64,000 nt of DNA from Legionella cherrii. Lineage in GTDB: Bacteria > Pseudomonadota > Gammaproteobacteria > Legionellales > Legionellaceae. The DNA is taken from NCBI RefSeq assembly GCF_900635815.1, contig NZ_LR134173.1, positions 1 through 64,000 on the forward strand, given 5' to 3'. The notes under the pieces are model-generated. The model ran no database searches and had not been told where the DNA came from. It worked only from the letters and a program-made list of their open reading frames with translations. A program made the translations under genes and the position numbers. Below, one piece after another: positions 1 to 64,000 of the stretch. Positions within the stretch are counted from its first letter, which is position 1, and each line of letters begins with the position of its first letter.

Positions 1-51
1 GCCAATTAACAACAGGACATTAAGAATTAAGCTCCAATTTGCCTGCATCAT
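1..51 (-). CDS. zipA: ZipA-like cell-division protein, N-terminus only
   Basis: The ATG lies directly after the smc stop codon and the frame stays open to the window edge. The 17 visible residues start with two Met and Gln and run into a hydrophobic stretch (LILNVLLLIG). That fits the N-terminal membrane anchor of ZipA, which tethers FtsZ to the inner membrane. smc followed by zipA is a common gammaproteobacterial order. Too little is visible to exclude another small membrane protein. Confidence 0.5.
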   Translation of the reverse strand, partial: MMQANWSLILNVLLLIG

Positions 52-3000
52 TTACTCCATAGCCAAAGCTTGTGTTACATCAACCGCAACCAAGCGAGAC
101 ACTCCAGGTTCACGCATAGTTACCCCCAATCAAATGATCTGCTAATTCCATTGTAACTTTATTATGTGTAATAAAGAGAAACTGTACGAATTGTGACATT
201 TCTTTCACCAAAGCGCAAAAAACGCCCCACATTTACATCATCTAAAGGTGCATCCACTTCATCTAGCATACAAAATGGAGAAGGGTTTAACTGAAAAATA
301 GCAAAAAACTAATGCTACTGCAGTCATTGCCTTCTCTCCTCCGGATAACAAATGGATGGTACTATTTCGTTTTCCCGGGGTTGTGCCATTACTACAATAC
401 CAGCTTCCAACAGATTATCACAAGTCAATTCGAGCTGCGCTCTTCCACCACCGAACAAACGTGGGAAAAGTGCCTTAAATGAAGAATTGACTTCGTTAAA
501 AGTATTTTCCAGACGTGAACGAGTTTCTTTATCCATTTTTTCAATGGCCGTTTCTAGAGTGGCCAATGCTTGAGTTAAATCATCATACTGCTCATCCAAA
601 TATACTTTACGTTGCTGTTCCGTAGTAAATTCTTCAATTGCAGCAAGGTTAATAGCTCCCAAACGTTTAATTTTGTCAGAAAGAGCAATTAATTCATCTT
701 CACGCATCGCCTGAGTCACACCTGTAGGTATTTGCTCAAGTAATGCTTGTGCCTGCAAGCCCGACTCATCAAGGGACTCTTGTACTGAACTGGCGCGTAC
801 CGCCAAAGCCTGTTCTTCCATGCGGGTATTGCTTATTTGCTCTTGGATACGTTTTACCTCAAAATCACAGTTTAAAATATTTTTCTCGCACTCTTCAAGC
901 GCTATCCTCAGCTGTGATAATTGTTCTCTACTCAAAGTGAGCTGCAATTCTATTTCACCCTGTTTTTGCAATTGTTGGGCCAGTTGCTCTTTGAGTTCCT
1001 CCCCGGGACCTTCTGTTTGCAAGCAAAGCATTGCGATATGTTCCAAACGCTCTTGCAAAACATTTAAACGTTCTTGTTCTCGCTGAATACGATCATTGAG
1101 TTGCTGTATTTTATTTTTTTCTCTATCGTATTCCAGTTCCGCATGATGCAGTACAACTCGAGACTCTTCCAACTGCTTATTTTTTGATGCCAATGTTTGC
1201 ACCCTGTTTTGCTTTTCTTGCAGGCAGTGTTCCTGTTGCTGCTCATATACTTGGCATTGCTCTTCTAAATAATGTAATTTTTTTTTATAGTACATTGTTC
1301 TGCTGCTGTTTCTTCCAAAGTAAGTTTCAATTCATCACATTCGAACGCTAAAGATGTTGCTTGTTTTTCAGCCTGCAGAATCGTTTGCTCGTTGGCACTC
1401 AATGCCACACTATTAGTTCTTAATGCGTCATTACTGGCATTGACGTTCAACTGATGTAATTCAATGTCTTTTAAACTTTTTTGTAACTGCTGATGGGTAT
1501 CATCACGTTCAGTCCTTATGACCTCAATTTTCTCTTGTAACTCCTGAACAACTGCAGCGAGTTCAGTAATTTTTTGTTGACGTGCCAACAAACCCAACTC
1601 ATCCTGAGTCTCTGGAGTAACGAATTTCACCCATCCTTGGCCTAACCAAAAGCCATCGGGCGTTATAATCGATTCATGCACCGCCAACGCAGGCAACCAA
1701 CTTAATGCTTCATCAAAATGTTCCGCAGCATAGATATGTTCCAATGGATAAGCATTTGCTGGAATGGTTCCTTTAATTTTATCAATAAGACGAGGGTAAG
1801 AACTGGCTTTAAGATTGATGTTTCGGAGGGTAACAATATTTTCGCCTTGTCGTTCACAAATGGCGCGTTGCGGCCATAACTCTTCAAAAGATTCCAGAAC
1901 ATACGCATGTAATGCTTCATTGAGTACCCGTTCACAAGCAGATTGCCATTTCGTTTCCACTTGTAAAATATCCATCAATCGAGGTTTTTCTGACCATTCT
2001 TTAATTACATTTTTGCTGCGTTGCATTCCTTGGCGCGCTGCCCGTTGCGCCGCCATTAATGCGGCATATTCGCTGTTTGCATGATGGAAATCATCCTGCA
2101 ACACATGCAGCTGCTGCTCGATGTTCTGCAATTTGCCACGTAATTGTTCTGTGTTTTCCTGGCTTTGTTTGAGTTGCAAAGCATCAAACTCGTGATCGGC
2201 AATTAATTTAATGCGCTGTTCTTCTAAGTGATTTCGAGTCTGTTGTAAATCCGTTACTGAAATAGTTTCTTGCTCTAATTGAAGCTTTTCTAATCTTAAA
2301 AGTGTTTGTTGATATTTTTCTTCCAAATGGCGCGCGTTAACCTCAGTCACCTGGAACTCTCTTTTCAAATTGCTTGTTTGAGTTTGGACTTCCTGCCAAT
2401 GCAGATCCCATTCTGCCTGTTGCGTTTGGGTATCTTGCCAATCCACTTCCAGTTCTTTAAATTGATCCCTTAATTGTTCAAGTCGCTTTTCGAGATCGTA
2501 CGAATTCTGCTGACAATGAAGCAACGCCTCTTTATCGCTTTTGAGTTGTTGTTCAGCAATCTGCCAATCATCTTGCATTTGCTGTTGATCCTGCTCCAAA
2601 CGTTTCTTTTCACGCGTTTGCTGCTGTATGGTTTCTTCCAAACGAGCGATTTCAGTGCCTAATTGATAGAAACTGGCCTGAATTTGCTGCGTTTGTTCCT
2701 CAACATCATGAAGGGTTTCATTCAATTCAACTCGTTCTTTATTGGCCTTGACAAGCGCGCTTTGTTGCTGTTCGTAACTCACTGCTAATTCTTGTATTTG
2801 ACGTTGCTTTACTTCTTGCTGAACAATAAAATCATGCCATTTAAGTGCTAAAATTTCTGCTCGGCACAATTGTTCTTCGTCTTTGAGAATGAGATAACGT
2901 TCAGCCGCTTTGGCTTGCCGTTCCAAACGTTGCAATTGTTTGTCCAATTCCTCTCGAATGTCAGCAACCCGAGTCAAATTTTCGCGTGTGTGATCAATGC

Positions 3001-3547
3001 GTTGCAAGGTCTCACGCCGACGTTCTTTGTATTTGGAAACACCTGCTGCTTCCTCAAGATATACCCTTAAATCTTCGGGCCTGGCCTCAATGAGCTGCGA
3101 AATAGTGCCCTGACCAATAATTGAATAACCACGGGCTCCAGCACCAGTACCTAGAAAAATATCAGTGATGTCTTTACGTCGACAACGGCTGCCATTCAAA
3201 TAATAAGAAGAATCACCATCCCGAGTCACTACACGTTTTACAGCGATTTCACCATAGCTCGCAAAAGGACCCGTGAGACGCCCAAGGCTGTTATCAAATA
3301 CGAGTTCAACAGAAGCCTGACCTACTGATTTACGATTAGAAGAGCCATTAAAAATGACATCGGTCATGGATTCACCACGCAAATTTCTTGCAGAGCTTTC
3401 CCCCATGACCCAACGTACCGCATCGATAATGTTTGATTTGCCACAACCATTAGGTCCAACAACTGCAACCAACTGGCTGGGAAAATGAACGACCGTCGGA
3501 TCAACAAAAGACTTAAAACCGGCTAATTTTAATTGCTTCAAATGCAT
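52..3547 (-). CDS. smc: Chromosome segregation ATPase SMC (frameshifted in this sequence)
   Basis: SMC is the ATPase of the condensin-like complex that compacts and segregates the chromosome. The N-terminal head has Walker A GPNGCGKS at residues 31-38. It is followed by a long Gln/Glu-rich coiled coil, a hinge around residues 520-650, and a second coiled coil. The C-terminal head is still readable, with the ABC signature LSGGEKA near position 335 and a Walker B/D-loop ([10 protein letters not shown]) near 250. The span of about 1165 codons matches full-length SMC. The frame breaks at runs of T (1278-1286), G (377-380), A (303-308), A (217-222) and C (123-127). Changing each run by one base restores the conserved protein. 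SMC is rarely dispensable, so I read this as probable homopolymer sequence error rather than a dead gene, although real decay cannot be excluded. Confidence 0.9.
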
Positions 3548-3720
3548 AGTATGGCAGTTTTAAACAAAAATAAGCTGGCATTATAACTGAGGATGGACAG
3601 GCTATCCACAGCACCGCTGATTACAGAGTGCTTGCATAGAAATAAGATGGAGTTGAGGATTAATTTGACAAACAAATGAACAACGATATAATTCCCCATT
3701 TAATAGAAAATGGATGGATA

Positions 3721-4391
3721 ATGAAGCACTTATTCAATAAATCGCTTAGCATAGTCACACTAGTATCGCGTTTCTTTTCCAAATCCTATTTTTTCAACGC
3801 CACCGAACCTGACTTTAGTAAAAAACGAACTTAAAAATTATCATGACTCAGGACTTTATCAAAAGAGTTAACCCAAGTTATTCAAAAAGCACAAAAGTAT
3901 ATTGATCAGCAAGCTGAAATTAATCAAAAACAAAACCACATAAAAAACTGGCGCTTGTTTTAGACATCGATGAAACCAGCCTCTCTAATTATAACTCCAT
4001 GATTGAACGTGATTTTGGTGGAAATCGTAAACTATTTCACCAAGACATAATGGCTGCCAATGCTCCAGTAATTAAGCCCATGCTTCACTTATATCGTGAT
4101 GCACGCAATCATGGCATCAAAGTGTTTTTTGTGACGGGAAGAAATGAATCGGACGTAAAGCGACAGAGCTTAATTTGCATAAAGCAGGGTATGATGGATG
4201 GTCTGGTCTCTACTTGCGTCCTATGAATTACTCCTCTAAATCGATTATTCCATTTAAATCTCATACACGAAAAATAATCACCGAAAAAGGCTATACCATG
4301 TCGCATCGATAGGCGATCAATACAGTGACCTTAAAGGTGGATATGCCCAAAAAGTATTTAAATGCCCAATCCTTTTTATTACCTACCCTAG
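3721..4391 (+). pseudogene. HAD-family class B-type acid phosphatase, frameshifted
   Basis: Read across several frames this stretch encodes a HAD phosphatase of subclass IIIB, a family of secreted or periplasmic acid phosphatases. The nucleophile motif LVLDIDET is near 3957, VFFVTGRNE (motif II) near 4125, and the acidic motif IGDQYSDLKGG near 4312. The protein would end in NPFYYLP at 4391. It starts with a short basic/hydrophobic N-terminus that may be a signal. Restoring single bases in short A or T runs (for example before LVLDIDET and before YSDLKGG) rejoins most of it into about 220 residues. The break near 4165 is not explained so cleanly. It may be a true pseudogene or a run of sequence errors. 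Confidence 0.65.
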
Positions 4392-4497
4392 GCTTTTTTA
4401 GGATCATCAGGAACCTTTTAAATAACCGTTCAGGGGGATGAAGTCTTACCCATTTGATGGGTATCCTGATGGACTAGATCGTTCAAAACAATGGACA

Positions 4498-5632
4498 TCA
4501 ACATTCAATTTGTTGTTCATACATTTTGCGATCATATCCTCCTTCTAATCCCCAATAAACTTTTTCGATATGGTCTTTTTTTCTCGATATAGCTTAAAAT
4601 ACTCTCATAAAAATAGGTTAAGTCGGTTGTATTAAGGCGAGTTTTCCGTGCCTCAGTAGCGCCATTAAATACCCATCAACATATTTCCCGCAATAAGCGG
4701 TTTCTTCTTCATGGGAATCCCAACCCGTGGGTAAAAATAGAGCCACTTTCTGATGATTTATTTTGGCTTGTTCGATTTGCTCTTCCATTTTCTCGATTGC
4801 AAACACCAAAGCAGGATGTACTAAACCTGGTTTACGCGTTGTACGACTTAAATTAACGACAAAATAGTCTAAGCCTCCTCGTTGCCATGATTGAATGTTC
4901 TGTCCTTCATCTTTTCCACACTTGTTAAATAGTTCGGTTATATAATCTTCATCTTGGTAGGGATAAACTCTTGAATCAAAAACATCAATATGACATATAT
5001 CCATATCTGCAGCAGAATTCATTAAAATATCACATAAACCATTGTCTCGATTTACATCAGTCCCAACAATATATGTTTGAGCGGTTTCGTGTTTCGCTGC
5101 ATGTGCTTCAGTAATACTGCTGATTTATTTAAAATACAAAAACCACTACCTTCATCAGCGAACGCATGGTGAGTAGGTAATCCAAACGAAAAATGCACTT
5201 TTTTAGAATGGAATAAAGTCATCGAAATATCTTTGATCAGCACTTCAAACGTACCTGGAGTAATAAGAATATCCGAGTTTAATTGCTTCCATCCTTTGGC
5301 CTGTGCTTGAATGCAATCACGAATAATTTGCTGCAGATATTCTGATGTATGCACCGCCAATAACGCTTGGAGAATCTGGTCTTCTTCAGGAAATTCAGCA
5401 AAAAGTGTTAAAGCAACGTTCTCATCTCCTTTTTCATAGCAGCAAATAATTGATTCCAGTGCTCGGGTAACTCCACACGATCGGTAGTAACAACAGGTAA
5501 GGAAGGATCTTTAGATTGTGTTGTCGCGATCACCTGGGTCATGTGCTTTAGACGCTCGAATTGGTCTTCATCAGCGCCAGCCGGCATCCCATGCATTTGC
5601 TGTATATCTTTGGCTGAGGGAATTTGAATCAA
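4498..5632 (-). pseudogene. Histone-deacetylase-fold protein, frameshifted, with altered metal motif
   Basis: Joined across about four frameshifts, the product follows the arginase/deacetylase fold used by histone deacetylases and acetoin-utilisation proteins. In order it shows LPTHHAF then GSGFCILN (compare the HDAC His-His and GFCxxN motifs), VGTDVNRDNG (where HDACs have DxHHGNG), LPTGWDSHE (compare GFDAH) and GLEGGYD (compare LEGGY). The metal-ligand Asp residues look kept, but the ligand His is Asn and the following His is Arg. The N-terminal start is uncertain: a TTG is at 5632, and an ATG at 5702 is out of frame. One break sits at the T run 5430-5434, and shifting it yields a continuous reading through positions 5350-5430. 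Function is not known. Confidence 0.6.
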
Positions 5633-5817
5633 ACATTCTTGATTTTTTTCCTTATTGCGACTCGGGAGATACCTTCTCTTTAAAGAAATATTTGTGCCTC
5701 ATCTTCATTTCATCCTTGAAAGTAAAAGAGGAAAGGAGTTCTTTTCAAATCAAAAACTCCTGCCATTATCTATTAGAGTATAAGGTATGACACGTGATGC
5801 AATGAAGAAAATGGATG

Positions 5818-7270
5818 TTAATTGAATACAGCACCACAATTTGATGATGGCTCATCGCCCTGCTCAATCCCTTGGTTAATCTTAATAAGTTCCTGAGAAA
5901 AATCTGTTCCTGATTTAATTGCGTCAGGACCTGCAAAAATGTAAGTCCAATGCCAGTAATGGCCGTTAAAGAAGAAGCTAGTCCTAAAACAAACTCTGTT
6001 TCCAATAAACTCAGTCCTAACGAAAAACCCCAGGCACTTAAGATGGAGCTTGAACCAAAAGTTGTGATGAAACCAGCAATACTGGCACCAATAAGCAATG
6101 CCCCGAAGACTACTAGAAGACTTCCTAATACGTGTTTACCAACAGAATTATTTCTTGAGGCATATTCAGCAATTGCTCCTAATCGATTTACAGTTTTGTG
6201 ATCTGCACGTCCATCGAAAACATCATTCAAAATCAAAATAACCCGCGCATAAAAATGATAATCAATTTCCTCTTTTTTTTTGTTTTTTTATTTTAACTTC
6301 TGCTTCAATTAAATTGACCGCCCTAATGATATGCTTTTGGATTGATGTAGGCCGAGCAGGTGGATTCTTCCTAATAAAAAAAAGTCCATTATTAAAAATT
6401 TCTTCTTCTACATGGGGTAAATCCTTTCTTGAATCGCAAAATACTCAGGCTTCTCATGTTTATTGACTGCAAACCAGGACTCCGCGCTTGAACAAGTTGA
6501 AATTGGGTAAGGTAAATCGTCATGCAGAGTAACATGCGTACTTTCCAATAAGAGATGCTAAGATTTTTTCAAACGCAGATCTTTGTCTTCTTGTTTTATC
6601 TTGAAATACCATATCCCATAGGAAACCACACAAGCGAAGATAGTTATTGCGTTGGATTACTTTTGTATAATGATCATCAAATCCCTCGATTTCGGAGACT
6701 AATATATTCAGCCCATACCGAGCCGCAATTAAGCTAATTCGAACTTGTGGTGAAAGACCTGTCATATGAGTGTCTTCGTAATCAATGAATGCCTGCCAAA
6801 TTTTATCGACTAAGGCCTGTACCGACGCCTGAGGATTTTCTTGTAACATTTTTAAAATAATTGGGCAGCAGGAATATGTTCTTTTAGCCATGCTTGTCGA
6901 GAAGATAAATCTCGCAGGGCAAGTTGAGCCTTACTCATTTCCTCCTCATAGGGTTTCATTTGTCCTTCGAGCACATCACTTTCACTTTGCAAAAGTTCTA
7001 ACTCTGAACGAAAACGAAGTGTTTCAGGACTATCATGATCTGTCTGATACATAAAGTTAAGGATAGGCCCCTTACTCTGCATAATCTGGTACTTTTCCAA
7101 GAAATACGTGCATTTAGCGCCCTTAATTCTTCTTGGTATGGTTTAAGTAGATGTCTTTGCTTCTCAATGAGTTGTACAGTTTCTGATATTTGCAGCTCAA
7201 TGGAAGGTAATTCTTTTTGCCAAGCTTGGAGGTTAATTTGACTGTAAACAACTGGATTAACTGAAGTCAT
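5818..7270 (-). pseudogene. Frameshifted tandem paralogue of the coiled-coil/membrane-hairpin protein at 7587-9044
   Basis: The pieces align in order with the intact neighbour. Shared blocks are the start SVNPVVY, the coiled coil with MKPYEE and the block WLKEHIPAAQLF. Next come PQVRISL-AARYGLN, NYLRLCGFLWDM and the pair EIDYHFYAR / GAIAEYAS. The glycine-rich hydrophobic hairpin around FTTFGSSS comes last, and the gene ends at a TAA at 5818-5820. About five frame changes separate these blocks. The ATG at 7270 was chosen because it aligns with the start of the neighbour. The promoter upstream is well preserved. Function is unknown; the architecture would suit an effector or membrane-associated protein. 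Confidence 0.65.
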
Positions 7271-7305
7271 CACGGTCCTGCAAAGTCTGTTACAGAATGC
7301 GGCAT

Positions 7306-7334
7306 ATTATACATATTGCAATCTTTTTATTCAA
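7306..7334 (-). promoter_or_regulatory. Sigma70 promoter of the frameshifted paralogue
   Basis: On the minus strand TTGAAT (7329-7334) and TATAAT (7306-7311) are separated by exactly 17 bases. The -10 box lies 36 bases before the ATG at 7270. The same pair, with the same spacing, precedes the neighbouring paralogue, which supports a real and conserved promoter. Confidence 0.65.
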
Positions 7335-7384
7335 TTATTATATTTTATTTTCAACACATTCCCAATCCAGCACGCCAACTAGAC

Positions 7385-7438
7385 TAAGAGATACAATAAC
7401 CACAGCTCCTAAAAATTTTTAAGGGACACGGGGCAATG
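7385..7438 (+). repeat. Remnant copy of the symporter leader left by a tandem duplication
   Basis: This stretch closely matches 9243-9297, the leader and start codon of the dicarboxylate symporter. Shared blocks are AAGAGATACAATA, CCACAG, CTAAAA followed by a T run, AAGG, and CAATGA. Here the ATG at 7436 opens only a few codons. It marks the edge of a duplicated unit of about 1.85 kb that contains the paralogous gene. Confidence 0.6.
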
Positions 7439-7493
7439 AGTCTTAGTCTTTAAAGATAATATTTAAGCTTCATTCCCCTAAGAAAATAAAGAG

Positions 7494-7523
7494 AAAAAAG
7501 GGGGAGCAGTTTAACGCTCCCCC
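7494..7523 (-). terminator. Rho-independent terminator after the 485-residue gene
   Basis: An 8-bp GC-rich stem (GGGGGAGC at 7500-7507 with GCTCCCCC at 7516-7523) has an 8-base loop. It is followed on the minus strand by six T and further T-rich sequence. It lies about 65 bases downstream of the stop at 7587. Confidence 0.8.
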
Positions 7524-7586
7524 TGTTACATTCTACTAGATCATAGGTTAAGGACTCATGATGCAATAAAGGCTGGATCCAATTAA

Positions 7587-9044
7587 TTAATATACCACAG
7601 CACTATAGGACGGCGGGGCATTGTAGTGTTCCAACTCTTCTTTAATATCCTTTAGTTCCTGAGTGAAGCCCTTACGTGCTCCCGATTCAATTGCTTTCGG
7701 TCCGGCAAAAAAGGTTAAGCCAATACCCGTAACAGCCGCTAAAGAAGATGCAACCCCGAAAACAAGCTCTGTTTCAAGCAAACCAAGTCCCAATGCAATA
7801 CCCCACGCACTTAGTAGGGAACTCGAGCCAAAAGTAGTAAAAAAACCAGCAACACTGGCACAAATCAGCAAGCAACCAGCCGCAATCAGAAGGCCGCCTA
7901 AAACTTTTTTTCCAACCGAGTTGCTTCCTGATGCATATTCAGCAATTTCTCCTAAACATTTCGCAGCGTGCTGATCCGCAGGATTTACGAAAGCCGAGTT
8001 TAAAAGAGACACCACTCGTCCATAAAAGTGATAGTCAATTTTTTCTTTTCTTTGCTTTTTCATTTTAACTTCGGCGTCGATTAAATTGACTGTACTGAGG
8101 ATGTGCTTTTGCAGTGGTGTCAGCTGAGTGATTCTATTTTGTGTAATAAAAATCAATTCATTTTTAAAAATTTGCTCTTCTAGATTGGGTAAATCCTGTT
8201 CTTTGATTGCAAATAAACCTGGCATATTTTGTTTATTGCTTTCAAACCAAGCTTGCGCGCTATACCCCGTTTGCATATGGTCGGGTAAATCACCCTGCTG
8301 AACCATATGGGTACTTTCAACAAGATGTCCTAAAAGCTTTTCAAACTCAGGATCTTTCTTTTCTTGTTTTACCTTGGAGTACATATCCCATAAGAAACCA
8401 CACAAGCGCAGATAATTAGTCCGATGGAGTGAGTTTGTGTAAGCAGGGTCATATCCCTCAACATAGGAGGTCAATGTATTTAGACCATATCGAGCAGCAA
8501 ACAAGCTAATCCGTACTTGTGGAGCAAGATTGATTAGATGAGTATTTTCGTAATGAGTGAATGTTTTCCAAATTTCATTTATCAAAGACTGCACAGACTC
8601 TAAAGGTCTTTCGTGCAACGTCTGTAAAAATAGCTGGGCAGCGGGAATATGCTCTTGTAACCACTGTTGGCGAGAAAGCAATTGAGCCATACTCGCCTGA
8701 GTTTTATTAATTGCTTCTTCATAAGGTTTCATGCGTTTTTTGAGCGCTTCCCGTTGCTCTTGCAAACGATTTGACCTCCGTTCCGACGGAAAAGTTTCTA
8801 CGGTATAGTTTCGATAATGACGAGGTCTTGAATCCATCATATCTTGGAAAGAAGCCATATTCACATCAAGCTGATAGCCTAGTGAATTTTGAGAAACCAA
8901 CTCATTTTGTAGTGACCCGAGGCGTAGCCTCTGGTCCTCAATGAATTGCAAATACTCTGTTATTTGCAGCTCAATAGCAGCTAATTCTGCTTGCCAAGAT
9001 AGGAGATTCTTTTGATTATAAACAACAGGATTAACTGAGGGCAT
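7587..9044 (-). CDS. Coiled-coil protein with C-terminal membrane hairpin, unknown function
   Basis: I do not recognise a named family. The 485-residue product has a Gln/Glu-rich, coiled-coil-like N-terminal third (roughly residues 15-130) and a helical middle with the blocks RISLFAARYGLN and NYLRLCGFLWDM. Near residues 395-450 are two long glycine/alanine-rich hydrophobic segments that could form a membrane hairpin, followed by a soluble tail ending in SAVVY. There is no signal peptide. A broken paralogue lies directly downstream. In a Dot/Icm-bearing genome, coiled coils plus a membrane hairpin are typical of effectors that act on host membranes, but that is inference only. A strong promoter and a clear terminator bracket it as a single-gene unit. 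Confidence 0.75.
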   Translation of the reverse strand: MPSVNPVVYNQKNLLSWQAELAAIELQITEYLQFIEDQRLRLGSLQNELVSQNSLGYQLDVNMASFQDMMDSRPRHYRNYTVETFPSERRSNRLQEQREALKKRMKPYEEAINKTQASMAQLLSRQQWLQEHIPAAQLFLQTLHERPLESVQSLINEIWKTFTHYENTHLINLAPQVRISLFAARYGLNTLTSYVEGYDPAYTNSLHRTNYLRLCGFLWDMYSKVKQEKKDPEFEKLLGHLVESTHMVQQGDLPDHMQTGYSAQAWFESNKQNMPGLFAIKEQDLPNLEEQIFKNELIFITQNRITQLTPLQKHILSTVNLIDAEVKMKKQRKEKIDYHFYGRVVSLLNSAFVNPADQHAAKCLGEIAEYASGSNSVGKKVLGGLLIAAGCLLICASVAGFFTTFGSSSLLSAWGIALGLGLLETELVFGVASSLAAVTGIGLTFFAGPKAIESGARKGFTQELKDIKEELEHYNAPPSYSAVVY

Positions 9045-9083
9045 AATGATCCTTATCAGTGGATTACCTTAGAAATGATCTCG

Positions 9084-9112
9084 ATTATACATGGTGGAAA
9101 CTATTGGTTCAA
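9084..9112 (-). promoter_or_regulatory. Sigma70 promoter of the 485-residue gene
   Basis: TTGAAC (9107-9112) and TATAAT (9084-9089) on the minus strand are 17 bases apart, near consensus. The -10 box is 40 bases before the ATG at 9044. The same arrangement precedes the downstream paralogue. Confidence 0.7.
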
Positions 9113-9294
9113 TTATTGTATTTTATACCCAGAAATAAATATAAGTATCTGAATTAAAATATAAATTAGAGTCCCCTCATTTTGCCCAAGTCTAGCGAAT
9201 TATCAAGGCACAGCAATACATAGATATAGCGCATCACCTAATCAAAGAGATACAATAGGCCACAGTTTCTAAAATTTTTTAAGGACAAGAGCCA

Positions 9295-10531
9295 ATGACT
9301 ACCAAGAAAGCCTTTTGGATCCTATTTTTTTTCCAATTACTTTAATTGCAGCCATTCTGCTAGGTGGTCTGACGGGCTCCTTTTGGGGATCAATAACCCC
9401 ATACTTAAGCCCTTTGGTGAGATTTTTCTCAACCTGATTTTTACCGCAATTGTGCCTTTGATTTTTTTTAGTATCACCTCGGCAATTGCTCGGGTTGGTT
9501 CTATGGGTAAACTGGGGTAAAATCGCTTTTTATATGACCCTTGTTTTTTCTATTTACTGGTATACGTCGCAGCAGTGTACTCACTCTTCGTAGTCAGCCT
9601 TTTCCCTCCAGCCCAGGGTGTTATTTTACCGCTTAATGCTCCAGAAAAAACTTCAGCTATGAATATTTTTAATCAAATTGCGGAAATCTTTACGGTCCCT
9701 GAATTTAGCAAGCTGCTGTCGCCATCAAACATATTCTGGCACTCATTCTCTTTTCAATTCTAGTTGGAGTATCCGCATCAAAAGCCAATGAAAAAGGAAA
9801 AATTTTTCATTGATTTTTTACAGGCCGGAGAAGAAATTTTCATGCGTGTTTTTTCTTTGATTATGTATTATGCCCCCATTGGTTTTTTTGCCTACTTCGC
9901 TGTTTTAGTTCATGATCTAGGCCCTCAATTAATGGCTAACTATCTGCGAGTCGGGGTTCTTTATTATACTTTTGGCGTCATTTATTTTATTATGGTCTTA
10001 CACGGCTATTTGCCTATTTGGCTGGGAAAACCGAAGGTATAAAACGATTTTGGAGCAGTATTTTTCTCCCTGTAGTTACCTCGCTGGCCACATGCCAGCA
10101 GTGCTGCCAGTATTCCCGCCAATTTAATGGCAGCAAAAAAAATGCAAGTCGCTCCTGAAATTTATGAAACAGTAATTCCTTTAGGTACCATCATTCATAA
10201 AGATGGTTCTGTAATAGGTGGCATGTTCAAGATTGCTTTTTTATTTGGAATCTTTCACTTAAATTTTTCCAGCCCCGGTGTACTGCTTACTGCTTTAGGA
10301 ATTTCTTTACTCGTTGGTACCGTAATGGGGGCAATCCCAAGTGGAGGAATGCTGGGTGAATTACTCATACTCAGCGCCTATGGATTTCCTCCTTCAGTCC
10401 TAATAATCATAGCCGCAATTAGTATTATCATTGATCCATTGGCGACTATGCTTAATGTGACATGCAACAGTGTAAGCAGTATGATGGTTGCCCGTCTTGT
10501 GGAAGGGAAAAAATGGTTAACACGCGCGTAA
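9295..10531 (+). pseudogene. Dicarboxylate/amino acid:cation symporter (DAACS family), frameshifted
   Basis: Combined frames give a GltP/DctA-type sodium- or proton-coupled symporter of the inner membrane. Recognisable blocks in order are LTGSFWGS, IPLIFFSITSAIAR, and EIFMRVFSLIMYYAPIGFF. These are followed by the re-entrant serine-rich loop (CSSAASIPANL, partly out of frame near 10095), VIPLGTIIHKDGS and the C-terminal IDPLATMLNVTCNSV signature. The intact C-terminal part runs from 10127 to the stop. About five single-base breaks occur, several at runs of T, C or G. It may be real decay or sequence error. The start ATG at 9295 is placed by its leader, which is duplicated at 7385-7438. Confidence 0.75.
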
Positions 10532-10578
10532 TCTGTTGCTTAGAAGCAGCAATACGCTTTAAATTAAACAGGTAAATT

Positions 10579-10791
10579 ATGAATAAACCTTATAAAAAAT
10601 TATGGCGTTCCCGTAAAGATCGAAAAATCGCAGGAATATGTGGTGGTTTAGGCGTTTATTTTGGCGTAGATCCGGTATGGGTCAGAATCATTTTTGTTGT
10701 CTTTTTCCTCCTTGGAGGCGCAGCATTTATAGCCTACATCTTGTTATGGCTGCTTATCCCTTTGGAGCCTGAAGGCTGGCAAGATGCTTAA
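10579..10791 (+). CDS. PspC-domain small membrane protein
   Basis: This 70-residue protein is almost entirely a PspC domain: a basic N-terminus (KLWRSRKDRKIAGICGG), then GVYFGVDPVWVRIIF, then one hydrophobic segment with LLGGAAFIAYILLWLLIPLEP. PspC domains occur in the phage-shock envelope-stress regulator and in many short stand-alone proteins. Nothing nearby resembles pspA or pspB, so it is probably a stand-alone small inner-membrane protein. It follows the symporter by 47 bases and could share its transcript. Confidence 0.85.
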   Translation: MNKPYKKLWRSRKDRKIAGICGGLGVYFGVDPVWVRIIFVVFFLLGGAAFIAYILLWLLIPLEPEGWQDA

Positions 10792-10962
10792 ATGCATGGC
10801 ATGCTCCGCTTAAAGCAGAAAGAAGTTGCGAGGAGTATATGTTTTCTGATTTGAAAATTGTAAATGAGCGAACATAGCCTAAAACGCCACCTACGAGTGA
10901 TTTTGAAATGAAGCATTGAATAGCCTGCCGGGGCAAGTCGTGCCCCAGACTATCTACTGCTT

Positions 10963-11496
10963 TTACGGTTCATTCTGTGATAGAACAAAAGACAATGCAT
11001 TTAAAATTGCTGCTATTCTAAGCACTGATTGCACCGCGACTTTATTGACTTCATGTTCCAGCAATTGCCTTACATGGGAATGGATGCACATACCACAACC
11101 ATTAATTGCAGACACCGCCAACGCGAATAACTCAAAGTCGACCTTAGGTACTCCAGGATTTAACATACCATTCATGCGTAAATTTGCCGGCATTGACGCA
11201 AGTTCTTTATTTTCTGACAAATGAATTGCCCGATAATACACATTATTCATTGCCATCAAAGCAGCCGCTGTTTTTACAGCATCATCCAATTCAGCAGAAA
11301 GGTAGAGCCCGCCTTCTGTTTTAATCGCATCAATAATGAGCTTATTTTTCAAGGTGTACGCTACAGCCAAAGCAGCCCCGTAAAATTGTGTTTCTGTTAA
11401 CCCTGATTGTGGAATATTACCAAATAAGCTACTGACATTAAGGCGAATATCCTTAGCAAAATCAGGTATCGCTTGTTTCAATTGTTCTATAGACAT
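10963..11496 (-). CDS. ahpD: Alkyl hydroperoxide reductase AhpD (CxxC disulfide reductase)
   Basis: AhpD of the carboxymuconolactone-decarboxylase-like fold reduces the peroxiredoxin AhpC. The catalytic motif is at C134, C137 and H141 (GCGMCIHSH), and the length of 177 residues matches the family. It lies 56 bases after ahpC on the same strand, so the two almost certainly form one operon. The system would detoxify organic peroxides, probably drawing electrons from a dihydrolipoamide or thioredoxin-type donor as in other AhpD systems. Confidence 0.92.
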   Translation of the reverse strand: MSIEQLKQAIPDFAKDIRLNVSSLFGNIPQSGLTETQFYGAALAVAYTLKNKLIIDAIKTEGGLYLSAELDDAVKTAAALMAMNNVYYRAIHLSENKELASMPANLRMNGMLNPGVPKVDFELFALAVSAINGCGMCIHSHVRQLLEHEVNKVAVQSVLRIAAILNALSFVLSQNEP

Positions 11497-11552
11497 AGGA
11501 TTCTCCTTTTCAGAAGCCCCATAAATACAGGAGCTTCTGTATTTTGCTCTAA

Positions 11553-12101
11553 CTATAACGTTTCGCCACCAATAGGACGATTACATGGACATAATTCGTC
11601 AGTTTGCAAGGCATCCAAAATACGTAATATTTCTTGAGGATTACGACCCACATTTAAAGAATTGACACTGACATGTTGAATTACATTGTTTGGGTCAATA
11701 ACAAAAGTTGCCCTTAGCGCACAACCACTTTCCTCTTCTCTAATGCCAAATCCATCAGTTAACTTCCCGCGAACATCTGCAAAACTGTATTGATTTAACT
11801 TATCTAAGTCTTTGTGTTCTCTTCGCCATGCTAGTTTGACAAATTCATTATCAGTACTTCCACCCAATACCACTGCGTCCCTATCGTTAAATTCACCATT
11901 TAATTTTGCAAATTCAACAATTTCTGTTGGGCATACAAACGTAAAATCTTTAGGATAGAAAAAAAGTACTTTCCATTTTCCAGGAAAACTTTTTTCAGTA
12001 ACTACTTCAAAAGCGCTCTCACCATGCTCTTCATGATGATTAAAACCTGGTTTTACTGCAACAACAGAAAATTCCGGAATTTTTTGACCAACAGTTAACA
12101 T
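11553..12101 (-). CDS. ahpC: Peroxiredoxin AhpC (two-Cys type)
   Basis: The 182-residue product is a thioredoxin-fold peroxidase that reduces hydrogen peroxide and alkyl hydroperoxides in the cytoplasm. The peroxidatic cysteine C57 sits in the FTFVCPTE motif, and resolving-type cysteines C171 and C173 lie in the C-terminal CPCN. Paired with AhpD rather than AhpF, it belongs to the AhpC/AhpD subtype that Legionella carries as its second Ahp system. It is transcribed divergently from oxyR across 96 bases. Confidence 0.95.
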   Translation of the reverse strand: MLTVGQKIPEFSVVAVKPGFNHHEEHGESAFEVVTEKSFPGKWKVLFFYPKDFTFVCPTEIVEFAKLNGEFNDRDAVVLGGSTDNEFVKLAWRREHKDLDKLNQYSFADVRGKLTDGFGIREEESGCALRATFVIDPNNVIQHVSVNSLNVGRNPQEILRILDALQTDELCPCNRPIGGETL

Positions 12102-12133
12102 AAAATTCTCCTCAGTTCGTTTTTTTCAATTAA

Positions 12134-12151
12134 ATTATAGTTATGGTGTAT
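12134..12151. promoter_or_regulatory. ahpC -10 box and partial OxyR-like half-site
   Basis: On the minus strand TATAAT (12134-12139) fits an ahpC -10 box, with a weak TTTAAA 17 bases upstream. Overlapping it, ATAG-N7-GTAT (12137-12151) matches one ATAG-N7-CTAT half of the E. coli OxyR consensus at seven of eight defined bases. Its position between oxyR and ahpC fits OxyR control. The second half-site is not convincing. Confidence 0.4.
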
Positions 12152-12197
12152 AATTATTTAAAATGAATAAAACAGATAACTTTAATCGGAAAAAACG

Positions 12198-13106
12198 ATG
12201 AGCAGATTAGTAAGCATGAAGCAGCTGCATTATTTGATTACACTCTACGATCATCAACATTTCGGGCGTGCTGCTGCGGCATGTTTTATTAGTCAATCAA
12301 CCTTAAGTGCAGCTATTACAAACCTTGAAGAAACACTAGGGGCTCAACTCCTTGAACGAGATCATAAAACATTTTTATTTACTCCCTTAGGAGAAGAAAT
12401 TGTTCGACGTAGCCGATTAATTATTGAACAGAGCAACGACTTAGTGGATTACGCAAGAAATCAAGGAAAAGTAATGCAAGGGAAGTTTTATCTGGGCGTG
12501 ATCCCTACTATTGCACCTTTTATAATCAGTGAATTACAAACTCTCTGTCAGAAGACTTATCCGAATCTTGCTTTATTTATTCGAGAGGACACCACAGACA
12601 ATGTATTGCGTTATTTGGGAGAAGGTAAACTTGATTTGGTTATTTTGGCGCTTCCTTATCCAACCCAAGATTTTCACACACAAATATTATGCAAAGATTA
12701 TTTTAAACTGGTCCTACCTAAGACGTGGTTACATCAAGGTTATGACAAAGAAATCAGTCAATTGCCTGAAAGCAGTATTTTTCTGCTTGAAAAAGAACAC
12801 TGCTTGACGGGGCATGCATTACAGGCCTGTCAATTAAAAGAAAGCAAAAAAATCAATCACTTTTTTGCAACCAGTTTACATACTTTGATTCAAATGGTCA
12901 GTCATCAGCCTGGTATTACCTTCTTACCTAATCTTGCAATTAACAGCGGTATTCTTACAGGTACTGATTTAGTCTCAGTTCCTTTAAAAACAGATCATGC
13001 TTATCGAGAAATTGGTGTGGCCTGGCGGACTACGTCTCATAAAACTCAGAACTATGTTTTATTCACTGAATTGATTCAGCAGATTGTTGTTGCGAAATGT
13101 GCCTAA
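12198..13106 (+). CDS. oxyR: LysR-type peroxide-sensing regulator OxyR
   Basis: The 302-residue product has a LysR-type winged HTH at residues 5-65 (KQLHYLITL, FGRAAAACFISQSTLSAAI) and a periplasmic-binding-like effector domain. C202 and C211 sit eight residues apart in HCLTGHALQAC. This matches the spacing of the redox-active C199/C208 pair of E. coli OxyR, so it can probably form the activating disulfide. It is divergent from ahpC-ahpD, its likely target. Confidence 0.88.
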   Translation: MSRLVSMKQLHYLITLYDHQHFGRAAAACFISQSTLSAAITNLEETLGAQLLERDHKTFLFTPLGEEIVRRSRLIIEQSNDLVDYARNQGKVMQGKFYLGVIPTIAPFIISELQTLCQKTYPNLALFIREDTTDNVLRYLGEGKLDLVILALPYPTQDFHTQILCKDYFKLVLPKTWLHQGYDKEISQLPESSIFLLEKEHCLTGHALQACQLKESKKINHFFATSLHTLIQMVSHQPGITFLPNLAINSGILTGTDLVSVPLKTDHAYREIGVAWRTTSHKTQNYVLFTELIQQIVVAKCA

Positions 13107-13220
13107 CTTTTTTTGAACAATAGAGGTGCTAAAAAGAAAGAGCAAATTTTTTATTTTACTTTGCCTGTATTCATCTTCTCCGATGTATTATAGTTCTCCC
13201 AAAAATTTACGGAGAAAACT

Positions 13221-13589
13221 ATGAGGAAAAGCATTACTTCAATCTTAGGTACTATTCTATTTTTATCATCAATCAATTCTTATGCAGATGCCCAAAAAAC
13301 CGTTCGTATTCCCCAACTATCAAATGAAAGAGTATCGGTCTGGACAACAGTAATTTATCCTAATAAAGAACACAGTTTAACAATGCATCGACATGAACAA
13401 GACAGAGTTGTTGTTGCTCTGGACAGTGGCTTACTCAAAGTGGTCAACAATAACGGAAAAGAACATTTTTTAAAATTAGAAAAAGATAAAGCATATTATC
13501 TTAAAAAAGATGTTCCCGGTGAACTCCACACCGATGAAAACATGGGCCAACATCCAATCCGGGTTGTCGTTATTGAATTGAAAAAATAA
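13221..13589 (+). CDS. Exported small cupin-domain protein
   Basis: The 122-residue product has a signal peptide (basic RKS, hydrophobic core, likely cleavage after YADA near residue 24). A single cupin barrel follows. LTMHRHEQDRVVVALDSG supplies cupin motif 1 with His ligands, and PGELHTDENMG resembles motif 2. It is probably a periplasmic metal-binding cupin, and its ligand cannot be inferred. It ends at a shared bidirectional terminator facing the Spy-like gene. Confidence 0.75.
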   Translation: MRKSITSILGTILFLSSINSYADAQKTVRIPQLSNERVSVWTTVIYPNKEHSLTMHRHEQDRVVVALDSGLLKVVNNNGKEHFLKLEKDKAYYLKKDVPGELHTDENMGQHPIRVVVIELKK

Positions 13590-13617
13590 ACGGTTTCGCA
13601 AAAAGTGCGAAACCGTT
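13589..13617. terminator. Bidirectional terminator between convergent genes
   Basis: A perfect 12-bp stem (AACGGTTTCGCA at 13589-13600 with TGCGAAACCGTT at 13606-13617) has a five-base loop. It overlaps the stop of the cupin gene and lies 15 bases from the stop of the convergent Spy-like gene. The A-rich left flank gives U-rich RNA on the minus strand. Confidence 0.8.
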
Positions 13618-13631
13618 CATAAGGCATTATT

Positions 13632-14078
13632 TTATGATTTTTTTGCAAGATTTTTATTTTGAACACGACAATGGTGACTGTGGTGCACAGGCAATAAAAC
13701 ACCCAATTTTTGATAAGTTTGGAACTGGGTTTGGGTCCACAAAGTATTAATCTTCGCGTTCACCGCATTTCTTTTTTCCACCAAACGGGATACATCACTC
13801 CATTTTACATTAGGAGTGGCTAACTTACCTCTTATTTGCAGACTGAGCGCACGCTTTTCTTTAATTAAAGGAGCCATTTGCGCACGGAGGTTTTTCCTGA
13901 TTTTTGCCAGTTCAGAACGCTGTTCTGGAGTGAGTAACTTGCCCACATGCTGTCGATACTGTCCTGGTTGATTGATAGAGGCTACTGTAGCGGTTGCTGT
14001 AGCTTGGGCTGTTGCAATAGAAGTACCTAAAACACCCAAAGCCAAGCTATTAATTAATAAAAATCGTTTGATATTCAT
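13632..14078 (-). CDS. Spy/CpxP-like periplasmic protein (LTxxQ family)
   Basis: The 148-residue product has a signal peptide with likely cleavage after ATAQA (residues 22-26). It is a highly charged helical protein with LLTPEQRSELAKIRKNLRAQ, the LTxxQ motif of Spy/CpxP/ZraP periplasmic chaperones. Its tail is His-rich (VHHSHHC) and could bind metal. It is divergent from a two-component system, as cpxP is from cpxRA, so it may sense or protect against envelope stress and be a target of that regulator. The exact family member is not certain. Confidence 0.7.
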   Translation of the reverse strand: MNIKRFLLINSLALGVLGTSIATAQATATATVASINQPGQYRQHVGKLLTPEQRSELAKIRKNLRAQMAPLIKEKRALSLQIRGKLATPNVKWSDVSRLVEKRNAVNAKINTLWTQTQFQTYQKLGVLLPVHHSHHCRVQNKNLAKKS

Positions 14079-14110
14079 TTTATTTCTCCTATGAAGTTAC
14101 ATTGGTAAGT

Positions 14111-14128
14111 GTAATGAGGCAATGTAAT
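14111..14128. promoter_or_regulatory. Direct repeat GTAAT-N8-GTAAT, CpxR-like
   Basis: Two GTAAT copies lie 13 bases apart on the plus strand between the Spy-like gene and the response regulator. OmpR/CpxR-type regulators bind tandem GTAAA-like repeats. The spacing is wider than the usual CpxR box, so this is only a candidate. Confidence 0.3.
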
Positions 14129-14152
14129 AGGAATATGACAAACGAACTGTTT

Positions 14153-14174
14153 ATTGTAACAACACTGTTACAAT
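14153..14174. promoter_or_regulatory. Perfect inverted repeat, candidate operator
   Basis: ATTGTAAC and GTTACAAT form a perfect 8-bp inverted repeat around a 6-base centre. It sits between the divergent Spy-like gene and the two-component operon. It has no T tract and lies in an intergenic promoter region, so it looks more like a dimer-binding operator than a terminator. Confidence 0.5.
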
Positions 14175-14292
14175 GCTCAACATAGGACAGTTTATTGATA
14201 TAATGCAGGAAGCATATCCACTGACGTCCCACCGAGCACAGCGAGGGATGACACGGTTGGACGCCAGCCACATTACTCTTATCAGGTGATTC

Positions 14293-15021
14293 ATGAATAC
14301 AAGAAAAAGTCACATATTGATTATTGATGATGACCAAGAAATTACGCACTTGATTAATGACTATTTAATCAAAAACGGTTTTCGAACCACTTGGACCTTG
14401 AATGGCTTGAACATCAAACAATTATTAAGAGAAAATAATTTTGATTTAATTATTTTAGATATCATGCTCCCAGGGATAGATGGTCTCAATTTATGTCAAA
14501 CAATTCGTCAATCCCACAGCATGCCTATTATTATGTTGAGCGCAGCGAACAGTATTGCTGATCGCGTGGCAGGATTAGAGCTGGGGGCAGATGATTATAT
14601 TTCCAAACCTTTTAGTTCTCGTGAATTGCTCGCACGCATCAAGGCACAACTAAGACGCACTCAAGGCGAGTTAGAGCATGATCGTAAAAATCTCGCTCCT
14701 TTACAGCAAATTCATTTTGATGGTTGGATTCTCGATCGCAACACCCATTCTTTAATTGATAAAGAATCGGTTGCTATCCCTCTAAGTCAACGAGAATATG
14801 AATTGTTAGTTGTTTTTTTAGAGCACCCTGGACGCATTTTGAGCCGTGACCAATTAATGGATTTATTATATGACAAAGATTGCGACTCACAAGACAGAAC
14901 CATTGACGTCCTTATTGGTCGTTTACGTAAAAAAATAGAGCTGGACCCACGTAATCCACGATTATTGTTGACGATTCGCGGCGGTGGCTATCAGTTCAAA
15001 ACCAAGGTTGACTTAGTATGA
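14293..15021 (+). CDS. OmpR-family response regulator
   Basis: The 242-residue product has a receiver domain with the acidic pocket IDDD (residues 11-14), phospho-acceptor D56 (ILDIMLPG) and the conserved Lys in SKPFS. A C-terminal winged-helix DNA-binding domain follows (LSQREYELL, DRTIDVLIGRLRKK, TIRGGGYQF). It overlaps the following histidine kinase gene by four bases, so they are co-translated. The divergent Spy-like gene points to envelope stress. It is of the CpxR/RstA/OmpR type, but I cannot name the orthologue. Confidence 0.9.
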   Translation: MNTRKSHILIIDDDQEITHLINDYLIKNGFRTTWTLNGLNIKQLLRENNFDLIILDIMLPGIDGLNLCQTIRQSHSMPIIMLSAANSIADRVAGLELGADDYISKPFSSRELLARIKAQLRRTQGELEHDRKNLAPLQQIHFDGWILDRNTHSLIDKESVAIPLSQREYELLVVFLEHPGRILSRDQLMDLLYDKDCDSQDRTIDVLIGRLRKKIELDPRNPRLLLTIRGGGYQFKTKVDLV

Positions 15022-16272
15022 GTCAATTAACCAAAACCGCCAAAAAGACCTTAGTTGGATTAGTACTTGGTAATTTATTAATCATTTTTTCACTCATGCA
15101 ATTAGGGAAATATTATTATGAGAACATTCGCTCACCACTTCCACCTAAAGCCGCACGCTCATTGACCCATCTAGTGACCTTGTTACAAAAAAACCCTCAA
15201 TCCATATGGCCTCTAATCCTGAGGAATCAAAGTATTTCCTGGGCGGAAATAACCCTATCACCCCAGCCTGTATACGATAAAAACGCACTGCTTACTTTAA
15301 AAGCTCCCGTGCTCTTTAATCTAATAAAACAGAATAAAAAATTGGAATTTTCAGTTTTTATAAAAGAAAATAATTGGTTGAATATCAAAGTCATTTCCTT
15401 CTTTCCAAGACAAGCAAACTCCATTGTTAGCCTGTTTCTTATCTTAATTGGCGCGTTGCTTTTTATTAATTATTGGGCAGTCAGAATGCTGAATCAACCC
15501 ATACACACCTTAATTCAGAGCCTTCATTACAGTGAACATCAAGAAAATTGGTTACCCATCCCGCTCACTGGGAATCAGGATCAAAAAGCTATTTTTAAAA
15601 AAAATTAATGATCTGCAAGAAAAAGTAAATAAGCTTTTAGCCAATCGAACCCGAGTGGTCACAGCAATTTCACACGACTTACGCACCCCTTTAACTCGTT
15701 TAAAATTACGTGCCGAATATTTAGTAGATGATCCCAATTACAATAAAATAATGGCCGACATCAACGAAATGGAACTGATGATCCGTGAGACCTTGGATTA
15801 CTTCCGGGATGTGAATGTTGAAGAAAAACCGCAGCTCTTCGATTTAGTCGCTTTGCTTTCATCATTGAAGGATGATGCAGTCGAAATGAACTATGATGTT
15901 CGTTTTATCAGTGAATGCTCAAAACTGGTTTATTATGGTACAGTCAATTTACTCAAACGGGCCTTTAATAATTTGATTAATAATGCAGTCCATTATGGCT
16001 ATAAAGCAGTCATTCACCTTAATTGTTTGCAAAATAAGCTAGAAATTACAATTACCGATCAAGGCCCGGGATTACCGGAGGCCGATCTGGAACATGTTTT
16101 TTTACCTTTTTACCGAGGAGAAAATTCTCGTTCACGCAGTACAGGTGGCACGGGGCTTGGATTAACCATCGCTAGAGAAATTATTCAAATGCATCAAGGT
16201 GATATCACATTGACTAATAATTTGCAGGGGGGATTAAAAGTAATCATTACTTTACCCCTGAGACCGGCTTGA
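15018..16272 (+). CDS. Two-component sensor histidine kinase (one frameshift)
   Basis: The partner of the preceding response regulator. It has an N-terminal membrane helix (residues about 11-32), a short periplasmic domain and a second helix near residues 135-155 (IVSLFLILIGALLF). A HAMP-like linker follows, then the HisKA box (AISHDLRTPLTRL) and HATPase_c with N box (NLINNAVHYG), G1 (DQGPGLP) and G2 (GGTGLGL). The frame breaks at a run of eight A (15597-15604). Removing one A joins KAIFKK to INDLQEKV and gives one protein of about 418 residues. I treat it as one gene, probably with a sequence error. Confidence 0.88.
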
Positions 16273-16431
16273 TTTAAGCAACAATGCTATAAGGCCAAAA
16301 TTATAAAAGTGGCCTGCAAAAAGTTGAAGCTGGATTCTATTTATAAAATTTGATGCAGCAACTGTCTTCAAAATAAAAATTCAAGACAGTTGCTAAAATA
16401 GCTCTCTTAGTCATACAACAAATCGCGACTT

Positions 16432-17520
16432 TTAAAAACAGGAACATTTTTTATGCCCTGTAGGTTCAGCCCACCTAAGTTTTTGCTGCAGCTCTGTAAG
16501 TTCTTCTGTTCTTACTTTATCAAGATACTCTAAGGCTTCCAAATCAAGGTCTATGCAATCTGCTACGCGTGAAGGATAAATCCAATTAGGAGCGAAGCAT
16601 TCGTTCTCGCTCATTCTTATCAAAAAAAACCTATTTGAGTTTTCATCAATCAATGGAAACCAATAATTTGATGTACCTCTTCTAAAAGTACGAACATCTA
16701 ATATTCGTGGCAATGTCTCATCTTTAAATGTAGGAGTAGGTTAAAATGAACGATCTTTACGGCAATATTCATTCGCCACATGGACTGGTACATCACATTG
16801 TGCACGAATGACTTGAAGTTCATTTGTTGTTAACGTATTAAAATCAAACTCCTTTTTAAGATAATCCCTGAAATTTTTTAATGCATTTAGAAGTGGCGTC
16901 ATGTCATAATGCTTTGAGCCTTTAACCTCGACTCCATGTTGTTCATAGGCCAATCCATTTTCTTCTATTGCTTCACAACGTTTGAGCATTGCCAATTTGG
17001 TCTCTCTATCCATATGTCGTTCCAGCATTCGACACATATGGGTGTCCTTTGCCCAATAGGCGTACTCATACGCCGTAATGTTTTTAAAGGTTCTACCCGA
17101 ATAGTCTGTTATTGTTCCGGGCTTAAGCTGCAACTCAGGATGCATTTCGACTAGCTTTTCTGCTTTATCTTGTTGCCCAGTTACCGTATTCCACAGCAAC
17201 TGCGTGGTTAAATCGCCAAGTCGTGTGGGTTGAAATAAGGTATGCATCCTTTTATGCGTCGCGACCAAGGCGCTTATCGCTTTTTCGTCTTTAGCTCCAT
17301 CCTTCTTGAGACGAGTGATAATTTCCGTCACAAGCTCCTCGGGAAGCTTATTAAAATAAGGAGTGCGACACATCATATCAGTAATTAAATTATAGAAATC
17401 CCAAAGCTGTCTTTTAATTGTATTGGATAGGGGGAAAGTGGCATTATTGTTATTAATCTGTGCAGCAGCAGTTTTAGAATGGGTATTAAGTGGTGCGCTT
17501 TCTATTTTTGATTCTGCCAT
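16432..17520 (-). pseudogene. Legionella effector-like protein with F-box-like N-terminus, interrupted by an in-frame stop
   Basis: A 259-residue open frame ends at TAA (16741-16743), and the same frame continues as PTPTFKDETLPR to a second stop at 16432, giving about 362 residues in all. Near residues 58-98, LPEELVTEIITRL followed by a helical block resembles an F-box. The block TDYSGRTFKNITAYEYAYW and the C-terminal LDEVRT-like segment (YLDKVRTEELTELQQ) resemble a family I have seen in Legionella, but I cannot name it with certainty. A change from TAC to TAA would explain the stop. The full form ends in Cys-Ser-Cys-Phe, a CaaX-like C-terminus. Whether the truncated form is functional is unknown. 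Confidence 0.55.
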
Positions 17521-17852
17521 GTCTCATAGATTACAGTGATTTAATTGATGCGGATTATACTATTTTTGCCTCAAATGAACAACAATCAATCACTCAACCA
17601 ATGAGTTAAGCCGTGCTATTCTTGGTCCTAGGACAGGTACATAAGCCTGTTTAATACAAAATCAGGGTTATCTATTTCTTTATACCTTATTAACTCAGAT
17701 TGGTCCCTGGCCATAGCAGTCAAGCGAGAATTGTCTTATCCAGTCTGAATTCGCTTTTTATCTGTACCCTACGCCCTGCCGCTGGTGCGCAAGATGCCGT
17801 CTGATACTTCGGGGTGCCGCGAAAACATCGCGGCACTTCGTTATTCTAAGCT
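17521..17852. other. Intergenic region with one hairpin
   Basis: No gene is evident. An AT-rich part next to the effector-like gene contains TATAAT on the minus strand near 17558, a plausible -10 box. The GC-richer left end of the neighbouring gene carries the hairpin listed separately. The middle shows no coding signal I trust. Confidence 0.4.
17814..17836 (-). terminator. Hairpin downstream of the LURP-one-like gene
   Basis: A perfect 9-bp GC-rich stem (GTGCCGCGA at 17814-17822 with TCGCGGCAC at 17828-17836) lies 17 bases after the stop. No strong T tract follows on the minus strand, so termination is likely but not certain. Confidence 0.5.
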
Positions 17853-18800
17853 TTAAATTAAATTAATCGAGCTTTCCAAACGAGTCTTAAGCAAGAAAAG
17901 AATCGCTTTTTTCTTCTCAGAGGCAAGAGTATTTTCCTGAACCAGATTCAAACAATATTCAACAAATGCATTAAGCCTTTCTTGATTAGTTTGTGCCGTT
18001 TCATCATGAGCATGCAATTGTTGATAATTATTTTCCAATTCCTTAGCAACCCCATCCATCATTTTAGGATCGGGATTTTTGATATTCTCTAACCCCTCTT
18101 GTTTGCTCATCGCAGTAATTTTTTCTAAAAGCTCATTCACTTGTTGTGCTGTCACGTCATTCGATGGAGCGGATTTTTTCGCAATCGCTTTAAAGTTATT
18201 TTGATTATTATTTTCCCAATACTCCCTATCTCCTTGGAAGGCAATAACCGTCATCAGCACGCGAGAATCAATGTCTTTTTGCTTGAATAACGCTTTATTT
18301 GTAATATTAAAAGTCCAATCGTTTTTTAGTCTAAAAAAGGGCCGATATAAAGTTGCCATTTCTTTATCAGTGACTGGATCATAAATGGTAAAAGTTGTTC
18401 CCCAGAAATTCATACTTGCCTTTGCCAATTTCGTGTAGCCATCTTGACCATAGATATCGAAGGTTGGGAAAAAGGCGAATAGTTTTTCATCTGCCGCCCC
18501 TATGAAATTTTCAAAATTATCATAAACATCAAAATGAGCAGTTAGAGAAAAGAATTTTGAACGAGCATATGCCAATTTATTATCAAAGGGATCAAAAAAT
18601 TCATAGGTCAGCAACAGGCTGAAAAATTTTCTATATAAAGTTCCTAATTTTCGAGTTTTGGTTTCTATATCATAACTGGTGGTTAAACTGATCCAGTGTT
18701 CTTTGATGTACATCTCATCAGGGATTTCCGTATTTGAAAGGGCGAAACTGGAATTGATGCTTATAAATAATGAACATAAAATGGCAATTGCATTTCTCAT
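17853..18800 (-). CDS. Secreted LURP-one/tubby-like barrel protein, unknown function
   Basis: The 315-residue product has a signal peptide (residues 1-20, cleaved near SFA). Its N-terminal two thirds has regularly repeated strands of the form FxxTxxFDVYDxFxNxIG and FFPTFDIYGxxG. This pattern is characteristic of LURP-one-related/tubby C-terminal-like barrels, which in other proteins bind phospholipids. The C-terminal third is charged and helical. It lies 294 bases downstream of icmB on the same strand, where other Legionella genomes may carry further icm genes, but nothing shows that it belongs to the secretion apparatus. The fold call is moderate. Confidence 0.55.
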   Translation of the reverse strand: MRNAIAILCSLFISINSSFALSNTEIPDEMYIKEHWISLTTSYDIETKTRKLGTLYRKFFSLLLTYEFFDPFDNKLAYARSKFFSLTAHFDVYDNFENFIGAADEKLFAFFPTFDIYGQDGYTKLAKASMNFWGTTFTIYDPVTDKEMATLYRPFFRLKNDWTFNITNKALFKQKDIDSRVLMTVIAFQGDREYWENNNQNNFKAIAKKSAPSNDVTAQQVNELLEKITAMSKQEGLENIKNPDPKMMDGVAKELENNYQQLHAHDETAQTNQERLNAFVEYCLNLVQENTLASEKKKAILFLLKTRLESSINLI

Positions 18801-19094
18801 AAAGACCTCATTCTTATTAAAAATATTTCCTTAAATTAGGGGTCTGCTTACGCTGATATTTGCCGTGGGATTAGCAAATAAAACAGGCCCTTGTCTTTTC
18901 AGCATGAATTGGAATGCACCGAAACTCATTCATGATCAAGAACAATGGCGATTATATTGATGTACTCTTAAGGGAGTATTAAGATAAGCTCGAAATAAGA
19001 AAATAGGATTATTTTCTTATTTCGAGTTAGGTAATTAGAATGGAGCCCGTATGAAATGCTTTACTCTGTTACGGATAACATCCATTTAATGACT

Positions 19095-22000
19095 TTACGT
19101 TAATTTAGCGGGTAAGCTTTTAACATCAGGGTTTTTTGAATAAGCATCGAGAATTTCGTTAATTAGTTGTTCCACAATACTTTCTTTCAATTCATCCTCA
19201 ATCAAACCCACTTTTTCTTTCATATTATTCAATCGAGTTTCTAATTCTTTGGCCACTGAACCATTGGGAAATAATGCTGCCAAAAGACGTCTTGCTTCTG
19301 CTGGGCCTAGATGGCGATACAAGTGGTTTCTCACTGTAGCATCCTCAGCTGTAGTACTAAAAGCCCATAATTCAACTGGACCTAAAGTCAAGGTAAGCAA
19401 CTGTACGTTCACCCCACTCTTAGTAGCATACTGCGCCAGAAAAGTTCCTCCACCTTGCCGTGGACCATGTACTCGGGTACGCAAAGCTGCTTTCGCGGTA
19501 TCAGATAGCCCAAATATGGCAGTGGTTTTTTCTATTGCCTGCGAGGGCCCTGCATCCATAATGTAAATCGCGGTAGCAAAATCGATCATTACCGGATCAA
19601 AGTCATCAACTGACTGTGACAACAAGGCAATTTGTACTTTCCATTTACGCCCTTCGCGCATATCAATAATCACTTGCTCACGGACCGCTGTAGATTTTGA
19701 GGTGCGGTGAAACTCATCATATACGATACGTTTATGATCTTCTCTAATTTCTTGCACTCTTTCTTTATGATATTCCTTGTATTGCTCTGGAATATTATTG
19801 AGGCTTTCTTCAGTTAGATAATAGTGTCTTGCCAATACATAACGTGCCAACATATACATGACTGCAGTCTGTCTGTCTGCGGCATCCCCTCCGCTTTTGG
19901 CTACCTCATCAAGGTCGAGTGATACAACTCGCGCATCACCAATATCAAAACTGGTCACGCGTGATAAAATCGGGTATTCGCGAACTGCTGCAGAAATCAT
20001 GCGTGAAAAAGCGTTAATTAATGATTCTCCAGTTGGTGCTGTAATTCGTTCATAGAGATCTTCAATAGACGGAGTACGACAAATCGATGCAGCATCAGCC
20101 AATAAAGGCATTGCATAACGTTGAGCCAACATCGCTTCATGCACAAAGCCTGCGGAATAAAGTGAATCGGTCACTTCCCACCAGGTTGATTTTGAATCAC
20201 GAACAAACCCAATTTCTTCCAAAATGCTGTCAATGAATTCCTCTACTCCAGGGGAATAGGGCGCAGGATTAAATTCATCAGCCAAACTTTTATACAGTTC
20301 ATCAACCACCATACCTGCAAGATCTGGCATTCCATCGTAGGGTTTTTCTGCTCCAAGAGGAGTCGTTAACAAAGTAATAAAGTTAACTAAAAAGGCGCGC
20401 TCTAATGCAGTCGGATAACGACATCCCAATTGGGTATCAAAGGGATTAATTGAGTACTCGGGAGTCATTCTTAAACGATGATAAGCAACGAGATGACGTT
20501 TTGATGCCGGAAGTGCTTCTTTCAGCAAAGAGATCAATCCGCTACTTGAAGGTCCGATATCAATAATTGCAATACGGGGTAAACGTAACAAACCACCAGA
20601 GAGACATAAAGCAAGGTTAATCGCATTCGATAAAACGGATTTACCCGAACCTGGTCGCGCATAAACGAGATCAATCCACGTAGTTTGCTCTGTAGAGCCT
20701 GGCTGGAAGGGCCAAGGCTTACCATCGGGCGTTCTAAACAGTAATGCGCCTTTTAGCCAAGGTGATGCCGGACGGGTAATAGGCAGTATAGAAACCACCG
20801 AACTTAGTGGGGCAACTGTCGGCACTGCGGTACTGTTCAGCGTAGCAGCTAACATACCGGAAACAAAACCACCAAATGGATCACCACAAATCTCTGAAAC
20901 GTCGGTTGAGCCCCAGCCCTCAATTGCTTTGACTAACTCAGAACTACGTTGCCGCAATAATGCCAATCGGTCTTCAGGTGCCCAAGTCGTTGCTACAACC
21001 CGCAAACGGACAATCGACTCATCGGTATTGAGTTGTATGTATTTCAATAAATTGACCGAATCACTGATCAAACGATTTTGTGCTGAACTAAATGTTAAAA
21101 TCGCAGCCAATAGACCTTTAAGTTTAATCGTGGCGAGCCCCTCACTTTCGATCAAAAAGGAAATTCTCCAAGGAATATGTGCTGGCAATATCCGTGTAAA
21201 TAACTGAATAAAGGGTCTAATGTCTTTAGGGAATAAATCAATGTAGGTTGAAGAGTAAATCTTGTCCCCGACCCTAACTGTACGCAAATCTAATACTTCC
21301 GCATCACGAGGAAATACTTGTTTTGCTAATGAAGGCCATAATAAATCGGAAGGATCGCCTTCGAAAGAATTCACTTCCCGGACTGTGACCTTATCTCCAG
21401 GTAAACTTGCCCGCCAATCATCAGCAGTATAATCTGGATCAGAAGTCATACGAATCGCATGTATTGCATCATGAACTTCGAGTAATTTAGCGAAAATATG
21501 AAGCGAATCGAAATCATTCATTACGGCACGAACATACGCATCATGAGTATCACGTAATTCAGGAATGGCAGCATAGATAGTCTGGCTGTTTTTAAAAGGA
21601 GGAGCCTTCGTATCCTTGATCATCTTAAATTTAGCTTTGGATGCTGCCTTTAATTGCTCCGAGGGTAAATTGAATGGTCGGGTTATCAGTACAAAATAGA
21701 CACGCTCTTCTGCACAATACTGAGCCATATAGTTGACTCGTTCTTCAAACAAGTCGGTTAAATTCAGTTCCAGTCGTTTTGCCGTAGCTGTGGCCGGTTC
21801 ATAGGTGTCCTGAATCAATTTCCTTATATTTTGTTTATCATGACTAAAATAAACCTGTAAGGCATGTCCTGGACGCCCCATTGCCCCTTGAAACGAGTTA
21901 GTGATACCGGCAATCAAATTTTCAAATTCTGCCGCACCTACAAGGGCAGATACCCCTTCAACTTTCAAAATTGATATTAAAGAACCATCATGATTGACCA

Positions 22001-22124
22001 ACACAGTTGGACTATCTGCAGTTTCCAATTCGATATAAGATTCTGTTGTTTGCTTGAGCGATGTACTTAGCCAGGCAAAGAAGGTATCTATTCCTTCAAA
22101 AAAAGATTCTGACCAATGCGCCAT
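19095..22124 (-). CDS. icmB: Dot/Icm type IVB secretion ATPase IcmB/DotO
   Basis: DotO is a VirB4-like cytoplasmic ATPase that docks at the base of the Dot/Icm channel and powers assembly or export. The 1009-residue length equals that of known IcmB. Walker A ARPGSGKS lies near residues 488-495 and a Walker B-like segment (RIVYDEFH) near 800. The N-terminal half is a VirB4-type platform domain. It is the last gene of the run icmN-icmB, 15 bases after icmJ. No further icm genes follow on this side. Confidence 0.96.
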   Translation of the reverse strand: MAHWSESFFEGIDTFFAWLSTSLKQTTESYIELETADSPTVLVNHDGSLISILKVEGVSALVGAAEFENLIAGITNSFQGAMGRPGHALQVYFSHDKQNIRKLIQDTYEPATATAKRLELNLTDLFEERVNYMAQYCAEERVYFVLITRPFNLPSEQLKAASKAKFKMIKDTKAPPFKNSQTIYAAIPELRDTHDAYVRAVMNDFDSLHIFAKLLEVHDAIHAIRMTSDPDYTADDWRASLPGDKVTVREVNSFEGDPSDLLWPSLAKQVFPRDAEVLDLRTVRVGDKIYSSTYIDLFPKDIRPFIQLFTRILPAHIPWRISFLIESEGLATIKLKGLLAAILTFSSAQNRLISDSVNLLKYIQLNTDESIVRLRVVATTWAPEDRLALLRQRSSELVKAIEGWGSTDVSEICGDPFGGFVSGMLAATLNSTAVPTVAPLSSVVSILPITRPASPWLKGALLFRTPDGKPWPFQPGSTEQTTWIDLVYARPGSGKSVLSNAINLALCLSGGLLRLPRIAIIDIGPSSSGLISLLKEALPASKRHLVAYHRLRMTPEYSINPFDTQLGCRYPTALERAFLVNFITLLTTPLGAEKPYDGMPDLAGMVVDELYKSLADEFNPAPYSPGVEEFIDSILEEIGFVRDSKSTWWEVTDSLYSAGFVHEAMLAQRYAMPLLADAASICRTPSIEDLYERITAPTGESLINAFSRMISAAVREYPILSRVTSFDIGDARVVSLDLDEVAKSGGDAADRQTAVMYMLARYVLARHYYLTEESLNNIPEQYKEYHKERVQEIREDHKRIVYDEFHRTSKSTAVREQVIIDMREGRKWKVQIALLSQSVDDFDPVMIDFATAIYIMDAGPSQAIEKTTAIFGLSDTAKAALRTRVHGPRQGGGTFLAQYATKSGVNVQLLTLTLGPVELWAFSTTAEDATVRNHLYRHLGPAEARRLLAALFPNGSVAKELETRLNNMKEKVGLIEDELKESIVEQLINEILDAYSKNPDVKSLPAKLT

Positions 22125-22139
22125 TCCCTAACCTCACAT

Positions 22140-22766
22140 TTAACTTGAAATTTCTTCTAGTGCACTCGCCGCCCATTTTTCAATTTGTTTACGGAATTTA
22201 GCTCTTGAAGGCAATAGAAGTATATTTTTAAATAATTGAGCTCTTCTCTCTTCGTCACTTACACCTGCATCAATCATTAACTGACCAAATATTGCAGGAT
22301 CACTCGTTCCTTCGCCAAATTTTTCCTCTACAATTTGTGAGCGAAATTTGAATGCTCGATAAATATTCTGTGCACTCGATTTATAACCCGTATCATTTGT
22401 AATCGCACAAAACAACACATGGCATATGCTATTTAATTCAGCTTGAGTCAGTTCGGGAAGATAAATTAACGTACCCCCACCGTAACCACCAACACCGACT
22501 GATTCAACAAAAAAACACTGCGCGCAGAAACAACAAGAAGTCACCAAATTTTCTAACTTGTTGTTCGCATAATTATTATCAAGATTAACCACCTCTTGAA
22601 ATAAACGTGCCTGGAATCCACAAAATCTACAAGTATATCTATCTCTTTGAAATACTTTTTGCTCAAACGCCTTAAATCGTTCGTCAACCTTTCTGGCAGA
22701 ATACAAACGCCATGATCCCGGCGTAGCCATCAATTTTAATTTGTTTTGTTCTTGATTAACTGCCAT
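22140..22766 (-). CDS. icmJ: Dot/Icm protein IcmJ/DotN
   Basis: DotN is part of the DotL (IcmO) type IV coupling complex that receives effectors. The 208-residue product carries paired cysteines in an HNH-like zinc-binding arrangement: C46/C49 (CRFC) with C78, C79, C81 and C84. This matches the metal site known for DotN. It lies directly before icmB and after a hairpin that separates it from icmD. Confidence 0.95.
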   Translation of the reverse strand: MAVNQEQNKLKLMATPGSWRLYSARKVDERFKAFEQKVFQRDRYTCRFCGFQARLFQEVVNLDNNYANNKLENLVTSCCFCAQCFFVESVGVGGYGGGTLIYLPELTQAELNSICHVLFCAITNDTGYKSSAQNIYRAFKFRSQIVEEKFGEGTSDPAIFGQLMIDAGVSDEERRAQLFKNILLLPSRAKFRKQIEKWAASALEEISS

Positions 22767-22831
22767 ATCCTCGGCTCACATTGAATAGAATAAACTTTAT
22801 TGGCAATTATCCGTTTTAATACCCATTAAAA

Positions 22832-22860
22832 GATCCTCTTCCCCTAACGGGGAGAGGATC
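22832..22860 (-). terminator. Terminator-like hairpin between icmD and icmJ
   Basis: GATCCTCTTCCCC (22832-22844) pairs with GGGGAGAGGATC (22849-22860) around a four-base loop, with one bulged T. On the minus strand it is followed by CTTTTAATG, a short T tract. It lies inside the icm run, so it may be a partial terminator or mRNA-processing hairpin that separates icmJ-icmB expression from the genes upstream. Confidence 0.6.
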
Positions 22861-22918
22861 AAAAATGAATCTTATCCTTATTATAAAAGCTACTGCTAAG
22901 TTATTAGCCGGCACTTAA

Positions 22919-23320
22919 TTAGTATACTGTTCCAGTAGGTCCAGCAGTTGTACCACCGCTACCTCCGAACATTGTTGCTCCAGTTACCCCTAATATTGAA
23001 GGTAGGAACAATAAGGCCGCAGCGATAAAAACTAATGCAATTGGAGTACCTATTGGAATTTGGGTTGGGTTATCTTTGTGCTGTTTAAATTTCATAATAG
23101 CACCGATTGAAAATCCCAATCCAGCCAGATAAGAACCTGCAGTGATCAATTTGGTCAAGTTTGTAAATGACCCAGTAATGTTTGATGCCATCTGCCCTAC
23201 GGATATACCCGTCCCGGCTGCAGCTGCTGCATCTTGACTCACTAAAGCCAGTAAACTTAAGCAAATGAAACTGCTTAACCAATATTTGTAATTAGATTTG
23301 CTAATGAGTTTGCTCTTCAC
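22919..23320 (-). CDS. icmD: Dot/Icm protein IcmD/DotP
   Basis: A 133-residue integral membrane protein with an N-terminal signal-like helix (residues 12-32) and two further hydrophobic helices (about 60-77 and 94-117). It ends in a glycine/threonine-rich tail. Length and topology match IcmD, and it resembles IcmC in its LITAGSYLAGLGFSIGAI segment. Position between icmC and icmJ confirms the assignment. Its exact job in the inner-membrane part of the apparatus is not known. Confidence 0.93.
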   Translation of the reverse strand: MKSKLISKSNYKYWLSSFICLSLLALVSQDAAAAAGTGISVGQMASNITGSFTNLTKLITAGSYLAGLGFSIGAIMKFKQHKDNPTQIPIGTPIALVFIAAALLFLPSILGVTGATMFGGSGGTTAGPTGTVY

Positions 23321-23386
23321 CTTTTTCTCCTCAAATTTAAAATTACTAAAACTAATTAAATCAAAAAAAATCGTACCTTCGGTCTG

Positions 23387-23968
23387 TTACGATGCCCCAT
23401 ATAAAGTGTTGTTGATCATTTCTAGTGTACCTACGATGTTGATTGCTAATATTCCTCCAAACACATGAATTAAACCTTTTCCTGTCCCGCCTGGTGGTTG
23501 CCCTTGCGAAGCGGAGCGTGCAATCAATACCCATCCTCTCACGAAAGCGACTAGACCAATAACCTGGATAATAATCGTTAAAGGTCTTCCAACGACACTT
23601 CCAGTACCGAACAAAGTATCAAGTGTCGGATTATTACTACTCACCGGTGCATAAGAAAGAACATTTTGATAACCAAAAGTCGTTACCATCATTGATGAAA
23701 AAGCCGTTGGAAAATAAATAAATATCGCACCAACTAATAAATACATCACTGGTTCTTTGATGCTTGTATTATTCGACATCATCGTACGAGCCTCGCCATA
23801 CACCTTTAAACTATAGATGGCTTTAAACAAAAAGGCACATCCAATCAGATATGCACCTCCTGTAATCAAGCGCTCTACAGGAATCAACGAATTTGCGATG
23901 TTAGTTAATATATTTACCTGACCCGATATCCAGCACGCTACCGATCCGCCTGTACATGTATCAGCCAT
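23387..23968 (-). CDS. icmC: Dot/Icm protein IcmC/DotE
   Basis: A 193-residue inner-membrane protein with about four hydrophobic helices (LITGGAYLIGCAFLFKAI, VMYLLVGAIFIYFPTAF, IIIQVIGLVAFVRGWVLI, HVFGGILAINIVG). It belongs to the same family as IcmD and IcmV. It starts seven bases after icmG, as expected for tight translational coupling. Confidence 0.94.
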   Translation of the reverse strand: MADTCTGGSVACWISGQVNILTNIANSLIPVERLITGGAYLIGCAFLFKAIYSLKVYGEARTMMSNNTSIKEPVMYLLVGAIFIYFPTAFSSMMVTTFGYQNVLSYAPVSSNNPTLDTLFGTGSVVGRPLTIIIQVIGLVAFVRGWVLIARSASQGQPPGGTGKGLIHVFGGILAINIVGTLEMINNTLYGAS

Positions 23969-23975
23969 ACAAACC

Positions 23976-24818
23976 TCAACTATCTTCTTGACTAAACCTA
24001 ATTACTCGCCCGGAACTTGTTAAAACCCGACCTTGCATCGAATCGATTAGTTTTACAGTTCCATATCCTGCGATTTTTGTTCCTTCTCTTACTGTAAGTG
24101 TAGAACCATTTGTGCCAATTAGCCAAGCCCGACCAGGAATTACTGCATTAATATAGTAAATTATTTGTGGGGTTAAGGTACGAACACGAGTAACGCGCTT
24201 AACAGGCTTAGGTTTTGTTCGCTCTATTAACACATTAATTACTTCGGATTGTTTCACTACTTGATTATTTAAATCTGTAATCATTTGATTCAGTTTTGTA
24301 ATTTGAGCATTTAACGCATTGACATTATTATTGACATTCCCAACCTGCTGACTCATTGAGCTGACTTCAGATTGAACCGTTTGCTGACTTGCTTCAATAG
24401 AGGCAACCTTTTGTTGTAACGCTGAATTATTTTCTTGCGTAGCCTGAGGTTGTGGTTGAACCGCTGGTTTTGGCTCAACAGGTTGTGGTGGAATTTCAGT
24501 TTGGGTAACCTGAGGTTGCGGTTGTGGTTGTGGTGAGGGAGTAATTTCCGCCATAGGAGCAGGATTTAAATTCTCCTTAGGGGTAGTCGGAGTAGTTTTA
24601 GAGAACATCCCTCCGATAAATTTATACATCAACATAATAAAAACAATAATACCCACTGTAATTAGAGCATTACGCTTAATATTCTTTCCAGGCTCCACTC
24701 CTCCTGGTCTTGCAGGAGTAGAACTTTTGGTATCAAACTCTGAGGTCTCCAGAGGTTCATTCTCAAGAGAGTCTAACTCAGCGAACTTATACTCATCATT
24801 TTGATCATTTTCTGCCAT
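23976..24818 (-). CDS. icmG: Dot/Icm inner-membrane protein IcmG/DotF
   Basis: A bitopic protein of 280 residues with an acidic cytoplasmic N-terminus and one transmembrane helix at about 51-70. A Pro/Gln-rich linker follows (residues 80-130), then a predicted coiled coil (130-190) and a C-terminal globular domain with GRAWLIGTNG. It is slightly longer than the L. pneumophila protein. DotF associates with the DotC-D-F-G-H core complex. The low-complexity PQPQ linker is the variable part. Confidence 0.95.
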   Translation of the reverse strand: MAENDQNDEYKFAELDSLENEPLETSEFDTKSSTPARPGGVEPGKNIKRNALITVGIIVFIMLMYKFIGGMFSKTTPTTPKENLNPAPMAEITPSPQPQPQPQVTQTEIPPQPVEPKPAVQPQPQATQENNSALQQKVASIEASQQTVQSEVSSMSQQVGNVNNNVNALNAQITKLNQMITDLNNQVVKQSEVINVLIERTKPKPVKRVTRVRTLTPQIIYYINAVIPGRAWLIGTNGSTLTVREGTKIAGYGTVKLIDSMQGRVLTSSGRVIRFSQEDS

Positions 24819-24835
24819 TTTTACCTGCCATCAAA

Positions 24836-27800
24836 TTAAAAAGATTTCACATCCTGAGTAAATAAAACTCCTACTGGGGTTCCTGAATAGACCTCAACAG
24901 TTGTAGGTGTATTAAATAATACTTGTGCTTGCTGCCCCCAAGTCTTACCAACAGTTGCTAAACCAATTACAGCATTTTCCAGAGTAGAACGGCCGACACC
25001 ATTAGATACGGTTACGTTATTGCCGCCCCCTGTTCCACCAATGGTGACTGTTGTATTGGCAGACTGGAATGCATTACCAAAACCCTCTAAAAAGGAAGAA
25101 GCAAATAATGAACCGTATCTCAACAAGTAATGATGATTGGTTTTACTGGAAAGAGCGGTTCTTGCCGTATTGGGATCAATTGCGTATGCAGAAATTGGAA
25201 TTGTTTTGGGTGCACCTGGAATTGACATGGTATTAAATGTAATAACCATTTTGTTTGCGTTCGAAGGTAAATTAAAGCTGCCAATTAATTTGGCTCCTTT
25301 AAGTCTTCCTGAAACAATGCTTGCAAGAATAGGGCCTGGCTCATCACTATTCACTGATGTATCGATCACAGCGAAAAGCACATCTCCTGTTTTAATCATA
25401 TTGACTTGAGTCACCGATGTTGAGGTGGTTTCAGTCACTGTGGCTCCGCCAGGACCAACCCCAGACGCTGCTGCTACAGCTGCTGCAGCGGGTTCTTTTT
25501 CGGCATCGCCAGCGGTATAGTTCTGTGTTGGCACATTTTTCCATTCAGCAATTAATTGGTTTGCAGCCGCCAACATATCAGAACTTTTTTGTTGAATTTT
25601 TTGCTGATATTTTTGTTCTGCTTGCTGCTGATTTTGCCTATTTATAATCGCCTGCAACTGTTGGTTACTGGCAGCAGAGCCTGGCATAACGGCAGCTCCT
25701 GCTGGCCCTTGGCCTAGAGTCGGCACTCCTCCAATATTAAATGCACCGGGTTGCAAATTGGGAGCCCCCAAACCTGCTACCTGGGCCCCTTCGGGAGCAA
25801 CGGCTAAGTTTTGTAATTCAGCAGGACTAAATCCAGCATTCTTTAAATCAGCCGCATTATACCCGGCATCAGCCAAATCTTTGGCACTAAAACCTGCTGC
25901 TTTCATTTCTGCTGCCGTAAATCCCGCATCCTTCAAATCTTTAGCACTAAAACCCGCATCTTTTAATTCTTTAGCATTAAAACCTGCATCTTTTAGGTCT
26001 TTAGCACTAAAGCCCGCATCTTTTAATTCCTTAGCACTAAAGCCCGCATTTTTTAGGTCTTTAGCACTAAAGCCGGCATCTTTTAGATCTTTAGCACTAA
26101 AGCCCGCATCTTTTAATTCCTTAGCACTAAAGCCCGCGTCTTTTAGATCTTTAGCGCTAAAGCCTGCATCTTTTAAATCTTTAGCACTAAAGCCTGCATC
26201 TTTTAAATCTTTAGCACTAAAGCCTGCATCTTTTAATTCTTTAGCAGTAAACCCCGCGTCTTTTAAATCCTTAGCGCTAAAGCCCGCTGCTTTTAATTCG
26301 GCAGCTGTAAACCCCGCGTCTTTAAGCTCTTTTGCTGTATAACCAGCATCTTTTAATGCCTTTGCAGAACACCCTAGTGTTCTCTTGATAGTCAAAGCAC
26401 TAACCCCTGCAGCTCTCGCTTTCTTCAATGATTCAACACTACAATCAGCGACCCGTCCGCTTGCAATAACATCTGCTGGAGTCAATCCTGCATTTTGCAA
26501 ATCCTTGGGGGTAAATCCTGCAGCAAGAAGCTGTGCGGGGGTATATCCTGCATCAAGTAATGATTTAGCATCATAACCCGCATTTTTTAATGCTTCAGCG
26601 CTACATCCATTTAATTCTTTAATTCGTTTGGCAGAAACACCTGCTGCAAAAAGTTTTTTCAGATTATCGGGATTACAGCCCGCAGCTTTGATTTGTTCAT
26701 CTGTCAAAGGGGTTGCCGCGCTAATTTGCGCTGGAGTGAAACCGGCATTAGCGAGTTCTGCATCAGTAAAGCCAGCAGCTTTTAATGCTTGTGCACTACA
26801 TCCAGCATATTTTTTAATCAGAGTTGCGCTAACTCCCGCTGCTCGTTCCCTTTTTAACGCGTCAACATCACAGCCGGCCTTTTTTACATCATCCGGAGTA
26901 ATACCTGGCGGAAGTTCAGCCTCTGCTGCTTTTATATCGGCCGCAGAATAGCCTGCTTTGGCAAGATCCTCGGGTGTAAACCCAGCATTTAGTAGTTCCC
27001 TTGCACTAAATCCTGCCGCTTTTAATTCCTCTGGAGTAAAACCGGCTCGTTTTAAATCAGCGGCGCTAAATCCTGCATCACGTAATTCTTTAGCAGTAAA
27101 TCCGGCCGCTTTTAGTTGCTCTGCAGAGCATCCGCTAATTCTTCGAATTGCTGAAGCTGTAACTCCAGCTTTACGTAACTTAGTCAATGCTTCGACATTA
27201 CATCCCGCTTTTAATACATCTGCGGCTGTTATTCCTGCCGGTAAACCGCTGGCTCTCGCTATCTCCTCTGGGGTATATCCTGCGCCCTTCAATTCGTCAT
27301 CAGAAAAACCGGCGTCTTTAAGTTCTTGAGCAGTAAAACCCGCATTACGTAATTCACATGCATTAAAACCACAATCCCTTAACCTTGAAGCAGTATATCC
27401 CGCATCTTTAAGTTGTCGCGCATTATATCCAGCCGCTCTTAATTCTTTACAGGGACATACTGGGCTTAACTCTTTTAAAGAATAACCGTTATCTCTTAAC
27501 TGAGCACAGCTGCATGCTTCCTTTAGATCAGCTAACTGAGCTCCTTGACCTACAACTTGTTGGACAACAGTTTTTGAACAACCACCGTTTTGTAATGTTT
27601 GCAACCAAAGAGTTTTTTGAGCTCCTTCTTCATTTTCACGTGCAAGTGTCGCAAATCCTACACCACTTTGCCCACCTTGAGATCCGATCACTCCCACCCC
27701 CTCTCCTAGGGCTTGAGTTCGGATAATTGTGGGAATAGCACTCCCCCCAGTTTGCTCTGCTTTTTGTGCTTGGTTAATATTTTGCTCTTCCTGCAATTTG

Positions 27801-28018
27801 GCATATTGAGCTGTTGGGTTAAGAACACCAGGAATAGACTGTATGGCTCCGGGAGCATGTCCAAGTGTCGCTTCCGCCGCAGGTCCGGTACCTATTGATC
27901 TTAATTTTATATACCCTATCACTACAGCTATCACTAATAATGCTAGTGTAAAAATGATAATAACTCGGGTACGAGTGTTTGAAAAAAGTGATTTAATATT
28001 TTCTTTTCTACCAGCCAT
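24836..28018 (-). CDS. icmE: Dot/Icm core channel protein IcmE/DotG with long decapeptide repeat
   Basis: DotG is the VirB10-like protein that spans the envelope in the Dot/Icm core. The 1060-residue product has a short cytoplasmic N-terminus and a transmembrane helix at about 17-39. A very long region of ten-residue repeats, AGFSAKDLKD-like, covers about residues 170-750. A conserved VirB10-like C-terminal domain follows (residues about 870-1060, with GDVLFAVID and TPTTVEVYSGTPVGVLF). The middle repeats (25930-26290) are nearly identical at the DNA level. It starts immediately after the icmK stop codon. Confidence 0.97.
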   Translation of the reverse strand: MAGRKENIKSLFSNTRTRVIIIFTLALLVIAVVIGYIKLRSIGTGPAAEATLGHAPGAIQSIPGVLNPTAQYAKLQEEQNINQAQKAEQTGGSAIPTIIRTQALGEGVGVIGSQGGQSGVGFATLARENEEGAQKTLWLQTLQNGGCSKTVVQQVVGQGAQLADLKEACSCAQLRDNGYSLKELSPVCPCKELRAAGYNARQLKDAGYTASRLRDCGFNACELRNAGFTAQELKDAGFSDDELKGAGYTPEEIARASGLPAGITAADVLKAGCNVEALTKLRKAGVTASAIRRISGCSAEQLKAAGFTAKELRDAGFSAADLKRAGFTPEELKAAGFSARELLNAGFTPEDLAKAGYSAADIKAAEAELPPGITPDDVKKAGCDVDALKRERAAGVSATLIKKYAGCSAQALKAAGFTDAELANAGFTPAQISAATPLTDEQIKAAGCNPDNLKKLFAAGVSAKRIKELNGCSAEALKNAGYDAKSLLDAGYTPAQLLAAGFTPKDLQNAGLTPADVIASGRVADCSVESLKKARAAGVSALTIKRTLGCSAKALKDAGYTAKELKDAGFTAAELKAAGFSAKDLKDAGFTAKELKDAGFSAKDLKDAGFSAKDLKDAGFSAKDLKDAGFSAKELKDAGFSAKDLKDAGFSAKDLKNAGFSAKELKDAGFSAKDLKDAGFNAKELKDAGFSAKDLKDAGFTAAEMKAAGFSAKDLADAGYNAADLKNAGFSPAELQNLAVAPEGAQVAGLGAPNLQPGAFNIGGVPTLGQGPAGAAVMPGSAASNQQLQAIINRQNQQQAEQKYQQKIQQKSSDMLAAANQLIAEWKNVPTQNYTAGDAEKEPAAAAVAAASGVGPGGATVTETTSTSVTQVNMIKTGDVLFAVIDTSVNSDEPGPILASIVSGRLKGAKLIGSFNLPSNANKMVITFNTMSIPGAPKTIPISAYAIDPNTARTALSSKTNHHYLLRYGSLFASSFLEGFGNAFQSANTTVTIGGTGGGNNVTVSNGVGRSTLENAVIGLATVGKTWGQQAQVLFNTPTTVEVYSGTPVGVLFTQDVKSF
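25840..26345 (-). repeat. Tandem 30-bp repeats inside icmE
   Basis: Units of 30 bases encode AGF(S/T)AK(D/E)LKD-type decapeptides, with more divergent units on either side to about 27500. In the central block the units differ at only one to three bases, a sign of recent expansion or gene conversion. Length polymorphism between strains would be expected. Confidence 0.85.
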
Positions 28019-29170
28019 TTATAACCCTTCTACCTTGAGCTGCATGACCTTCCCATGCCAGGAAACCAATAACACCGGAGATTTGTGCATTTCATAAGCA
28101 TGCGTCCCATCTGCGCTGGTCATACTTGCCAACCAGCCCGGTGACAATATCGTAAGATTTGTTCTAACGTACATTCTGTCATTAACTAACCAAGCACGCG
28201 CATCTCCTCCAGTAATACCCAGTCGCTTACTTCCAGGAGGGGGCACACCATCTAAAACATGAAGAAGTAATTCACTGGCTGAAGGCGGAATCCCAGTTTC
28301 TAGTGGCATAGCTTTAGCATTAGGCCCCAATCCTTGCACACGCAAATCAACCCGATAATCAACAGCTTTTTGCCCTGGTATCAGTGTGAGCATTACGGGG
28401 GTATTTAGACCTCTCAGACGCACAGCCAAATTACCATAATTGTATAACTTCAATGCTTGAATCATTATCGTGTTGCTTGTTTTATCCCATTGAATATTAA
28501 ATGAATTAGGGTCTCCCAAATCATAAGCGGCAATAGGCCATGGAGCTCCAGATGAATCAAGAAAAACCAATGAAGAAACAAACCCTTGTGCCAAACGAAT
28601 AACAGGTGGAGTTGATCCCGGAGACAAATTCACAAATTGAGAAGTCGCCGTAGGTTTTGGAGGTGTGCCTACAGGCGAAGCCTTAGCATACTCCATGGTT
28701 TCACTTAGTTGTTTTAAATGAACAACTTGCTCTGTATTCATTGGATAGAGGCTTTTTGTCATATCTTTAAAGGCCTTATTCTCAATGACTTCTTCATCAC
28801 TTTGGCTTACGATCTGCGGCGCATTAGGATTAGCTGCATTTGCAGCAGGATTTTCAGGTCTTTGGGGTGCACTATAAATATTCCCGGCAAGAGGAATAGG
28901 AATATTTGGCCCTTGTTGTGCTGCGGGCGGATTTTGTGCCGGAGTTGGATTGTTTCCTGCTTGAGCTGGCGCCGCAGGGGGAATTTGTCCTGGTGGTTGA
29001 TTTTGTGCTGCTGGCTGATTTTGTGATAAGCGCTGTTGCAATATACGTAACTGCTGTAAGGCTTGCTGAGCACTATCTGTTGACTGATCCTGCGCGTACG
29101 CAGGATCAGGCACTGAATAGACAATGCCATACAACAAACAAAACTTTAAAAACCAGTTCAGCTTTTTCAT
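28019..29170 (-). CDS. icmK: Dot/Icm outer-membrane core protein IcmK/DotH
   Basis: The VirB9-like subunit of the DotC-D-H outer-membrane ring. The 383-residue product has a signal peptide ending at AYA (residue 27). A Gln/Pro/Ala-rich linker follows (about 45-125), then a conserved C-terminal region with FVNLSPGSTPPVIRLAQGFVSSLVFLD split over residues about 178-205. It is slightly longer than its L. pneumophila counterpart, and the extra length lies in the low-complexity linker. Its start overlaps the icmL stop by one base. Confidence 0.95.
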   Translation of the reverse strand: MKKLNWFLKFCLLYGIVYSVPDPAYAQDQSTDSAQQALQQLRILQQRLSQNQPAAQNQPPGQIPPAAPAQAGNNPTPAQNPPAAQQGPNIPIPLAGNIYSAPQRPENPAANAANPNAPQIVSQSDEEVIENKAFKDMTKSLYPMNTEQVVHLKQLSETMEYAKASPVGTPPKPTATSQFVNLSPGSTPPVIRLAQGFVSSLVFLDSSGAPWPIAAYDLGDPNSFNIQWDKTSNTIMIQALKLYNYGNLAVRLRGLNTPVMLTLIPGQKAVDYRVDLRVQGLGPNAKAMPLETGIPPSASELLLHVLDGVPPPGSKRLGITGGDARAWLVNDRMYVRTNLTILSPGWLASMTSADGTHAYEMHKSPVLLVSWHGKVMQLKVEGL

Positions 29171-29808
29171 TAAGACACTCCACCTGTGGCAGGTCCTACA
29201 ACAAATTGCGATATACCTATTCCTCTAGGCGAATTTAAAGTAGAAACACGAGTAATTAACATAGTAACCACATTATTTTGTTGAGTAAACTCACTGGCAC
29301 TCTGATAGGTTACTAATATAGGCATTTGTACTCGCCATGAAAAGTATCCATTCAAAACGCCCTTTTGCAAAATAATGGGGGCTCGTGTTGCCACTGCTGA
29401 AACAATCAATTTTTTGGCCTTTACTGCATCCAGGTTGTTTGATTGTTGTAAAGCGCTTAAAAATTGGTCCCAACCTTCAGGAGTAAAGAATCCAGACGAA
29501 GCCTGTAATTCGTCCCGATAGTTAACAAAATTGTAAGTAAATGCCGCAATAGCAGCCTGATTCGCCCATTGCAATACAGCAGAATCCGATTGGTTCGGTT
29601 CATTTAAGGGGAACAGCGGTGTAATGCGACCATTAATGCTGGTTGCAAAATATTTAGGGGCTGGCGGATGTGTAATCATGTACACTAAGAGCGCAGCTAA
29701 AACAATATTGATAATGAGAGCAATTAACAACGCAAGCATTACCTTACGTTGGCTGTCTTTATAAAATTTGTTTCTTAGTGCGACTACTGTCAAGGAATCT
29801 TCAGCCAT
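29170..29808 (-). CDS. icmL: Dot/Icm inner-membrane protein IcmL/DotI
   Basis: DotI forms an inner-membrane complex with DotJ. The 212-residue product has one transmembrane helix at about 23-44 and a periplasmic VirB8/TraM-like domain containing WANQAAIAAFTYNFVNYRDEL. Length equals that of known IcmL. It lies 19 bases after the partly homologous, shorter icmM. Confidence 0.96.
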   Translation of the reverse strand: MAEDSLTVVALRNKFYKDSQRKVMLALLIALIINIVLAALLVYMITHPPAPKYFATSINGRITPLFPLNEPNQSDSAVLQWANQAAIAAFTYNFVNYRDELQASSGFFTPEGWDQFLSALQQSNNLDAVKAKKLIVSAVATRAPIILQKGVLNGYFSWRVQMPILVTYQSASEFTQQNNVVTMLITRVSTLNSPRGIGISQFVVGPATGGVS

Positions 29809-29827
29809 AATGTCCTCTATTTATTGC

Positions 29828-30112
29828 TTATTGTGGTATCAGTTTATCCTCATTCTCCGCAGGCGGATCAGGAGGAAGTAACGCGTTCGATGAATAATTT
29901 GGAGCCAAAAGAGGCTGCAATTGAATGGGAGGCGCTACACCACTCGTTGCATAATAATCCCGTTCAGGCTCTGTTAAATGAATATAAGCGATTAAAACGC
30001 AAAAAATGCAATTCAACATCAGAGAAATAATCAACGCAATTAACCCGCGTCTGTAAGAGTTAACGTAGAAATTCTTACTTTTTTTTATCAAATACCATGT
30101 TTCACGACTCAT
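29828..30112 (-). CDS. icmM: Dot/Icm inner-membrane protein IcmM/DotJ
   Basis: The 94-residue product resembles the N-terminus of IcmL: KNFYVNSYRRGLIALIISLMLN leads into one transmembrane helix (about 22-46), then YYATSGVAPPIQLQPL in the periplasm. It lacks the VirB8-like domain, as expected for DotJ, the partner of DotI. It sits between icmN and icmL. Confidence 0.94.
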   Translation of the reverse strand: MSRETWYLIKKSKNFYVNSYRRGLIALIISLMLNCIFCVLIAYIHLTEPERDYYATSGVAPPIQLQPLLAPNYSSNALLPPDPPAENEDKLIPQ

Positions 30113-30120
30113 TATTTCCC

Positions 30121-30678
30121 CTACGCCACAGCTCGCCTGAAAGTAATTTCTACCCTAGCGTTAACTGAATTATCACCGCCTTGAGTGAATGAAATAATAG
30201 GCTTATCACTACCTAGTCCCTGTGTAAAGATAAAACGACTATCTACTCCCTGGGACCAAAGGTAATCACTAATAACTCTCGATCTGGCTAGAGTTAATGC
30301 ATGCTCTCTTTGTGGCGATACATATTTGTTGCTGTAACTGGCTATATTAATAGCAATTTTGCGAAATTGTTTTAGGAACACAACTATTTCATTTAACAAA
30401 GGATAGGACTTCCATTTCAGACGTGGTGTTTCTGGTTCAAATAAATAACTGGCTGGAATACTAATCATATAATCCTGGCCTATTGTTATTACTTTTACTC
30501 CCTTCTTATTTAATTTTTTAGCCAGCTTCATAATGGTGGCATCACAGGCACCAAGAACTTTACATGGGTATTTGGGTTCCTCTTTTTCCAAGGCCCAATA
30601 GTCACCCTTGCAGGCATTTAACATTAACAAGGCAATTAAACCCACAGCCCGAATTAGATTAATACGCACCGATCTCAC
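30121..30678 (-). CDS. icmN: Dot/Icm lipoprotein IcmN/DotK, OmpA-like
   Basis: A 185-residue outer-membrane lipoprotein. The signal peptide ends in lipobox LNAC (Cys at about residue 23), and an OmpA-like peptidoglycan-binding domain follows, with LARSRVISDYLWSQGV and the Arg-containing NARVEITFRR end. DotK is a peripheral component of the Dot/Icm outer-membrane complex. It is eight bases upstream of icmM and first in the icmN-icmB run. Confidence 0.93.
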   Translation of the reverse strand: MRSVRINLIRAVGLIALLMLNACKGDYWALEKEEPKYPCKVLGACDATIMKLAKKLNKKGVKVITIGQDYMISIPASYLFEPETPRLKWKSYPLLNEIVVFLKQFRKIAINIASYSNKYVSPQREHALTLARSRVISDYLWSQGVDSRFIFTQGLGSDKPIISFTQGGDNSVNARVEITFRRAVA

Positions 30679-31135
30679 TCACTATCCTCATAGTTTAAAA
30701 TATTTATTTTAAAATGATTCTGACTGTAGTCCTTTTGTGTGTTCCATCTTCAAAGAAAAACATACAAATCATTACGTTACAATGAATTCGATAAAATAGC
30801 TATTTTTTTAAAAATTTATTTATTTTTTTACACTTGCTTGAGTAAAAACATGGCGCTCAGAGTTATTTTTTTGCAACAATGGAAAAGAAAATTGACTTCA
30901 TTCGAAACCTTTCTGTAGTGTGAAAAATGGAGATGGCGTGCAGAACCAGTAGGGATACGCAAGCACATGGGGATCTGAACCGATAACAGTTCAACGAGGT
31001 CTAATAAATAAAGGCTTAGGTATAAAACATAGGGTAGTGTCCAATACTTTACAGTGAACAACATAAGGCAAGACCCCACGGGATTAATTTTGAGTCATGA
31101 ATCACCATGTGCCCTAGCTTAGCTACATTAACTCA
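30679..31135. other. Long spacer between icmO and icmN
   Basis: This 457-base region splits the Dot/Icm block into two same-strand runs. The only sizeable frame (30828-31079, minus) has no recognisable features or convincing start. An AT-rich stretch near 30780-30835 could contain the promoter for icmN onward. I see no clear terminator or known RNA. Confidence 0.45.
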
Positions 31136-33478
31136 CTATTCTTCAGCTTTTTTATTTGCATTTTCACGTTCGGTAGCAATTTTCGCTGATAAAGTTCTTA
31201 CTATGTCAGTTAACTCATCTGGAGCAATAAAATCTCGTTCTTCCGGAGGATAGCTCGTTGCCAATTGGAAATCTTTAATCAGTTCATTCGCAACCGTACC
31301 CGCATACTTATCTTTCGCACCAGACAAGCGTTCAATATTCATCATTTGATTGCGTGTTTCATTAATGGGCAGTAAAGGCTCAGAGAATGTAGCCTTATCA
31401 CTCACTAAGATTGGAGGAGCACCTGGATTTTCTCGTAAAGCACTGAATATTGTTAATGCACCCTCGACCTCTTCCTCAATCAAATCCTCAACGGGTTCTG
31501 GTTCATTGTGACCATGAAACGCAATTAAAGCCGAGACGCCTCTCTCAATGGGCTCTTCGATAGGCGATTCCCGTAACAACTTGGAAATCAGGGTAATTTC
31601 CTCATTTTCCACGGTCTTATTAATTGACAAATCGCCGCTGTCTAAGATGGCTTGGAAGGAGACTAATTGCTTTTGTAATCTCATTAAATAATCGTCTGGA
31701 GGAGCTTCTACCTTTAAAAATTGATTTAATTTTAACTGCTTAACAGGTTTAGGATTCGCATAAAACATTCGAGCACGGACAATTTTTGACTTGAAGAATA
31801 TATGTGCCTCACCTTCTGTTTGCTCTTTTAAATCCAACAGATCAACACGAGCTCGCTTTTCAAACGAAGAACTTTTACTGTCCATATAAGTATTTGCAAT
31901 GCTGGAGTCTTTGGCTTGAAATGAATCCACTTTAGTTACATAAGCTTCGCCAGCTGTTTTAGTGAAGAAATCCCAGGTTTCAGTTGGGTCTTCCAATTTC
32001 ATACATATTTTAATGTTTGTGTTTGCACCGATAGATGCAGCCTCTTCTTTAGATGCCTTTTGGAATGCTGGTAAATCTTGTCCTGCAAAAATTGCAGAGA
32101 ATCCCAAAGAACGCGCTTGTGCAGGCACCACTGCAAACCCTTGAACAGCATAATATCCATACTCATCAAGGATACACATATAAGGAGTCGGCGCATTAGT
32201 TGGTTTTCTCAAGATTACGTCTCGATAATCCCCTTCAACGTCTTCTCCCAAACCTGCAGCCATCATCGCTTTTAAAGAAGAAACAATAATCTTCCCTAAG
32301 TTGGATAACTCGTCCGGAGATTTTTCCAAAGCGGGCAAGAGTACAACGAGAATTCTTCGGTTCAATACCACGTCCTTGAAATCTACCTCTGCAAGATTGG
32401 TACGAACAATATGTCCATAAGTATCGGCCAAAGAAGAAAACGCTCTTACCAACTGCATGGTAATAAAACCATGTTGCTCCAAGACCTGTGATACTTGCTT
32501 GCCTTTTTTCTCTTTATTATAACCTGGCAAAGTACCTAAGTAGTTACGTAATGGGTCGGTAACTAATTTTGGAATTTGTTCGATATTAACACTTTCCTGA
32601 TTATCTCTGGGGAAGATTTTATCAACGACTATAGTTTCTAATCGGGTTAAATCAAAGTAGTTACGGATGGTATCAGCATCCAAAAGTATCGCACCCTCAT
32701 CACGCATATATACCAAAAGTCGCATTAAGGCTTCGACGAAGGCAATCGCACGGCCTTTCCACATATCACCATCTCCGCCTCCTTTTGAGTCACCCATCAA
32801 ACTGACAACAAGTTGGGTTAACATACTGGAAGACCCTTGAGAGAAAGGGTTAAACGTATTCGACAGTCTTTTTTCTTGTGGACCAATAATATCTCGTGCA
32901 CCTGTCATGAAGTTAATCAGCAGTAAATCATCCTCGCGCCCCATGCTTCGGACCATGGAAAAAACTTTAGCATAGAGTGAGTTATCCCCTTTTCCGTCCA
33001 CATAAATGAAACCACTGCCTTGTACTAAAGCATTAAAAGCCAGTGAGACCAAACATTCTGTTTTACCGCTACCGGTGGAGCCGAAAATTAACGCGTGAGT
33101 ACGCATGTCATCATTAGCAAACCATAATTCATGTCCCGTCTTACGATCGTTACCAAAAAATGCAATCCCTCGGGCTATATTGGGTTTATTCACACCCGGC
33201 TTCATATCATTATAATCTTTGACTCGAGAAATTTGAGGGAGACGGAAAGGCAGTTTTTGTTTTCGTGTATAGCTGTAAAGAAAGCAGGCAGCGCCTACTA
33301 GCATGAGTAAGGTTGCTGCTTCCGAGAAATAATACGCCATGGCTGACAAAGTAAACAGAACAATCGAAATGTTCGTAGGATCTGAAAAGAAATCCCCCAC
33401 CCGTTGGCCAAAAGTACGGGTATCCCTAAGTAGGAGGGTGGGATCTAACTCATGACGTGATTCAATACCGCGCATCAT
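31136..33478 (-). CDS. icmO: Dot/Icm type IV coupling protein IcmO/DotL
   Basis: DotL is the VirD4-family ATPase that recruits effectors at the inner membrane. The 780-residue product has an N-terminal membrane region (about 30-86), Walker A GSTGSGKT near residues 132-139 and a Walker B-like CILDEYGYYA near 437. It ends in a long acidic C-terminal tail (about 600-780), the region to which IcmS-IcmW, DotN and LvgA bind in L. pneumophila. Its ATG overlaps the icmP stop by four bases. Confidence 0.97.
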   Translation of the reverse strand: MMRGIESRHELDPTLLLRDTRTFGQRVGDFFSDPTNISIVLFTLSAMAYYFSEAATLLMLVGAACFLYSYTRKQKLPFRLPQISRVKDYNDMKPGVNKPNIARGIAFFGNDRKTGHELWFANDDMRTHALIFGSTGSGKTECLVSLAFNALVQGSGFIYVDGKGDNSLYAKVFSMVRSMGREDDLLLINFMTGARDIIGPQEKRLSNTFNPFSQGSSSMLTQLVVSLMGDSKGGGDGDMWKGRAIAFVEALMRLLVYMRDEGAILLDADTIRNYFDLTRLETIVVDKIFPRDNQESVNIEQIPKLVTDPLRNYLGTLPGYNKEKKGKQVSQVLEQHGFITMQLVRAFSSLADTYGHIVRTNLAEVDFKDVVLNRRILVVLLPALEKSPDELSNLGKIIVSSLKAMMAAGLGEDVEGDYRDVILRKPTNAPTPYMCILDEYGYYAVQGFAVVPAQARSLGFSAIFAGQDLPAFQKASKEEAASIGANTNIKICMKLEDPTETWDFFTKTAGEAYVTKVDSFQAKDSSIANTYMDSKSSSFEKRARVDLLDLKEQTEGEAHIFFKSKIVRARMFYANPKPVKQLKLNQFLKVEAPPDDYLMRLQKQLVSFQAILDSGDLSINKTVENEEITLISKLLRESPIEEPIERGVSALIAFHGHNEPEPVEDLIEEEVEGALTIFSALRENPGAPPILVSDKATFSEPLLPINETRNQMMNIERLSGAKDKYAGTVANELIKDFQLATSYPPEERDFIAPDELTDIVRTLSAKIATERENANKKAEE

Positions 33479-34605
33479 GGCTCTAACTCCTGCATTTGTC
33501 GGGGGGTTAACTTAACTTCTTTTATGGCAATTTCCAAGGCTTTAATTGCTTCATCAACCATGGGCACTAAAGAACGACGACCCATTTCCTTCTCCGCTTT
33601 CCAATGAGAGAAAGGACCCGCAACCTCGGTAAAGGGAGTTTGTCTACCAACACAATTGAGCATATACCATAAACGCCTATCAACAGGTCTTAACCATAAA
33701 AACTCAGAACTCGGAACAACCCCATCATCCCGAGACTTCTCAAGTAATGATGCCATTACAGTTAAAGTATAGGCATGTTTTGAAACAACTTCCTGGATAA
33801 TTTCTGTATTTTTATATTTTTCTATTGTGGGTCTAGCAACTGAATAATCGGGCTTACCTGCAACATAAGTTCTATCTAACACCGCTAAGATATTGTTTGC
33901 AGCATCTCTATCGCGATTTATACGGGCAATAAAAACAGCAGCTAATGCATAAGCTTGTGGCGAGCAATGCTCAAATCCATCCCAATAAGGGCCTAATTGC
34001 AAAGTAAAAACTCGTTTTGCATCGCCTCTTCGTATTCCTGCCGTCATCTCCTGACCTGGTACAGGATTGTCTAACAAAACATCTTCTTTTTTTAATAGAT
34101 TGTATTTACGTGCAAACTCCATTGGAGTCAAAGCCATAGCCCAAGGACCTTTATTTATATCTTGAGCGACTAAATCTTCTTTGACTATAGGCATGATTGC
34201 GGGCCAGTTAAATTGCTCTTGCTCCCGTAATTTTTTCATATCGTAAATTTTGCGGAATTTTAATGTGATGTTTGATTGATACAGAAACACAGCTAAAACA
34301 AGGAGGACAAGAACTACAGGATAGCGCATGAAATCGCCAACAGCTCGCGTCGTTTCTACCAGTTGATCCCAGTTTACGGCATTCGGATCTATTGTTTGCA
34401 TGATCTGAATTAAGCTTGCTAACTGATCATTATGAACAAAAAGGTTAACGAGTTTTGCTTGCCAAATATTAATTTGAAAAACAACCATCACGATATACTG
34501 ATGCCCCATTTTCCAAATAAGAAACACTGTAATAAACACGAGTACCATGACCCATATTGGACCCATGCCACTATCTTGACCTTGTTGTTGCGGTTGTTGT
34601 GCCAT
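33475..34605 (-). CDS. icmP: Dot/Icm coupling-complex protein IcmP/DotM
   Basis: DotM partners DotL in the coupling complex and in L. pneumophila binds acidic Glu-rich effector signals. The 376-residue product has membrane segments at about 14-40 and 92-110 and a soluble cytoplasmic domain with GPWAMALTPMEFARKYNLL and RRLWYMLNCVGRQTPF. It starts 116 bases after icmQ and overlaps icmO. Confidence 0.96.
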   Translation of the reverse strand: MAQQPQQQGQDSGMGPIWVMVLVFITVFLIWKMGHQYIVMVVFQINIWQAKLVNLFVHNDQLASLIQIMQTIDPNAVNWDQLVETTRAVGDFMRYPVVLVLLVLAVFLYQSNITLKFRKIYDMKKLREQEQFNWPAIMPIVKEDLVAQDINKGPWAMALTPMEFARKYNLLKKEDVLLDNPVPGQEMTAGIRRGDAKRVFTLQLGPYWDGFEHCSPQAYALAAVFIARINRDRDAANNILAVLDRTYVAGKPDYSVARPTIEKYKNTEIIQEVVSKHAYTLTVMASLLEKSRDDGVVPSSEFLWLRPVDRRLWYMLNCVGRQTPFTEVAGPFSHWKAEKEMGRRSLVPMVDEAIKALEIAIKEVKLTPRQMQELEP

Positions 34606-34721
34606 TAGTGATTACTTCATAGTTTATTTCTTTATAAGTATATACCGCTCCAGGATAATTTTGCGAGCGATTCATAAGCATATCGGTTCTTTAGATAACC
34701 CCCAAGGAAACATATTAAATC

Positions 34722-35300
34722 TCACGATTCTTTAGTCAAGCGACCCCGTGCATATTTATAAATACCGCTGATATGAACAAACTGCGTAATATTCTCTAAG
34801 TCTAAAGATCTATCTTTTAATGTTAATATAGGGCTTCCTAACCTATCGTATAAAATTTTATCTGGAGCAAGAGGAATGATATCCGTTTTATTGATATAGA
34901 TACCTACATAAGCCTCATTCTGTTTGTTCTCTTTTGATTTGATTAGTGCTTTAACCTGGTCTTCCTTTTCATAGATGGGACGAGAAATCATTTGACGTGG
35001 TAAATTAAAAATTATTCTTTCCCAAGATTGTAGATTAGAACCATCCGAAGTATATAAAGAAATAAAAACTTCTTGCTGATTACCTCTCAGAGCAAGTCGA
35101 TTGGCTAGATTAGTATCCGATTGAATTTGAGCTTGACTGCGCGCATTAATTTTTTTGGAAAAATTATCGCGAATTCCGACTAAACGATTACCAATTGACC
35201 GTAGAAAATTCGATTTATCCCAGGGCCCATTCTGAATTGCATAATCCAATGCTTTAAGAATCGCATCATTATGCTCTTTAGTGAACTTTTCTTTTGTCAT
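34722..35300 (-). CDS. icmQ: Dot/Icm cytoplasmic protein IcmQ
   Basis: IcmQ is a membrane-interacting, NAD-binding cytoplasmic protein whose pore-forming activity is held in check by IcmR or its functional equivalent. The 192-residue product starts with the helical KFTKEHNDAILKALDYAI block that contacts the IcmR partner. Its C-terminal ADP-ribosyltransferase-like domain contains EAYVGIYINKTDI. It lies 159 bases after the icmR-position gene. Confidence 0.93.
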   Translation of the reverse strand: MTKEKFTKEHNDAILKALDYAIQNGPWDKSNFLRSIGNRLVGIRDNFSKKINARSQAQIQSDTNLANRLALRGNQQEVFISLYTSDGSNLQSWERIIFNLPRQMISRPIYEKEDQVKALIKSKENKQNEAYVGIYINKTDIIPLAPDKILYDRLGSPILTLKDRSLDLENITQFVHISGIYKYARGRLTKES

Positions 35301-35459
35301 AAAACCAGATGTATGTTTAAAAGAGAAATCAATGCAGTATTATGGAGTATAACAGTAATTTCGATTATATAAACAAGATAAAATCCACAAAGGGGAATGA
35401 AATCCTTTGTGGACAAGCAAAAAATTATTAAATTTTACTGAATATTTCTAAACTCAACT

Positions 35460-35789
35460 TCATGAACCCAAACCAAGGCTACGCTCTTGAATAACCTTCT
35501 CCTCTTGAGTACTCTCTTCAGACTTCTGCTTAAGTGCTTGAAGTTGTTCCTTAGCGCCTGGGGTTTGTTGTTGCGCTTCTTGATTGTTCAAAGCCTCTTT
35601 TGGCAATGCATCAGGTCCATTGGTTATTACTTGAGTTATAATATCCAATATCTTAGTTCCCTCTTGAAGAGGGCCTATGTCGCGACCGCTTCCAGCCATT
35701 ACTGCAGCCATTTTGTTTATAGGCTCTTTTAAATTGTCAATCTGGGTCTTCAGCTCACCATCACCACTCTCATGCTTAAAAAATCCCAT
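35460..35789 (-). CDS. IcmR-position gene, functional homologue of IcmR (FIR)
   Basis: Between icmS and icmQ every Legionella examined carries a fast-evolving gene that replaces icmR and acts as chaperone for IcmQ. This 109-residue product fills that slot. It is small, hydrophilic and Gln/Glu-rich, with an amphipathic helix around residues 12-32 (LKTQIDNLKEPINKMAAVM) and another at about 70-95, suitable for a two-helix IcmQ-binding bundle. I see no convincing similarity to L. pneumophila IcmR. Function is inferred from position and the candidate CpxR-controlled promoter upstream. Confidence 0.75.
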   Translation of the reverse strand: MGFFKHESGDGELKTQIDNLKEPINKMAAVMAGSGRDIGPLQEGTKILDIITQVITNGPDALPKEALNNQEAQQQTPGAKEQLQALKQKSEESTQEEKVIQERSLGLGS

Positions 35790-35841
35790 AACATTACCCC
35801 TAATACATAAAAATCTTTAATAACCTAGTCTATCAAAATCA

Positions 35842-35870
35842 ATTATAAATGCATCCAAAATTAGCAAATC
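35842..35870 (-). promoter_or_regulatory. Promoter of the icmR-position gene
   Basis: On the minus strand a perfect TATAAT (35842-35847) lies 17 bases after a poor -35 (GATTTG, 35865-35870), about 53 bases before the start codon. A strong -10 with a weak -35 is what an activated promoter should look like. The -35 region touches the CpxR-like box. Confidence 0.6.
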
Positions 35871-35885
35871 TTACGATTTATTTAC
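35870..35885 (-). promoter_or_regulatory. CpxR-like box upstream of the icmR-position gene
   Basis: GTAAA-N6-GTAAG on the minus strand matches the tandem GTAAA pattern of CpxR sites. CpxR is known to activate icmR directly in L. pneumophila. The box abuts the -35 region, the expected place for an activator. It lies in the icmS-icmR spacer. Confidence 0.6.
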
Positions 35886-35907
35886 AATATATTTTAATAA
35901 AACACAC

Positions 35908-36252
35908 CTAGTCGTACATTAACTCGTCTAAAGGGGTATAGTCACGACTTGGTCCGCCTTGAATCAACTCATTTAGCACATCAGTCATACACAATAAACG
36001 TAACACATTAGGTGTTACCTCATCAAAAACAACCCTAAGTCCAAGCAAAGCACCTTCTGCCTCATCAAATGTAGCCCCTAATCCATATCCAAGGCATAGG
36101 GAACACAATTGATCTGCTCGTTTAGCAATTGCAGGTAACAAACCTGTATCGGCAAAAACCTCCTCGTAACTTACAAATCTATCATTAAGATAGAATTTTG
36201 CGTTTAAACTTGCAGCAATAACTGACATGCTTTTGCTAATATCTCTCTCCAT
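35908..36252 (-). CDS. icmS: Dot/Icm effector chaperone IcmS
   Basis: IcmS is a small acidic cytoplasmic chaperone that with IcmW binds many effectors and docks on DotL. The 114-residue length matches. Conserved segments include NAKFYLNDRFVSYEEVF and LCLGYGLGATFDEAEGALLG. It lies three bases after icmT and is clearly translationally linked to it. Confidence 0.96.
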   Translation of the reverse strand: MERDISKSMSVIAASLNAKFYLNDRFVSYEEVFADTGLLPAIAKRADQLCSLCLGYGLGATFDEAEGALLGLRVVFDEVTPNVLRLLCMTDVLNELIQGGPSRDYTPLDELMYD

Positions 36253-36255
36253 ATA

Positions 36256-36513
36256 TCATCGCCACCATGGTTTTGAAGACTTAAGTGATCCCGCTAAAGT
36301 ACTTCTTATCCACCTTAAAAAAACCGGCACAGTAAAACCATAATGCTCAATGATCCCAAAAAAAACTGCTGAGATTAAAACCAGTATGCCTGTCCATATT
36401 CTAATGTGCATTAGAAATAAAAATATAGGAAATGCAGCTCGAGCATCAACTATAAAAAACCGAGCGCTACGAGCAGAATCTCTCCAATGTGCTGTTTCAG
36501 CAAACCCTGCCAT
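36256..36513 (-). CDS. icmT: Dot/Icm small membrane protein IcmT
   Basis: The 85-residue product has a hydrophobic core (about residues 27-60) flanked by conserved WRDSARSARFF and a basic C-terminus ending in KPWWR. IcmT is needed for Dot/Icm function and has been linked to bacterial egress from host cells. It is the first gene of the icmTS run. The ATG follows TATTTTTACC without a strong Shine-Dalgarno sequence. Confidence 0.95.
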   Translation of the reverse strand: MAGFAETAHWRDSARSARFFIVDARAAFPIFLFLMHIRIWTGILVLISAVFFGIIEHYGFTVPVFLRWIRSTLAGSLKSSKPWWR

Positions 36514-36666
36514 ATTTTTACCTCAGATAAAAAATAAACCTGTTAAAAAAAGTATATACCTAAATAAAAGCTTTGGCACCTTTGTCGCAGAATATTAGTA
36601 ATATTTTTACAACAACTCGTGCTTTAAATGAATATTCTCGGGTGAAAATTTATGATTTTAATGGCC

Positions 36667-36698
36667 AAAAAAAACCTCTCTGGTTAGGAGAGGGTTTT
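36667..36698 (-). terminator. Rho-independent terminator between the 74-codon gene and icmT
   Basis: CCTCTC (36675-36680) pairs with GAGAGG (36688-36693), extended by flanking AAAA/TTTT pairing. On the minus strand an eight-T tract follows directly. It should stop transcription from the 74-codon gene before icmT, so icmT needs its own promoter within 36514-36666. Confidence 0.8.
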
Positions 36699-36748
36699 GT
36701 AGTTACGGATGATTGCTTTTTTTATACGGATAACTGTTACAAAACAAA

Positions 36749-36973
36749 TTATTTTTTATCCATCGGGGAATAACCTTTTGAAAATGAGGGCCCCAGGATA
36801 TTATTTAGGACCTTTTTCATTTCTAATTCCTCAGATGGTTTTGCAGAGGGCGTTAATTGAGGTGTAGCAAATTCTTCTCCAATTTTTTCATCCTGCAGAC
36901 CTTTTTCAAACCGGGGTTTGTTTTGTCCAGCAGCCAGTTTCCCTAACATTTTAGAAGTACTGAATTGACTCAT
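36749..36973 (-). CDS. Small hydrophilic protein upstream of icmT, unknown function
   Basis: I do not recognise this 74-residue product. It is charged, without membrane segments, and has a Pro/Thr/Ser-rich middle (TPQLTPSAKPSEE) and an acidic-basic helix (ELEMKKVLNNILG). A proper terminator lies about 50 bases downstream and an AT-rich promoter-like region upstream, which supports a real gene. Its location next to icmT and its size could suit a small Dot/Icm accessory protein or effector, but nothing in the sequence proves that. Confidence 0.55.
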   Translation of the reverse strand: MSQFSTSKMLGKLAAGQNKPRFEKGLQDEKIGEEFATPQLTPSAKPSEELEMKKVLNNILGPSFSKGYSPMDKK

Positions 36974-37065
36974 CTAAACTCCTGCTATTACACCCATACT
37001 AATAACTTAGCATAAACAACTTAAGGAATTATTAAGAATAAATTATTTTTTTATAAAAAATACTA

Positions 37066-37095
37066 TTGAGTAGTGAGTCTGTTTTACGTTATGTT
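37066..37095 (+). promoter_or_regulatory. Promoter of the cold-shock gene
   Basis: TTGAGT (37066-37071) and TTATGT (37089-37094, or TATGTT one base on) are separated by 17 bases. This would start a leader of about 120 bases before the cold-shock ATG, typical of csp mRNAs. Confidence 0.5.
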
Positions 37096-37100
37096 AAAAC

Positions 37101-37225
37101 AACCTATTAGAAAAATAGGTTCAATTGTCATTTATGGATGAATGCAATTGCTCAATTGACAGAAAGAGTCAGGGCAATTGGGAACCAATAGAGTCTCAGA
37201 AAAAGACTCTAGAAAAGGAGGAAAT
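37101..37225 (+). promoter_or_regulatory. Structured 5' leader of the cold-shock gene
   Basis: The leader has an 8-bp hairpin (AACCTATT 37101-37108 with AATAGGTT 37114-37121) and several CAATTG-containing segments that can pair with each other. A GAGTC/GACTC hairpin lies just before the AGGAGG ribosome-binding site. E. coli cspA uses such a leader as a thermosensor. The same role here is inference. Confidence 0.5.
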
Positions 37226-37456
37226 ATGGCTAAGGGTGAAGTGAAATGGTTTAATAATGCCAAAGGTTGGGGTTTTATTATTCCAGAAAATGGTGGGGAT
37301 GATATTTTTGTTCATTTCTCGTCAATTCATGGCACAGGGTATAAAACATTAGTTCCAGGACAAGTAGTCAACTACGATGTAGAAACCGGTGAAAAAGGTC
37401 TACACGCAGCTAATGTGATTGTGCTCAATGAGAATGCTGATGCTGAAATGGCTTGA
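37226..37456 (+). CDS. Cold-shock domain protein (CspA family)
   Basis: A 76-residue single-stranded nucleic-acid-binding protein that acts as RNA chaperone and antiterminator. RNP1 (KGWGFI) and RNP2 (DIFVHFSSI) are intact, and the tail is a short acidic extension ending in DAEMA. I chose the ATG at 37226 because AGGAGG lies eight bases upstream and MAKGEVKWF is the standard family start. The longer upstream frame has no such support. Confidence 0.93.
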
Positions 37457-37585
37457 TTAAGTTAGCGCAGTATCATACTGGTGCTGCGTCCATAAGCCAA
37501 AAAGATTAAATTTGAGCAAAATACTGAATTACAAACCGTCTTCCTGTATCATGACCTTATTCTATTCAAGGTCAATGAATTGCAC

Positions 37586-38605
37586 ATGAAGCGTGGTTTG
37601 TTACTTATCAATCTTGGCACCCCTAACAGTCCAGAAATCTCGTCTGTCAGGAGTTATTTACGCGAATTTCTTACCGACAAACGGGTTATTGATCTGCCTG
37701 CTTTGCTTCGCTATATATTGGTATATGCGTTCATTTTACCGTTCCGAACAAAACGTTCTGCTCATGCCTATCAATCCATATGGACTGAGCAAGGTTCTCC
37801 ATTACTATTCCATAGCCAGAATTTAGTGGACCAAATACAAAAAGAAGTGGGACCAGAAAATAAAGCGGTTCTTGGCATGCGCTACGGAAAACCATCCATT
37901 GAAACCGCTTTAGATCAGTTAAAATCTTGTGAGTCGATTACTATTTTGCCCTTATACCCACAATACTCATCAGCAGCTAATGGATCATCTATAGAAGAAG
38001 CCCTACGCATCATCGGCACCTGGGATCTCATCCCATCAATCAGCATTATAAGTGATTTTTTTCAACATCCAGCGTATCTGAAAGCACAAGCTCAAATCAT
38101 TAACCCTTTCCTTCAGGAACAAACCCATGTTCTCTTTAGCTATCATGGGATCCCCGAACGACAAATCACTAAAAGCAGTTGTAAATCAATTTGTACCCAA
38201 TCTTGCCCTGCCTTAACAGACGATATCCACAGATGTTACAGAGCCCAATGTTATGAAACGAGCCGTTTATTGGCTAATGAACTGGGTTTATCTGCAGATA
38301 ACTACAGTACTGCTTTTCAATCAAGACTGGGAAAAACACCCTGGGTAAAACCTTATACCGATGAGGTTCTTGCTGAATTGATTGCGAAGGGAATTAAAAA
38401 ATTAATTATTTGTTGTCCCTCATTTGTTGCTGACTGTTTAGAAACTCTTGAAGAAATAGGAATTCGTCTCCAAGAACAATGGACAGCACTAGGAGGTCAA
38501 GAATTAATTGTCATTCCGAGTATGAATACGGACCCTTCCTGGATCAAAGCCATAATCACAATGACAAATATACAATCAGATTCTCAATTTAGTAACATCT
38601 TGTGA
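37586..38605 (+). CDS. hemH: Ferrochelatase
   Basis: Inserts Fe(II) into protoporphyrin IX, the last step of heme synthesis. The 339-residue product shows the start LLLINLGTPNSPE, the family segment PLYPQYSSA and the active-site region LFSYHGIPERQ with its catalytic His. The C-terminal LIICCPSFVADCLETLEEIG carries the conserved acidic residues. The ATG at 37586 gives the usual MKRGLLLINLG start, in preference to a TTG two codons earlier. Confidence 0.95.
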   Translation: MKRGLLLINLGTPNSPEISSVRSYLREFLTDKRVIDLPALLRYILVYAFILPFRTKRSAHAYQSIWTEQGSPLLFHSQNLVDQIQKEVGPENKAVLGMRYGKPSIETALDQLKSCESITILPLYPQYSSAANGSSIEEALRIIGTWDLIPSISIISDFFQHPAYLKAQAQIINPFLQEQTHVLFSYHGIPERQITKSSCKSICTQSCPALTDDIHRCYRAQCYETSRLLANELGLSADNYSTAFQSRLGKTPWVKPYTDEVLAELIAKGIKKLIICCPSFVADCLETLEEIGIRLQEQWTALGGQELIVIPSMNTDPSWIKAIITMTNIQSDSQFSNIL

Positions 38606-38674
38606 TCTCGAAATGAATAAAAATACCGGCGAAAAAACAATCCAAATTTATTTGACACTCTAAAAGCCCTGGCC

Positions 38675-39382
38675 TTAGTTTAGCTCAGGATAAAACATTT
38701 TGGTCATACGCGCACAATAACCTAGAAAGCGTGGATGTGATTGAGCATACTCTTGTAATGGAGAAGGGATAGGCGGCTGGATGATACTTTGCAGAAATGC
38801 GTATACACAAGCATCGATACTCGTAGGCTCATTCCCCATAAAAAACTCACCTTCTTCCAATAGAATGCTGACAGCATCCAGATCAGCGATACCTAATTGA
38901 TAAACTTCTGTAGTTGTATGTCGACCTAAGCCCTGTCGATAAAGATCCTGGCGAATTTTTCTTTGAATTAATTTAGGGACAATGTAAGAAAGTGGTTGTT
39001 TAAGATGACCAAAAAAAGCCTCTTTAGTGGTTGGCCAATATCGATCATCAATCCAGCGTGAATAAACAATCACCCAATATAAATGTTCTTCAAGCATACG
39101 CCTTACTGCCACTGCTTCTGCTTTTTGAGCCGAAGTTAAATGACGGTCCAAAGGATCACCATATTTTTGTTGCAAATAATCGATAATAAAACCACTATCG
39201 GCGATTTTTCTTCCATCATCACTAATGACTGGTAATTTCTTCTTTGGCGCTCTTCGCGGATCAATAACGGATACCGTTTCAAAAGGAAGTTTCGCCATTC
39301 GCAAATAAGTTTCTAATTTCATGCAAAATGGGCTGGGATTAGGAAGCGACCACGCAGAGGGAAATTGATAGAGTTTTATCAT
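38675..39382 (-). CDS. Glutathione S-transferase-like protein (metaxin/Fax type)
   Basis: The 235-residue product has an N-terminal thioredoxin-like GST domain (MIKLYQFPSAWSLPNPSPFCMKLE split over residues 1-24, then KLPVISDDGRKIADSGFIIDYL). A helical C-terminal domain follows, with FMGNEPTSIDACVYAFLQSI. This arrangement is typical of the failed-axon-connections/metaxin branch, whose bacterial members are poorly characterised. The substrate is unknown. It is transcribed alone, convergent with hemH. Confidence 0.8.
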   Translation of the reverse strand: MIKLYQFPSAWSLPNPSPFCMKLETYLRMAKLPFETVSVIDPRRAPKKKLPVISDDGRKIADSGFIIDYLQQKYGDPLDRHLTSAQKAEAVAVRRMLEEHLYWVIVYSRWIDDRYWPTTKEAFFGHLKQPLSYIVPKLIQRKIRQDLYRQGLGRHTTTEVYQLGIADLDAVSILLEEGEFFMGNEPTSIDACVYAFLQSIIQPPIPSPLQEYAQSHPRFLGYCARMTKMFYPELN

Positions 39383-39569
39383 GTGTTATTCCTATCGATT
39401 TTAGGGGGATCATTGATTATGACGCCCATTTGGGAAGTAAGCAAAATGAGACCAACAAAAAACCGACGATAAACCAGAAAATTGTTTGCAAGAACTCTTT
39501 TTTTCTTTATTAAATCACGCCATTATTGTTCTTAAAATAACACCTAAAAAAGACATAAGGATATAAAAA

Positions 39570-41060
39570 ATGCCAAATATTCTGGTTATTGGTGGTGGAA
39601 CAGGGCTAACAACAGCTTATATGTTAGAAAATGTAATGGGGTTTAACGTCACTTTAGCAGAAAAAAGTGAACGTTATGGCGGTCATATTAACAGTCTGGA
39701 TTTTGGTGACCACGGCATAGCAGAAGGTGGCGCTGAGTTCATAGGTGCGCCAGAAAGCTATCCTAATGTTCATAAATTATTTTCTATGTTAGGTGTTAAG
39801 CTAAAACGCTTTGAGCTTAATGCGGACCTGCATAAAGTCAGTATTGAGCATGGCAAAGAGGATCACCTCGTTTTACCTCCTGTGTACCATTCTGCAGAAA
39901 AAAATAAGCATTCCTTTTCTGAGTTTTTTAGTTGTTTTTCCCCTGATGATGAATCACAAAAAGAAATACGCATTGATTTTGGCACTTTATTAAATAAATT
40001 TTCTGACCTGTTGAAATTGGAATGGGAAATTCTGCGTGCAGAACATGAAAGAGAGCCTGATGATATTCATGAGGTTCAAACACTTGAAGAGTTTATGGAA
40101 GGATTTAAGAAAAAAAACATGGGCTTTAAAGAAGAGGAGATTGATGATTTTAGCAATCGAATACTGTATCCCATAGTAGGAGCAGCTTGGGGTATTCCTA
40201 TCTCCGAAGCCAAGAAATTTTGCGCATTTTATGCAATGAATTATTTAGCCTTAAGTAAAGACTGGTATGACGCACCAAGGGGTCTAAGTAGTTATATGGA
40301 GGCCATGAAAACCCAATGTAACAATCTAGATATGCGTCTCAACACAGAGGTTACCAAGCTAATCGCCATTACTGACTCAAAAAGTATTAAATATCAAGCC
40401 ATGCTTCGTGATGGCACGCTAATGAAGACCAAGAAAGGCGAGCCGATGTTATTTGATGATGTGGTCATTTCTACTCCTGCGTACGCAACAGCAGCGATAT
40501 TACCTGATGATATAGATGCTCAAGACATGCAAGACCTTAAAAAGGCTCTTAAAAACGTTCGCTATTACGATACAACGCTGGCTTTTCATCTAGATTCTCT
40601 TTACGCCCCTCCGCGCGGTACTGTGGTTCATACACGCGTTGAAGGAGACTTGGCAGCCAATACAGCGCAAAAAGACTGGAAAGCAAAAAATGGAGCGACT
40701 CCAGTGAAAAAAACATGGGTATTACCTGGACAACCAATGCCCAATAATATTCTTAAAACAGAACACTATAAACATCCTTTTATGGATAAAAATTATTTTA
40801 TAGCACAGCAAAAACTCCATACGATGCAAAAAAAATATGGACTCTACTTTGGAGGAATTTTAGGCTGGAAAGGTGATTCCCATGAAGATGCAACCATTGC
40901 AGCACTTCAAGCAGCACGCTCCATACACCTAAAACATGATCGAGCCCCAGCTGCGAATTGGCGTTTACAAAATTTCCTTGATGAAAACAGTTATGTTATT
41001 GAGCGAAATAACCAACTCAGTGTCGATGAAGTCAATAAGAGAACGTGTACGCTGTTCTAA
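39570..41060 (+). CDS. FAD-dependent amine-oxidase-like oxidoreductase with CaaX-like C-terminus
   Basis: The 496-residue product begins with a dinucleotide-binding Rossmann motif (VIGGGTGLTTAYML, residues 5-18) and an amine-oxidase/phytoene-desaturase-like FAD segment (ERYGGHINS). VVISTPAYATAAIL occurs mid-protein and a second FAD-contacting region (GGILGWKGDSHEDA) lies near the C-terminus. The substrate is unknown. The last residues are KRTCTLF, and CTLF has CaaX form (X = Phe) after basic residues. In Legionella, CaaX boxes mark several effectors that are prenylated by the host, so this could be translocated, though it may be chance. It has no signal peptide. The ribosome-binding site is AAGGATA. 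Confidence 0.75.
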   Translation: MPNILVIGGGTGLTTAYMLENVMGFNVTLAEKSERYGGHINSLDFGDHGIAEGGAEFIGAPESYPNVHKLFSMLGVKLKRFELNADLHKVSIEHGKEDHLVLPPVYHSAEKNKHSFSEFFSCFSPDDESQKEIRIDFGTLLNKFSDLLKLEWEILRAEHEREPDDIHEVQTLEEFMEGFKKKNMGFKEEEIDDFSNRILYPIVGAAWGIPISEAKKFCAFYAMNYLALSKDWYDAPRGLSSYMEAMKTQCNNLDMRLNTEVTKLIAITDSKSIKYQAMLRDGTLMKTKKGEPMLFDDVVISTPAYATAAILPDDIDAQDMQDLKKALKNVRYYDTTLAFHLDSLYAPPRGTVVHTRVEGDLAANTAQKDWKAKNGATPVKKTWVLPGQPMPNNILKTEHYKHPFMDKNYFIAQQKLHTMQKKYGLYFGGILGWKGDSHEDATIAALQAARSIHLKHDRAPAANWRLQNFLDENSYVIERNNQLSVDEVNKRTCTLF

Positions 41061-41274
41061 CAACAAATTAGTAATCCAAAAGCATTGAGTGATTAAAAAA
41101 TGATGCTCTTCCACCCTATGATGAAATAATGTTCTGCAACAAAGCGGAAGCCGAAAAATAAAATTCCTCGGATTCCGCTGTGTTATCCCACTGCCATTTA
41201 TCTTGTTGAATCACCCTATACTCTGCACAGTTATTTTAATGTACTATGAAATCGTTCATTTTTTATAGGAGATT

Positions 41275-42570
41275 ATGTTGAAAAGGATCTTTTTTTTATT
41301 AATTTGTTTTGTTTCTCAAGCAATGAGTTCTGTATTTAGTACAGAGGATATCCAAAAGCTGAGACAGAATTTTTTTGCAAATATTCAATCTAATGGAGCA
41401 ATAATCGCCGCCCCCTCAAAACAAAATCCAAACTACTATTATGATTGGGTTCGTGATTCGGCAATTGCTATGAATTTAATTGAAACATGGTATGAATCCT
41501 CACATGCCTTCGGTTATAAAGAGCGCTTATATAACTATGTTTCCTGGACCCAAAGACTTCAACATCAGGATGATCCATTACCAGGACAAGATATATTGGG
41601 AGAACCTAAGTTTTATATTGATGGCTATCCCTTTGATGGCCCCTGGGGCAGACCACAAAATGACGGACCGGCTTTAAGAGCTTCGGTTTTAATTCATTTT
41701 GCCGAGGAGCTGTTAGATGATAATGAAATAGAATATGTAAAAACCAATCTTTATAATAATAACTTGGACCCCTATTCTATGGGCGTCATTAAAATGGATT
41801 TGGAATACACCGCTCATCACTGGGCTGACAAAAATTTTGATCTTTGGGAAGAAGTGCTAGGAGATCATTTTTTTACGGCTATGGTACAACAAAAAGCACT
41901 CCGTGAAGGAGCGGTTCTTGCTCGCCGTCTCAATGATGATAACGCGGCCGTTTACTATGAACAGCAAGCGGAGATGATAAATGCCCGTCTGATGCAGCAT
42001 TTAGATCGGGATCATAAAACCATTCAAGCAACGCTCTTACCCCATCCAGGACCACAAAAAACTTTAGAACTTGATTCATCTGTAATTTTGGGCATTTTAT
42101 TTAACTCACATGAAGGAGATGCTTTATCTCCCAGTAGCATTTATGTACAAAACACCGTTCATGCTTTATATGAGCAGTTTGATTCAATGTTTCCTATTAA
42201 TAAGAATCATTCAGGTGAAATTTTATTCGGTCGTTATCCTGGTGATACCTACGATGGATATCAAACTAATGGTATAGGAAATCCATGGTTTATATTAACA
42301 GCGACTATGGCTGAATATTATTATACGCTTGCCGATAGCTTGCCCTTAAATAAAAAAAATGAATCACAAATAGCGAAACACATTCAGGTTGGCGATAATT
42401 ATCTGAAACTTATAAAAAAATATGCCCCCAAGATGAAGTTAAGTGAACAAATTAATTTAAATACTGGGATCCAACAAGGAGCTCCTTCACTTACCTGGAG
42501 CTATGTGGCCGTTTTACGTGCTATTGAGTTAAGAGATAAACTCACAAGCAAAATTAAAATAACTTCTTAA
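41275..42570 (+). CDS. gamA: Secreted glucoamylase, GH15 family (GamA-like)
   Basis: Hydrolyses alpha-1,4-glucan from its ends to release glucose. The signal peptide covers residues 1-18. GH15 segments in order: YYYDWVRDSAIAM, GPWGRPQNDGPALRA, DLWEEVLGDHFFT with the likely catalytic acid, HSGEILFGRYPGDTYDG, and LSEQINLNTG with the likely catalytic base, then GAPSLTWSYVAVLRA. The length of 431 residues matches the single-domain enzyme. L. pneumophila GamA sits at the same place beside the sugar transporter and Entner-Doudoroff genes. Here too it faces that operon and can feed it with glucose from host glycogen. Confidence 0.93.
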   Translation: MLKRIFFLLICFVSQAMSSVFSTEDIQKLRQNFFANIQSNGAIIAAPSKQNPNYYYDWVRDSAIAMNLIETWYESSHAFGYKERLYNYVSWTQRLQHQDDPLPGQDILGEPKFYIDGYPFDGPWGRPQNDGPALRASVLIHFAEELLDDNEIEYVKTNLYNNNLDPYSMGVIKMDLEYTAHHWADKNFDLWEEVLGDHFFTAMVQQKALREGAVLARRLNDDNAAVYYEQQAEMINARLMQHLDRDHKTIQATLLPHPGPQKTLELDSSVILGILFNSHEGDALSPSSIYVQNTVHALYEQFDSMFPINKNHSGEILFGRYPGDTYDGYQTNGIGNPWFILTATMAEYYYTLADSLPLNKKNESQIAKHIQVGDNYLKLIKKYAPKMKLSEQINLNTGIQQGAPSLTWSYVAVLRAIELRDKLTSKIKITS

Positions 42571-42582
42571 CAGACCTACTTT

Positions 42583-42617
42583 GCTAGCCAGGATGTCTTA
42601 TAAATCTTCTGGCTAGC
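42583..42617 (+). terminator. Terminator of the glucoamylase gene
   Basis: A perfect 9-bp stem (GCTAGCCAG 42583-42591 with CTGGCTAGC 42609-42617) lies 12 bases after the stop and is followed by a T-rich stretch (TGTTTGATTTGTT). Confidence 0.75.
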
Positions 42618-42837
42618 TGTTTGATTTGTTCCCTGGGTAAAATCCACCTTAATCTTATTCACGACCATTCTTTTCTCAGCCAATCCCTCCCTATTCATAA
42701 AGCGATTACCCTCATTCTGGGCGTTTACGTCCAAGGAGCTCTGATTTTAGCATCATGCTCATACGTCCTCCTAGCGATCGCTCAGCACGTTCAGGATGAC
42801 GTATCACAGAGAATGATTATAATTTACCGCACCCCCT

Positions 42838-44256
42838 TTAAGCAGATGCTGCATAAGAGGGTTCTTTTTTACCGACATCTTCAGTAGAAACTGACTCTTT
42901 ACGACCTAATAAACGTAATGGCTTACCTGAAATAATGTAATTCTCAATTTGTTCCAAGCTCATATTTTTTGTCTCAGGCATATAAAAGTATGTATAGATA
43001 AGCCCCAAAAGACAAATCACCGCATACAAAGCAAAGGTATATTCAATACCCATCATTTTTTCCAAAATAGGGAAACTAAAAATGACAACTGTATTAAAAG
43101 TCCAGTTGCTCATCGCTGAGAAACCCATTCCAGCACCTCGTACGTGCAAGGGAAAGATTTCAGCCATCGCAATATGTGGTATTGGCCCTACACTCACTGC
43201 AAAAGAAAAAATATAGAGAATGAGACACGCAACGGACAAATAAGAAAGCCAAGCGACTTGATTTAAAGAAAATACACATAAAGCCAGCAGACTGATGAAC
43301 ATGCCGGAAAAACCAAACAACAGAAGTTTACGACGACCGATTTTATCGACACTAAGCATCGCAATGATTGTCACCAATAAATTAACCAAACCAATCCCTA
43401 TGGTCGCCAATATTTGTCCGGTAGTACTGTTCATACCTAAATTTTTAAAAATCTCAGGTGCAAAATAAATCACCACATTGATCCCACTTAATTGTTGCAA
43501 ACAAAACAACATGGTACCCAGCATCAAAACAGGTAATAGAGGATTTTGAAATAGCAGCAACCAATTTCCTTTTTTCGGTTCATTAGCTAAGGTCATTTCA
43601 ATATCGGTTAACTCCTGCTCGATAGAATGACTGTTACGTAATTTTTTTAAGGCCTTAGATGCTGCATCACGTCGCCCAACACTACACAGCCATCTTGGAG
43701 ATTCGGGCATAAGTAAAATGCCAATACTTAAAACCAGAGCGGGGAAAGCACTTGAAGCAAACATAGCGCGCCAATCATGATTTTCCAACAGCAGGTAATT
43801 GACTGAATAAGAGCAAACAATTCCCACGGTCATTGCTAATTGATAAATAGCAACTACTGCACCTCTTGTTTCATAGGTTGCAGTTTCAGCCAGATACAAG
43901 GGTGCCATTACCGAGGCCATCCCAATTGCCAAACCCAGCACCAGTCGAGAGATAATGAGCACTGTAATGGAGTCAGCGAATCCAGCACCTAATGCTCCTA
44001 AAAAGAACAACATGCCTGCAAAAGATAACAACGTGCGGCGCCCAAAACGTTTTACTCCTTTTGATGCAGTAATTGCACCAATCAGCATAGAGCCAAATAA
44101 AGCACCAAAGGGTAAAGCCGAGGCCATTATGCCAATATGCGTTGCATTTAATTCAAAATGATTTTTGACTAACTCTAAAGAGCCCGCAATGATTCCTTCA
44201 TCGTAACCGAACAAAAAACCTGCGACCGAACCAATAATTGCAACAACCCATGTCAT
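42838..44256 (-). CDS. MFS sugar:proton symporter (YwtG-like)
   Basis: A 472-residue, 12-helix transporter of the sugar-porter family. Diagnostic segments are FLFGYDEGIIAG in helix 1, the loop RFGRR, PESPRWL after helix 6, QQLSGINVVIYFAP in helix 7, and PETKN after helix 12. It is the last gene of the Entner-Doudoroff run, and glucose is the likely substrate given glk upstream and a secreted glucoamylase next door. The same gene order occurs in L. pneumophila. Confidence 0.9.
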   Translation of the reverse strand: MTWVVAIIGSVAGFLFGYDEGIIAGSLELVKNHFELNATHIGIMASALPFGALFGSMLIGAITASKGVKRFGRRTLLSFAGMLFFLGALGAGFADSITVLIISRLVLGLAIGMASVMAPLYLAETATYETRGAVVAIYQLAMTVGIVCSYSVNYLLLENHDWRAMFASSAFPALVLSIGILLMPESPRWLCSVGRRDAASKALKKLRNSHSIEQELTDIEMTLANEPKKGNWLLLFQNPLLPVLMLGTMLFCLQQLSGINVVIYFAPEIFKNLGMNSTTGQILATIGIGLVNLLVTIIAMLSVDKIGRRKLLLFGFSGMFISLLALCVFSLNQVAWLSYLSVACLILYIFSFAVSVGPIPHIAMAEIFPLHVRGAGMGFSAMSNWTFNTVVIFSFPILEKMMGIEYTFALYAVICLLGLIYTYFYMPETKNMSLEQIENYIISGKPLRLLGRKESVSTEDVGKKEPSYAASA

Positions 44257-44313
44257 GTTTCACTCCTTGAATTGATAATTCGAAAATTCGGCTAGGGTCT
44301 GTTTACAATTCAA

Positions 44314-44394
44314 TCATCCCAAGCGCAGCGAAGGATCTCCTATCATAATGTGGGACTACAGGATCGAGCTTCCTCACTGTCCTTGGGATAAACG
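44314..44394. repeat. Intergenic imperfect palindrome between eda and the transporter
   Basis: ATCCCAAG at the left edge pairs with CTTGGGAT at the right, and inner segments GGATC...GATCGAG also pair partly. The left part, CCCAAGCGCAGCGAAGGATC, resembles dispersed palindromic repeats seen in many bacterial genomes. A related fragment occurs at 14221-14260. Confidence 0.35.
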
Positions 44395-44434
44395 GTTTAC
44401 AAACAAACTCTAAAAAGGACGTTCTTCAAAATAG

Positions 44435-45088
44435 CTAATCCCATCCTCTAACACTTTGACGGGCAGCTAAGGCTAACTCAGTAATTGATGACCAGTTGCC
44501 TTTTTTAATTGCTTCTTCAGGTACTAACCAAGAGCCTCCAACACAAGAAACATTGGATAGAGCTAAGAAGTCGACAAAATTAACTTCATTAATGCCGCCA
44601 GTTGGGCAAAATTTTGCTTGTGGAAATGGACCTTGCATCGCACGCAACATATTGACTCCTCCAGCAGCTGTCGCAGGGAAAAATTTAAAATGCGTATATC
44701 CCATAACAAGGCCTTCCATCAATTCGGAAACACTGGATATACCTGGAATGAAAGGAATAGTAGAATGACATCCAGCAGCTAATAGTTCTTGGGTTTTTCC
44801 AGGACTTAGTGCAAATTTTGCACCTAAATTCGCTACTTGTTCTAATTGTTCTGGAGTAGTTACAGTACCGGCACCAATTAAAGCATCTGGGAAAGTTTCG
44901 GTGAGTACCTTAATCGCATCCAAGGCGATCGGTGTTCTTAGTGTCACCTCAAGAACCTGAATACCGCCAGAAAATAACGCTGTGGCCAAAGGCACCGCAT
45001 GTTCTATTTCTTTAATTACAACAACTGGGATTACAGGTGATGCACAGAATACAATTTCCGGTTGCACCATCCAATTTGGAAACGACAT
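44435..45088 (-). CDS. eda: KDPG/KHG aldolase
   Basis: Splits 2-keto-3-deoxy-6-phosphogluconate into pyruvate and glyceraldehyde-3-phosphate. The 217-residue TIM barrel contains LEVTLRTPIALDAI with the acid/base Glu, the phosphate region IGAGTVTTPEQ, and HFKFFPATAAGG with the Schiff-base Lys. It follows glk on the same strand after a 225-base spacer, so it may also have its own promoter. Confidence 0.95.
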   Translation of the reverse strand: MSFPNWMVQPEIVFCASPVIPVVVIKEIEHAVPLATALFSGGIQVLEVTLRTPIALDAIKVLTETFPDALIGAGTVTTPEQLEQVANLGAKFALSPGKTQELLAAGCHSTIPFIPGISSVSELMEGLVMGYTHFKFFPATAAGGVNMLRAMQGPFPQAKFCPTGGINEVNFVDFLALSNVSCVGGSWLVPEEAIKKGNWSSITELALAARQSVRGWD

Positions 45089-45184
45089 GAACCCTCTCCT
45101 TGCAGTCAGAAAGCCTAGATAAAATAACAGGGTAACTCGGGATCATTCCGGTTACTCTCATTGTCACTCACCATTAAGGTAATA

Positions 45185-45295
45185 GACCCCCCCCCTCTCC
45201 ACCTGTGTTAGCGGCTGGGGTGAGGGTACCCCAATCACCCCCCTCATCGTCCTTATGGACACCTCCCCCTTATTGAGAGAAGGGAAAATCATTAG
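45185..45295. repeat. C-rich repeat-like intergenic segment between glk and eda
   Basis: A run of ten C, further C-rich blocks and G-rich blocks (GGCTGGGGTGAGGG) can pair with one another. The composition is very unlike the AT-rich surroundings. It resembles dispersed intergenic repeat debris, and no gene is visible. Confidence 0.3.
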
Positions 45296-45313
45296 TTTAA
45301 AGACCGTTTCATT

Positions 45314-46291
45314 CTATCGAGCCAACGATTGTTTTAAATAAACTGCTGCGCCTAAAATTCCTGGCTGCTCGGCAGTAATTACATAGGTCGGAATTTTCGC
45401 ATTAAACTCACTAAAACGCCCTTTTTCTTCAAAACGCGCTCTGAAATCACTGCCAGACAACAGGGAAATTAAACGTGGCACAATACCACCAGCAATATAA
45501 ATACCACCAAAAGCGGCAACAATTAGCGCTAAGTCCCCCGCATAAGCACCGAGAATTGCGAAAAACTGTGCGACAGCTGCTTCTGCAATAGTACATTGTT
45601 GTGTTAAAGCCAAAGTAATAATCTCAGATGCAGGAATAGGAGGTTTCTCTTTTTGGTGCAATGCCGTCAATGCTTGATATAAATTTTCCAAACCTTGACC
45701 TGACAATAAGCGCTCATAAGAGACATGATCGTACTTTTTTTTCAGATGACAATAAATAAACCACTCCTGTTCCGTTTTGGCTCCCCAGCTGATGTGTCCA
45801 CCTTCTCCCGCATGAGCTAAATATCCCTCTCGACCAGGAACAAGGAAAGCGACTCCGAGTCCTGTTCCAGGGCCTAATACCGCCCTTGCTCCATTGGGGT
45901 TTGCACTGCCTCTTCCTATCTGTATGATTTGCTGATCCGATAAAACAGGCAAGCTCATTGCAATCGCATTAAAATCATTCAAAACGTTCAGTTCTTTCAG
46001 ATTTAACTTGTGTTTTAATTCGCTGATTGAAAAAGTCCAATGTGTATTGGTCATACAGAGCACATCATCAAGTACCGGACAAGCAATAGCAAGAACAACT
46101 TGATTAATTTCTTCCAATTGATGCTGTTCTTTATAGGCCAATAATACCGATTCAAGACTGGTGAACGCAGCGCATGAATAAATTTCAATTTTATCCATGA
46201 CCAAGTTTTCTAAATTGACACGGCTAAAACGTGCAAAAGTTCCTCCAATATCGGCAACAATCGCATAAGACTTTAAATCATCAACTCTCAT
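45314..46291 (-). CDS. glk: Glucokinase
   Basis: Phosphorylates glucose with ATP to supply Zwf. The 325-residue product has the phosphate-1 motif VADIGGTFARF (residues 13-23), VLNDFNAIA around the catalytic Asp and AVLGPGTGLGVAF. The C-terminal segment is FGGIYIAGGIVPRLI. It overlaps the end of edd by 11 bases, so the two are translationally coupled. Confidence 0.95.
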   Translation of the reverse strand: MRVDDLKSYAIVADIGGTFARFSRVNLENLVMDKIEIYSCAAFTSLESVLLAYKEQHQLEEINQVVLAIACPVLDDVLCMTNTHWTFSISELKHKLNLKELNVLNDFNAIAMSLPVLSDQQIIQIGRGSANPNGARAVLGPGTGLGVAFLVPGREGYLAHAGEGGHISWGAKTEQEWFIYCHLKKKYDHVSYERLLSGQGLENLYQALTALHQKEKPPIPASEIITLALTQQCTIAEAAVAQFFAILGAYAGDLALIVAAFGGIYIAGGIVPRLISLLSGSDFRARFEEKGRFSEFNAKIPTYVITAEQPGILGAAVYLKQSLAR

Positions 46292-48116
46292 AACAAGACT
46301 CTTTTCCCTGAAACAAACTGCAAGCGCCCTGCTCAGCTCCGGTAAATTGTGACCTTAAACTGGTGAATAATTCTCGACCTGTGCCAAAGTGGAATGCTGG
46401 TTCATGCAAAACAGCTTTGGTTCTTTGTCCTAAGACCTGCTCAGAAACTAATAATTGTAATATACCTTGGTCTGCATCAATTAAAATCATATCCCCTGTT
46501 TCAACTCGAGAAAGCACCTCATTATCTAGCGCTTCTGGCGTAACATGAATTGCAGCGGGAACTTTACCTGAAGCACCTGACATACGCCCGTCAGTGACTA
46601 AAGCAACTTGATATCCTTTATCCATAAGCACACCGAGCTTGGGTGTTAATTGATGCAATTCTGGCATCCCACAGGCTTTAGGTCCTTGAAAGCGAACTAC
46701 AACCACACAATCCTGATTTAACATCCCTTTTTGAAACATCTCCGCAAACTCTTCCTGACTGGAACAAACTACGGCGGGTGCTTCAATCTTACTTTTTCCT
46801 GGGGCGAGTCCGGAGGTTTTGATTACAGCACGTCCTATATTGCCACTTAAAACTTGTACCCCCCCTTGGGGCTTAAAAGGAGTTTTAGCTGAAATTAATA
46901 CACGCTCATCACTCGAACTAGAAGGGCCAGAAACCCAGAGTAATTGTTCATTGTCCAATATGGGCTGTGCCGTATATCTTTGCAAACCATGTCCCATCAC
47001 CGTATCAACATCTTCATGTAATAGCTCCGCTTCCAAAAGGGTATGGATAAAATAGGCCATACCACCAGCTCTTTGAAAATGATTAATGTCTGCATATCCA
47101 TTAGGATAAATTTTGGCAATTAGGGGAGTAACCGCAGATAATTGAGCAAAATCATCCCAATTGATCGAGTAACCTGCCATACTCGCTATAGCAATCAAAT
47201 GCATCGTATGATTGGTTGAACCACCAGATGCCAACAAAGCGACTATCCCATTAACAATGTTTTTGACATCGAAGATCTTGCCTATGGGCAGATAGTGCTC
47301 ATCCAAATCGGTTAAAGAAAGAATCCGTTGCGCTGCATGCCGAGTTAACGCATCGCGCAATGGAGTATTCGGATTGATAAATGATGAACCCGGAAGTTGC
47401 AACCCCATCGTTTCTATAATCAGTTGGTTGGAATTTGCCGTGCCATAAAAAGTACATGTACCTGCAGAATGATACGAGGCGGCTTCTGCCTCAAGCAGTG
47501 CTTTTTTATCTGTTTTTCCTTCCGCATATAATTGACGGATACGTGCTTTTTCCTCATTTGATATTCCTGAAGGCATAGGACCTGCTGGAATAAAAATAAA
47601 CGGTAAATGGCCAAAACTCAATGCGGCCATTAATAAACCAGGCACAATTTTATCGCAAATACCCAGCATGAGTCCGCCATCAAACATATTATGTGACAGC
47701 CCTACAGCTGCTGACATGGCAATCACATCCCGGCTTAATAAGCTTAACTCCATTCCTGACTGGCCTTGGGTTATCCCATCACACATTGCAGGAACACCCC
47801 CTGCAAATTGTGCGACACCTCCTGCTTCAGAAATAGCCTCTTTAATTAAAGAGGGGTAATTCAGGTAAGGTTGATGTGCAGAAAGCATGTCGTTATAAGC
47901 AGAAACAATAGCAATATTGGCTTTGGTCATACCGCTCAGGTTGGCTTTATCCTGCTTCACACAGGCAGCAAAACCATGCGCTAAATTGCCACAATGCAGT
48001 ATGCTGCGTTGAGGCCCTTTTATACGCGATTTTTCAATATGCTTCAGATATAAATCTCTGGTATGAGTACTGCGTTTACGAATGCGATCAGTAACTTCAG
48101 CTACAACCGGGTGCAT
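46281..48116 (-). CDS. edd: 6-phosphogluconate dehydratase
   Basis: The first committed enzyme of the Entner-Doudoroff pathway, converting 6-phosphogluconate to KDPG. The 611-residue IlvD/Edd family protein shows MCDGITQGQSGMELSL and HNMFDGGLMLGICDKIVPG with iron-sulfur-binding Cys. It also shows ASGGSTNHTMHLIAIA and the C-terminal VTDGRMSGASGKVPAAIHVTPEA. Length equals that of the family. It starts nine bases after pgl. Confidence 0.97.
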   Translation of the reverse strand: MHPVVAEVTDRIRKRSTHTRDLYLKHIEKSRIKGPQRSILHCGNLAHGFAACVKQDKANLSGMTKANIAIVSAYNDMLSAHQPYLNYPSLIKEAISEAGGVAQFAGGVPAMCDGITQGQSGMELSLLSRDVIAMSAAVGLSHNMFDGGLMLGICDKIVPGLLMAALSFGHLPFIFIPAGPMPSGISNEEKARIRQLYAEGKTDKKALLEAEAASYHSAGTCTFYGTANSNQLIIETMGLQLPGSSFINPNTPLRDALTRHAAQRILSLTDLDEHYLPIGKIFDVKNIVNGIVALLASGGSTNHTMHLIAIASMAGYSINWDDFAQLSAVTPLIAKIYPNGYADINHFQRAGGMAYFIHTLLEAELLHEDVDTVMGHGLQRYTAQPILDNEQLLWVSGPSSSSDERVLISAKTPFKPQGGVQVLSGNIGRAVIKTSGLAPGKSKIEAPAVVCSSQEEFAEMFQKGMLNQDCVVVVRFQGPKACGMPELHQLTPKLGVLMDKGYQVALVTDGRMSGASGKVPAAIHVTPEALDNEVLSRVETGDMILIDADQGILQLLVSEQVLGQRTKAVLHEPAFHFGTGRELFTSLRSQFTGAEQGACSLFQGKESCYES

Positions 48117-48125
48117 TTTTTTTCC

Positions 48126-48800
48126 TTAAGGTGCATACAACACCTGAACATTGGCATCTGCATTATTTAAAAAAGCACTAACTGGCATAACTCTGGGATC
48201 GTGCTCTGCCATTGCTTGATGCAACACAGCCAGTTTTTTGTGGCCTAATAAATGAAAAAAAATCACGCGACTATTTAACAATCTTTTTTTAGATAAGCTT
48301 ATTCGTTGATGAGATGCTTTTTGGGGAGTAACACGAAGTACTGCTGCCGCATTATCATCTAACCCTTTATCAAGCTCATCCGAGCAAGGAAATAAAGATG
48401 CGGTATGTCCATCTTCCCCCATCCCTAAAACTACTGCATCAAAAGTCGGTAAAGAGGCAATGAGGTGCTCAATTTGTTCTAGCGAGTGCCCTTCGTTATA
48501 TAAACTCAGGAAATGAGCTTTGGATGCGTGATTCTGAAGTAAAAACTGTCGAACCAAATGTTCATTTCGCTCGGAATCATGAGCAGGAACACAACGTTCG
48601 TCAGCCAGAGTTATTGTAACTTTATTCCAGGGAATATCTGTTTTTGCCAAGGCCTTAAATAAATCGATAGGAGTTTTTCCACCTGAAACTACTAGATAAG
48701 CATGACCTCGCAGATTGACCGCATCACCGAGAATCTGCTTTAGCCGGTTAGCTAAGTCTTCTGTTAATAAAGGCGCTTCACTAAAACTATGTAACTGCAT
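48126..48800 (-). CDS. pgl: 6-phosphogluconolactonase
   Basis: Hydrolyses 6-phosphogluconolactone from Zwf. The 224-residue product has the NagB/DevB-type segments [26 protein letters not shown], and [14 protein letters not shown] with the catalytic His. I chose the ATG at 48800 ([10 protein letters not shown]) because it overlaps the zwf stop by only 14 bases. An ATG ten codons earlier would add a non-family extension. Confidence 0.93.
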
Positions 48801-50274
48801 TTTGTTCACCCCATACATGTGCTTTGCCATTGTATAAACGAATTACTTCCAAAGGCCCCCAAGTTCCTGATGGATAAGTATAGAGAGGGGTATCTTGTCT
48901 TTCCCATGCTTGCTTGATTTCATCAATCCATTGCCAGGCTTGCTCAACTTCTTCACGACTAACAAACAGATATTGATGGCCTAACATTACTTCCAACAAC
49001 AACCGTTCATAAGCATCTGCAATTCTTTGTGAATTAAAAAGGTGATTGAAATTTAAATCCAACTTACTGTCCCTTAATTGCATGCTTTCACTAAGGCCAG
49101 GGACTTTATTCATCATTCGTAGCTCCACCCCCTCATCAGGTTGTAGACGAATAATGAGCTGATTCGGAGACAAGTCCTGTTTTAATTGTTTGAAAATGTT
49201 ATATGGTTGTGGTTTAAAATAAATCACTACTTCACTTTGTTTTTTTGATAATCTTTTACCCGTCAATAAATAAAAAGGAACACCTGACCAGCGCCAATTA
49301 TCAATATAGGCTTTAATCGCAACAAAAGTCTCCGTGGTTGACTTTTTGTAAGCCCCCTCTTCCTCCAAATATCCAAGTGTCTGTTGACCTCTAATTACGT
49401 TTCCCACATATTGAGCTCGCACGGTATGATCATGCACATGCGTATCTGAAATAGGCCGTAATGATTTTAATACTTTTAATTTTTCACTACGAATACAATC
49501 GGCATCAAGACTCATTGGCGGCTCCATGGCCAAAAGCGATAGGATTTGTAGTAAATGATTTTGCAACATGTCTCTTACTTGGCCTGATTTATCATAATAG
49601 GCCCATCGTCCTTCTACACCAACTTCTTCAGCCACGCTAATTTCGACTTTATCAATCGCTTGGTGGTCCCAATTTGAGGAAAAAATTGCATTTGCAAAGC
49701 GGAGTACTAAAAGGTTCAGTACCGTTTCTTTACCTAAATAATGATCAATTCGATAAATTTGACTTTCAGCAAAAAAATGGGCCACTTCGTTATTAATGGC
49801 AATCGATGAAGGCAAGTCATGGCCAATCGGTTTTTCTAAAACCACCCGCGATGGTTGATTGGTTAAGCCTATACTGGAGAGGCCTTGGCATGTTTGAGCA
49901 TAGAGTGATGGAGGAATTGCAAAATAGGAAATGGGTATTCGCTCTTCAGGATTCACATAATCGATTATTTTTGCAAAATCTTCAGATTGGGTTAAGTCAA
50001 TCTGGCAATAAGTTATGCGCTCCACAAGGCGTGACCAAACTCGTTCATCCAGTCCCTCACTTATAAAAGTCTGCATTTTAGATTTCATTAACTCGGTGAA
50101 CTCAGTTAATGTTAACGAATCACGTGCACAACTAATTATACGTGTATGGGCATGAAGCAAATCAGCACATTCCAGCTGATACAAAGCAGGAAATAATTTA
50201 CGACAAGACAGATCCCCCAAGGCACCGAATATAATTAAATCACAAGGATATTGTGCAGCGACTTCTTCGATCAT
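48787..50274 (-). CDS. zwf: Glucose-6-phosphate 1-dehydrogenase
   Basis: Oxidises glucose-6-phosphate to the lactone, producing NADPH or NADH. The 495-residue product has the N-terminal nucleotide-binding FGALGDLSCRKLFPALYQL, EKPIGHD, the signature RIDHYLGKETV around the active-site His, and VPFYLLTGKRL. It is the first gene of the run zwf-pgl-edd-glk-eda-transporter. In Legionella this pathway carries glucose carbon during intracellular growth. Confidence 0.97.
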   Translation of the reverse strand: MIEEVAAQYPCDLIIFGALGDLSCRKLFPALYQLECADLLHAHTRIISCARDSLTLTEFTELMKSKMQTFISEGLDERVWSRLVERITYCQIDLTQSEDFAKIIDYVNPEERIPISYFAIPPSLYAQTCQGLSSIGLTNQPSRVVLEKPIGHDLPSSIAINNEVAHFFAESQIYRIDHYLGKETVLNLLVLRFANAIFSSNWDHQAIDKVEISVAEEVGVEGRWAYYDKSGQVRDMLQNHLLQILSLLAMEPPMSLDADCIRSEKLKVLKSLRPISDTHVHDHTVRAQYVGNVIRGQQTLGYLEEEGAYKKSTTETFVAIKAYIDNWRWSGVPFYLLTGKRLSKKQSEVVIYFKPQPYNIFKQLKQDLSPNQLIIRLQPDEGVELRMMNKVPGLSESMQLRDSKLDLNFNHLFNSQRIADAYERLLLEVMLGHQYLFVSREEVEQAWQWIDEIKQAWERQDTPLYTYPSGTWGPLEVIRLYNGKAHVWGEQNAVT

Positions 50275-50685
50275 GTTTATCCTAAATCAATCGTCTTTTA
50301 GAGGTTCAATACTAAATTGAAAGATAGTCCAGATCAACCCAAATCAAGATTATCTTCAAGGTCTGCACATGAAACCATTTTTGCTATCTAAGTTCTGCGT
50401 ATAAACCGGGGAACCTAGACAAATGTAATTTTTTCATACGTCGCCGCTATGATCTTGAAAAAGAAGTTGCAATTTATACGAAACAGTTTAATGTGCTGCA
50501 TTTTCAGGATCATTTCCAAGAAATTTGGGTATATTATTGCAAAACCTCATTTTTATGCTATATGAAGTAAATAAGGTAGCAGTTCGCTTCTGCCGGATAT
50601 CCTATGGCTTAGCTTTGGAGCGATGACTTAGATGAGTAGTTGTTGCAGTACTGACCTTAACCTAAATCATTATTAGGAGAAGCAG
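50275..50685. other. Intergenic region between divergent zwf and HTH gene
   Basis: This 411-base spacer should hold the promoters of zwf (minus) and the small HTH gene (plus). An AGGAG ribosome-binding site lies just before 50686. On the minus strand, TTGATT and TATCTT near 50320-50350 are a possible but poorly spaced promoter. I see no coding region or clear operator. Confidence 0.4.
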
Positions 50686-50922
50686 ATGCTTAATAAGAGA
50701 TTTTCAGAAAGACTAAATAAAGAACTTGATAATATTGGAGCTCCCGAATCTAGTGCAGAACGTATTGAAGTATTATCAAAGCTCGTTAAGATTCCAAAAT
50801 TTAAAGCAGAAGCATTACTGAATGGTGCTACAAATCCTGATGAAAAACTACTCAATGCGTTAGCACAAGAATTTGAAGTGAGTGCTGATTGGTTAGTTGG
50901 CAAAAGTGATTCATCTCATTAA
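50686..50922 (+). CDS. Small XRE/CI-type helix-turn-helix protein
   Basis: The 78-residue product is one HTH domain of the lambda-repressor type: FSERLNKELDNIG, then SSAERIEVLSKLVKIPKFKAEALLNG as the helix-turn-helix region, then LLNALAQEFEVSADWLVGKSD. That last block matches the usual end of such domains. It probably binds DNA as a dimer. It is 83 bases upstream of the zeta-toxin-like gene on the same strand, an arrangement seen in HTH-antitoxin/zeta-toxin pairs, although it lacks the extra antitoxin domain of PezA. Confidence 0.75.
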   Translation: MLNKRFSERLNKELDNIGAPESSAERIEVLSKLVKIPKFKAEALLNGATNPDEKLLNALAQEFEVSADWLVGKSDSSH

Positions 50923-51005
50923 TATTATCTTCAGCTTGTACTCGTATAATACATATATTGGCTATAATTAAATCAAAACACTTATAATTGTGGGATATAT
51001 GTATT

Positions 51006-52760
51006 ATGCAAACACCTATAGATGCATCAATTGTGCGTTCCTTGCAACAACAACTTGATCAATACGACAATCGTGGTCCATTTTGCATAAGCCCTGATGG
51101 AGAAGCACAGTTATACGAAGGTATAGAAAAATATGAAGGAACTCGCTATGCATCAGCTAAATCTTATATAGAAAGATATCATCTAAATATAGACCCTAAT
51201 GCTTCCTCTGATCCCCAGTTTTTTAGAAAAAAATTCATAGATTACATTCAGAATCATCCTTTCCCTCAATATAACGATGACCCTGCAATACGTAAGACCC
51301 GTCCTGAAGAAGCTACTACTACTATGGAACAATTTTTTGGTAAACAAGGTGCTGAATTATACCAACTCGCCTTAGAAGAAGAGATGCATAGCAAAGATTA
51401 CAGGAATGCAGTAGTCATCAAGTCAACCTCTCATTTTGATGGCCCAAAATGGTTAGAACGTCCTGTGGTAGTCGTTGGTGGCCCCTCAGCCTCTGGAAAA
51501 TCTTTTGCAGCACAAGCAGCAGTGGAAAAAGCAAAAGAGTTTTTAGCAGCTGATTATAGTGATATGAGTGGAAATCATGTGATAGCGGCTGATGGAGGAA
51601 TTGTCCGTGAAGTATCGCAAATGCGTAAACTAGTCATCCAACTAGCCAATAATCAAGGATATACAGGTGTTGAAGATTTATATAAAAAATCTAAAAAATA
51701 TATGGAAAGTGTAAAAGACTGTGTCCGTGAAGCAGCATTTTTAAGCCCTGAATTAGGTGTTGTGATTCCTGAAACATTTACAGACCCGTTAAAAGGAAAA
51801 AAACTGCTGAAACAAATTGAAAAGCTAGATAATACAAAACATATTTTTACACGTGTGGTAGGTCACAATGACACTGTATTTAAAAAAGTTGTTGCTTTTA
51901 TGGGCTCAAGAAGAGCATGGAAAACCGATAATTTTAACCAAGAAGCATTAGATTTAAATAAATCCGGTTTAGCAGAATCCAAGGCATATGGCAAAGGCGG
52001 GTTTAAATGGGGTAAATTTTTCTCTAAAGAAGCTGAGGACTGGTTTAGACATAAGAGTAAAGATAAATTATATATGCACATCACGAATGATCTCATTCTT
52101 TTGAAACCCGATCCCAATCAACCAGGAAATTGGATTGATGCAAACCAAAACGATGACGGGGCACGCCTATTCTCTGAAAAGGCCTATAAAGAATGGAAAG
52201 CCTTGACTTCTGGACCTGATCCTGATGCTGCTCTTTCTCCTAAACCCAGCCTTATCGACTATTGCAAGGCACATTCAAAATCTCAAATTACAACATCGCC
52301 ACAAATCGACTTTCTCGTCGCCCAAAAAAAAGTGGAACAAAAAATAGCTTTAGGCCATCAAAAAATTAATAAGTTAATGACTCAAACACCTGTTAACGAA
52401 GAAAAAATTAGGTGCCTAAAAACGAGAGAAGCCTTGTTAGAAGGCATTATGAACTTTTCATTAAAAAATTTGGATCGTTTGGAAGATATCGGACAAATGA
52501 AAGCTCAGGTTGAAGAGCAGCTGTTTACTCTAAGAATAGACCATAACGCGAAAAAAATTCTTAGCAAAAGAACAATGAATACAGTCAATGAATTTATAGA
52601 AACACTGGATAAGGCAACTAAAGAATTCGAAAATAATCCAAACTTCTATGAAAAGAGCAACAATACGGTCTTCTTTAAACGGAAATATAATGAAGTTTTA
52701 AAACAACTTGAAAATATCGATCAGCAAGAAGAGCAAACTACCCCGAACGGTCCGTTTTAA
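51006..52760 (+). CDS. Zeta-toxin-like P-loop kinase-fold protein, effector or toxin candidate
   Basis: The 584-residue product has a Walker A in VVVVGGPSASGKSFAAQAA (about residues 155-175). Further conserved-looking blocks are VIAADGGIVREVSQMRK and LGVVIPETFTD, consistent with the zeta-toxin/P-loop kinase fold. An N-terminal domain of about 150 residues and a charged, coiled-coil-like C-terminal third (about 430-570) flank it. No signal peptide is present. In Legionella, zeta-like domains occur in Dot/Icm effector candidates, and the size and extra domains favour an effector over a classical toxin. I prefer the ATG at 51006 to a TTG six codons earlier. No strong ribosome-binding site is visible. 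Confidence 0.6.
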   Translation: MQTPIDASIVRSLQQQLDQYDNRGPFCISPDGEAQLYEGIEKYEGTRYASAKSYIERYHLNIDPNASSDPQFFRKKFIDYIQNHPFPQYNDDPAIRKTRPEEATTTMEQFFGKQGAELYQLALEEEMHSKDYRNAVVIKSTSHFDGPKWLERPVVVVGGPSASGKSFAAQAAVEKAKEFLAADYSDMSGNHVIAADGGIVREVSQMRKLVIQLANNQGYTGVEDLYKKSKKYMESVKDCVREAAFLSPELGVVIPETFTDPLKGKKLLKQIEKLDNTKHIFTRVVGHNDTVFKKVVAFMGSRRAWKTDNFNQEALDLNKSGLAESKAYGKGGFKWGKFFSKEAEDWFRHKSKDKLYMHITNDLILLKPDPNQPGNWIDANQNDDGARLFSEKAYKEWKALTSGPDPDAALSPKPSLIDYCKAHSKSQITTSPQIDFLVAQKKVEQKIALGHQKINKLMTQTPVNEEKIRCLKTREALLEGIMNFSLKNLDRLEDIGQMKAQVEEQLFTLRIDHNAKKILSKRTMNTVNEFIETLDKATKEFENNPNFYEKSNNTVFFKRKYNEVLKQLENIDQQEEQTTPNGPF

Positions 52761-52864
52761 TCATTCCGGATTGCTTACCAATCCTGAGCCTTTGGCCCAG
52801 GAACGGCCTTTTTCATTCAATCGTGTTGAAAATCGACCGTTCACAAGTTCGCTTCCTATCTGAC

Positions 52865-53968
52865 CTATAACTCCTGAAGTGCATTCAATAAATTATCTAT
52901 ATCTTTTTCATTATTATAGTAATGCAAGGAAACTCTAATACCGCCATCGCGTTGAGTTACCCAGACATTATGGCTTTCCAGGAGTTTCATGATTTTATCT
53001 AACTCTTGGAAAGGCCCTAACTGTACGATACCTGAGCGACATTGCTTCTCAGTATTTGAAAGTACAGGAATATTGAATTGACGTAATCGTTCTATTAAAT
53101 AATCAGTAAGAGATGTAATACGCGCTGCGATATTTGAAATACCAATTTCTTCAATCAGATCAAGTGCCGCATTAAAACCGGAAAAAATAGTCATATTATC
53201 CCAGCCCAATTCAAAAACTCGAGCAGATTGATAAAATTGACAGCTTCCATCAAAGTTCATCGCAGACTGTACACTTCTCCATCCGATTAAAGCGGGAGTC
53301 AATTTTTTAAAGAAGTCTGGATGAATATAGATAAATGCTATTCCTTCACCACAGCACATCCACTTATAACAAGAACAAACTAATGCATCAATTCCTTGCT
53401 TTTTAACATCGATAGGGAATGCACCAATTCCTTGAGTTCCATTCACAATAAAATGCGCGTCTTTTTTTAAGTGCTTAATTTGTTCCAAATTAAGTTTATA
53501 ACCATTAGCATAATGGACGTAACTGGCAACAATTGAAGAAATTCTTTCATCTTCTTGTTGAGCAGAATCTAACCGTGCAGCAAGATCCGCAGCTGAATCA
53601 GTCCATTTTACTGAATGTCCAGCATTTTCCCAAGGTAAAATCGATGAAGAAAAATCATTTTTTACAAGCAAAACAGAATCTTCACGGGGGAGCGAATGAG
53701 CTAATGCGTTCATACCGAATGAAACACTAGGAATAAAAGCAATATGCTCTTTTTCTGCATTAATCAATTGAGCAATTTTTTCTCGACATGTTTCCATCAG
53801 CTGAATGTTGTCACCAAAAATTCTTCCCCCATTCAATGCCAGTGATTGGTATCGGTCAGTCACTGCCTGAAGTGCTTGCTTTGATAAAGCCCCCCCTCCA
53901 GCTGTCATAAAATAGGTTTGTTGATTTACAACAGGAAACAGTTCTCGGTATTTTTCCCAATTTATCAT
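52865..53968 (-). CDS. Class V PLP-dependent aminotransferase-like enzyme
   Basis: The 367-residue product resembles cysteine desulfurase/isopenicillin N epimerase-type PLP enzymes. HIAFIPSVSFGMNALAH marks the cofactor phosphate region, and NGTQGIGAFPIDV holds the Asp/Gln region that positions the pyridine ring. The Schiff-base Lys is in CSCYKWMCCGEGIAFIYI. It lacks the C-terminal active-site Cys loop typical of SufS. It is the last gene of the cyclodipeptide-synthase operon, four bases after the adenylating enzyme. It could perform transamination, epimerisation or C-S/C-N lyase chemistry on an amino acid or on the cluster intermediate. Confidence 0.82.
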   Translation of the reverse strand: MINWEKYRELFPVVNQQTYFMTAGGGALSKQALQAVTDRYQSLALNGGRIFGDNIQLMETCREKIAQLINAEKEHIAFIPSVSFGMNALAHSLPREDSVLLVKNDFSSSILPWENAGHSVKWTDSAADLAARLDSAQQEDERISSIVASYVHYANGYKLNLEQIKHLKKDAHFIVNGTQGIGAFPIDVKKQGIDALVCSCYKWMCCGEGIAFIYIHPDFFKKLTPALIGWRSVQSAMNFDGSCQFYQSARVFELGWDNMTIFSGFNAALDLIEEIGISNIAARITSLTDYLIERLRQFNIPVLSNTEKQCRSGIVQLGPFQELDKIMKLLESHNVWVTQRDGGIRVSLHYYNNEKDIDNLLNALQEL

Positions 53969-53972
53969 TATC

Positions 53973-55310
53973 TTATAACCCTTCTTCGCAACAATAATTT
54001 AACTCCAGCCGTTCTTTAGCCTCTTCTTCACTCATACCGTCTAAAACGTAAAGAGTTCCTGCCTTAGTTTTTGCAATCCCTAATTTATTGGCGAGTTGAC
54101 CGGGCATAAAAACATGGATATGTTCAACAGCAATAGACAATTGATGCAAAATATCTGTTTTTAGTTGTTGAATTAATGCTGAAATTTGTGCTGAATCTAA
54201 ATTGTTTAATAATTCAATTCTCAATTCAACGGCACCACCTCGTGTAATAATTTGGTAATCACAGGCAATTTGATCATATTGAAATAGAATATTTTCAATT
54301 TCTATAGGAAAAGCTGAATTTCCAGTGGTTTTACACTGAATTAAATCTGCAGCTCGCCCCATCGCATTGATCACTGGAGTAGAATACTCACAACCACAGT
54401 CATTTTGTAATTTACCAAAATCACCCGTTTTATAACGTAACAGTGGCATATGATTTTTATGGGTATTGGTTAAAACGATATTGCCTAATTCTCCCTCATT
54501 CTTTATTGGTGTATTAAAATCATCTTCTAATAATTCAATAATCAAATAAGGTTTTGAAGGTAAATGATACTGATGTTTACTGCATGATACTAAACCACCA
54601 CTATCAAGTTCCGTTAATCCATAAACTCCATGAACAGTTGCTCCTCCATATAGCTTACTGATACGAGCAAATTTAGCTTGGGAGATAATTTCCCCTGTTA
54701 AAATAATTTTTTTAATTGAAGATGTTGCCGGATCAATACCTTGTGCACGCATTGCCTCCGCGTAACGCAGGGTTTCTAATGGGCGAGCAATAAGTAGCTC
54801 AGGCTTCATACGAGCAAAAATTTCCAACATTTTTCTAGGTGAGCACAGATGAGTCTTTACTCCAGTGGGAATAGCCATAATCCCTAATTGGTTTAACGCA
54901 GCAAAATATTTTAAGCCAATAGGATTCATTTCAAAAGGTAATGCAATCACAGCACTTTTAACTTCGGTTTTATCTAAAGCGAGCCATTCGTATATAAAAT
55001 TTGCAAATTCTCGACTGCGTTCTGGACCTAAATCAGGAATAACAGGAAATGGATTGCCTGAAGTACCGCTTGTTTCAAAATAAGCAGGAGGTCTTTTGGC
55101 AAGTGCTTCATCAACAAGGACAGAAATTCCAGGATATTTTTTATCAAGGGTTGGGAAATGCCGAAGATCACTTAAATCATTAATTGAATCTGGAACGTTC
55201 TTGTAGGTGTTTTTATAAAATGCAAAATTCTCTTTTACATATTGAATCAAATCGTTAAAGCGATTACACAATACTTCTTGATCACTTTTGCTTAAAAATA
55301 TACTCGACAT
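53973..55310 (-). CDS. PaaK-like acyl/aryl-adenylating enzyme
   Basis: The 445-residue product belongs to the phenylacetate-CoA-ligase branch of ANL adenylating enzymes. The phosphate loop is YFETSGTSGNPFPV (about residues 78-91). VHGVYGLTELDSGG contains the substrate/adenylate region, LLRYKTGDFGKL holds the conserved Asp, and a C-terminal lid domain follows. It activates a carboxylate with ATP, either to a CoA thioester or for direct transfer. No carrier-protein gene is visible nearby. It is third in the operon, 63 bases after the oxygenase, and is a core tailoring or loading enzyme of the putative cluster. Confidence 0.85.
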   Translation of the reverse strand: MSSIFLSKSDQEVLCNRFNDLIQYVKENFAFYKNTYKNVPDSINDLSDLRHFPTLDKKYPGISVLVDEALAKRPPAYFETSGTSGNPFPVIPDLGPERSREFANFIYEWLALDKTEVKSAVIALPFEMNPIGLKYFAALNQLGIMAIPTGVKTHLCSPRKMLEIFARMKPELLIARPLETLRYAEAMRAQGIDPATSSIKKIILTGEIISQAKFARISKLYGGATVHGVYGLTELDSGGLVSCSKHQYHLPSKPYLIIELLEDDFNTPIKNEGELGNIVLTNTHKNHMPLLRYKTGDFGKLQNDCGCEYSTPVINAMGRAADLIQCKTTGNSAFPIEIENILFQYDQIACDYQIITRGGAVELRIELLNNLDSAQISALIQQLKTDILHQLSIAVEHIHVFMPGQLANKLGIAKTKAGTLYVLDGMSEEEAKERLELNYCCEEGL

Positions 55311-55373
55311 AGTAACCCCAAAAAATTGAATAAATTACTTCCATGTTTCATTGAAGCGTTCAATATGTTGATG

Positions 55374-56369
55374 CTATGCATCCGCTAATGCTTCTTTGTC
55401 CTTGGCACCTATGCTGTAATTATTTTTGATCTGCATCATTAAGAAATCAGCATATTCCATTGGTTCAAATATTGGCTTTTTCTCAGTATTAACCGGTGCT
55501 ATTACCGCATGAGGATCCGGTTCAAAAAATAGTGGAATAGAATATCTTTCTTTCCCAGAAACATTAATTACGCGATGTGGTGTTGAAATATATTCGCCGT
55601 TACTGAGGCGATGCATCATATCTCCAGTATTTAAAATAAAGGCTCCGTCTAGAGGAGGTACATCCAACCAGGTACCATCACATTGTTTCACTTGTAACCC
55701 ACCCACTGAATCTTGAGCTAACAAAGTCAATGCCCCCCAATCAGTATGAGGTGCAATTCCATATTGATGCTCAGGAATTACTTCAGGTTGTGCTGGATAA
55801 TATTGCAAGCGTAAGAAAGTGGTTGGCTTGATAAAAAATTTATCTAATTCATAATAATTCTGATTTAATGATAGGGAAAAAACACGAATTAAGTTACGCA
55901 ATAGGAGTAAAACATTTTCACGATAATGTAGTAATACATTCTTAAAATCAGGCAATAAATGTTCTGAAGGCCACTGATTAGGTCCAGCAAGATTAATACC
56001 TAATTTATAATCTTCATCTGTATCGGGCACATCATGACCCAATATAAATGCGGCGCTTTGATTAGGTATCATCGTTTCACCTAAAGTTGATAACTTAAAA
56101 CGAGATCCTTGAATGGCCATATACCCGCGGAAAAATTGGTTTTGCTTTATTTTTAACTTTTCTTCTTCAGGCAAATGGTGAAATAATCTTGATTGTTCAA
56201 AAATCGTATCAAACATATGTTGAGAAATCCCATGATTAATAACATATGCGAAACCAATATTGGTATATACTTCTTTAAACTGCTGGGCTAAAGCGTGTAA
56301 ATCATGTATTGAACGAGCAGTAAAAAGGGCTGAAACATCAATTATTGGGATTTGGCTCACTTTTATCAT
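55374..56369 (-). CDS. 2-oxoglutarate/Fe(II) oxygenase, isopenicillin-N-synthase-like
   Basis: The 331-residue product has the N-terminal DIOX_N-type region (IPIIDVSALF, GFAYVINHGISQ). The jelly-roll core has iron ligands in APHTDWGALTLL (His-x-Asp) and STPHRVIN (distal His), plus RYSIPLFFEPD with the Arg that binds 2-oxoglutarate. Such enzymes hydroxylate, desaturate or cyclise small molecules. It is second in the operon, after the cyclodipeptide-synthase-like gene, so an amino-acid-derived or diketopiperazine substrate is plausible. Confidence 0.88.
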   Translation of the reverse strand: MIKVSQIPIIDVSALFTARSIHDLHALAQQFKEVYTNIGFAYVINHGISQHMFDTIFEQSRLFHHLPEEEKLKIKQNQFFRGYMAIQGSRFKLSTLGETMIPNQSAAFILGHDVPDTDEDYKLGINLAGPNQWPSEHLLPDFKNVLLHYRENVLLLLRNLIRVFSLSLNQNYYELDKFFIKPTTFLRLQYYPAQPEVIPEHQYGIAPHTDWGALTLLAQDSVGGLQVKQCDGTWLDVPPLDGAFILNTGDMMHRLSNGEYISTPHRVINVSGKERYSIPLFFEPDPHAVIAPVNTEKKPIFEPMEYADFLMMQIKNNYSIGAKDKEALADA

Positions 56370-56434
56370 AAAAATTCCTTAAAAACCGCCTATAACAAAA
56401 CAATATTTGGTAAAAATGCCCTCCCTAACATTTT

Positions 56435-56455
56435 GGCATCCTAAAAAAGGATGCC
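56435..56455 (-). other. Hairpin between the cyclodipeptide-synthase-like gene and the oxygenase
   Basis: A perfect 7-bp stem (GGCATCC 56435-56441 with GGATGCC 56449-56455) has an A-rich loop. It has no T tract after it on the minus strand. It may be an attenuating or mRNA-stabilising hairpin that sets the ratio of the first gene to the rest. Confidence 0.45.
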
Positions 56456-56474
56456 TCCTGATGACTGATGTTCG

Positions 56475-57221
56475 TTATTTCTTTTTAAAACGCAGATAAA
56501 TCCACTGACATTTATCACTGTATTCATCAGTAACAAATAGTTCTCGCGTTTTCGCCATGCCAGGTGTTAAAGGTTTAGGATAAATAATGTAGTCATAACC
56601 CATTTTTGCCCAAAGTGGCATTACAATAGGACATTCCTCTATGAGATAGTTCAATCCATGAGTAAATAGAGTACTTGTATCTGTAGAAGGATTAATCAGG
56701 GTTAAGCGCTCAATATAAGTCAAAACATTCGTATGAAGAGCAGCCTTATATTCTTCATTGTCACGATAGGCAGCATCTACACGCTCTTTGAGTGCTGCAT
56801 AGTCTTCATGTAATAGAAAATCATCCCAACGAATAATGCTATGGGGTACATTCAATTTACTCAGTGCAAAAGCACTTCGTTCGAGCCAAAGATCACCTGC
56901 CTCTTTGGCAAAGATGTATGCCTTTTCTTCACCCAATCTACCGTAATGATTATGCTTTTGCAGCGTATCAGCGAGTACAATGTCACAGCGTCCAAATGGA
57001 TATTTATTAACTAGTTCAATTGTTGCTAAAAACTTCCCTTTTTCATGATAAGCCTGTCCAACACTAATAAATAACAGAGCCTTCTTTCCTTCAAAATTCA
57101 TTTTCTTATTTTCACTCTCGATATCCAGATCAGAATATCTGAATGAAGCCTTATGCGTATTTAATTCCTCCGTGTTTACTGGGCTCCATTGTTCCTCAAT
57201 TTGATGTTCGACAGAAAACAT
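56475..57221 (-). CDS. tRNA-dependent cyclodipeptide synthase (CDPS)-like protein
   Basis: CDPSs use two aminoacyl-tRNAs to make a cyclic dipeptide. The 248-residue length fits the family. Visible family features are LLFISVGQAYHE with candidate nucleophile S53, DTLQKHN, LWLERS, and YLIEECP with Y192 and E196, then IIYP. The spacing S53-Y192-E196 (139 and 4 residues) closely follows the catalytic S37-Y178-E182 of AlbC. The ATG at 57221 has AAGGAAG upstream. It heads the minus-strand operon and is divergent from a TauD-like gene. The amino acids used cannot be predicted by eye. The call is fairly strong, but the subgroup is atypical. Confidence 0.75.
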   Translation of the reverse strand: MFSVEHQIEEQWSPVNTEELNTHKASFRYSDLDIESENKKMNFEGKKALLFISVGQAYHEKGKFLATIELVNKYPFGRCDIVLADTLQKHNHYGRLGEEKAYIFAKEAGDLWLERSAFALSKLNVPHSIIRWDDFLLHEDYAALKERVDAAYRDNEEYKAALHTNVLTYIERLTLINPSTDTSTLFTHGLNYLIEECPIVMPLWAKMGYDYIIYPKPLTPGMAKTRELFVTDEYSDKCQWIYLRFKKK

Positions 57222-57283
57222 TTATAGCTTCCTTTTGAAAATTGTTATTTTTTAGCACTCCAAATTGCTAACTATTTAATTTT

Positions 57284-57386
57284 AAAGTGAAAAATATTTA
57301 CAATTTGAGAGTTGGGCGTGATTATATCAATTATCCGTACTATTTCACTATTTTTTTTTCATTAAACATTAAAAATATTCACTTTG
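57284..57386. promoter_or_regulatory. Divergent promoter region with repeated AGTGAA motifs
   Basis: AAAGTGAAAAATAT at 57284-57297 faces AAATATTCACTTT at 57373-57385, and a third TTTCACT lies at 57343-57349. The region is very AT-rich and lies between the divergent cyclodipeptide-synthase-like and TauD-like genes. The repeats may be operator sites for a shared regulator. No regulator gene is adjacent. Confidence 0.35.
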
Positions 57387-57416
57387 CTATTTACTAATTC
57401 AATAAATTTGTTTTTA

Positions 57417-58445
57417 ATGAGGTCAAAATTAACGACTAACTTAAGTAGTAGGCATATAGGATCCAAGATGGCTCAGCAGATGAAGAATCCGTTAAAATGG
57501 TATAGTAAGGAGATTAAGGACGGCCCTGCAAATTCGAGAGAACTCTCGTTACATGAAAAAAAAGTAGTCACTCAAGTTCTAGATCTTTTGGAAAACAAAG
57601 ATTCTGCATGGGATAACAGTGCGGTCAAAAATACATTGCAGCACGAACTTCGCCCATTATTCGACGAAATCATGCATTCTTTAATCCAAGTTCGCGGATT
57701 TATAACCATAACTGGATTTCCCTCCGCCAATGATAAATACAGTGCTGAGATAATTAAAAAATTTCTTTTAGCGTTTTGCTCACACTTGGGTTCTCCTCTA
57801 ATCCAAAACAAAAACAATGATCTGATATTTGATGTTAAAAGTATCGAGGGAATGACTCTTAATACCAAAGATTCGCGTGGTCCTTATGTGAAAGATGCTC
57901 TGCCAATGCATACCGATGCAGGAGCTATTCTGGGGATGTATTGTCTTGCATCCGCTGATGTTGGTGGTCATACGATACTTGCCAGTTCCCGGACTGTTCA
58001 TGATGAAATACAAAAAATAAGACCTGATCTTCTTGAGGTATTATATCAACCTGTGTATGCGGATCGGCGTGGAAATGAACCAGCAGGCGAACTACCGTAT
58101 GATTTAAGTCCGGTCTTTGCTATGTATGAGAATGAATTGCGTTGTCAATATCATCAACCATTTTATAACGATGCGCAAAAAAAATTCCCTGAGCTACCGC
58201 GTTTTTCATCGCAACAAATTGAAGCCATGGAATTATTCGATGAAATTTCACTACGAGAAGATATTGCATTTGAAACAAAAGTAAAGCCAGGTAGCATAAT
58301 TTTTATCAATAATGAAGAAATCCTCCATGGAAGAACAACTTTTGATCACCCTGAAAATCAAACCGTGCGTCACCTATTAAGGATTTGGTTAAATACCCCG
58401 ATAATTAAACATACCTTTCCTAGCTTTTTAGGGTACCCAGGATAA
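57417..58445 (+). CDS. TauD/TfdA-family Fe(II)/2-oxoglutarate dioxygenase
   Basis: The product of about 342 residues has the iron-binding ALPMHTDAGAILG (His-x-Asp) and NNEEILHGRTTF with the distal His. HLLRIWLN supplies the co-substrate Arg, and LYQPVYADRRGNEPAG is typical of TauD-like enzymes found in natural-product clusters. It would hydroxylate or halogenate-like functionalise a small molecule; the Asp ligand is present, so it is not of halogenase type. The start is uncertain: ATG at 57417 or 57468 is likelier than the TTG at 57384. It is divergent from the operon and upstream of the exporter. Confidence 0.82.
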   Translation: MRSKLTTNLSSRHIGSKMAQQMKNPLKWYSKEIKDGPANSRELSLHEKKVVTQVLDLLENKDSAWDNSAVKNTLQHELRPLFDEIMHSLIQVRGFITITGFPSANDKYSAEIIKKFLLAFCSHLGSPLIQNKNNDLIFDVKSIEGMTLNTKDSRGPYVKDALPMHTDAGAILGMYCLASADVGGHTILASSRTVHDEIQKIRPDLLEVLYQPVYADRRGNEPAGELPYDLSPVFAMYENELRCQYHQPFYNDAQKKFPELPRFSSQQIEAMELFDEISLREDIAFETKVKPGSIIFINNEEILHGRTTFDHPENQTVRHLLRIWLNTPIIKHTFPSFLGYPG

Positions 58446-58590
58446 AATAAATACAACACGGATGTTGCCACGTTCCTCTATTGAAAATTTTATTTGTTTT
58501 AAAATAGATATTAATTTACAATTTTCCCGCATACCATGGCTAAAAATTATCTTTTGTAGCCCTTTTTTAAACATACTCTTAGGATGAAAC

Positions 58591-60156
58591 GTGTCTACAA
58601 CCACCAAAGTCGATAATTATCAACATAAATGGTATGCATTTATGGGAATTGCCCTACTGTCTTTTGGATGTTATCTCGATTATACCGTAGTAAATGTCGC
58701 ATTACCCACCATCCAACATGAATTACAAGCCAACCTAGTATCCATGCAATGGGTCATGAATATTTACTTTCTGGCATTATGTGTTTTAGCTACGGTAATG
58801 GGTGGATTTGGTGATTTATATGGACGCCGACGTTGTTTATATCTAGGAGGAGCGATTTTTGTCATTGCATCGATCATCGCCGGTCTCTCTTCTCATATTC
58901 ATTGGTTGATTTTTGGTCGTTTATTGCAGGGTGTCGGTGCTGCAATTATATTTCCTTTAGGGCTCTCACTACTCCCCCAATTTTTCCCTGAACAAGAGCG
59001 AGGTAAAGCCGTAGCTTGGTTTGGCAGCATAGGCGGCATTGCATTAGCCTTGGGCCCCCTTTTAGGCGGTCTTATCGTTACTTATCTGGGGTGGAGATGG
59101 ATTTTCTTCATCAATATTCCTATCTGCTTATTAGGATATATTTTTTGTTTCAAATCTGTTTCAGAATCGCAAACTAATTCCCAACTGATTGCTTTAGATA
59201 TAAAAGGGATGCTTTTACTTGCATTCACTATGGGCAGCATCGTATTAGGTTTAATTTATAGCCAAAGCTATGGTTGGAGCGCACCAATCACGTTAACCTG
59301 TTTTGCAGTGACTCTGATCATGGGCAGTTTATTAGTCAAAGCTGAAAATAATCATCCTAATCCTCTTATTGACTTTAAAGATTATTCCAATTTACTCTTT
59401 TCAGCCGGAGCTATTCTTGTCTTTTTAGCCGGTATATTAAGCGCCGTTACTTTATTTTTCGATCCCCTTTATTTACAAATTATCAAAGAGCAATCGGCAC
59501 AATTATCTGGCTTTGTTTTATTTGCCATACCTGTCTCAGTGTTTTTAATTGCTTTTTTTGTAGGAAAACTAATTCATAATCTGGGATTGTTGCATACTAT
59601 TTTACTTGGGTTGTTCTTAGGGTGTTTGGCAACCCTATTACAAGTGTTTTTTACCAGTAATGCCTCATTATTCTACATTATTTTTGCATTTATTGGTCTT
59701 GGAAGCATGTGGGCAATGGGTAATACTGTCTCAATCATTGCAGCCCAAACCGCAGTAGGCCCTGAACGTGCAAGTGTTGCAACAGGATCTATGGTTACTT
59801 TATTTAATATCGGTGGCTCTATAGGCTTATCTCTTGCAATTGTTATTTATAATTTTGTAACCAATCATTCTCTATCTTCGCTATCTAAAGACCACTTAAA
59901 TGGGCTAAGTGAAACACAAATTTCCAGTTTACAAGAGTTCATAGCCAATCCAACTCATTCATTACAACTTTCAGAAAATGATTTAACCCATCAATTGTTT
60001 AATAAAATATTCATGAATGGTTTTACTGGCGTGATGGCGTTTCTATTTATCGCTTCTCTTATTGCCCTCTCAGTTATTTGGCGGGGCAAAAAAGTTGAAA
60101 GCAAAGTGAAGGTCAATAAAATTACCCGTGTTAAGAATAATGGTTCTGTAGCTTAA
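58591..60156 (+). CDS. MFS multidrug/metabolite exporter, DHA2 (EmrB/QacA) family, 14 helices
   Basis: The 521-residue proton antiporter has LDYTVVNVALPTIQHEL in helix 1 (the DHA2 motif), GDLYGRRR in loop 2-3, the antiporter motif GPLLGGLIV in helix 5, and about 14 hydrophobic helices. The start is GTG at 58591, eight bases after AGGATG. It follows the TauD-like gene by 145 bases on the same strand and most likely exports the product of the neighbouring cluster, giving self-protection. Confidence 0.9.
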   Translation: MSTTTKVDNYQHKWYAFMGIALLSFGCYLDYTVVNVALPTIQHELQANLVSMQWVMNIYFLALCVLATVMGGFGDLYGRRRCLYLGGAIFVIASIIAGLSSHIHWLIFGRLLQGVGAAIIFPLGLSLLPQFFPEQERGKAVAWFGSIGGIALALGPLLGGLIVTYLGWRWIFFINIPICLLGYIFCFKSVSESQTNSQLIALDIKGMLLLAFTMGSIVLGLIYSQSYGWSAPITLTCFAVTLIMGSLLVKAENNHPNPLIDFKDYSNLLFSAGAILVFLAGILSAVTLFFDPLYLQIIKEQSAQLSGFVLFAIPVSVFLIAFFVGKLIHNLGLLHTILLGLFLGCLATLLQVFFTSNASLFYIIFAFIGLGSMWAMGNTVSIIAAQTAVGPERASVATGSMVTLFNIGGSIGLSLAIVIYNFVTNHSLSSLSKDHLNGLSETQISSLQEFIANPTHSLQLSENDLTHQLFNKIFMNGFTGVMAFLFIASLIALSVIWRGKKVESKVKVNKITRVKNNGSVA

Positions 60157-60161
60157 TCAGT

Positions 60162-60184
60162 AGCCTGGTGCTTGCTACCAGGCT
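60162..60184 (+). terminator. Hairpin after the exporter gene
   Basis: A perfect 8-bp stem (AGCCTGGT 60162-60169 with ACCAGGCT 60177-60184) lies six bases after the stop, with an AT-rich but T-poor tail. It is a probable terminator of modest strength. Confidence 0.5.
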
Positions 60185-60260
60185 CAAATTAAAATTCCCT
60201 TCCTGTTTGCAACCAAACCTCTTAGAAAAAATAAAGACTCTGGGGACAATGTGGCGGCAA

Positions 60261-61169
60261 TTAACCGTGAAATCGATCATTAGCAGTGATCGGTTTTGCA
60301 TGTTTTTCAATATATTCAATAATTTTTCCAGCAATATTAATGCCTGTTGCTTTTTCTACACCTTCAAGACCAGGTGAAGAGTTAATCTCCAAAACCAGAG
60401 GTCCATGATTCGAGCGAATCAAATCAACACCAGCAACTTTTAAACCCATTGTTTTAGCAGCACTGGCTGCAATTGCACGCTCTTGCGGTGATAATTTTAC
60501 CTTGACTGCTTTTCCGCCTTGATGCACATTCGCACGAAACTCGCCATCTTTTGCTTGCCGTTTCACAGCAGCAACTACCTTCTCTCCCACAACAAAGCAA
60601 CGAATATCAACCCCACGTGATTCCTCAATGAATTCTTGCACCAAAATATTGGCATGCATTTCTTTAAACGCATTAATGATGCTTACGGCAGATTGATGAC
60701 TATCCGCTAGGATTACTCCTTTACCTTGCGTTCCCTCTAATAATTTAATAACTAAAGGTGCACCGCCAACCATGCGTACTAAATCCTCAGTATCATCAGG
60801 TGATTGAGCAAAGCTCGTTAATGGCATAGGAATACCTTTTCGCGCTAATAACTGTAACGAGCGGAATTTATCTCGAGAGCGTGCAATAGCTATAGATTCG
60901 TTTAAGGTATACATGCCCATCGTTTCCATATGACGTAAGACTGCTGTTCCGTAATAAGTATTCGATGCGCCAATTCTGGGAATCACCGCATCAAAATGAG
61001 GCAAGGGAGAGCCACCTCTATAATGAACCTTAGGACAAGAAGCGGCGACATTCATGTAACAATAGAGTGGATTTATTATTTTAATTTCATGACCAGCAGC
61101 CTCACCCTCCTCCTTCAAACGCTTGTGAGAGTACAAATGTGGATTAGTGGCTAATATTGCAATTTTCAT
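60261..61169 (-). CDS. rimK: RimK-type ATP-grasp ligase (ribosomal protein S6 glutamate ligase)
   Basis: RimK adds glutamates to the C-terminus of ribosomal protein S6. The 302-residue product has the N-terminal preATP-grasp region ([19 protein letters not shown]) and the ATP-grasp core [32 protein letters not shown] follows, then the metal-binding [13 protein letters not shown]. The length matches E. coli RimK. I chose the ATG at 61169 ([14 protein letters not shown]) over one six codons earlier. Its nearness to the cyclodipeptide cluster is probably coincidental, although ATP-grasp ligases can act in such pathways. Confidence 0.88.
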
Positions 61170-61319
61170 GAAAAACGCTTTCCTCAACTATTTATTTTTA
61201 TTATTAAAGTTCCATGTTAAAAATTTATTTATGACAGACTCATCTAAATAAAGCCTAGTCTAAAAATGTAAAAATCACATTGGAAATAAAAAAAATATAT
61301 TTATAAAAAATTCCCCAAT

Positions 61320-61964
61320 TTAGGAAACCAATAACAGGTAATCTTTTGCTAATAAATCAGCATGATGTGGCGTAGTAAAAAATGCATTAAGTTCTCCTTG
61401 CGGATTAAATAGCATTAAAGCGCCGCTATGCTGAATATCATAATTTGTTGCATCATCAACTCCCTTTTCAACCACCTTCGCATAAGCGATACCCATTTCT
61501 CGAGTCATTGATTTAATAGACTCTTCATCGCCACGTGCTCCATAAAAATTTGGATGGAATGACGTCACATAACCACGTAGTTTCTCTGGGCTATCACGTT
61601 CTGGATCGATAGAGATCATCACGATACGAGGTAAATTCTTCACGCCCTTGTATTCAAGGATATGATACATTTTAGTCAATTCCGCCATTGTAGTTGGACA
61701 AACATAACCGCAGTTTGTAAAACCAAAAAACATTAAAGTCCATTTTCCTTTTAAGCTTTTATTATCGAATGATTTTTCATCAATTCCTGTCAATTGAAAC
61801 CGATTCACAGGTCTTGGATTTTCAAGGTATGTACCATGGAATGTGGTCACATCGATTTTTTTCTTAAAATGGAAATGTTGGCCTACAAAAATTCCTGAGA
61901 ATAATCCTGCAAGAGCCAGCAAAACAACTACGGTAAAGGTAACACTCTTAGCCTTTAAACTCAT
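61320..61964 (-). CDS. SCO1/SenC copper chaperone for cytochrome oxidase
   Basis: The 214-residue product is anchored by an N-terminal membrane helix (residues 8-28) with a thioredoxin fold in the periplasm. The copper site is GFTNCGYVCPTT (CxxxC) plus the distal His in YDIQHSGAL. It delivers copper to the CuA centre of cytochrome c oxidase. It is next to the heme O and heme A synthesis genes cyoE and ctaA, which supports the role. Confidence 0.92.
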   Translation of the reverse strand: MSLKAKSVTFTVVVLLALAGLFSGIFVGQHFHFKKKIDVTTFHGTYLENPRPVNRFQLTGIDEKSFDNKSLKGKWTLMFFGFTNCGYVCPTTMAELTKMYHILEYKGVKNLPRIVMISIDPERDSPEKLRGYVTSFHPNFYGARGDEESIKSMTREMGIAYAKVVEKGVDDATNYDIQHSGALMLFNPQGELNAFFTTPHHADLLAKDYLLLVS

Positions 61965-62066
61965 TTTACCCCCTTATAGGAACATACAGGAAATAAGTCT
62001 CACTACACGTCACTCAAATGACTATGCATTTGCATTGTGGCATGGGACTTATTTCATACACATTCC

Positions 62067-62957
62067 TTATAAATAATGATCGATCAATAAAAAAACAAAC
62101 AACAACATCAAATAAACTATTGAAAATCTAAAGGTTTGCATCGCAACAACGGGCTTATCAGTACGATATAACTTGTGAGACCAAAACAAAAATCGTCCAC
62201 CAAGCACTAAGGACCCTATTAAATAAAACAAACCACTCATCCCGACAACAAAAGGCAGCATACTTACAACCAATAATAAAATGGTATATAAATAAACACT
62301 TAGTTTTGTAAACTCGATACCATGTGTCACTGGTAACATCGGAATTTGCGCATGTTGGTACTCTTCATAGCGATAAATCGCTAAAGCCCAAAAATGGGGC
62401 GGCGTCCAAATAAAAATAATTAATACCAACAATAAAGCTTGAGGATCCAATTGATTGGTCACCGCTGTCCAACCGAGTAACGGTGGAGCAGCTCCGGCTA
62501 ATCCGCCAATGACTATGTTTTGAGAGGTAGCTCTTTTTAAATAGCCAGTATAAACACCGGCATAGCCAATCAATGTAATAAAAGTGAGTAAGGCAGTTAA
62601 TTGATTTACAAAAACAACCAAAACGGTCAAACCGAGAGTTCCCATAATTACAGCAAACCCTAAGGCTTGACGTACTGAGACTTGGCCACTGGCCACAGGT
62701 CTTTTTTTTAGTTCGAGCCATAATGGCATCGATTCGCTTATCCACTAAATGATTAATTGCAGCGGCACTGCCTGCACACAATCCAATACCAAGTAATGAA
62801 GAAATAATAAGGATAAACTAACCCAACCCGGTGCTGCCAAGTACATGCCTACAACTACAGTCAACAGCATAAGTAATACAACTCGAGGTTTACATAACTC
62901 AAGATAATCACGCCAAGCAGCTGACGAGGGTTGAACTACATGATCAACGTGCATCAT
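62067..62957 (-). CDS. cyoE: Protoheme IX farnesyltransferase (heme O synthase), frameshifted in this sequence
   Basis: Converts heme B to heme O in the inner membrane. The UbiA-family prenyltransferase reads in three pieces: [20 protein letters not shown], then [17 protein letters not shown] (the DxxxD-type prenyl-diphosphate site), then [16 protein letters not shown] to the end with about nine helices in total. Adding one base at the A run 62802-62804 and removing one at the T run 62702-62709 restores a single protein of about 297 residues. Both lie in homopolymers, so I suspect sequence error. It overlaps ctaA by 14 bases. Confidence 0.9.
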
Positions 62958-63963
62958 TTTGCCCCTTACGCGTCAAATGAAGAGTACTAAATACCGTTGC
63001 CAATAAAAGCGCCGCAACGCCATTATGAGCTACCGCCACACTGATTGGGAGGAGATAGATTACATTCAAGATACCTAAAGTAAATTGAACGAATATGAGT
63101 AGGAGCATGAACACCGCTGCTGTTTTGAGATAATTGAAACTGCTTCGCCGCAGGATCAATAAAGAAAGCACTAGGATATAAGCAGCAGTGATTAGGGCCC
63201 CTAATCGATGAATCCATTGAATCGTTACCCGCACATCATGATCTAATAAACCTCCTTGATAATTAGCTCCTACTGGTGAAAATAAATTAAAACCTTGGGC
63301 AAAATGCAAATCAGGCACCCACACTCCATTACACTGTGGGAATCCAATACATGAGATCCCAGCATAGTTTGAACTCACCCAACCACCTAAAGCGATTTGA
63401 AGAAAAACGATGACCACCCCAAGACGTAACCAAGGACGCCATTGTGGTAAATCCTGCCCGCTTAATGAACTGATTTGCAATCGAAAGCGACTTAAGCAAG
63501 TAACAATCAAGATCCCGCCTAAAAGATGTCCCATGACCACCACGGGCAGTAACTTTAAAGTTACGGTCCACATTCCCAAAGCAGCTTGAAAAAAAACCAG
63601 TATGAGCAACGCAGTGGGCAAATGCCAAGGCATCAAATGATTACCTTGTAAGCGTTTGCGTAGTGCTGAAAAACCAATAAAAAAAATCAATAAAGCTAAA
63701 GACCCTGCGACATAACGATGCACCATTTCAGTCCATGCTTTTCTAGACTCGATAGGAATTTGCGGATATTGAGTCTGTGCTGCCTGTAATTTTTCCTTAG
63801 CACTCGGAAGAACCATCTGTCCATAGCAACCCGGCCAATCGGGGCAGCCTAAGCCAGCGTCCGTTAAGCGTGTATAAGCACCCAACATCACGACGAACAA
63901 AGATAAAAGCACAGCAAATGATACTACATATCGTAATAATTTATTCTGCATCAGATTAATCAC
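62944..63963 (-). CDS. ctaA: Heme A synthase (COX15/CtaA)
   Basis: Oxidises heme O to heme A for cytochrome c oxidase. The 339-residue, eight-helix protein has the family segments [22 protein letters not shown] and the heme-ligand His residues in [11 protein letters not shown] and [10 protein letters not shown]. It is upstream of cyoE and sco. The GTG at 63963 overlaps the preceding gene by eight bases. An ATG at 63951 (MQNKLLRYV) is an equally good start. Confidence 0.93.
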
Positions 63964-64000
63964 TCTTGTTTTCTGTGGTATTCAACAACAACTTCAAATC
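63956..64000 (-). CDS. C-terminal end of the gene upstream of ctaA
   Basis: Fourteen codons (ending ENKSD, stop at 63956-63958) read from the window edge and overlap the ctaA start. This would be the end of a gene in the same cytochrome-oxidase assembly operon. Too short to identify. Confidence 0.35.
   Translation of the reverse strand, partial: DLKLLLNTTENKSD

What the first reader, a model, noticed from the sequence alone, without database searches (positions are those of the whole stretch)
52865..60156. Candidate natural-product cluster built on a cyclodipeptide-synthase-like enzyme
Seen: a minus-strand run encodes a CDPS-like protein (S53, Y192, E196 at AlbC-like spacing), an IPNS-like Fe(II) oxygenase, a PaaK-like adenylating enzyme and a class V PLP enzyme. 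A TauD-like dioxygenase and a 14-helix DHA2 exporter run the other way. Known: CDPS genes lie in small clusters with tailoring enzymes, usually cyclodipeptide oxidases, P450s, methyltransferases or 2-oxoglutarate enzymes. The combination with a PaaK-like ligase, a class V PLP enzyme and two distinct Fe(II)/2-oxoglutarate-type oxygenases is not one I can match to a described pathway. Inference: a diketopiperazine or dipeptide scaffold is made from tRNA, oxidised, perhaps acylated by the activated acid, and exported. It could matter for amoeba or host interaction or for competition.
Basis: partly seen in the sequence, partly recalled or inferred. Interest (0 to 1): 0.88.

Follow-up and report, generated by a model that had tools for sequence, protein, structure and literature searches.

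The report
Legionella cyclo(Gly-Glu) pathway gene cluster
Some Legionella bacteria carry a small set of genes that probably makes an acidic ring-shaped two-amino-acid compound, cyclo(Gly-Glu), and then oxidises it and activates its acid arm, using a combination of enzymes that I did not find described for this kind of pathway.

Summary
The gene at 56475-57221 is a real cyclodipeptide synthase (CDPS), of the XYP subfamily rather than AlbC's NYH. Its pocket motifs (LFVAWIVI / NTYRKLT, by my mapping) equal the printed Gly/Glu row, which fits the L. lansingensis enzyme that made only cyclo(Gly-Glu). CDPS of this type, 2OG-Fe(II) oxygenase, PaaK-like ligase and class V PLP enzyme occur in the same 9 of 45 Legionella genomes: side by side at two chromosomal sites in eight, while in L. 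waltersii the oxygenase is unlinked and precedes an MFS gene. Purifying selection is strong. At the zwf-rimK site six genomes hold the block and three only relics. Two corrections: the DHA2 exporter is a resident of that site (13 of 45 genomes; at four such sites no block gene was matched), and the TauD-like gene is accessory. A relative in another family has CDPS, oxygenase and MFS genes together without the ligase, so the oxygenase probably acts first. Most likely product: an oxidised cyclo(Gly-Glu) whose side-chain carboxyl is adenylated and coupled or converted; the ligase and PLP steps are inferred. The PLP enzyme has Asn (9 of 9) where eight relatives have Asp. New variant of a known kind.

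The parts
56475..57221 (-). XYP-type cyclodipeptide synthase, predicted cyclo(Gly-L-Glu) synthase; catalytic S53, Y192, E196, Y214-P215; P1 = L49 F51 V82 A84 W132 I199 V200 I212, P2 = N165 T168 Y169 R172 K216 L218 T219
   Evidence: pocket table in PMC5816076
55374..56369 (-). Fe(II)/2-oxoglutarate oxygenase of the DIOX_N/2OG-FeII_Oxy (IPNS/EFE-like) superfamily, with H208, D210, H265, R275, S277; likely acts on the cyclodipeptide
   Evidence: same 9 of 45 genomes at E<=1e-30; near the CDPS also in another family
53973..55310 (-). PaaK-like AMP-forming ligase (TSGTSGNP, YGLTE, R319, K414), proposed to activate the Glu side-chain carboxyl
   Evidence: same 9 of 45 genomes
52865..53968 (-). class V (fold type I) PLP enzyme with the lysine K202 but Asn176 in place of the usual Asp; no conserved C-terminal Cys
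   Evidence: same 9 of 45 genomes at E<1e-218
57480..58445 (+). TauD-family Fe(II)/2OG dioxygenase (closest solved relative FrbJ), accessory; ORF listed from 57384, conserved start at 57480
57222..57479 (.). shared divergent leader between CDPS and TauD genes; aligned region 57200-57490 has mean column identity 88% in six genomes, with a nearly invariant stretch at about 57365-57419
58591..60156 (+). DHA2-type MFS exporter; resident of the zwf-rimK site, present also where the block is absent; possible but not dedicated exporter

Best explanation
A four-enzyme pathway for a modified acidic diketopiperazine. Step 1 (well predicted): the CDPS joins glycine and glutamate taken from Gly-tRNA and Glu-tRNA into cyclo(Gly-L-Glu). 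Step 2 (inferred): the IPNS/EFE-like Fe(II)/2OG oxygenase hydroxylates or desaturates the ring or its side chain. Step 3 (inferred): the PaaK-like enzyme adenylates the free side-chain carboxyl, which this cyclodipeptide has and most others lack, and passes it to CoA or straight to a nucleophile. Step 4 (weakly inferred): the class V PLP enzyme supplies or reshapes the amino partner; its Asp-to-Asn change suggests chemistry other than plain transamination. In six of nine genomes a TauD-like oxygenase beside the block may add a further oxidation, and an MFS pump may export the product. The biological role is unknown.
For: Pocket letters equal the only G/E row of PMC5816076 Table 2; CDPS 87 of L. 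lansingensis made 100% cGE, and its authors explain Phe at P1 position 2 (here F51) as leaving room only for Gly. Under the same mapping four other CDPSs, the second CDPS of this genome included, give different motifs. The 15 residues are invariant in 9 block CDPSs. Nearest solved relative Nbra-CDPS makes cyclo(Ala-Glu), Glu second (PMC13062777). The four enzymes are in the same 9 of 45 genomes, in the same order at two sites in 8 of them; in waltersii the oxygenase is elsewhere, 57 bases before an MFS gene. G352, another family: 54.5% CDPS, P1 identical, P2 NSYRKVT, with a 44% oxygenase and two MFS genes. dN/dS 0.036-0.135 for the four enzymes, 5 comparisons each. Relics show block genes lost together.
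Against: No product has been seen. The pocket mapping is not blind: 8 of 15 positions follow from catalytic anchors (S53, E196, Y214) and a recalled position list, 4 from recalled spacing, 3 (V82, A84, W132) were placed with the motif in view; the paper calls P1's fourth position 119 where I take 119 as the fifth; searches did not print an AlbC alignment. The ligase substrate is a guess. The species are related, so co-occurrence is not independent. A PLP enzyme normally needs a free amine, which cyclo(Gly-Glu) lacks. The ligase has GRAAD where GRxDD is usual (recalled). Curated CDPS cut-offs are narrowly missed. I could not view the L. lansingensis locus. Nbra-CDPS with a small P1 pocket makes no cGE, for tRNA reasons.
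Confidence: 0.55

Rival explanations
1. The ligase activates a different acid (aryl, fatty or amino acid, perhaps formed with the PLP enzyme) and attaches it to an oxidised cyclodipeptide: the first reader's acylation idea.
For: PaaK-like enzymes mostly act on aryl acids (recalled); weak kinship to the bagremycin/ferroverdin synthetase model BagE/FevW (1.3e-16). A hydroxylated ring would offer an acceptor, and this gives the PLP enzyme a natural free amino-acid substrate.
Against: No acyltransferase gene among the six; the predicted cyclodipeptide already carries a carboxyl that no other gene of the block would obviously use.
Confidence: 0.27
2. Two unrelated pairs happen to be neighbours: CDPS plus oxygenase make one product, PaaK plus PLP enzyme another.
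For: G352 has the CDPS-oxygenase pair without a ligase match and with only a weak class V match elsewhere; in waltersii the oxygenase is unlinked from the other three.
Against: All four are in the same 9 of 45 genomes, in one order at two sites, and in waltersii it is CDPS, PaaK and PLP that stay together.
Confidence: 0.1
3. The block makes a signal rather than a competitive or host-directed compound (about role, not chemistry).
For: The genome's other two CDPS genes lie next to PAS histidine kinase genes; PMC5767969 suggests signalling for CDPS genes near PAS domains (passage).
Against: No homologue of those kinases in the block loci: 0 of 8 (L031-L036, L038, L039), and none in L127; in the window none of the eight proteins scanned around the block is a kinase of that kind.
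Confidence: 0.15

Closest known systems
cGE group of XYP cyclodipeptide synthases (CDPS 87, Legionella lansingensis; PMC5816076)
   Same: same P1 and P2 pocket letters by my mapping; Legionella; XYP catalytic set
   Different: the passages and section I saw characterise the enzyme, not a cluster; I could not view the L. lansingensis locus
Nbra-CDPS, cyclo(Ala-Glu) synthase (5MLQ, 9I5M, 9IAJ-9IAM; PMC13062777)
   Same: nearest solved structure (E 3e-51), XYP type, Glu as second substrate
   Different: Leu32 where this enzyme has Phe51; makes cAE and no cGE
Bicyclomycin CDPS cluster (recalled; named in PMC5816076 as a cLI/cLL-type CDPS pathway)
   Same: CDPS with Fe(II)/2OG tailoring (recalled)
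   Different: cLI/cLL scaffold; no PaaK-like ligase or PLP enzyme (recalled)
PaaK-type ligases (4r1l; BagE/FevW, DVU_1553, FlxY models)
   Same: homology over most of the length and AMP-binding motifs
   Different: far below every equivalog cut-off; no relative at E<=1e-35 in the 397 other genomes of the phylum sample
Class V PLP enzymes (C-DES cystine lyase, SufS, PvdN, kynureninase)
   Same: fold (TM 0.73-0.80 for the 50 listed matches of a modest model), K202
   Different: Asn176 for Asp; no conserved desulfurase Cys

Membership tests
Cyclodipeptide synthase (CDPS) | sequence and fold match to solved CDPSs | tested here: met
   phmmer 3e-51 to 5mlq; 44 of 45 Foldseek chains at E<=0.001 are CDPS; curated Pfam/NCBIfam cut-offs narrowly missed
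Cyclodipeptide synthase (CDPS) | catalytic Ser37, Tyr178, Glu182, Tyr202 (AlbC numbering) | tested here: met
   S53, Y192, E196, Y214 invariant in the 9 block CDPSs
XYP subfamily | Pro at 203, any residue at 40, against N40/H203 of NYH | tested here: met
   Y214-P215, Q56; definition in PMC13062777
NYH subfamily (AlbC type) | N40 and H203 | tested here: not met
   Q56 and P215
cGE specificity group | P1 LFVAWIVI and P2 NTYRKLT | tested here: met
   15 of 15 letters, but only 8 positions follow from catalytic anchors; 4 from recalled spacing and 3 placed with the motif in view; the table row carries no enzyme number in the held text
cGE specificity group | makes cyclo(Gly-Glu) | not testable with these tools
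   needs chemistry
Isopenicillin N synthase | closest to IPNS among solved structures | tested here: not met
   best hit 9ovh (196 bits), IPNS entries about 71 bits or less
Fe(II)/2OG oxygenase superfamily | HxD...H triad and RxS (motif recalled) | tested here: met
   H208, D210, H265, R275, S277, invariant in A4
Phenylacetate-CoA ligase (PaaK) | equivalog model cut-off | tested here: not met
   98.8 bits against 646.3: PaaK-like, not PaaK
Cysteine desulfurase | catalytic Cys in C-terminal loop (recalled) | tested here: not met
   in columns 301-371 of A3 only the window's protein has a Cys, none is conserved
Class V PLP enzyme | Schiff-base Lys and Asp facing the pyridine nitrogen (roles recalled) | tested here: inconclusive
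   K202 met; Asp replaced by Asn176 in 9 of 9, Asp in the 8 non-block relatives aligned

The most novel reading that the evidence does not exclude
A cyclodipeptide pathway in which the scaffold brings its own reactive handle: the side-chain carboxyl of cyclo(Gly-Glu) is adenylated by a dedicated PaaK-like enzyme and worked on together with a class V PLP enzyme that has given up the normally fixed Asp for Asn, so that both the tailoring logic and the PLP chemistry would be new for this class.
Probability: 0.3. Interest if true: 0.72.

Novelty: new variant of a known kind. Interest (0 to 1): 0.52.

Why it matters
[quoted passage not shown] This block gives a specific predicted scaffold, a likely first tailoring enzyme, and two enzymes for which I found no CDPS precedent in the held library. 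The Asn in the PLP enzyme and the carboxyl-bearing scaffold turn it into clear chemical questions.

Tried and rejected
Cysteine desulfurase or sulphur-transfer role for the PLP enzyme: rejected, no conserved C-terminal Cys. IPNS/CefD-like beta-lactam pathway: rejected as superfamily resemblance. DHA2 as a member of the co-inherited block: rejected, although 8 of 9 block genomes have it against 5 of 36 others. Defence system: only generic desulfurase models DndA/SspA at about 1e-10 for one of six proteins scanned. Plasmid spread: four plasmid records with a CDPS at 28%, all Ca. Endohaliclona; ligase matches in 233 plasmid records, all under 60% identity and 24-28% in the 20 listed. Ligase search of 398 genomes of the phylum at E<=1e-35 found only the window's genome, so no donor was found. 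The genome-contig scan gave 7 loci, all Legionella; it depends on two short peptide patterns and did not list L. lansingensis. Attempts to get a printed AlbC alignment failed: AlbC was not among the alignments shown. Paper searches brought nothing on this block in their listings; (PAS kinase side question) listed one review, not read.
Full report
What is there. The window is bases 1-64000 of a 3.73 Mb single-contig genome (G000). Four read leftwards with gaps of 105, 63 and 4 bases: CDPS, 2OG-Fe(II) oxygenase, PaaK-like ligase, class V PLP enzyme. A TauD-like gene and a DHA2 exporter read rightwards.

The CDPS. Pfam and NCBIfam scores lie just below their curated cut-offs (25.5 of 27; 44.0 of 45 bits), but phmmer finds the solved Nocardia brasiliensis CDPS at 3e-51 and the Fluoribacter dumoffii CDPS at 1.5e-32, and 44 of 45 Foldseek chains with E<=0.001 to the predicted model are CDPSs (mean pLDDT 59.8, so I lean on sequence). 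Ser53, Tyr192, Glu196 and Tyr214-Pro215 make it XYP type. The pocket residues read LFVAWIVI and NTYRKLT, the letters of the only G/E row of Table 2 of PMC5816076 (section 11 read; the row carries no enzyme number in the held text). That paper reports 100% cGE for CDPS 87 of L. lansingensis (passage), counts 1 characterised among 7 members of its cGE group, and explains Phe at the second P1 position as leaving room for glycine only (passage).

How firm the pocket reading is. The AlbC position list is recalled. Eight positions follow from catalytic anchors (Ser53 gives L49, F51; Glu196 gives I199, V200; Tyr214 gives I212, K216, L218, T219), and all eight letters agree. Four (N165, T168, Y169, R172) follow from recalled spacing. 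Three (V82, A84, W132) I placed with the motif in view. The paper calls the third P1 position 65 and the eighth 200, as I do, but its fourth 119, where I take 119 as the fifth. Applied to eight other CDPSs, the mapping gives the same letters for the three block relatives tested, P1 identical and P2 NSYRKVT for G352, and different letters for the other four. All 15 residues are invariant among nine block CDPSs. In Nbra-CDPS, which makes cyclo(Ala-Glu), Leu32 stands where this enzyme has Phe51, and shrinking it lets in leucine; Nbra-CDPS itself makes no cGE because it does not take the glycine tRNA stem (passages). Cyclo(Gly-L-Glu) is the best prediction.

Distribution. Across 45 genomes of the genus the four enzymes are in the same nine: CDPS of this type (E<=1e-148; 29 of 45 have some CDPS match), ligase (10 of 45 at E<=0.001, the tenth only 1.5e-7), PLP enzyme (nine at E<1e-218; five other genomes hold relatives at 2.9e-45 or weaker, making 14 of 45 at E<=1e-20), oxygenase (9 of 45 at E<=1e-30). 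There are 886 million ways to choose 9 of 45, but the species are related, so this is not a probability. The order is the same in six genomes at the zwf-rimK site (window, G017, PATHC038, L. steigerwaltii, L. bozemanae, L. parisiensis) and, without TauD and DHA2, in two beside genes that I read by eye as metK and ahcY (PC1000, L. steelei). In L. waltersii CDPS, ligase and PLP enzyme stay together, while the oxygenase is on another contig, 57 bases before an MFS gene. I fetched the neighbourhood in all nine genomes.

Outside the genus. Of 369 genomes of the class 17, the window's included, match the CDPS profile. One, G352 of another family, is close: 54.5% identity. There an oxygenase of the block's kind (44%) and two MFS genes lie around the CDPS; that genome has no ligase match at E<=0.001 (the same profile finds all nine block genomes) and only a weak class V match (9.7e-5) on another contig. 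The contig ends 1.5 kb beyond the CDPS. I infer that CDPS and oxygenase are the older pair and that ligase and PLP enzyme were added. Of 398 genomes of the phylum sample only the window's own has the ligase at E<=1e-35.

History of the site. At zwf-rimK the block sits between a fast-evolving P-loop gene and DHA2. In G041, G015, G018 and G025 these two are neighbours and no block gene matches at E<=1e-3. G032 (L. steelei, which has the block at its other site) keeps part of TauD, part of the ligase and a PLP gene in two frames, with DHA2 whole; G023 keeps TauD and PLP pieces; G034 a 23-residue PLP piece. A tree of five flanking proteins from these 13 sites, rooted at its midpoint, puts block and relic genomes in both main branches (one inner node has support 0.176), which fits an old block lost several times. 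DHA2 is in 13 of 45 genomes: 8 of the 9 with the block and 5 of the 36 without; the excess fits common descent of the site as well as a link. TauD is beside the block in six, elsewhere in G041 (67%), and in pieces in two; L. waltersii has none at E<=1e-30.

Selection. With five pairwise comparisons each, dN/dS against the window is 0.049-0.076 (CDPS), 0.036-0.086 (oxygenase), 0.053-0.079 (ligase), 0.067-0.135 (PLP), 0.066-0.149 (TauD), 0.074-0.090 (DHA2), against 0.190-0.295 for the P-loop neighbour. The genes are under constraint, so the block is very probably functional.

The other enzymes. Oxygenase: H208, D210, H265, R275, S277; nearest solved protein 9ovh, named an ethylene/succinate-forming enzyme, with many others before IPNS. 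Ligase: nearest 4r1l (2.1e-30), AMP motifs present, GRAAD where GRxDD is usual (recalled). PLP enzyme: nearest solved relatives are cysteine desulfurases and the C-DES lyase, but no Cys is conserved in the last 71 columns, and Asn176 stands in 9 of 9 where the 8 non-block relatives aligned have Asp. TauD: nearest FrbJ.

How it most likely works. Shown: sequence kinship, catalytic residues, pocket letters with the limits told above, co-inheritance, selection. Inferred: cyclo(Gly-Glu), then oxidation, then adenylation of the side-chain carboxyl, then coupling or conversion with the PLP enzyme, then export. The PLP step is the weakest.

Literature. PMC5126622 (survey of 15 Legionella genomes including L. 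parisiensis; abstract, outline and passages seen) has no 'cyclodipeptide' or 'CDPS' in its main text. PMC11828895 (section 17 read) reports a plasmid CDPS region in L. lytica by antiSMASH without describing the genes around it. PMC2922099 mentions Legionella CDPSs and possible host roles (passages). PMC11610984 lists CDPS tailoring enzymes, ligases in general among them, and has no 'pyridoxal' (passage). Searching 'cyclodipeptide' with 'phenylacetate-CoA ligase' listed one review of marine alkaloids, not read. Supplements and subscription papers were not searched.

Noticed in passing
L043:6622-10005, L044:8775-12283, and loci L037, L040, L041, L042, L045, L126, L128-L137: Of the CDPS loci not of the block's type whose flanks I fetched, 18 of 18 have a homologue of the PAS-type hybrid histidine kinases close to the CDPS gene (two kinases cut by contig ends, three at only 26-29% identity and perhaps generic; further CDPS hits were not fetched), against 0 of 8 block loci and none in L127. 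Looks like a widespread cyclodipeptide-signalling pair; PMC5767969 noted PAS domains near CDPSs.
   Followed up: partly
L043:9253-10005 (G000:C1 around 3397316-3398020) and L044:8775-10346: The genome holds two more CDPS genes: a 251-aa one very close to the F. dumoffii CDPS 5ocd (3.6e-140), and a 523-aa one with a long C-terminal extension, like the cAA group of Legionellaceae described in PMC5816076.
   Followed up: partly
50988-52760: 590-aa P-loop protein (GGPSASGKS; weak AAA_33 match below cut-off) of unknown function beside the block; dN/dS 0.19-0.30 against 0.04-0.15 for the six genes.
   Followed up: partly
57365-57419: Nearly invariant stretch in the divergent CDPS-TauD leader in six genomes; possible shared promoter or operator.
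   Followed up: no
L121:7631-10164, L151:9431-9926, L161:10917-10985: Relics of the block at the same site in three genomes, DHA2 open over full or nearly full length in each.
   Followed up: yes
L132 and L134 (G244, G106): A DHA2-type MFS gene (33-35% to the window's) also lies next to a CDPS and its kinase gene in two genomes of another family.
   Followed up: no
L036:5943-7013: In L. waltersii a beta-lactamase-like gene (Beta-lactamase2) lies just downstream of the block.
   Followed up: no
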